DNA of 21,902 nt from positions 1 to 21,902 of the IMG/VR virus record IMGVR_UViG_3300029264_000380; one strand, written 5' to 3'. The notes beneath the pieces were generated by a model. That model was not told the origin of the DNA. It made no database searches and was given only the letters and a program-made list of their open reading frames with translations. Source of the DNA: a virus. Numbering within the stretch: position 1 is the stretch's first letter; each line of letters starts with the position of its first letter. Below are positions 1 through 21,902 of this stretch, piece by piece. Both the position numbers and the translations under genes were made by a program.

Positions 1-100
1 CAGGGTCTAGCTCAAAGGCCTGATTGATGGTTAGGCCGGCGGACATAAGGCCAATATCCATAAGACCTGCCCCGCAGAAGTACGAGTTCACGGTTATCAA
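1..100 (-). CDS. C5-cytosine DNA methyltransferase, N-terminal fragment (cut by window edge)
   Basis: The last gene of the leftward operon runs off the left edge, leaving 33 codons. The translation contains SYFCGAGLMDIGLMSAG followed by INQAFELDP. This is the SAM-binding motif I layout of Dcm-type cytosine-5 methyltransferases (F-x-G-x-G, then G-L-x-x-A-G, then an acidic residue ending the second strand). I chose a TTG start at 100 because GAGG lies 8-9 bases upstream and an in-frame TAA lies just above it. A GTG at 91 is the alternative. A phage cytosine methylase usually protects phage DNA from host restriction. The catalytic PC motif and target-recognition domain are outside the window, so family identity is firm but specificity is unknown. 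Confidence 0.8.
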   Translation of the reverse strand, partial: MITVNSYFCGAGLMDIGLMSAGLTINQAFELDP

Positions 101-126
101 TGGGGATTACCTCGGTTATGCGGTGG

Positions 127-366
127 CTACTGGCGGTTGTTGGCGATAGCGGGGCGAAGGTGCGGCTTAGGGTCGACCTCGATAAAGCCAGATCCCTTGT
201 AGTCGCCGTCGGTTGCGCGAGCCATATCAACCTCAAGTCTTGCAGAGGCGTTCACTTCAGATGCGACTTGAGCGACGGCGCGCGCCTGGTCAACGGTGTA
301 CTTGCCATCGAGCACGCCACTCATGGTCTTGCCAAGGATTTCGCGCAAATCACTTAGGGTCTGCAT
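127..366 (-). CDS. Small hypothetical phage protein (79 aa)
   Basis: A 79-aa protein beginning MQTLSDLREI, preceded by GGAG at good spacing and overlapping the end of the HNH gene by 17 bases. That supports the internal ATG over the longer open frame upstream. The first half is helical (LGKTMSGVLDGKYTVDQARAVAQVASE written in parts: a helix, a GKYT turn, then an Ala-rich helix), and the second half looks like a short beta region ending in IEVDPKPHLRP. I do not recognise the family. It is translationally coupled to the endonuclease upstream and precedes the cytosine methyltransferase, so it belongs to the DNA-modification end of the left operon. Confidence 0.75.
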   Translation of the reverse strand: MQTLSDLREILGKTMSGVLDGKYTVDQARAVAQVASEVNASARLEVDMARATDGDYKGSGFIEVDPKPHLRPAIANNRQ

Positions 367-997
367 TGGCGTTCTCCATTTTGTTGAGCTTGCGCCGGAA
401 CCATCCGAGGGTAAGCGCGGCGCTCCGGTAGTCGGGCCCGTACCGATCGATGCTGTTGCGCTGCATATTTTCGGCACGGGTAAGGGCCTCAAGGTTCGAT
501 GGGGCGAGGTTGGCGCGATCCTTGTCCTTGAATATGATTATGTGGCCGTCGGGTAGAGGGCCGTTTCGTTCTTCCCATATCAGGACGTGCACGGCCCGCC
601 AGTCCTGCTTTTTGTTGCCGGTATCGGCCACCTTGCGGAACAGTATTCCGTCTTTGCTGACGCGCTCTGCGCCGATTGGCCGCCAGGTGTTTGATGGCTT
701 GCCCCCCAGCTTGAACTGGGTCTCAGTTGATCGCCCGCCAGCCTGCCAACCCTTCTTTCCAGCATTCCAGGTCTTGTGCCCCGGCTTGAACTGTCCGCAG
801 CCTGTGATTGCCTTGTATTCCTCGGTGCGCTTCAGTTGCAGCTTTTGCACGCGGTTATAGATCGAGCTCGTGCCGCGCCCCATAACTTCAGAGCACTGGT
901 TTAAAGAGTGCGTTTTCCACAGATCGCGCAGCACAGCATCCTCCTGTGGCGTCCACGCCTTGTATTCCAGGCGCCGCCGTCCGGTGTTTTTACCCAT
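350..997 (-). CDS. HNH homing-type endonuclease with N-terminal SANT/Myb-like region
   Basis: A 215-aa protein. Residues 14-50 (WTPQEDAVLRDLW, then a Gly-Arg turn and IYNRVQKLQL) look like a SANT/Myb-type helical DNA-binding module. Near residues 130-180 is the phage HNH_3 pattern: WRAVHVLIWEERNGPLP, then GHIIIFKDKD and N-L-x-x-L. The first His is in the VHVLIW segment and the Asn in LAPSNLEAL. GAGG stands 7 bases before the ATG. Free-standing HNH nucleases of this kind are common in phages, where they act as homing endonucleases or in packaging-related cleavage. It sits between two methyltransferase genes and overlaps the next small gene. A selfish homing role is more likely than a restriction partner, but this is inference. 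Confidence 0.85.
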   Translation of the reverse strand: MGKNTGRRRLEYKAWTPQEDAVLRDLWKTHSLNQCSEVMGRGTSSIYNRVQKLQLKRTEEYKAITGCGQFKPGHKTWNAGKKGWQAGGRSTETQFKLGGKPSNTWRPIGAERVSKDGILFRKVADTGNKKQDWRAVHVLIWEERNGPLPDGHIIIFKDKDRANLAPSNLEALTRAENMQRNSIDRYGPDYRSAALTLGWFRRKLNKMENANADPK

Positions 998-1009
998 TGA
1001 TTGCCTCGA

Positions 1010-1834
1010 CTAGAAAAGCACTAACTGCTCTTCTCTGATTATTTGAACTGGCGGTGCAGAGGGCGGTTGTGCCGAATCCAATGGATCCACTTTAGGGCTT
1101 GAATCCATCTCACTGCCCAGTGCATAACCCCGTTCCAGCTTTACGCCCCAAAGCCCCATGATGTGGGCAGGCGTGAACCACTGTTCGCGCACTTCAAGGG
1201 CTAAGGTGTTGCCCAGCACCACAACGGCCGGGATATGCAGCAGCGATAGCTGCAGGAAGGCCATGTGCACCGCGCGGCTGTCTACGTCCTGGGCGACTAC
1301 GTGCATGTGCTGCTGGTAGTTGATGCCTGCCTTGTTCATTGCCTCAGCCATGGCTATCACCATTGCTCCAGCACCTGCAGCGGGCTCGCTGACCCTGACA
1401 AAGCCGCGCTGCCGTATGAGCTCGCGGCAGTTTGCGCCATCCCCAACATTGACTTGAGCGATTAGCGCGCATAGGTGGTAAGGCGTGAAGAACTGCCCAC
1501 GGGCGCTGTTGCCTAGCTCAAGCTCACTGAACACCCTGCCCAGCACATCGTCTGGCCCAAACTCCATCGCCAGGGTCAGCTCGCCGAACATCTTGGGGAA
1601 CAGCTTCTGTTCTGCTGGCTCGTATCGCCCAATCAGCTGCATATATCGAGCCTCACGGCGCTCGTGCTGGGTCAGGTCAGTTGAGTTGGCCAGGGCAATG
1701 GCGGACATTTCAATAAAGTCACCGAACACCTCCCACAAGTGATGCCTGTGGCTGGCCTGATTCAGAAGTTTGATCAAAGCTTTGCGGTGAGATTCGGCGG
1801 TTGTAACTGCTGGAGGCTTGAGACGGGCGTTCAT
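1010..1834 (-). CDS. N6-adenine DNA methylase-like protein (type I M-subunit fold)
   Basis: A 274-aa protein. The open frame extends upstream, but the ATG at 1834 has AGAGG five bases before it and gives a clean start (MNARLKPPAV). The middle carries GQFFTPYHLCALIAQ and then SEPAAGAGAMVIA. The first matches the helix before motif I in N6_Mtase (HsdM-like) proteins and the second is motif I itself (E-P-A-x-G-x-G). AQDVDSRAVHMAFLQLSL follows as motif II. I cannot find a clear N/D-PPY/F catalytic motif; where it is expected the sequence reads VLGNTLALEV and then WFTPAH. The protein may be a non-catalytic or diverged methylase, or its active loop may differ. It lies downstream of ssb in the left operon. 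Confidence 0.8.
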   Translation of the reverse strand: MNARLKPPAVTTAESHRKALIKLLNQASHRHHLWEVFGDFIEMSAIALANSTDLTQHERREARYMQLIGRYEPAEQKLFPKMFGELTLAMEFGPDDVLGRVFSELELGNSARGQFFTPYHLCALIAQVNVGDGANCRELIRQRGFVRVSEPAAGAGAMVIAMAEAMNKAGINYQQHMHVVAQDVDSRAVHMAFLQLSLLHIPAVVVLGNTLALEVREQWFTPAHIMGLWGVKLERGYALGSEMDSSPKVDPLDSAQPPSAPPVQIIREEQLVLF

Positions 1835-1877
1835 GTTCACCTCTGGCCAGCGGCCTGAAGGGGTTAAGCGGTATGAC

Positions 1878-2348
1878 CTAGAAGGGAATATCGTCGTCGA
1901 AGCTGTCGTAATCCGGCGCCGATTGTTGCGCGGATTCTGAAGGTCTCGAGTGCGCAGCAGGGCGCTGCTGAGGCTGGTTTTGCTGCCGTGGCGCCTGGTC
2001 GTTGGGCTTGCCGTCGAGCAGCTGCATCTGGCCGCCGATATCAACGACAACCTCAGTGGTGTAGCGCTTAATGCCATCCTTCTCCCATTCGCGGGTTTGA
2101 AGGCGGCCCTCAATGTAGAGCTTGGAGCCCTTGCGTGCGTACTCGCCGACCACCTCGGCAATGCGCCCGAAGAACACCACGCGATGCCACTCGGTACGCT
2201 CCTGCTGCTGGCCGCTCTGCTTATCTTTCCATGTGTCGCTGGTGGCGAGTGTCACGTTTGCGACTGCGTTACCGTTGGGCATGTAGCGGACTTCTGGATC
2301 GCCGCCACAATTACCGATGAGAATTACTTTATTGACGCCTCTGGCCAT
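1878..2348 (-). CDS. ssb: Single-stranded DNA-binding protein
   Basis: A 156-aa SSB of ordinary bacterial length. The OB fold starts [21 protein letters not shown] and continues through [19 protein letters not shown] and [12 protein letters not shown], all standard SSB signatures. A Gln/Pro-rich linker follows, and the acidic tail ends DDDIPF, the peptide that docks onto host repair and replication partners. I chose the ATG at 2348 because AAGGAG lies 7 bases upstream; an in-frame extension of 16 residues has no family support. It coats single-stranded DNA during phage replication and recombination. Its neighbour rdgC also binds DNA, so the two form a recombination/replication unit of the left arm. 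Confidence 0.97.
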
Positions 2349-2392
2349 GACTGGCTCCTTGGGGTTATGTGATTTATCGCCGTGCCGCCAGG

Positions 2393-3310
2393 TCAAATAC
2401 CCTGGGGCGCATCTTCACCGCCAAGGGCAGTGCAAATTGATGGGATGAGTTCGGAAAGGGTGCCGCCCATAATCATCAGGGATGCGTCGAGCTGGCTGGC
2501 CATATCATGGCCGGCTTGATCGTCGGCCTCGTCACGCACCAAGTCTTCAAAGCGCAGGCGCTTAATAACGAGCTTGTCAGTCAGGGTGAAGCTAGCCTTG
2601 CTCTGCCACTGCAGTGCGAGCTGGGTTACCTGCTTACCTGCCGACAAGTGCAGCTGAATTTCATCACTGGCCAAGTCTTGGTGCTTGCAGCGCACTTGCC
2701 CAGCTTCGTCACCGGTATCAACCAGCTCGCAGTTATCGCCGATCAGCAGGTCTTCCGGCGCTTTGCCATCCTTAACCCACTGCGTCATGCTTGCGGCCGG
2801 TGCCATCTTCACGCTGACCGGTCGAACGGGGAGGGTGCCAGTGCACTCACGCATCAAGCTCAGCAAGTCTTCGGCTCGTGCAAAGCTGGACGTATCAACC
2901 GCGATCCAGCCATCTGCAGGGCAAATCAGGGCTAACGTAGTCTGGCTGCGGGTGAATGCTCGCGGCAGCAGCTCCATCAACAGCTCATCTTTCAGCGTGT
3001 CGCGCTCTTTCTTGTAGACCTTGCGCGAGTCGCGGTTTTCGATAGCTTCTACCTTCTCGGCCAGCGCTTCCTTGATAACGCTGCCTGGTAGAACGCGCTC
3101 GTCTTTGCGCATGGCCACCAGCCAAAAGCCTGCAGCCACCTGAACGATGTTCTGCGAGTGGCGACCAAATGGCGTGGCCCAGCCAAGGGTATGAGTTTCT
3201 TGACTGGCACAGCTGCGCGCTGGCCTCTGCTCAAGGGCTTGGATCAGTTCTTCAAGGCTGAACGGGATTGCTTGGGAAAAACGGTACAGAATGAGGTTGT
3301 TGAACCACAT
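2393..3310 (-). CDS. rdgC: RdgC-like recombination-associated protein
   Basis: A 305-aa protein matching RdgC in length and in hallmark segments: it begins [11 protein letters not shown], continues with GWATPFG near residue 45 and [20 protein letters not shown] soon after, and has the middle block [18 protein letters not shown]. RdgC forms a ring around double-stranded DNA and restrains RecA loading and strand exchange. GGAG precedes the ATG by about 7 bases. It lies 44 bases upstream of ssb in the same operon. In a phage it may protect replicating ends or steer recombination toward the phage's own pathway; that role is inferred. No lambda Exo/Beta-type pair is seen in the window. Confidence 0.95.
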
Positions 3311-3347
3311 GGTTATTCTCCATACCCCTTAACGGGGAGGGTGGGGG

Positions 3348-3743
3348 TTAGGCCTCGGCGGTGATCTCGACCAGCTCTTGCTGGCGCCAGTCTTCGGCAG
3401 AGGGCAGCTGATAGGCGCTTTGGTACACGGGTAGGCCTTGTTGATTGGCTGCATCTATCTCTGCCAGCGTGCCCGCTGAGCGCTCCCAGCCAGGGCAAAG
3501 CAACACAGCGTCACAGCGCGTCATCAGCTCGAGCGTTGCAGCAAGCCAGAAGCGATCGCCAATATCTGGATCAATCACATCTAGGTCGCCGGTATTGGCG
3601 TGCGGGATGATGGGAGACCAGCCTTTGCGAATGGCGGCCAGCCCGACGGCGCGAGCTGTTTGGATGTTGAGCGTTACGCCTGCGCGCGTCTCTGCGCGGT
3701 AGGGACCGGCGACATACACCACCGGCATTGGTTGCTTTTTCAT
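3348..3743 (-). CDS. Nucleoside 2-deoxyribosyltransferase-like protein (DUF4406 type)
   Basis: A 131-aa protein beginning MKKQPMPVVYVAGPYR. The start YVAGPYR, the central IIPHANTGDLD, and the stretch CDAVLLCPGWERSAGTLAE match the small Rossmann-like DUF4406/deoxyribosyltransferase fold, in which the Asp and Glu of D-A-V and L-A-E line the nucleoside pocket. These phage proteins are presumed to act on nucleotides or nucleotide-like ligands, but the substrate is unknown. The ATG is inside an ATGA overlap with the 32-aa ORF upstream, so translation is probably coupled; its own Shine-Dalgarno is weak. The longer open frame upstream is not needed. Confidence 0.8.
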   Translation of the reverse strand: MKKQPMPVVYVAGPYRAETRAGVTLNIQTARAVGLAAIRKGWSPIIPHANTGDLDVIDPDIGDRFWLAATLELMTRCDAVLLCPGWERSAGTLAEIDAANQQGLPVYQSAYQLPSAEDWRQQELVEITAEA

Positions 3744-3838
3744 GTTTGGCCTATTGAAGTGACGGCGGCAAAGCCAGCCAGGATGGTGCCCCAGAATGCT
3801 ATGAACCTGGCGCAGTCCCACAGAATCAGTCTGAGCAT
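3740..3838 (-). CDS. Tiny membrane protein (32 aa)
   Basis: A 32-aa ORF reading MLRLILWDCARF, then IAFWGTILAGFAAVTSI and GQT. The middle is a plausible single membrane helix. GAGG lies 8 bases before the ATG. Its stop overlaps the next start as ATGA, and its start overlaps the stop of the upstream 69-aa gene, so it fits a tightly coupled run of four genes. Such mini-proteins are easily missed. I do not know its role; a membrane-active early function (exclusion, or modulation of a host membrane protein) is possible but unproven. Confidence 0.6.
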   Translation of the reverse strand: MLRLILWDCARFIAFWGTILAGFAAVTSIGQT

Positions 3839-4035
3839 GGTGTTGGCCTCTGCTGGCGCTGACGTGCATGGCGCTGCGCTACCTCTGCGCCGCTGGCAAC
3901 AACAGCAGCCATTACATCTTGCTCATCAGCACCGATGTAGATCAGCGACCCACCATCAGGCAGTTCTACCGTGAACGAAGTTTCGCCGCTGGCGTGCTTC
4001 AGCTCGGCGATCGCTTGGTGGATGCTGGCGCTCAT
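3826..4035 (-). CDS. Small hypothetical protein (69 aa)
   Basis: A 69-aa protein, MSASIHQAIAELK followed by TSFTVELPDGGSLIYIGADEQD and a C-terminal basic, Gln-rich tail. It starts at an ATGA overlap with the 97-aa gene upstream, so coupled translation is likely; an independent Shine-Dalgarno is not obvious. The strand-rich middle (VELPDGGSLIYIGA) suggests a small beta sheet with one helix on each side. I do not recognise the family. Its 3' end overlaps the next tiny membrane ORF by 13 bases. Confidence 0.7.
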   Translation of the reverse strand: MSASIHQAIAELKHASGETSFTVELPDGGSLIYIGADEQDVMAAVVASGAEVAQRHARQRQQRPTPCSD

Positions 4036-4325
4036 GGGTGGGTACCGTGGAGAGTCGGGCGGGTCAGTGCACCCATAGCCATCATGAAGTTTTTTGCCGC
4101 CCGAGCTTCGCGCTCTAGCTCGCCTGCGCGCTTGTTTAAGGTCCGCTCTATTTCACGCCGGACCCCGCCAATCTCGACCGGCAGCATGGCTCTTTGCTTG
4201 CGTATGTACTTCAAGTCTTTATCAGCCCACTCTTCCAACTCATAGAGGTCTTCGAGCGTGCTGGCCTGTTCCAGCATGAGTATCCGGTAAACCATGAATT
4301 TGACGGCCTGGTCTTTGGTCAGCAT
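4032..4325 (-). CDS. Hypothetical charged helical protein (97 aa)
   Basis: A 97-aa protein starting MLTKDQAVKFMVYRILM with GGAG 6 bases upstream. It is rich in charged residues, and the stretch LYELEEWADKDLKYIRKQRAM and the later IERTLNKRAGELEREARAAKNF look like long helices, perhaps a coiled coil. The open frame extends 56 codons upstream from a TTG at 4493, but that part has low-complexity TTQPPPPF and no good start, so I use the internal ATG. It is the first long gene after the 740-base stretch of tiny ORFs, and its stop overlaps the next ATG as ATGA. No family recognised. Confidence 0.75.
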   Translation of the reverse strand: MLTKDQAVKFMVYRILMLEQASTLEDLYELEEWADKDLKYIRKQRAMLPVEIGGVRREIERTLNKRAGELEREARAAKNFMMAMGALTRPTLHGTHP

Positions 4326-4518
4326 GTTGGCTCCTTGCAGTATTAAGTTGCGCCCATAGGCATGTCTTGCATGCTTACGGACACTGAAAGGGGGAGGGGG
4401 TTGGGTGGTGCTGGTTAATGCATTGGCTGAATAGTCGCGGCCTCGAAAGGCCTTCCCGATAGGTTTAGGCCCCGTGCCGGGCCACCAGGTCAACGGTACG
4501 CACGTTCCGCCCGACTAC

Positions 4519-4666
4519 TCACCAATACATCCCCACAGCAGCCTTTGGCCCTGCCGGGGTGATTGGGCCGATATCCAGCTCCATGCAGCAGTTACGGCCC
4601 CCGCTGCACTTCGACGCTATATGCTTTCGTTGGCCTACCGGTTGCCCGGTTGATGCGGGGTAACAT
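4519..4666 (-). pseudogene. Possible frameshifted small gene
   Basis: Two short frames abut here. The first (4592-4666) reads MLPRINRATGRPTKAY then SVEVQRGP and stops. The second (4519-4584) reads MELDIGPITPAGPKAA then VGMYW. Removing a single G from the GGGGG run at 4598-4602 would join them into one 48-residue protein passing through VEVQRGRNCCMELDIG, which looks more like a natural protein than either piece alone. Neither start has a good Shine-Dalgarno. It may be a real one-base lesion, a sequencing error, a programmed slip, or chance. Confidence 0.3.
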
Positions 4667-4718
4667 CGTTGGCCGATTGGCCCCTACCAGTCAGGTTCTG
4701 ATCAGCGCCTTCTGGCAT
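4635..4718 (-). CDS. Possible 27-aa ORF
   Basis: The frame MPEGADQNLTGRG then QSANDVTPHQPGNR has GAGG 7 bases before its ATG, in the operon direction. It overlaps the start of the next possible ORF at 4666. Nothing about its sequence points to a function. It could be an expressed mini-gene or chance. Confidence 0.25.
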   Translation of the reverse strand: MPEGADQNLTGRGQSANDVTPHQPGNR

Positions 4719-4757
4719 ACGCTGACCTCGATGTGGCGCTATGCGCTTTCGGCTACT

Positions 4758-4868
4758 TCATGGCGTGTCCTCCGATTGATCGCGGCAGTGGTAGGCGGCC
4801 GTTCGCCATTGGTTAAGTGCCGTCTCTCCGGCTGTCACACCTCTTAGCTGGTGTCGCTTGTGATGCAT
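4758..4868 (-). CDS. Possible 36-aa ORF
   Basis: The frame reads MHHKRHQLRGVTAGETAL then NQWRTAAYHCRDQSEDTP and ends in an ATGA overlap with the start-stop ATG AAG TAG. It has only a weak GGCGG upstream, and an in-frame ATG at 4943 would lengthen it to 61 aa. The overlap pattern is typical of real phage genes, but composition alone is not decisive. Confidence 0.3.
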   Translation of the reverse strand: MHHKRHQLRGVTAGETALNQWRTAAYHCRDQSEDTP

Positions 4869-5065
4869 TGCACTGCCGCCAGTGCTGGGTCGCACGGCCA
4901 ACACTGCCCGTCTATCTTTCAGTGTTGGCGCGGCTTGATACATCGAATAGCGTTCTGCTCGGGATCGAACCGGCTCTTATGAGCGCACTCCCCGTTAGGG
5001 TAAGCCCTGACGCCAGGCAGGTGACAAAACGCTAATCGATGCCCTCTCAGTGAAAGGGCGATGGG

Positions 5066-5365
5066 TTATTTTGCGATGTACATTGGCGACAGCGATGCCG
5101 GAACTATGTTGGCTGGCATGCCGTCAACGAACCCCGGCGAACGATGCGCTAGCTGCCCATGCTCCGCCCTTAGCGTTTGGTTGTGGAGAGCGCAAGCCTT
5201 CCGTTTGCGCTTGGCCTTAGCCGCATCAATGCGCCGCGCCTGCACTGGGTCGTCAGGATTGCGATAGTGGCGCGACAGCGGGCGTCCATAGTGGCGCTTT
5301 TGCTCAAGCGAAGAGCCTAAAAATCCAAGGGCCGAAGCAACTCCAGTTAATAGCCTTTTATCCAT
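5066..5365 (-). CDS. Hypothetical basic protein (99 aa)
   Basis: A 99-aa protein starting MDKRLLTGVASALGFLGSSL, with GGAG 7 bases upstream of the ATG. The first 20 residues form a short hydrophobic helix, too short and glycine-rich to be sure of a signal peptide. The middle is very basic (RRIDAAKAKRKRKA), which suggests contact with nucleic acid or with the membrane surface. The open frame extends 8 codons upstream, but the chosen ATG has the better site. The gene follows the LuxR-type gene with its ribosome-binding site overlapping that gene's stop region. No family recognised. Confidence 0.7.
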   Translation of the reverse strand: MDKRLLTGVASALGFLGSSLEQKRHYGRPLSRHYRNPDDPVQARRIDAAKAKRKRKACALHNQTLRAEHGQLAHRSPGFVDGMPANIVPASLSPMYIAK

Positions 5366-5382
5366 TTCTTGCTCCTTATTTA

Positions 5383-5754
5383 TCAACAAATCCGAAACAC
5401 ACTCACATCAACATCACGACGCCCGCCGCCCTTCACTCGGACAATGCGGTTGCGTGTTACTGGCTGGTGGTCGGGGGTGGCCTGTACTGCTGTCATGGCG
5501 ACCATGAGCAGCAGCAGTAGCGGGGTGATAATTGCGCGGCGCATGGCCTCAGCTACTAACTGTGCTCGCCTGCTGGCGCCCAGCTTGAACATGGCGCTGT
5601 AGACGCGCTTGCGCACGCTGTCTGGTGCCAGGCCAACCTCTTTAGCGATTTGCTTGTCCGTATTGCCCTCGGCAACGCGCAGCGTGAAGTCGAGCTCGCG
5701 CTCGCTCAGCAGGCCGGTAACGCCCTGCCAGTGCTCACTGGTTAGGATGGTCAT
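5383..5754 (-). CDS. LuxR/FixJ-type HTH protein with C-terminal membrane segment
   Basis: A 123-aa protein. Residues 15-72 form a GerE/LuxR helix-turn-helix: LLSERELDFTLRVAEGNTDK, then QIAKEVGLAPDSVRKRVYSA and MFKLGASRRAQLVAEA. S-x-R-E, the G-x-T/S-x-x-Q-I-A core and the V-K/R-x-x-V recognition helix are all recognisable. Residues 75-91 (IITPLLLLLMVAMTAV) then form a hydrophobic helix, followed by a short basic tail, so the DNA-binding domain may be tethered to the inner membrane facing the cytoplasm. There is no receiver or ligand domain. GGGAG stands 7 bases before the ATG. It lies just after the terminator that closes csrA, so its expression needs read-through or its own promoter. Its target is unknown. 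Confidence 0.85.
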   Translation of the reverse strand: MTILTSEHWQGVTGLLSERELDFTLRVAEGNTDKQIAKEVGLAPDSVRKRVYSAMFKLGASRRAQLVAEAMRRAIITPLLLLLMVAMTAVQATPDHQPVTRNRIVRVKGGGRRDVDVSVFRIC

Positions 5755-5794
5755 TGCATACTCCCTGCGGCGCGCCGCACGATGAACGAACAGG

Positions 5795-5824
5795 CAAAAA
5801 GAACCCCGCGGGGGTTGCGGGGTT
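5795..5824 (-). terminator. Intrinsic terminator after csrA
   Basis: On the minus strand, AACCCCGC pairs with GCGGGGTT across a 7-base loop (5802-5809 with 5817-5824) and is followed by CTTTTTG. It stands between csrA and the LuxR-type gene, inside the presumed left operon, so downstream genes would need antitermination or another promoter. Confidence 0.85.
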
Positions 5825-5856
5825 AAAGGTTTGGTTCTGGGTGGGTTACAGCGGTG

Positions 5857-6042
5857 CTAGCTGTGAGGAACGCCTGCCAGCTTGCGCTGGTAGATTTCTT
5901 TGCGGTCAATGGCTACGCATTTTGGAGCGGCGGTCGCCAGCCTTACTTGGTTGCCGTGAACGCCTTGCACGGTAATCTCAATTTGGTGGCCGCCTGCGTT
6001 GATGATGATGGTTTCGCCTATCTTGCGTGACAGTGTGAGCAT
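5857..6042 (-). CDS. csrA: CsrA/RsmA-family translational regulator
   Basis: A 61-aa CsrA, the usual length for the family. It reads [18 protein letters not shown], then [21 protein letters not shown] and [12 protein letters not shown]. The RNA-contacting Arg6 and the Arg in the A-I-D-R-K-E-I-Y segment (R47, equivalent to Arg44 of short CsrA) are both kept, so RNA binding is expected. CsrA dimers bind GGA motifs near ribosome-binding sites and usually block translation. AAGGAG lies 8 bases before the ATG, with a second AAGGA next to the start, so self-repression is possible. A phage copy could re-tune host mRNAs (Gac/Rsm network) or phage mRNAs. It ends at a strong terminator. Confidence 0.95.
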
Positions 6043-6177
6043 TTCCTTCTCCTTGGTTGCCTGCTGATAATGTACCTGCCCCTGCTGGCGCTGGTGTGGC
6101 TAAAGCCAGGGGCTAGCGTGAAGGGGTTCACGCTCTTGTTTATTTCCGATGCCGACTCAGTGAATCGGCATGAGAAA
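6043..6177 (-). promoter_or_regulatory. Structured leader of csrA with three hairpins
   Basis: The 135 bases before csrA hold three perfect inverted repeats: ATGCCGA/TCGGCAT (6149-6155 with 6165-6171), GCGTGAA/TTCACGC with a four-base loop (6116-6122 with 6127-6133), and GCCCCTG/CAGGGGC (6078-6084 with 6107-6113). None has a T-run, so they are not ordinary terminators. A GGA lies beside the first hairpin and two more overlap the csrA ribosome-binding site. This could be an RNA control region for csrA. A 13-codon frame (6140-6181) starts at an ATGA overlap with the gene upstream. Confidence 0.5.
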
Positions 6178-6384
6178 TCATGCTGCATACTCGTACCAGT
6201 CGTTCGGTCCATCCTTGAATTGCCAGATGAAGCGATCGAGCTTGTCACTGCACGGCGGCTTGAATATGCAGACGTTTCCGTCCACCTTTTCGCACCAGCC
6301 CAATAGCGTGCCAGGCTTCTCGGTCATGTGCTTCTCGCTGGCGAAGATCCGGCAGCCGCGCATTGGCTTGAAGAAGCGCTTCAT
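6178..6384 (-). CDS. Hypothetical protein (68 aa)
   Basis: A 68-aa protein starting MKRFFKPMRGCRIFASEKHM and ending DRFIWQFKDGPNDWYEYAA. It is rich in aromatic residues and holds four cysteines (C11, C31, C39, C45 by eye), but without a clear CxxC pair. It starts at an ATGA overlap with the gene upstream and has GAGG 8 bases before the ATG. It is the second gene of the left operon. No family recognised. Confidence 0.75.
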   Translation of the reverse strand: MKRFFKPMRGCRIFASEKHMTEKPGTLLGWCEKVDGNVCIFKPPCSDKLDRFIWQFKDGPNDWYEYAA

Positions 6385-6626
6385 GCGCGCATCCTCGTTG
6401 CGGCGTGCTGCCAGTGCGGGTACAGGTCAAGCGCTGCATTGATGTCAGCCTGCGATCCTGTCCAGCTATCCAGCAGGGCAGTAGCCTGCTCGCGTTGCGG
6501 TTTGGCGATCTCCCTGACCTGAATGCAAAACCGCTGAGCGTCAGCGCGGCTGATGTTGAAATGGGGTGCTGCCATCTGAAGTAGCCGATCTTCTGCAATC
6601 TCAAGCGGGCTTCTTCCGTATGTCAT
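6381..6626 (-). CDS. Hypothetical protein (81 aa), first gene of the left operon
   Basis: An 81-aa protein starting MTYGRSPLEIAEDRLLQ, with GGAG correctly spaced before the ATG. It appears all-helical (FNISRADAQRFCIQVREIAK, then ATALLDSWTGSQADINAAL). A GTG-started frame extends 69 codons upstream, but that part overlaps the hairpin leader and lacks a good site. As the first gene after the leftward promoter and nut-like leader it holds the position of lambda N, yet it has no arginine-rich N-terminus and I do not call it an N protein. Stop and next start overlap as ATGA. Confidence 0.75.
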   Translation of the reverse strand: MTYGRSPLEIAEDRLLQMAAPHFNISRADAQRFCIQVREIAKPQREQATALLDSWTGSQADINAALDLYPHWQHAATRMRA

Positions 6627-6833
6627 GTCGATTCTCCTGTTCGATTTTCCGGATGGCCCTGTCGCCAAGGCCATCGAGGAAATCTTTACCCTTACAACCG
6701 CCAGGGTGGGGCGGGGCGCAGTGCGTGCTGGGTCATTCGCACGGTTCAGTCGTCCAACTTCGTCCGCTGCTGGGTTTTCCCAGCATGGGCAGGCTTTCGG
6801 GCCTGTCGGATCGCCGGTCGCCAGTAGAGGCAC
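6601..6833 (-). pseudogene. Possible frameshifted ORF in the left leader
   Basis: From a GTG at 6833 one frame reads LATGDPTGPKACPCWENP and on to ARTAPRPTLA. After that point the neighbouring frame reads GCKGKDFLDGLGDRAIRK and IEQENRHD to a TGA at 6601-6603, and has no start codon of its own. Adding one G near 6696 would join the two into one protein. The same DNA carries the hairpins described as a nut-like leader, so a non-coding RNA reading competes with this. Confidence 0.25.
6769..6805 (-). promoter_or_regulatory. Two tandem leader hairpins (boxB/put-like)
   Basis: On the leftward transcript, CAGGC-CCGAAA-GCCTG (6790-6805) is followed after five bases by GCTGGG-AAAA-CCCAGC (6769-6784). 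The second is a perfect 6-bp stem whose purine loop resembles the GAAAA loop of lambda boxB. Neither is followed by a T-run. With the boxA match upstream they form a candidate antitermination site. The distance from boxA is larger than in lambda. Confidence 0.45.
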
Positions 6834-6860
6834 TGCGGTCTGTTTGGTATTGCGCTTGAT

Positions 6861-6873
6861 TGTGTAAAGAGCG
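6861..6873 (-). promoter_or_regulatory. boxA-like element in the left leader
   Basis: The minus strand reads CGCTCTTTACACA, close to the phage/ribosomal boxA consensus (YGCTCTTTAACA). It lies about 60 bases into the transcript expected from the promoter at 6937-6965 and upstream of two hairpins. BoxA is the NusB/NusE loading site in antitermination. Confidence 0.55.
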
Positions 6874-6936
6874 TGAGGTCTCTTCGCCTCGTGCGGCTAT
6901 TAACCGGCTGGGCCGTTTGTTGCTGGCTTGATGTGA

Positions 6937-6965
6937 ACATTAGCTAATGCCTAATATTGAGTCAA
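6937..6965 (-). promoter_or_regulatory. Leftward early promoter (PL-like)
   Basis: On the minus strand, TTGACT (6960-6965) is separated by 17 bases from TAATGT (6937-6942). One 15-bp operator lies across the spacer and -10, and a second begins at the -35. This is the expected design for a repressor-controlled early promoter. Transcription should start near 6930 and enter the long leader. Confidence 0.7.
6940..6954. promoter_or_regulatory. Operator OL-a
   Basis: TTAGCTAATGCCTAA, 13 of 15 matches to the ideal palindrome TTAGGCAATGCCTAA. It covers the spacer and -10 of the leftward promoter, so bound repressor would block polymerase. Confidence 0.7.
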
Positions 6966-6979
6966 TAGGTAATGCCTAA
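6965..6979. promoter_or_regulatory. Operator OL-b
   Basis: ATAGGTAATGCCTAA, 13 of 15 matches to the ideal palindrome. Its centre is 25 bp from the neighbouring operator, a little over two helical turns, so cooperative binding on one face is plausible. It touches the -35 box. Confidence 0.7.
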
Positions 6980-6997
6980 TTATTTTAGTGTGGGCAC

Positions 6998-7020
6998 AAA
7001 AAAACCCGCCGAAGCGGGTT
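6998..7020 (-). terminator. Terminator closing the immunity operon
   Basis: On the minus strand, AACCCGC-TTCG-GCGGGTT is followed directly by further T residues (7003-7009 with 7014-7020, T-run to 6998). It stops the repressor/kinase/DUF3037 transcript just before the leftward promoter. Confidence 0.9.
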
Positions 7021-7040
7021 GGGATATTTCGCGTATTTCT

Positions 7041-7916
7041 TTAGGCTACTTTCTGCCACCAATCGATGGTTAGGTTGGCCAGCTCATCACTTGATCTCGC
7101 TTGCAGGACATCAATCCCGGAGCGCTTCAGCCGGTCCAGCTGACGCTCTGCAGCGAATTCGTGCTTGTTAAGCTCTCGTGTAGTCAGTCCGCTGCTCGGC
7201 CCTGGCATAAGGACTGACATTGCAGCTTTGCGCCGGTCCGAATTGCTGTAAACCAAAAGAAGGTCTGAAGCGGCCTGCAAAAGGTTGTTCTCCACTACGA
7301 GCGGGCTTTTATACCAAGCCGAAACGATTGTGCCTGCGGCCTTAGCATTGAGCAGGGGTATATCTACGTCTATTAACGCATTGTTATTGAGTTGAAGACG
7401 GTATGGGTCCTGACGAATGATATTTTCGGCCTCGAGAGCCATTTTCTCCTTCATTATTTCGAAGACGGTTTCTCTTACCTTGTAATTGGACCTGTAGCGG
7501 AAGCTTGACCTCGGCTTCTTGTTCGTGGGCTTACCCAGGGTCACGGCGTCATCGAAAAAGTCATCTACAAGCCCATCTAAGTCGTCACCAGAGGCAAACA
7601 GGGCGGGGCCCAGGCGTATGGAATCGCTGAGCTCTTCTGGAAGGTCTCCTTTGGACTGACGCACAGTGTCTTCTATATCCAGCATCAGGTGGGTCAGGCT
7701 CGACAGGTCGACTCGATCAGTATAAAGGCATTTCACACGATCAAAAGAATCCAGCATGCGGACTTCAACCCGACCGCCATGGCAAAACATAACCCCGACA
7801 TTGAGATACTCATCGGTATATTCGTCCAAGCGCATGCTAATAGCCCGCCACTTGCCTTGATAGGCGGGCGTCGTGTCGGTATGCAGCTCTTGGCGCAGTC
7901 TTGCTAAACGGTTCAT
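7041..7916 (-). CDS. DUF3037-like partner of the HipA-like kinase
   Basis: A 291-aa protein. Near the N-terminus it reads GKWRAISMRLDEYTDEYLNV then GVMFCHGGRVEVRML. The N-V-G-V-x-F strand (residues 39-44) after a T-D-E-x-L segment is the recognisable part of DUF3037 proteins. The rest is helical with an Arg/Lys-rich C-terminal third. Its ATG overlaps the stop of the kinase gene as ATGA, so the two are made together. From memory, DUF3037 genes often sit beside short HipA-like kinases; the function of the pair is not established. Here it is the last gene before a strong terminator and should be expressed in lysogens along with the repressor. It may be substrate, antitoxin or effector partner of the kinase; this is inference. 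Confidence 0.7.
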   Translation of the reverse strand: MNRLARLRQELHTDTTPAYQGKWRAISMRLDEYTDEYLNVGVMFCHGGRVEVRMLDSFDRVKCLYTDRVDLSSLTHLMLDIEDTVRQSKGDLPEELSDSIRLGPALFASGDDLDGLVDDFFDDAVTLGKPTNKKPRSSFRYRSNYKVRETVFEIMKEKMALEAENIIRQDPYRLQLNNNALIDVDIPLLNAKAAGTIVSAWYKSPLVVENNLLQAASDLLLVYSNSDRRKAAMSVLMPGPSSGLTTRELNKHEFAAERQLDRLKRSGIDVLQARSSDELANLTIDWWQKVA

Positions 7917-8797
7917 ATCACCATGCCGTGTGATTTAGCGTAAGCACGCGAGTCGTGCTGATTGCGAAGTAGATGGAGGATAGCGTCGATTTCCGCCACG
8001 TCAAAAAGATGCGCGAGAGCTTCTCTTGCGGCCGATTCACCGTGAGCCCTGAAGCTCATAGCGAAAGCCTGGTAAGCCATAAGAATTTTGCTTTTGTTCG
8101 GCAGCTTCTGACTCCAAGCCGTCTCATGCTTATCGAGAAAAGTGCTTAGCCGGTTTTCCAACACCATCCCAGAACCAAGAACGCCCAAGTTGCCGGGCTT
8201 CCAGTTAGGATAAGCCAGTATACGCCCATGATCGATAAGCATCATCTTCCCGCCCGCTACCGACAGCAGATTGCCGGGGTGGCGGTCAGAATTAACCAGC
8301 CAGTCATCGAACGCCACTATGCTCGCAGTGTCTTCTGATTTGGCTAATTCGGCGGCTATGCGCTTCAAACGTCTTTGTTGAAGAAAGGGGATGTTAATGC
8401 CGTCAAGATGCTTTTCCAAAAGGTTGGGGTAGGCCATATCTTGAGAGAACCAGCATAGATAGTCCTCTTGTACCCCGTCCGGCGAGATGCCCCGCAGGCA
8501 TGCCAGCGTGTTTTCGGGTATCTGGTTTGCCTGCAGGAGTATTATCCCTGCGGCGGCAGGCACCTCGAAGCCACAGGACTTTGCGAGCACATAGCCCAAA
8601 GCCTCGCTGGGCAATTCTTGATTTTGAACGATATCTCTCGTGGCTGGACATCTGATGGAGTCAGGCTGGGGCTTCACATAACAATGCACGCTAGCTTTGC
8701 CTATGCGAATTTTTGCGCGAAACAAAGGGTTGATGCCTTGTGACTTCGGGGCTGTTAACGCCCCCGCGAAAGCATTACTGCGTAGCGTCTGAATCAT
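7913..8797 (-). CDS. HipA-like kinase (short, HipA_2 type)
   Basis: A 294-aa protein, much shorter than classical HipA (about 440 aa) and lacking its N-terminal domain. The kinase core is recognisable: a likely ATP-site lysine in VHCYVKPQ (K42), a helix Glu in ELPSEALGYVLA (E65), the catalytic stretch FDDWLVNSDRHPGNLL (D171, H173, N176), and the metal-binding LIDHGRIL (D189). All key residues appear intact, so phosphotransfer is possible. HipA phosphorylates glutamyl-tRNA synthetase and causes dormancy; the target here is unknown. The gene overlaps the repressor gene by 23 bases and the DUF3037-like gene by 4. No classical HipB lies beside it, although the repressor itself is an HTH protein and could play that part. 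The ATG at 8797 has a weak Shine-Dalgarno. Confidence 0.85.
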   Translation of the reverse strand: MIQTLRSNAFAGALTAPKSQGINPLFRAKIRIGKASVHCYVKPQPDSIRCPATRDIVQNQELPSEALGYVLAKSCGFEVPAAAGIILLQANQIPENTLACLRGISPDGVQEDYLCWFSQDMAYPNLLEKHLDGINIPFLQQRRLKRIAAELAKSEDTASIVAFDDWLVNSDRHPGNLLSVAGGKMMLIDHGRILAYPNWKPGNLGVLGSGMVLENRLSTFLDKHETAWSQKLPNKSKILMAYQAFAMSFRAHGESAAREALAHLFDVAEIDAILHLLRNQHDSRAYAKSHGMVI

Positions 8798-9296
8798 TTT
8801 TGGTTAACTTATCCCTAAGTCTTTTATGGTTTCCGCCTGCCGCAGCGGTCGGCCTTTTTGAACCCTCGAACCTCTCAGCTATGCGCTGAAGAAGGTCTAT
8901 GTCGTCCTCAGTTAGCCGTCCTTCCGCTGATGCGCGAATGATTCTATCCAAGGCGGACTTGCTACGAGGGGTAACTATTTCAGAAAGGTCTTTCATGAAA
9001 ACATTGCCGTAGGCGGCAGTGACATCTGGCTCGCCCAGACTCATGGATTCCTTCTCTGTATGGTCTCCATAAATCATGCTTGGCTGATTACCCAAACCCC
9101 AATGCTCAGGGCCCACATCGCCCCTGAAGTACTCGAAAAGCTCGGAAAGCTTCTTCTTGTCAATGCGGCCTGTTGCTATCCATCCACTAATGGATGGCGG
9201 CTTGACGTCGAAATGCCGGGCCATATCAGCCTTGCTGACACCCTTCTTTAACCTCGCAGCCTCAATGGCTTTACCTAATTCTGTACCTGTAAGCAT
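8775..9296 (-). CDS. CI-type phage repressor lacking a cleavage domain
   Basis: A 173-aa protein. Residues 8-50 form an XRE/Cro-type helix-turn-helix: AIEAARLKKGVSKADMARHF, then DVKPPSISGWIATGRI. The C-terminal part (TPRSKSALDRIIRASAEGRL and LTEDDIDLLQRIAERFEG) is helical and probably mediates dimerisation; there is no S24/LexA-like Ser-Lys peptidase domain, unlike the 210-240-aa lambda-type repressors. Direct RecA-stimulated self-cleavage is therefore not expected. The start codon lies inside an operator with only a short upstream AGG, which suggests a leaderless or weakly initiated mRNA as for lambda cI. Divergence from the Cro-like gene and the operators on both sides support the call. Confidence 0.85.
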   Translation of the reverse strand: MLTGTELGKAIEAARLKKGVSKADMARHFDVKPPSISGWIATGRIDKKKLSELFEYFRGDVGPEHWGLGNQPSMIYGDHTEKESMSLGEPDVTAAYGNVFMKDLSEIVTPRSKSALDRIIRASAEGRLTEDDIDLLQRIAERFEGSKRPTAAAGGNHKRLRDKLTKNDSDATQ

Positions 9297-9303
9297 TGCC
9301 TAA
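9289..9303. promoter_or_regulatory. Operator OR-a over the repressor start
   Basis: GTAAGCATTGCCTAA on the plus strand, 13 of 15 matches to the palindrome (central base T in this reading). It covers the repressor start codon, so occupancy could feed back on repressor synthesis. Confidence 0.6.
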
Positions 9304-9332
9304 TCTAACTCGTGTAGGTGGTTATTAGGCAA
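9303..9332 (-). promoter_or_regulatory. Possible repressor promoter (PRM-like)
   Basis: On the minus strand, TTGCCT (9327-9332) and TTAGAT (9303-9308) are 18 bases apart, placing the start of transcription at or next to the repressor ATG. Both boxes are weak, as expected for an activated or autoregulated promoter. Low certainty. Confidence 0.35.
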
Positions 9333-9339
9333 TGACTTG
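9325..9339. promoter_or_regulatory. Operator OR-b
   Basis: TTAGGCAATGACTTG, 12 of 15 matches with a perfect left half. It lies between the divergent starts and overlaps the likely -35 regions of both. Confidence 0.6.
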
Positions 9340-9366
9340 CTTTAGTGTTAGCCAATGCCTTACTCT
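9337..9366 (+). promoter_or_regulatory. Possible rightward early promoter (PR-like)
   Basis: TTGCTT (9337-9342) and TACTCT (9361-9366) are 18 bases apart, with an operator filling the spacer, the same design as at the leftward promoter. The boxes are imperfect. The GGAGG of the Cro-like gene follows at 9383. Confidence 0.4.
9348..9362. promoter_or_regulatory. Operator OR-c
   Basis: TTAGCCAATGCCTTA, 13 of 15 matches. Its centre is 23 bp from the neighbouring operator, and it covers the spacer of the rightward promoter. Confidence 0.65.
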
Positions 9367-9393
9367 TTCACCTGAAACCAATGGAGGATCGAC

Positions 9394-9636
9394 ATGACCC
9401 CAAAGAAAGCCGTTGCCGCGGCCAGCAAGCTCGTTGGCAGCCAGGCAGCGCTGGCAAAGCAGCTTGGCGTTAAGCCGCCCACAGTCAACCAGTGGGCAAG
9501 CGGTGAACGGCCTGTGCCAGCGAATCGAGCGCTTCAGATTGAGCGAGTTACCAAGGGTGCCGTCAACCGGAAGGATCTTTGCCCTGAGTTCCCGTGGGAT
9601 CTTGAGTCCGATGGAGAAATGATAGGCGCTGCCTGA
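9394..9636 (+). CDS. Cro/YdaS-like HTH regulator
   Basis: An 80-aa protein with one helix-turn-helix: AAASKLVGSQAALAKQLGVK, then PPTVNQWASGERPVPANRAL and a C-terminal KDLCPEFPWDL. The ending and length are typical of the YdaS/Cro-like family, the first gene of the rightward early operon of lambdoid phages. GGAGG stands 6 bases before the ATG. It is divergent from the repressor and reads from the three-operator region, so it most likely competes with the repressor for these sites and favours lytic growth. The names cro and ydaS are both used for such proteins, so I leave the symbol empty. Confidence 0.9.
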   Translation: MTPKKAVAAASKLVGSQAALAKQLGVKPPTVNQWASGERPVPANRALQIERVTKGAVNRKDLCPEFPWDLESDGEMIGAA

Positions 9637-9682
9637 TTTCTGGTTAAGGCCATCCGTAGTGCTGGTTTTTCATACAGGCAAT

Positions 9683-9721
9683 AAAAAACCCCGGCTTTGA
9701 TGGGTGGGGACCCGGCCGGGG
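9683..9721 (-). terminator. Terminator facing left, between the Cro-like and antirepressor genes
   Basis: CCCCGGC (9689-9695) pairs with GCCGGGG (9715-9721), with six A residues (9683-9688) on the left. Only the minus strand carries a T-run after the stem, so it would stop leftward transcripts entering from the replication genes and shield the repressor region. On the plus strand it is a hairpin without a T-run. Confidence 0.65.
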
Positions 9722-9740
9722 CTTACTAGACGAGGTGATT

Positions 9741-10454
9741 ATGACAACTGACTTGATGATGAGCAATAGCCCGGAGCGCACTATGCAATCCAGTGAGCTG
9801 CTGGCCCTGGTTAACCAGGCGCGTGAGAGTTATGGCGAGCGGGCTGTTCGTCGCAATGACTTTATATCCCGCTGTGAAGATGAGCTTGAAGGCGAGCACT
9901 ACGAAACTTTCGTAGTGAAGAATCCAAACCAGACTGAGTCTCGCGATTTGCGGCTCAAACTTGATCAGTGCCTTTGGGTACTGATGCGTGAATCAAAAGC
10001 TGTGCGCCGATCCGTTACCAGCAAGCTAAATGAGCTTCGCAACCAGCAGCGCCACATCCCTGAATCCCTTCCTGAAGCCTTGCGTCTGGCTGCTGACCTG
10101 GCAGAGCAGAACAATTCGCTGCGCCTTGTGGTGAAAGAGCAGGAGCCGAAGGTGCAGGCGCTTGAGCGCATTGCGGACGCCAAAGGCACGCTATGCATGA
10201 CGGACGCTGCAAAGCATTTGGGTGTGCAGCCCAAGGCGCTGATTGATTGGCTGCGTGACAACCGGTGGATTTATCGCCGACAAAGCTCTGCGCGCTGGAT
10301 CGCGTTTGAGCCCCGCTTGTCTCAAGGGCTGCTGTGGCACAAGACGTCAGTGATTGGCGTTGGTGAAGATGGTGAGCAGCGGGTTGCGTCACAGGTGCGC
10401 GTCACGCCCCGCGGTTTGGTGGTGTTGGCTCAGAAGCTGGGAGGGCGCAACTGA
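9741..10454 (+). CDS. KilAC-domain antirepressor-like protein
   Basis: A 237-aa protein. The N-terminal half (LLALVNQARESYGERAVRR, later LRLKLDQCLWVLMRESKAVR) resembles Rha/antirepressor N-domains. A Leu/Gln-rich helix links to residues of about 140-235, the KilAC domain: ERIADAKGTLCMTDAAKHLG, LIDWLRDNRWIYRR and VTPRGLVVLAQKLG. KilAC proteins act as antirepressors or early regulators. I use the ATG at 9741 because GAGG lies 5 bases upstream; a GTG at 9735 is less well placed. Its stop overlaps the replication gene start by one base. With a repressor that cannot cleave itself, an antirepressor would be an obvious induction route, but that link is inferred. Confidence 0.85.
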   Translation: MTTDLMMSNSPERTMQSSELLALVNQARESYGERAVRRNDFISRCEDELEGEHYETFVVKNPNQTESRDLRLKLDQCLWVLMRESKAVRRSVTSKLNELRNQQRHIPESLPEALRLAADLAEQNNSLRLVVKEQEPKVQALERIADAKGTLCMTDAAKHLGVQPKALIDWLRDNRWIYRRQSSARWIAFEPRLSQGLLWHKTSVIGVGEDGEQRVASQVRVTPRGLVVLAQKLGGRN

Positions 10455-11218
10455 TGGCCGGTGAATGGATCAAGATGCGTACTAACCTCTGGGACGACCC
10501 GAGGGTGTCACGGCTGTGCGACTTAACCGATCAATCTGAAGCTATGGTCGTGGGTGCTCTGTACTGGTTGTGGGCTATGGCTGACGAGCACTCAGAAGAC
10601 GGCGTTTTGCCGGGCCTGACACCCGGTGCAATCGACCGAAAGACGGGCGTTAAAGGCTTGGGCGCTGCGTTGGTGGATATCGGCTGGTTGGCGGACCATC
10701 CAGAAGGCGTTTGCGTTGTTAACTTTGATGAGCACAACGGGGCCTCCGCTAAGCGGCGCAGTATGGAAGCAAAGCGCAAGGCATCTGCGCGCAAAGTGTC
10801 CGCACCCGATGCGGACAAAAACGGGACACCTAGCGGAGCTAGAACTAAAGAAGAGTTAAACCCCTCACACACTAGCGCGGGCGAACCTGCCAACACTGGC
10901 GACCCAGAGCCAACCCCCGACCCTGATTCACCTGTGGCGATGATATTGGACTGGCAACCCGAAGAACGCCTGCTGGCGGCTTATGCCAAACGCGCTGGTC
11001 TGCCGTTGGCCACTTTCACAAATGATGCCATTACTCCGTTTGTGCTGCACCACGAGCCCCGCGGCCAGGTGAAAACCCCCAAGGAGTGGACTGCTGATCT
11101 GGTGCGCTGGGTTAAGCGCGACAAGGCGAACGCGCAACGCGTTGTGCCTTTCCCTAGCGGTCGCCCGCAACCTGCTGACCCGGACGATACGAACTGGATC
11201 AAGGGGCTTGAGATATGA
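10454..11218 (+). CDS. O-like replication initiation protein with DnaT-type C-terminal domain
   Basis: A 254-aa protein. It opens MAGEWIKMRTNLWDDPRV and continues SEAMVVGALYWLWAMADEHS, a winged-helix region seen in phage replication initiators. The central part is a charged, Pro/Thr-rich linker. Residues of about 160-225 (DWQPEERLLAAYAKRAG, TFTNDAITPFVLHHEPRG, KTPKEWTADLVRWVKR) match the DnaT-type DNA-binding domain. It probably recognises the phage origin and, with the P-like protein next to it, loads host DnaB. The stop overlaps the next start as ATGA. No iteron series was seen within the gene; the Pro/Asp-rich linker region is the likeliest origin location by analogy with lambda, but unproven. 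Confidence 0.85.
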   Translation: MAGEWIKMRTNLWDDPRVSRLCDLTDQSEAMVVGALYWLWAMADEHSEDGVLPGLTPGAIDRKTGVKGLGAALVDIGWLADHPEGVCVVNFDEHNGASAKRRSMEAKRKASARKVSAPDADKNGTPSGARTKEELNPSHTSAGEPANTGDPEPTPDPDSPVAMILDWQPEERLLAAYAKRAGLPLATFTNDAITPFVLHHEPRGQVKTPKEWTADLVRWVKRDKANAQRVVPFPSGRPQPADPDDTNWIKGLEI

Positions 11219-11895
11219 AAACCATCGACGACCTAACCAAGGGCATTACCGAGAACGGTATGCTGCCGACGCTGCCAGAGAACCGCAAGCCGGCGCGGGA
11301 GCTGACGGCTGATGACGCGAAGATTCTCAACCGCCTATTTGCCGACCTGATGATTATTTGCCCGGCACACCACCGTGACTGGCCGGATAAGGCGACGCTA
11401 GACGCTGCAAAACAGGAGTGGACCAAGGCGCTTGTTGAGGCTGGCGTTGTGCACAAGGAGCAGATCGACCGCGGCAAGCGCGTGTGCCGGGCGCGAACAG
11501 GCAAGGCTGCAGCGTTCCTGCCCTCGCTCGGGGAGTTTGTCGGCTGGTGCCAGTTTGAGCCGGAAGAGCTGGGCCTGCCACCGCTTGAGCAGGCGTATCG
11601 CGAGGCGTTGCGTAACTCTCACCCTGCATCGATCGGCCATGAGAAGTGGACACACAAGGCGGTATTTCACGCCACGCTGGCGTGCAGCCGCCACAGCCTG
11701 CTGACGCTGTCTGGGCACACGTCACGCCTGAAGTTTGAGAGGGCTTACCAGCAGGTTCAAAAGCAGCTGATGAGCGGCGCTGTGCTGAGTGAACCGCCAC
11801 CACCAGACCAGAAGGCGCTGCCAAAGCTGGGTGACCCGGCAAAGGCTCGGTCTGCGCTCGATGCGATGCGGGCGACTTTGCAGGGGAGGGCTTGA
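11215..11895 (+). CDS. Replication protein P-like helicase loader
   Basis: A 226-aa protein of lambda P type: NRLFADLMIICPAHHRDWPD, then AKQEWTKALVEAGVVHKEQI, RGKRVCRARTGKAAAFLPSL and GEFVGWCQ. The order (helical N-domain, a conserved F-L-P-S-x-G-E-F-x-x-W-C segment, then a helical tail) matches phage P proteins that bring DnaB helicase to the origin. It starts at an ATGA overlap with the O-like gene, the classical O-P order. The Pro-rich segment SEPPPPDQKALPKLGDP near the end is a linker to a short C-terminal helix. Confidence 0.9.
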   Translation: MKTIDDLTKGITENGMLPTLPENRKPARELTADDAKILNRLFADLMIICPAHHRDWPDKATLDAAKQEWTKALVEAGVVHKEQIDRGKRVCRARTGKAAAFLPSLGEFVGWCQFEPEELGLPPLEQAYREALRNSHPASIGHEKWTHKAVFHATLACSRHSLLTLSGHTSRLKFERAYQQVQKQLMSGAVLSEPPPPDQKALPKLGDPAKARSALDAMRATLQGRA

Positions 11896-11897
11896 GC

Positions 11898-12218
11898 ATG
11901 GATAACGAGAAATTGCGGGCAGAGTTTGAGTCTCAGATGCTGGAGCTGGATCACCCTGTCGTTGGTTTCATCGATACGCCTTGGCTCAAGCGCGCAGAGG
12001 GCCAGAGCGACTACGAGAACGAGTATGTGCAGGGATGCTGGTTTGGTTATCAGATTTCTCGCGTCGCGCTGGTTGTGACGCTGCCTAACCGTTGTTCCGA
12101 GGTGTACCAGGACTATTTCGATGATGTGGAAGGCGGAAGCTTCAACGATGGCAGGTATATCGCTGACATGATGCGCGCCCTGAACGAAGCCGGGATCACG
12201 GTCAAGGAGGGGGTATGA
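11898..12218 (+). CDS. Hypothetical protein (106 aa)
   Basis: A 106-aa protein starting MDNEKLRAEFESQML with GGGAGG 8 bases upstream. An acidic stretch YQDYFDDVEGGSFNDGRYIA lies in the second half, and YENEYVQGCWFGYQISR in the middle looks like the short conserved block found in several small phage early proteins. I cannot name the family. Its stop overlaps the next start as ATGA, within the run of small genes after P. Confidence 0.75.
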   Translation: MDNEKLRAEFESQMLELDHPVVGFIDTPWLKRAEGQSDYENEYVQGCWFGYQISRVALVVTLPNRCSEVYQDYFDDVEGGSFNDGRYIADMMRALNEAGITVKEGV

Positions 12219-12484
12219 CATCGCAGGTGCTCAAGTACAAGTTAAAGATTGGTGAGACCGTTCTGCCGATCCCTGGCAAGGCACAAATTCTTTCTGTTCA
12301 CGAACAGTGCGGCGATCTGCAGTTGTGGGCATTGGTGCATCACGACGATCTGCCCGGAGACAGGAAGTTCCGGGTGGTTGCCACTGGACAGCCTTTTGAA
12401 AATGACGTTCGCGATCAGTTCATAGGGACCGTGCTTCAACTGGATGGCGTGATCGTTTTCCACGTCTTCGAGGTATTCCAATGA
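12215..12484 (+). CDS. Conserved phage protein (89 aa), possibly DUF7352-type
   Basis: An 89-aa beta-rich protein: YKLKIGETVLPIPGKAQILS, then GDLQLWALVHHDDL and RKFRVVATGQPF. The opening K-I-G-E-x-V-L-P-I-P followed by Q-L-W-A-L-V is a recurrent pattern in small phage proteins of unknown role; I associate it with DUF7352 from memory and am not certain. It starts at an ATGA overlap and ends at another, so it is part of a coupled string. No catalytic residues are evident. Confidence 0.7.
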   Translation: MTSQVLKYKLKIGETVLPIPGKAQILSVHEQCGDLQLWALVHHDDLPGDRKFRVVATGQPFENDVRDQFIGTVLQLDGVIVFHVFEVFQ

Positions 12485-12522
12485 CCCCAAAACGCCCGCA
12501 GGAAGGGAGTGACTGCCAGTGA
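12481..12522 (+). CDS. Possible 13-codon coupling ORF
   Basis: MTPKRPQEGSDCQ begins at an ATGA overlap with the gene before and ends in a GTGA overlap with the gene after. The ribosome-binding site of the next gene (GGAAGGGAG) lies inside it. It may carry ribosomes across the gap between two genes, or be chance. Confidence 0.3.
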   Translation: MTPKRPQEGSDCQ

Positions 12523-12773
12523 CCCCAGCAACCCGCCAAGCGATCCGCCACGGCGTGAACCTGGCCACTCTGCCTGATGAGGTTGTGAAGGAGTTGGCTC
12601 AGGAGCGTAAAGACTGCCTGCAGCGTGAAACGGCGGTGAAGGCTAATGCTCGCCGCCTGCTGGGCTTGCGTAAGAACCGAATTCAAGTTGAGCGTGAGCT
12701 GGGGCTGCTTGGCGACCTTGGTCCGGCGGTGCGGGCGCAACTGAACAAGCTTATAAGCGAGGGTAAGGCGTGA
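12519..12773 (+). CDS. Hypothetical helical protein (84 aa)
   Basis: An 84-aa protein with a GTG start, GGGAG about 10 bases upstream. It is helical and charged: ATRQAIRHGVNLATLPDEVV then KELAQERKDCLQRETAVKAN and QVERELGLLGDL. I do not recognise it. It overlaps the integrase GTG start by four bases, and so joins the replication gene run to the integrase. Confidence 0.7.
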   Translation: MTPATRQAIRHGVNLATLPDEVVKELAQERKDCLQRETAVKANARRLLGLRKNRIQVERELGLLGDLGPAVRAQLNKLISEGKA

Positions 12774-13765
12774 GCGCAATGAAGACGGTCGGCGACGTAG
12801 TGAGCTGGTGGATTACGCGCATTGAGAATGACGGTACCCGCTCGCAGAAGTACCGGGGCAGCATGGTGTGCCTGATGCGTAAGCATGTACTGCCAAGGGT
12901 AGGCAAGCTGCCACTGAAGAAGGTCGACCGTGTTGCCCTGGACGACAAGCTGATATTCCCCATGCACCAGGTGCTGGCGCCGCGCAGTGTGCAGAAGGCT
13001 TTGCAGGGGCTGCGCCAAGCGTTTGGTATGGCTGAGGGGCAGGGGCGCATTGAGGATAACCCGCTGAAGGGCACCACCTTTCGGGATTTCTATAAGGGCA
13101 AGCTGCGGCCAAAGCCTGCACGGCTTTCTCGAGTGGATCTGGCCGGACTGGTTCGCCAGCTGGTTGAGCTCTTCAAAGACGACCCCACCAAGGCGATGCT
13201 GCCGCTGATGATGCTGGCGCACGGTACGCGCATTGCGGAGACGCTGAAGGCCCGTTGGTCTCATGTGTCGCTTGATGAACGGGTGTGGGTGATACCAGAG
13301 GCCAACACCAAGAGCCGCCGTGAGCATGTGTTACCGCTAACCCCGCAAGTGTTGGCTCTGCTGGACAAGTACCGACAGGCATTGCCAGACCCACGGCTGA
13401 AGGCCGCCTGGGTTTTCTCGGTACGCGGCGGCAATTGCATGGCGGATACCAGCGCGCATGCCCTGTTCCGTGAAGTGAGTGGCCGGCAGTGGTCCAGCCA
13501 TGACCTACGCAAGCTGATGCGATCGAGTCTGGCTGACATTGGCGTTGATCACATGGTGGGTGAGCTGCTGATCAATCACACCTTGGGCGTGACCACCGAA
13601 ACATACCTGACCCGCGACATGATGGAGCGCCGCCGAGAGGCATTGGAGCGCTGGCATGCGCGGCTTGATGAGCTGGGTTTTGCTGAGGCGCATGGTGCAA
13701 AAGTGGCTGTTCCTGCACTTCTTTCAAATGACGCGAAGCCAGATCAGGCGGGGCTTTGCGCGTAA
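12770..13765 (+). CDS. Tyrosine recombinase (phage integrase)
   Basis: A 331-aa integrase. Residues 5-110 form the core-binding domain. The catalytic domain shows the standard set: Arg154 in HGTRIAETLKARW, Lys181 in NTKSRREHVLPL, His244 and Arg247 in SSHDLRKLMRSS, His270 in LLINHTLGV, and the nucleophile Tyr279 in TTETYLTRDM. It should carry out site-specific integration and excision. The GTG at 12770 has GAGGG 6 bases upstream and a GTGA overlap; ATG at 12779 is the alternative. Its place inside the early operon, away from any visible attP or excisionase, is unusual for a lambda-like phage, where int lies at the edge of the genome as prophage. Confidence 0.93.
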   Translation: MSAMKTVGDVVSWWITRIENDGTRSQKYRGSMVCLMRKHVLPRVGKLPLKKVDRVALDDKLIFPMHQVLAPRSVQKALQGLRQAFGMAEGQGRIEDNPLKGTTFRDFYKGKLRPKPARLSRVDLAGLVRQLVELFKDDPTKAMLPLMMLAHGTRIAETLKARWSHVSLDERVWVIPEANTKSRREHVLPLTPQVLALLDKYRQALPDPRLKAAWVFSVRGGNCMADTSAHALFREVSGRQWSSHDLRKLMRSSLADIGVDHMVGELLINHTLGVTTETYLTRDMMERRREALERWHARLDELGFAEAHGAKVAVPALLSNDAKPDQAGLCA

Positions 13766-13796
13766 TCCTGTATTTCTCTGTGGGGAGGATGAAGTT

Positions 13797-14150
13797 ATGC
13801 AGAAAACAGCTAATTCACTGACGAGAATGCAGGCGCTGGGCAGGTTGAAGGTCGGCAAGATGAACAAGACAGAGCAGGCCTATGACCGATACCTGGGCGC
13901 GCTCAAGGCCGCTGGTGAAATCCTGTGGTACCGCTTTGAGGGAATCAAATTCAGGCTGGCAGATAACACTTTTTACAGCCCGGATTTCTCGGTGATGCGC
14001 GCTGATGGACTGCTCGAACAACATGAGGTGAAAGGTTTTTGGACTGATGACGCCAGGGTGAAGATAAAGGTCGCAGCCGATCAGTTCCCGGTGCGGTTTG
14101 TCGCGGTGAAGAAGAAGGGCAGCGGCTGGGAGCGCGAATACTTTGACTGA
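13797..14150 (+). CDS. DUF1064-type PD-(D/E)XK nuclease-like protein
   Basis: A 117-aa protein starting MQKTANSLTRMQALGRLK, with GGGAGG 8 bases upstream. Then follow KMNKTEQAYDRYLGALKAAG, FYSPDFSVMRADG and EQHEVKGFWTDDARVKIKVA. The spacing of P-D-F, then E-V-K, with an upstream Glu in NKTEQ, is the PD-(D/E)XK nuclease signature, and the whole matches small phage DUF1064 proteins. It may act on replication or recombination intermediates (as RusA or endonuclease I do), but no activity is established. It follows the integrase by 31 bases. The open frame extends 47 codons upstream within the integrase gene and is ignored. Confidence 0.8.
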   Translation: MQKTANSLTRMQALGRLKVGKMNKTEQAYDRYLGALKAAGEILWYRFEGIKFRLADNTFYSPDFSVMRADGLLEQHEVKGFWTDDARVKIKVAADQFPVRFVAVKKKGSGWEREYFD

Positions 14151-14343
14151 CTGGCCAGTGTGGGAGCGAGTAGAGCCCGGCCTTGATATCTGGGAGACCG
14201 ACGACGGCTACCGGCGCACTCTCAATGTAACGGGTGGTGCTGGGGTTTATATCGTGACGGGGCCGCGTGACGCGATGTTCACAAGCCATGACCCTGACGA
14301 TCTGGACAAGTGCGTGATGATTCATAGAGAGGATGCAGTGTGA
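14143..14343 (+). CDS. Hypothetical protein (66 aa)
   Basis: A 66-aa protein from a TTG start overlapping the preceding stop, with GGGAG about 10 bases upstream; GTG at 14158 is an alternative. It reads TDWPVWERVEPGLDIWETDD, then YRRTLNVTGGAGVYIVTG. Strand-rich and acidic. No family recognised. It ends in a GTGA overlap with the next gene. Confidence 0.6.
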   Translation: MTDWPVWERVEPGLDIWETDDGYRRTLNVTGGAGVYIVTGPRDAMFTSHDPDDLDKCVMIHREDAV

Positions 14344-14636
14344 CCATAGCCAGTAAAGCCACCGGCCTACCAGATATGTGCGGCGTGTGCAGAGGAAAGG
14401 GCACTACAAGCGGTGTGTTCCATGACCTTGATTGCACCGCTTGTGATGGGATTGGCTGGCATCCGATGGCGGAGCAGGACATCACCAGGCAGCTAGGCCG
14501 TTGCCTTAGTAAGCAGATCAGCATGACGAAAGTGCTACAGGCCCTGGTTGAGAAACAAGATAGGCCAGTGGGTGCCGAGAGGCACTACCAACAAAGCTCG
14601 CGCGACGGTGCGCGCGGCAACTTCACAGGGGATTGA
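14340..14636 (+). CDS. Small zinc-finger-like protein (98 aa)
   Basis: A 98-aa protein with GTG start (GAGG 8 bases upstream). Residues 14-40 hold CGVCRGKGTTSG then CTACDGIGWHP: two C-x-x-C-x-G-x-G motifs as in the cysteine-rich zinc region of DnaJ, which bind one zinc ion. The C-terminal half is helical (MTKVLQALVEKQ). DnaJ-type zinc modules are common in small phage proteins before the late regulator and probably make protein contacts. It is not a J-protein, since no J-domain is present. It lies 3 bases upstream of the putative late regulator. Confidence 0.75.
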   Translation: MTIASKATGLPDMCGVCRGKGTTSGVFHDLDCTACDGIGWHPMAEQDITRQLGRCLSKQISMTKVLQALVEKQDRPVGAERHYQQSSRDGARGNFTGD

Positions 14637-14639
14637 CCG

Positions 14640-15191
14640 ATGATCTACAAAGACGCAGGACACTGCATAGCGCGTGTAATGTCGATCGAGACCAACGACG
14701 GCACTGCCAAGTCAGGCTGGCAGATGCGTTACCAGGCGGGATTCCCTGAAACGCGCAGTGAAGGGTCGGGGCTGAGTGCAGAGGAAAGACTGACGCAGGA
14801 CGCCATGACACGCGGCATGCTGCATAGGGAGCTGACCAGGGCCCAGTGGTACACGCTGGTTGCGCGGCGGAGCATCAACAATGCTGAAGTGATGGAGGCA
14901 ATACACTGGCTGTCACGCAATGCCGTCACGCCAGCACATCAGCTATTCAGGTTGAAGGCTGTCACTGCGTGGGTGATGCCCAAGCGCGCGAATGGACAGA
15001 CTAGTACGCGAAGCCTGCCGGATGCCTTCTATGTGTTACACAGCTGGGACAATGACGGCACACCTGAAGGCACGCTGCGCCGATGGAAGTGCGTAACGGA
15101 CAAGTGGATGAACGAGCACTACCGCGAGGCACACGAGGCAGTAGAGCGGCTGCTGGTTGATCATTGTTTGAAGGTAGGCGAAGCAGCGTAA
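14640..15191 (+). CDS. Putative late-gene regulator (Q-position protein, 183 aa)
   Basis: A 183-aa protein starting MIYKDAGHCIARVMSIETND, then SGLSAEERLTQDAMTRGML, QWYTLVARRSINNAEVMEAI and GTLRRWKCVTDKWMNEHYRE. I do not recognise a named family with certainty. Its position, last gene of the rightward early operon and just before tandem terminators and the late genes, is where lambdoid phages keep the Q antiterminator or an equivalent late regulator. The C-terminal LRRWKCVTDKWMNEHY has a helical, basic look compatible with nucleic-acid contact. The function is inferred from position only. Confidence 0.55.
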   Translation: MIYKDAGHCIARVMSIETNDGTAKSGWQMRYQAGFPETRSEGSGLSAEERLTQDAMTRGMLHRELTRAQWYTLVARRSINNAEVMEAIHWLSRNAVTPAHQLFRLKAVTAWVMPKRANGQTSTRSLPDAFYVLHSWDNDGTPEGTLRRWKCVTDKWMNEHYREAHEAVERLLVDHCLKVGEAA

Positions 15192-15198
15192 AAAGTGG

Positions 15199-15227
15199 TT
15201 GCAAGCGGTGAGCAGATGAGCGAATAT
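15199..15227 (+). promoter_or_regulatory. Possible late promoter
   Basis: TTGCAA and GAATAT are 17 bases apart just after the Q-position gene and before the tandem terminators, the place of lambda PR'. The -10 is poor, so the call rests mainly on position. Confidence 0.3.
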
Positions 15228-15255
15228 TTAGTCATATTGCACGAGTTGTCACCTG

Positions 15256-15286
15256 AAGCCCTGGCCTAATCCGCCGGGGCTTTTTT
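15256..15286 (+). terminator. Terminator 1 before the late genes
   Basis: AAGCCCTGGC pairs with GCCGGGGCTT across a 7-base loop (one G-T pair), followed by a run of T residues. It ends the early transcript or a short late leader transcript. Confidence 0.85.
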
Positions 15287-15319
15287 ATGCCCGATTCACA
15301 GCGACCCCATCGCTCCCTT

Positions 15320-15342
15320 GCCTGACCCCATCAGGCCTTTTT
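15320..15342 (+). terminator. Terminator 2 before the late genes
   Basis: GCCTGA-CCCCA-TCAGGC followed by CTTTTT. Second of two tandem terminators, which a late antiterminator would have to override. Confidence 0.85.
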
Positions 15343-15491
15343 ATTCCAGTTTTCCAGTCATGCCACGGCGCCTTTGCTCCCCGGCGGGTTAGCTCGTGGC
15401 CGTGACTGGGGATTCAATGTACCGCAGTTCAGCCACCACGGACGGCTCACCAACGGCCAAGCCTGGGAAAAACACTATGAGGAATCAATCT

Positions 15492-15863
15492 ATGAGCGAG
15501 CCGGCATCAACAGCGCTGGCTGGCTTAGGTCTGACTAAGATCGCTGGCTTCTTTTTCGGCGCTACCTTCGCCGCCATTGTCGTAATGGCTATGACCCAGC
15601 CCAAGAGCACGCGCGAGTGGGTAGTCGCCCTGATCTGTACTGTCATCGCCTCTGTGTGTGGCGGTGCCTTCGTTGTGCAGTGGCTCGATCTGCACGCATG
15701 GGCAGAGGTATGGCATGGCTCTGTCGCGCTGGCTGGCCTGCACTTCGTCTGCGGCCTTCCAGCCTGGGTATTCGTGCGCGCATGGTTCGCATATGCAGAG
15801 AAGCGCCAGACCATGACGATCATCGACATGATCAAAGAGATTCGTGAGGCATTTGGTAAGTGA
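15492..15863 (+). CDS. Putative holin-like membrane protein (123 aa)
   Basis: A 123-aa protein starting MSEPASTALAGLGL, with GAGGAA 9 bases upstream; an in-frame ATG at 15477 is less well served. It has three hydrophobic segments: about residues 15-34 (IAGFFFGATFAAIVVMAM), 43-62 (WVVALICTVIASVCGGAFVV), and 75-95 (GSVALAGLHFVCGLPAWVFV), and a charged C-terminus ending IKEIREAFGK. Three segments plus a charged tail and its place as first late gene suit a class I holin that opens the inner membrane for the lysin. No lysin gene is beside it in the window, so the call remains provisional. Confidence 0.6.
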   Translation: MSEPASTALAGLGLTKIAGFFFGATFAAIVVMAMTQPKSTREWVVALICTVIASVCGGAFVVQWLDLHAWAEVWHGSVALAGLHFVCGLPAWVFVRAWFAYAEKRQTMTIIDMIKEIREAFGK

Positions 15864-16159
15864 TGGCTACCAAACTATATCTGACAGAGCGTCCGGCTCG
15901 CGGCGTTCCAGGCGGTAAGGCGCTGATGCTAGTGGATCAGGACGGCGACGTAATCCCCGCACAGGTGTCGTGCGATCTGCATCAGGCTGCCGGTGAGATA
16001 TCTAGCGTAACCGTGGCCATGAATATCCATGAGGCTGGCGTGACGCTTGGCGATCCCGTTGCAATCTTTATGACCAGGGCAAACCGTATGGCTGCAGCAG
16101 CGATAGATGAGATAGCAATGCTTGCCATCCACTACAAGCAATCACATGGCCTGCAGTAG
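15863..16159 (+). CDS. Hypothetical late protein (98 aa)
   Basis: A 98-aa protein starting MATKLYLTERPARGVPGGKA, with its ATG overlapping the holin stop (TGATG). The centre reads LVDQDGDVIPAQVSCDLHQA then EISSVTVAMNIHEAG, a beta-rich region. The C-terminal part is a long Ala-rich helix. I do not recognise it. The ribosome-binding site is weak, so coupling to the holin gene is likely. Confidence 0.65.
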   Translation: MATKLYLTERPARGVPGGKALMLVDQDGDVIPAQVSCDLHQAAGEISSVTVAMNIHEAGVTLGDPVAIFMTRANRMAAAAIDEIAMLAIHYKQSHGLQ

Positions 16160-16322
16160 CTGCCAACAGCGGCGAGAGTGGATAGCCAAGTGGGCACGTA
16201 TTGCATGGGAGAGAGCGCATGGTCAGGGACGTAAGAGAGACCCCGCCAAGGCCCAACAACGTATGGTGGAAGAGCCACCCGCCAATAGATCTTATGGAGA
16301 TGGAAATGGCGACGCTCTCTGA
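16146..16322 (+). CDS. Small CxxC protein (58 aa)
   Basis: A 58-aa protein starting MACSSCQQRREWIAKWARIA. The C-x-x-C at residues 3-6 followed by a basic helix is a pattern of small phage late proteins near lysis genes. Its start overlaps the end of the 98-aa gene. From 16219 onward it overlaps the next gene in another frame for 104 bases, and its C-terminal half (NRSYGDGNGDAL) is less protein-like than its first 30 residues. Shine-Dalgarno weak. No family recognised. Confidence 0.5.
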   Translation: MACSSCQQRREWIAKWARIAWERAHGQGRKRDPAKAQQRMVEEPPANRSYGDGNGDAL

Positions 16323-16476
16323 CGAAGAAGTGCAGCCCGGCACTCTTGATCTCATCTTGACCGAGCAGCGCAAGACCAACGAGCTGCTGCTGACATTGAT
16401 CGAAGCGTTGAGTGAAGACCAGGGCATTGATGAAGACCAGCAGCCGGTGCGCCACCTTGATGGGACGCTGGCGTAA
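16219..16476 (+). CDS. Hypothetical late protein (85 aa)
   Basis: An 85-aa protein starting MVRDVRETPPRPNNVWWKSH, with GGGAG 7 bases upstream of the ATG at 16219. Later: MATLSDEEVQPGTLDLILTE then KTNELLLTLIEALSEDQ, an acidic helical region. A second in-frame ATG at 16306 with GGAG 6 bases upstream could yield a 56-aa short form. The gene lies just upstream of the HNH endonuclease. I do not recognise a family. Confidence 0.65.
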   Translation: MVRDVRETPPRPNNVWWKSHPPIDLMEMEMATLSDEEVQPGTLDLILTEQRKTNELLLTLIEALSEDQGIDEDQQPVRHLDGTLA

Positions 16477-16478
16477 GG

Positions 16479-16868
16479 ATGGGCAGGCTCACCACAGTCA
16501 AGCCGCGGGTGCAGATGGCGCAAGGGCGTCAGATGGCGGTAGCGGACTGCGAGAGCTGGCGTTCAGGCAAGACCACTGCAGAGCGTGGTTACGGTGGCAA
16601 GTGGCAGAGAGAGCGTGAGCGGTTCCTGTTCAAGCATCCGCTGTGCTGCTACTGCCAAGCCAAGGGGATAGTTACAGCGGCCACTGTGGTTGACCACAAG
16701 GTTCCACACAGAGGCGATCAGTCGCTGTTCTGGGATCAGAAGAACTGGCAGCCACTGTGCAAGACGTGCCACGACTCGGACAAGCAAATGTTCGAGAAAA
16801 CTGGGGTAATATCAGGGTGTGATGCGAGCGGATCACCGATAGACCCAAATCATCACTGGGCAGAATAG
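16479..16868 (+). CDS. HNH endonuclease (terminase-associated)
   Basis: A 129-aa HNH protein. The nuclease core runs from about residue 50: FKHPLCCYCQAKG, ATVVDHKVPHRGD and WQPLCKTCHDSDK. Zinc is held by C56/C59 and C94/C97; the active-site set is D72-H73, N89 and H98. HNH proteins of this size next to terminase genes in HK97-like phages assist the terminase in cutting at cos. A second HNH gene now lies between it and the small terminase. The ATG follows the previous stop by 2 bases, with only a weak Shine-Dalgarno, so coupling is likely. Confidence 0.9.
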   Translation: MGRLTTVKPRVQMAQGRQMAVADCESWRSGKTTAERGYGGKWQRERERFLFKHPLCCYCQAKGIVTAATVVDHKVPHRGDQSLFWDQKNWQPLCKTCHDSDKQMFEKTGVISGCDASGSPIDPNHHWAE

Positions 16869-16869
16869 A

Positions 16870-16905
16870 CGAAGCCCCGACGGACTGGCATCCGGCAGGG
16901 CTTCT
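16870..16905 (+). repeat. Hairpin between the two HNH genes
   Basis: GAAGCCC (16871-16877) and GGGCTTC (16898-16904) pair around a 20-base loop. There is no T-run, so it is at best a weak terminator; RNA processing or stability are other options. Confidence 0.5.
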
Positions 16906-16932
16906 ACCACCGCTGATCTTCGGAGGATCAAG

Positions 16933-17532
16933 ATGGATGGTTTGAAGTGTACATATAAATGCGATGGTTGTGGCGCTGACTATGCTCCCACCTTGAATGG
17001 TGACGGCACGCCAAGGAAGACCAAGTACAGGGTGTGCTCAGAGATCTGCAGCAGGTCTGCATACAGCAAGGCTTCATATCGTAAGAGAGACAGGCAAAGC
17101 GTTGGCATAATTCGCGACTGCGACGCCTGCATGATCAGCTTCACAGCGACCCAGTCGAGTCAGCATTACTGTTCCGCTCAGTGTCGCAATGTCGCCAAGC
17201 GTGAGAAGGTCAAAGCGTCACCGATTATGAGTGAGTCGCGCAGGGCCAGAGACGCAAAGCGAAGAGCATTGAAGAAGTCCACCCAGGTTGAGCGGATAGA
17301 GCCGATCAAGGTTTTCGAGCGCGACGGCTGGCGGTGCCATATATGTGGCGCCAAGACCCTCAAGTCAAAGCGAGGCACGCAGCACCCACTAGCCCCTGAG
17401 CTAGAGCATGTCGTATCACTCGCGGATGGCGGCACTCACACATGGGGAAACGTGGCATGCGCCTGCAGTCGATGCAACAGGCTCAAAGGGCCCGCATCAT
17501 TCGGGCAGGTCGGGATGAATTTCGCAGCATAG
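16933..17532 (+). CDS. Second HNH endonuclease with two N-terminal zinc-finger-like blocks
   Basis: A 199-aa protein with GGAGG just before the ATG. Two Cys blocks precede the nuclease: CDGCGADYAP with C35/C39 (VCSEICS), then CDACMISF with C80/C84 (YCSAQCRN), each resembling the zinc fingers of phage HNH proteins. The HNH core near residues 130-183 reads ERDGWRCHICGAK, LEHVVSLADGG and WGNVACACSRCNRLKG, with E158-H159, N173 and C178/C181. It lies between the packaging-type HNH gene and the small terminase, where a free-standing homing endonuclease could have entered. A role in packaging is also possible. Confidence 0.88.
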   Translation: MDGLKCTYKCDGCGADYAPTLNGDGTPRKTKYRVCSEICSRSAYSKASYRKRDRQSVGIIRDCDACMISFTATQSSQHYCSAQCRNVAKREKVKASPIMSESRRARDAKRRALKKSTQVERIEPIKVFERDGWRCHICGAKTLKSKRGTQHPLAPELEHVVSLADGGTHTWGNVACACSRCNRLKGPASFGQVGMNFAA

Positions 17533-17628
17533 GGTAGGGGGGGGTAGAGGAAGGCTTTTCTAAGGCCGATTACCTGACCGCCTCCGAAACTCTCTTTTCA
17601 TTAATCCGTAGAATTTTAGGAAAGCGAA
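17533..17628 (+). other. Gap before small terminase; candidate cos region
   Basis: The 96 bases before the small terminase gene contain a G8 run (17537-17544, after GGTA), and a run ending TTACCTGACCGCC. In cos-type HK97 phages the cohesive-end site lies near here, between the HNH gene and the small terminase. No symmetrical nick site is clear, so this is a position-based suggestion only. Confidence 0.25.
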
Positions 17629-18054
17629 ATGGCAGAGCGCGGGAAGAAATCCGTAGCGTCTCTGGCCGTTGCCTCGCCTGTTGGAATTGATCGCAGACTT
17701 GCGCCGCCGGCCGGTTTGACTGCTGCGCAAAAGCGGGTATGGGTCAGTTTGACCAATGCAAGGCCTGCTGATTGGTTCGGAGACGAGCACATTGGCATGC
17801 TTTCTCAGTATTGCCGACACAAGGTGCAGTCAGACCTGATCGCACAGCAGCTGGAGTGCTTCGACCCAAAATGGCTGGTTGATGATGAGGGGCTCAAGCG
17901 CTTTGACAAGTTAGGGGCAATGCTTGAGAGGGAGACCCGCGCGATGAATGCGCTTCTCCGGTCCATGCGGTTGACTCAGCAAAGCCTGGTCAGGGCTGAT
18001 AAAGCGGTTCAAACAACCAAAGGGCGTAAGCCGTGGCAGCTCGAAAGCGACTAA
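17629..18054 (+). CDS. Terminase small subunit (P27 family)
   Basis: A 141-aa protein. LAPPAGLTAAQKRVWVSLTN near residue 25, then FGDEHIGMLSQYCRHKVQSD and GAMLERETRAMNALLRSMRL, give the P27-type small terminase pattern of helices for DNA recognition. It binds the packaging start and hands DNA to the large subunit. AGGA precedes the ATG. Its 3' end overlaps the start of the large terminase by 22 bases, so the two are coupled. Confidence 0.92.
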   Translation: MAERGKKSVASLAVASPVGIDRRLAPPAGLTAAQKRVWVSLTNARPADWFGDEHIGMLSQYCRHKVQSDLIAQQLECFDPKWLVDDEGLKRFDKLGAMLERETRAMNALLRSMRLTQQSLVRADKAVQTTKGRKPWQLESD

Positions 18055-19550
18055 CGCGCGGAGAGCGCAACATCGCCTGGATCGAGCGGCACTGCTGTAT
18101 TCCCGAAGGCAAGATGGTTGGCCAGGCGGTGAAGCTGACAAAGCATCAGCGTCGATGGATCAAGCGCATCTATGATTCGCCGACTCGCGTATTCATCCTT
18201 TCGATGGCGCGTAAGAACGCGAAGACCGCTTTATCAGCATTTCTGGTGCTGCTGCACCTTTGTGGCCCGGAAGCCAGGCCAAATAGCCAGCTGTACAGCG
18301 CGGCGCAGTCTAGGGACCAGGCAGCCATCCTGTTCGAGCTAGCGGCCAAGGTCGTGCGAATGAGCCCAGACCTTTCTGAATACGTGAACATCAGGGACAC
18401 AGCCAAAGAGTTGCTGTGTGGCGAGCTGGGTACCTTCTTCAAGGCGCTGTCAGCTGACGCTGCTACCAAGTTCGGCTTAAGCCCTGCGCTCGTGATTCAC
18501 GACGAGCTGGGGCAGGTGGTCGGGCCGCGCTCGCAGCTGTACGAGGCTTTGGAAACTGCAAGCGCTGCGCAAGAGTCGCCGCTGTCTATCATCATCAGCA
18601 CTCAGGCGCCAACGGATGCCGACTTGCTTAGCCTGTTGATCGATGACGCGCTGACTGGTGCCGACCCGCGAAACAAGGTTGAGCTGTGCACTGCGCCGCT
18701 GGACCTTGATCCGTTCAGCGAGAAAGCAATCAGGGCGGCCAACCCGCACTTTGACGACTTCATGAACAAAGAAGAGGTTTTGCGCCAGGCCGCTGATGCC
18801 AAGCGCCTGCCAAGCCGCGAAGCTGCCTACAGGAATTTGATTCTCAACCAGAGGGTTGAGGCGCGCAGTCCTTTCGTTAGTCGTGCGGTCTGGAGTGAGA
18901 ACGGCGGCGAGCCTGACGATATGCGCGGAAAGCGCGTCTATGGCGGGCTTGATCTATCCAGCGTCAACGATTTAACCGGCCTGGTGCTGGTCTCGGAAGA
19001 GGGCGACGTGGATTGCACCTTCTGGCTACCCGGTGACGGGCTTGCTGAGAAGTCGCGCAATGACCGGGTTCCGTATGACGTATGGGCCAGAGACGGCCAG
19101 CTTGAAACCACGCCCGGCAGGGCTATCGAATACGCATTCGTTGCCGAGTACCTGCGCGGCGTTTTCGATGATTATGATGTCCAGACCATCAACTTTGACC
19201 GCTACAACATGCGCTTTCTCAAGCCTTGGCTGGAGCGGGCCGGATTCACGCCGGAAGAGATCGACAAGTTCAAAGAGTTCGGCCAAGGCTTTGTAAGTAT
19301 GTCGCCCGCGCTGCGCGAGCTGGAATCACGCCTGTTATCGAAGCAGCTGAAACACGGGATGCATCCTGTGCTGACCATGTGTGCGGCGAACGCGATAACT
19401 GTCAGCGACCCCGCTGGCGGGAGGAAGTTTACCAAATCAAAAGCGACCGGCCGAATTGACGGCATGGTTGCCCTGGCTATGGCCGTGAGCGCTGCAGGCG
19501 CAAGCGAAGCCGAGCCGGAAAGAGAGTTCCAAATGTTCGTGCTCGGCTAA
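18033..19550 (+). CDS. Terminase large subunit
   Basis: A 505-aa protein of HK97-type Terminase_1 family. Residues 35-50 read KLTKHQRRWIKRIYDS, and the ATPase part shows a deviant Walker A (SMARKNAKTALSA, 57-69) and Walker B (ALVIHDELGQ, 152-161). The C-terminal nuclease part has GGLDLSSVNDLTGLVLV, then INFDRYNMRFLKPWL and later GRIDGMVALAMAVS; the three Asp residues should hold the metal ions. The motor drives DNA into the prohead and cuts it. GTG at 18033 starts inside the small terminase gene. The gene ends with a terminator 20 bases on, and the following gene is not a portal, which is unusual. Confidence 0.96.
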   Translation: MAARKRLTRGERNIAWIERHCCIPEGKMVGQAVKLTKHQRRWIKRIYDSPTRVFILSMARKNAKTALSAFLVLLHLCGPEARPNSQLYSAAQSRDQAAILFELAAKVVRMSPDLSEYVNIRDTAKELLCGELGTFFKALSADAATKFGLSPALVIHDELGQVVGPRSQLYEALETASAAQESPLSIIISTQAPTDADLLSLLIDDALTGADPRNKVELCTAPLDLDPFSEKAIRAANPHFDDFMNKEEVLRQAADAKRLPSREAAYRNLILNQRVEARSPFVSRAVWSENGGEPDDMRGKRVYGGLDLSSVNDLTGLVLVSEEGDVDCTFWLPGDGLAEKSRNDRVPYDVWARDGQLETTPGRAIEYAFVAEYLRGVFDDYDVQTINFDRYNMRFLKPWLERAGFTPEEIDKFKEFGQGFVSMSPALRELESRLLSKQLKHGMHPVLTMCAANAITVSDPAGGRKFTKSKATGRIDGMVALAMAVSAAGASEAEPEREFQMFVLG

Positions 19551-19570
19551 CGCCAGGCAATAACCAATAG

Positions 19571-19590
19571 ACCCGCTTCGGCGGGTTTTC
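19571..19590 (+). terminator. Terminator between large terminase and protease-capsid gene
   Basis: ACCCGC-TTCG-GCGGGT followed by TTTC, a stable UUCG-loop hairpin in the 59-base gap. With the short T-run it may act as a partial terminator or stabilise the upstream mRNA end while still allowing read-through to the capsid gene. Confidence 0.7.
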
Positions 19591-19609
19591 TCGTTTCTGG
19601 AGGTCCTAA

Positions 19610-21607
19610 ATGGATCTGGAAAAGCTGGCGAATAGCGTCAATCGCGCCTACAGCACCATTCAAATCAAGGCGGTAGATGACGAAACCCGGACGATTACCG
19701 GTATCGCCAGCACCCCTGGAACTGACCGAGACGGCGACATTGTAGAGCCGGAGGGCGCCGAGTTCGCGCTACCGGTTCCGCTGCTCTGGCAGCACCGCCA
19801 CATTGAGCCTATTGGCAATGTGATCAAAGCCAAGGTCACGAAGGCCGGCATTGAGATCGTTGCGCAGATGGTCGCGCCCACGGCAGATATGCCAGCGCAG
19901 ATGACAGCCCGCTTGCAAGAGGCTTGGGCCTCTATCAAAACAGGTCTCGTCCGCGGCCTCTCAATTGGATTCAGCCCCAAGGAATACAGCATGCTCGATA
20001 GTGGCGGCGTGCACTTTCTCCGCTGGGGCTGGAACGAGCTTTCTGCGGTAACTATTCCGGCAAATGCCGGAGCCACCATCACATCAATCAAATCGTTCGA
20101 CCGTGAGCAGCTGGCCGCGTCAGGCAAGAAGCTGCCCACGGTTGTGCGCATTGGTAAACCTGCCGGCGCTTCGGCAAGCATCACCAAAAACCTAAAAGTA
20201 CCGAAGCCCCAGGAGGGCAATGCAATGAACATCGAAGAGCAAATCAAAGGCTACAAAGAAGCCCGTGAAGCGAAGGCAGCCGAAATGGTTGCCATCATGG
20301 AAAAGTCCGCCGAGACAGGCGAGACCCTGGATGCCGAGCAGGAAGAGCAGTACGACACCCTGCAGGATGAAGTCACCGCCATCGACAAGCACCTTGGTCG
20401 CCTGGAAAAAATGGCCAAGACCAGCCTGGAGAAGGCTACGCCAGTTCAAGATCGAACCGGCATGCAAGAAGCTGCGCGCGTCAAGGCTCCGGCCGTAGTG
20501 AAAAACGTAAAGAACGACGAGCCCGGTATAGCCTTCGCCCGATTCGCGCTTTCCATGTTTGCCGCCAAGGGTGATGTTGGTAGTGCTAAGGCGTTTGCTG
20601 AGAACAAGTTCGGCAGCGACATCCGCCTGCAGAACGTCATGAAGGCGGCCGTGAACGCCGGCACTACTACCAGTCCAACCTGGGCTGGCGATCTTGTGGA
20701 TTATCAGAACATCTCTGGTGAGTTCATTGAGTTCCTGCGCCCGCGAACCATTGTTGGTCAATTCGGTATGGCCGGAATTCCGTCCCTGCGCCGGGTTCCC
20801 TTCAATAGCCGAATTCCTGGTAAGACTGGCGCTGGTACTGCCGGCTGGACTGGTGAGGGTTATCGCAAGCCAGTTACCTCGGCAAGCTACGCAGCTACTG
20901 AACTGAAGTGGGCGAAGATCGCCGCTATCTCTGTCGTGACCGAAGAGCTGGAGCGTTTCAGCGACCCGGCGATCGTCCAGCTGACACGCGACGATCTGGC
21001 TGATGCGGTTATCGAGCGCATGGATATTGACTTTGTCGATCCAGATAAAGCTGTCGGCACCGGTTCTTCTGAATCGCCAGCATCGGTAACCAACGGCGTA
21101 ACTCCGATTACTTCGTCGGGCACTGACGCAGACAGCATCCGCGCGGATATTGCTGCTCTGTGGGCGACTGCAGATGCGACTAACTTGCCGACGGGTACCG
21201 CGGTATACATCACTGACGCCAAAACCGCGCGCGCGCTGTCGCTGTTGCGCAATCCTCTGGGTGCGCGCGAGTTCCCCGGCGTGCGGCTGAACGGTGCCGG
21301 TGAGATTGACGGCGTGCCCGTGATCGTATCGAACTACGTTCCGGCGGACACTAATGGCTCGCTGTTCATCCTGGCGTTCGCTAGCGAGATTTATCTTGCT
21401 GATGATGGTCAGGTGAATATCGATATCTCGCGGGAGGCAACCATTTTCATGGACGACGCGGCAGCCACCGCTACGCCGACTGCTGCTCAGCTTGTGTCCA
21501 TGTTCCAGACCAACCAACTGGCGATCCGCGCCGAACGCTACGTCCGTTGGCAGAAGCGCCGCCCGCAAGCGGTAGCGTACCTGTCAGGCGTCAACTGGGG
21601 CGCATAA
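19610..21607 (+). CDS. Prohead protease-major capsid protein fusion (HK97 type)
   Basis: A 665-aa fusion. Residues 1-165 are an HK97-type prohead protease: ITGIASTPGTDRDGDIVEP, LLWQHRHIEPIGNV (His62/His64), GLVRGLSIGFSPKE (Ser118) and WNELSAVTIPANAG (Glu143), an apparent His/Ser/Glu active site. Residues 166-205 are a linker. From M206 follows the capsid protein: a charged helical delta domain (YKEAREAKAAEMVAIMEKSA), then the shell domain with WAGDLVDYQNISGEFIEFLR, LRRVPFNSRIPGKTG, KIAAISVVTEELERFSDP and TGTAVYITDAKTARALSLLR. A good internal ribosome-binding site precedes the M206 codon. GGAGG lies 6 bases before the first ATG. Such fusions occur in the HK97 group; the missing portal gene just upstream is odd. 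Confidence 0.95.
   Translation: MDLEKLANSVNRAYSTIQIKAVDDETRTITGIASTPGTDRDGDIVEPEGAEFALPVPLLWQHRHIEPIGNVIKAKVTKAGIEIVAQMVAPTADMPAQMTARLQEAWASIKTGLVRGLSIGFSPKEYSMLDSGGVHFLRWGWNELSAVTIPANAGATITSIKSFDREQLAASGKKLPTVVRIGKPAGASASITKNLKVPKPQEGNAMNIEEQIKGYKEAREAKAAEMVAIMEKSAETGETLDAEQEEQYDTLQDEVTAIDKHLGRLEKMAKTSLEKATPVQDRTGMQEAARVKAPAVVKNVKNDEPGIAFARFALSMFAAKGDVGSAKAFAENKFGSDIRLQNVMKAAVNAGTTTSPTWAGDLVDYQNISGEFIEFLRPRTIVGQFGMAGIPSLRRVPFNSRIPGKTGAGTAGWTGEGYRKPVTSASYAATELKWAKIAAISVVTEELERFSDPAIVQLTRDDLADAVIERMDIDFVDPDKAVGTGSSESPASVTNGVTPITSSGTDADSIRADIAALWATADATNLPTGTAVYITDAKTARALSLLRNPLGAREFPGVRLNGAGEIDGVPVIVSNYVPADTNGSLFILAFASEIYLADDGQVNIDISREATIFMDDAAATATPTAAQLVSMFQTNQLAIRAERYVRWQKRRPQAVAYLSGVNWGA
20211..20227 (+). 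promoter_or_regulatory. Internal ribosome-binding site and start for the capsid protein
   Basis: AGGAGG (20211-20216) stands 8 bases before an in-frame ATG (20225-20227, codon 206 of the fusion). It would give a separate 460-aa capsid protein beginning MNIEEQIKGYKEARE, the usual start of an HK97 delta domain. An out-of-frame ATG at 20220 is too close to the site to be used. Confidence 0.75.
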
Positions 21608-21670
21608 CCGAGCCGTCTGGCTCAAGGGGCTGCACTGCGGCCCCTTCTACAAGGCGACACGGAGAAGACC
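21608..21670 (+). repeat. Two tandem hairpins after the capsid gene
   Basis: GAGCC-GTCT-GGCTC (21610-21623) is followed at once by AAGGGGC paired with GCCCCTT (21624-21630 with 21640-21646). The T-run is weak (TTCTAC), so it may slow transcription or shield the abundant capsid mRNA from decay rather than stop it. The next gene starts at 21671. Confidence 0.6.
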
Positions 21671-21902
21671 ATGAAAGTTACGTTCAAGCACAGCAACGGC
21701 CGAGAGCAGGTAATGCAAGAGCGATATGCAGTCGTTCTGCAGAAGCTTGGCCGGGGCGCATACCTCACGCGCGACATGGCTCAGCCTGTTGCCGCGCCTC
21801 AATACGTCGTTTCGGATGCGGTACGGAGCTTCGCTGCCGAGCTCGGGGTTGATCTGATTGCGGTGGTGCCGAGCGGGCAAGGCGGTCGCATCCTCAAGAA
21901 GG
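21671..21902 (+). CDS. Post-capsid head protein with E3-binding-like motif (cut by window edge)
   Basis: The first 77 codons of a gene starting MKVTFKHSNGREQVMQERYA, with GGAG 6 bases before the ATG. After a short beta region and a linker, residues of about 47-77 read SDAVRSFAAELGVDL then VVPSGQGGRILKK. This matches the peripheral-subunit-binding (E3-binding) fold of 2-oxo acid dehydrogenase E2 proteins: S-x-A-V-R, then L-G-V-D-L, then G-x-G-G-R-I. In phages the motif appears in small proteins after the capsid gene, where it probably makes a protein contact rather than binding E3. The end of the protein lies outside the window. Confidence 0.7.
   Translation, partial: MKVTFKHSNGREQVMQERYAVVLQKLGRGAYLTRDMAQPVAAPQYVVSDAVRSFAAELGVDLIAVVPSGQGGRILKK

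Follow-up and report, generated by a model that had tools for sequence, protein, structure and literature searches.

Gene content and anatomy of the repressor operon

The window, i.e. the whole stretch of DNA analysed here, comprises positions 1 to 21,902 (21,902 nt) of the 21.9-kb virus record IMGVR_UViG_3300029264_000380 of IMG/VR. It carries terminase, replication, antirepressor and RdgC genes and therefore represents a temperate phage, a dormant virus of Pseudomonas-type bacteria. Genes for a repressor, a HipA-type kinase and a DUF3037-like protein form a single minus-strand operon that ends in a terminator (Table 1). The ORFs lie exactly where an earlier note on this DNA had placed a three-gene run followed by a terminator, with overlaps, taken from the ORF coordinates, of 23 bases (repressor/kinase) and 4 bases (kinase/DUF3037-like). 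No S24 peptidase domain was found in the window repressor. A gene for a KilAC-domain antirepressor is positioned downstream of the Cro-like gene (window 9735-10454), and is a possible route of induction for an S24-less repressor.

Table 1. Features of the repressor operon and its flanks (window coordinates)
Feature	Position	Strand	Remarks
Left operator-like palindromes (OL-like)	6940-6954, 6965-6979 (6940..6979)		Just past the terminator
Intrinsic terminator	7003..7020 (stem)	-	T tail; 20 bases beyond the last stop of the operon
DUF3037-like protein, 291 aa	7041..7916	-	Probable antitoxin/regulator
HipA-type kinase, 294 aa	7913..8797	-	Probable toxin/effector
Repressor, 173 aa	8775..9296	-	HTH N-terminal half (RacR-like) and helical C-terminal module
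Repressor C-terminal module, coding stretch (~residues 104-173)	8775..8987	-	Common to kinase-linked repressors with unrelated DNA-binding halves
Putative Shine-Dalgarno-like AGGGA	8812..8816	-	Within the repressor gene; 15 nt upstream of the kinase ATG
Right operator-like palindromes (OR-like)	9289-9303, 9325-9339, 9348-9362 (9289..9362)		Between the repressor and the Cro-like gene
Cro/YdaS-like gene	9394..9636	+	Divergent from the repressor; first gene of the lytic operon

The kinase and its partner

Alignments of 20-22 relatives revealed that kinase residues D171, N176, D189 and E65 are invariant, while K42, conserved in 20/20 relatives, was graded nearly invariant; the first three are those that the earlier note had read as intact. 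The predicted structure (pLDDT 87; alignments for folding were rebuilt without the Moraxella row) matched CtkA (Z 15.7), HipA (Z 12.8) and HipT (Z 12.4), pointing to a HipA/HipT/PI4K-type fold with an intact predicted ATP site. Since the model has a kinase-type fold and the catalytic residues are invariant or nearly so, the objection foreseen in the earlier note, that the protein might lack a usable ATP site, does not hold. For the kinase, sequence searches of solved structures returned only weak lipid-kinase matches, and for the DUF3037-like protein they gave no credible match.

Searched singly, the two proteins are barely recognizable. The kinase matched Pfam HipA_2 with an E value of 0.023, short of the cut-off, and PADLOC PDC-M66A weakly (E value 0.011); the 291-aa protein likewise fell short of the cut-off for Pfam DUF3037 (E value 0.073) and matched PDC-M66B weakly (E value 0.0068). 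We therefore base the names HipA_2 and DUF3037 on relatives and on profile comparisons. HipA_2 was matched by 16/22 kinase relatives (best E value 6.1e-9) and DUF3037 by 9/21 partner relatives (best 3.9e-4). Using hhalign, the kinase profile aligned to canonical PDC-M66 kinases with 96.9 % probability (E value 1.7e-10) and the partner profile to canonical DUF3037 proteins with 82.9 % probability across 230 columns, while the cross-pair control gave 0.1 %. Together with the adjacency of the two genes at every locus, these values uphold the proposed pairing of the kinase with a DUF3037-like gene. The NVGV motif by which the partner had been described is located at residues 39-42, and its NVG is invariant in relatives. 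The model of this protein has a low pTM (0.50); residues 141-291 resemble nuclease-like and Rossmann-like domains at Z <10 (CdiA-CT, Z 9.8; ERCC1, Z 9.6).

Recurrence of the pair behind phage repressors

Both genes were present in 30/30 IMG/VR contigs and 8/8 genomes turned up by our scans, with the 4-base kinase/partner overlap nearly universal and a phage repressor upstream of the pair wherever upstream sequence was examined. The same gene order was found in Pseudomonas phage D14P, with identical 23- and 4-base overlaps, and in Moraxella phages Mcat22 and Mcat18, where it is kept at ~24 % identity. That the order recurs across relatives, mostly with the same overlaps, suggests that the arrangement is more than chance, and the survey proposed in the earlier note thus shows the pair to be a recurrent occupant of prophage immunity operons. 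In sampled genomes it is rare, being carried by 3/399 genomes of one Pseudomonas genus and by 5/398 genomes of a phylum sample. When 294 genomes of the order were scanned with PADLOC PDC-M66A, the pair-carrying genome G006 gave no match. The canonical chromosomal PDC-M66 pairs that we examined lack an upstream phage repressor; hence, regulation may differ here.

Related arrangements were seen elsewhere. At locus L091 (3464-5614), a much more distant HipA_2 kinase and a 305-aa partner without a Pfam match stand behind a repressor with the same N-terminal type as that of locus L005, which suggests repeated capture at this slot. On tiny 3.4-kb enterobacterial plasmids, a VbhA-family antitoxin gene accompanies a related kinase/partner pair (L094, 369-2056), and a chromosomal kinase/partner pair (L102, 1025-6634) adjoins a 1172-aa protein, helicase-like by eye, as in a defence island.

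Two classes of kinase-linked repressor

The repressors linked to the kinase fall into two classes, most being module-bearing and the others of an S24-peptidase type. Members of the module-bearing class have several unrelated N-terminal DNA-binding halves and the last ~70 residues in common. Across 16 lineages, similarity of the repressor C-terminal half tracked kinase similarity (Mantel rho 0.57, p 0.0005), whereas that of the N-terminal half did not (rho 0.00). The module contains a conserved [ST]PR[ST] motif and, among the 399 Pseudomonas-genus genomes, was found at full length in none but the 3 pair carriers. Its helical part is also present on solitary repressors without the pair, indicating that the module has another role.

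Codon usage separates two parts of this module. In the helical core, third codon positions vary, so this part is conserved as protein. The sequence for the terminal RLR.KL of the repressor, by comparison, coincides with a fixed AGG/AAG site and with the start of the kinase gene, and both first and third bases are fixed at the RLR position; a ribosome-binding-like site and the overlap with the kinase gene thus account for part of the constancy of the extra tail. The AGGGA upstream of the kinase is nearly fixed among relatives, with a 15-nt spacing that is longer than usual. As for the correlation between module and kinase, recombination at the domain linker and linkage to the kinase are enough to explain it.

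In the second class, an S24 peptidase domain was confirmed by Pfam in 5/5 repressors tested, and the pair follows the repressor without the 23-base-type overlap. In the tree of the pair, this class is not one clade, requiring at least two changes. The repressor is therefore not an obligatory antitoxin, as unrelated S24-peptidase repressors take its place in at least two lineages. We accordingly abandoned that candidate, one of the two antitoxins proposed in the earlier note, and the operon departs here from the HipBA type, in which the HTH protein is the obligatory antitoxin of the kinase.

Operator-like sites at both ends of the operon

The repressor operon is bordered by five operator-like copies of a 15-bp palindrome (about TTAGGCAWTGCCTAA), of which two lie to its left and three to its right. 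Allowing three mismatches, we counted 15 matches where 3.8 were expected, palindromes scoring on both strands, and 0/100 shuffles reached 15; matches on both strands were confined to the operon's two ends. Matched palindromes of different sequence were likewise detected at both operon ends in D14P, at loci L006 and L027 and in a Moraxella phage. Many other loci returned no matched pair of sites in this test, partly as a result of the mechanical choice of repressor starts.

With operator-like palindromes at both ends of the operon, the pair is situated after the repressor and ahead of the left operator cluster, i.e. in the rexAB position of lambda, and by position only it corresponds to Rex-type exclusion cargo. 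In Pseudomonas putida, a CI-like repressor gene is known to be followed by a Rex-type (RexAB) defence (PMC12894663). By analogy, cargo in such a slot downstream of the repressor would be expressed in the lysogen.

A probable role in defence of the lysogen

Pairs of the same kind have been tested by others. A HipA-like kinase and DUF3037 pair (PADLOC PDC-M66) in the Retron-Sda1 operon protects against phage Bas51, and does so independently of the adjacent retron; deletion of HipA abolishes this defence, and deletion of DUF3037 is toxic (PMC12548924). The same pair type was described as DS-6 and renamed HipAD; here, a catalytic kinase mutation abolishes defence, and a kinase-DUF complex was predicted with an ipTM of 0.76-0.79 (PMC13092281). 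The window pair is remotely homologous to this system (PDC-M66 / DS-6 / HipAD; PMC12548924, PMC13092281). The suggestion of an undescribed module therefore fails, and the pair most likely belongs to an already known kind of defence, as a divergent branch coupled to a repressor.

We consider it probable that this divergent, prophage-borne HipAD branch in the rexAB slot guards the lysogen against other phages by means of a kinase held by the DUF protein. The repressor, kinase and DUF3037-like genes would most likely be co-transcribed in the lysogen, with the kinase kept inactive by its partner. Infection by a second phage would supply a trigger that frees the kinase, which could then phosphorylate a target and stop growth or phage production, so that the prophage would protect both its host and itself. 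Gene anatomy, predicted active site, fold, recurrence, homology and operator geometry are established here; for defence, and for an antitoxin role of the DUF3037 protein, the best reading of this branch comes from its homologues, and its homology to the tested pairs is remote. Two suggestions of the earlier note gain support in this way, namely that the pair probably acts in defence or abortive infection (PMC12548924, PMC13092281) and that its antitoxin is the DUF3037 protein. It is loss of DUF3037 that is toxic in the tested homologue (PMC12548924), which, along with the persistence of the pair behind unrelated repressors, speaks against the repressor in that capacity.

The behaviour of the homologue as a toxin-antitoxin system (PMC12548924) and the strict pairing with a 4-base overlap would also suit an addiction module that kills or arrests cells losing the prophage, with defence secondary or absent. 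This is compatible with the defence reading, but it depends on the stability of the DUF protein, and the homologues tested by others do confer phage defence (PMC12548924, PMC13092281); as the principal function, we find addiction unlikely. The HipA family offers a precedent for growth arrest, and the fold match of the kinase to HipA/HipT might point to lysogenic conversion, e.g. drug tolerance, with no anti-phage role. Given the repeated placement of the pair in phage immunity operons and the activity of its homologues in defence (PMC12548924, PMC13092281), an effect of this sort on host physiology alone is very improbable.

The repressor module invites a further reading, in which the kinase acts on the repressor of its own prophage via the C-terminal module and controls induction without a RecA-cleavable S24 domain. 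The tracking of the kinase by the module and not by the N-terminal half, the conserved [ST]PR[ST] and the restriction of the full-length module to pair carriers in the Pseudomonas genus would all fit such a lysogeny switch. Yet the helical part has another role on solitary repressors, the extra tail is partly fixed at the nucleotide level, pairs persist behind unrelated S24 repressors, and linkage with linker recombination can yield the same correlation; we therefore think it improbable. The idea that the repressor tail is a peptide docking specifically to the kinase looked strong at first, and was demoted to a low-probability idea by the solitary repressors and by the overlay of the AGG/AAG site and kinase start. 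There is a small chance that the module is a working part of the system, either binding the kinase or serving as its substrate, with the toxin gated directly by the repressor's state; if so, a single switch would govern both phage immunity and abortive defence.

Comparison with known systems

On the defence reading, a newly described defence system would gain a divergent branch that escapes current detection models. What is new is the attachment of this HipAD branch, which lies under Pfam and PADLOC thresholds, to phage immunity operons, and its travel, in most lineages, with the C-terminal ~70 residues of the repressor while the DNA-binding domains swap. Phages have repeatedly put the pair in the rexAB slot, a position that would by itself ensure expression in the lysogen, and the constant module, kinase and antitoxin behind swapped DNA-binding domains offer a natural series in which to probe for a mechanical link between immunity and defence.

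The closest system is HipAD (= DS-6 = PDC-M66). In both it and the window pair, the kinase gene comes first and overlaps the DUF3037 gene, and profile comparison shows the two pairs to be homologous. Going by the reference list of PMC13092281, the discovery of HipAD is credited to a study of E. coli prophage defence, so that it was reported from prophages, and the present pair is likewise prophage-borne. The branch differs in its remoteness, with scores under the usual thresholds, in its attachment to phage repressor operons and in its longer kinase (294 aa versus ~240-275 aa in the canonical loci examined). HipBA and HipBST share the HipA/HipT-type kinase fold, the catalytic residues and an upstream DNA-binding protein in the operon; however, their small antitoxins are replaced here by the DUF3037-like partner, and the HTH protein is a phage repressor, whose place can be taken by unrelated repressors. 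With the RexAB systems of lambda and of P. putida prophage P1, the operon shares the placement of two cargo genes behind the repressor and between operators, the cargo being a DNA-binding protein and a membrane protein in RexAB and an unrelated kinase and DUF3037 protein here.
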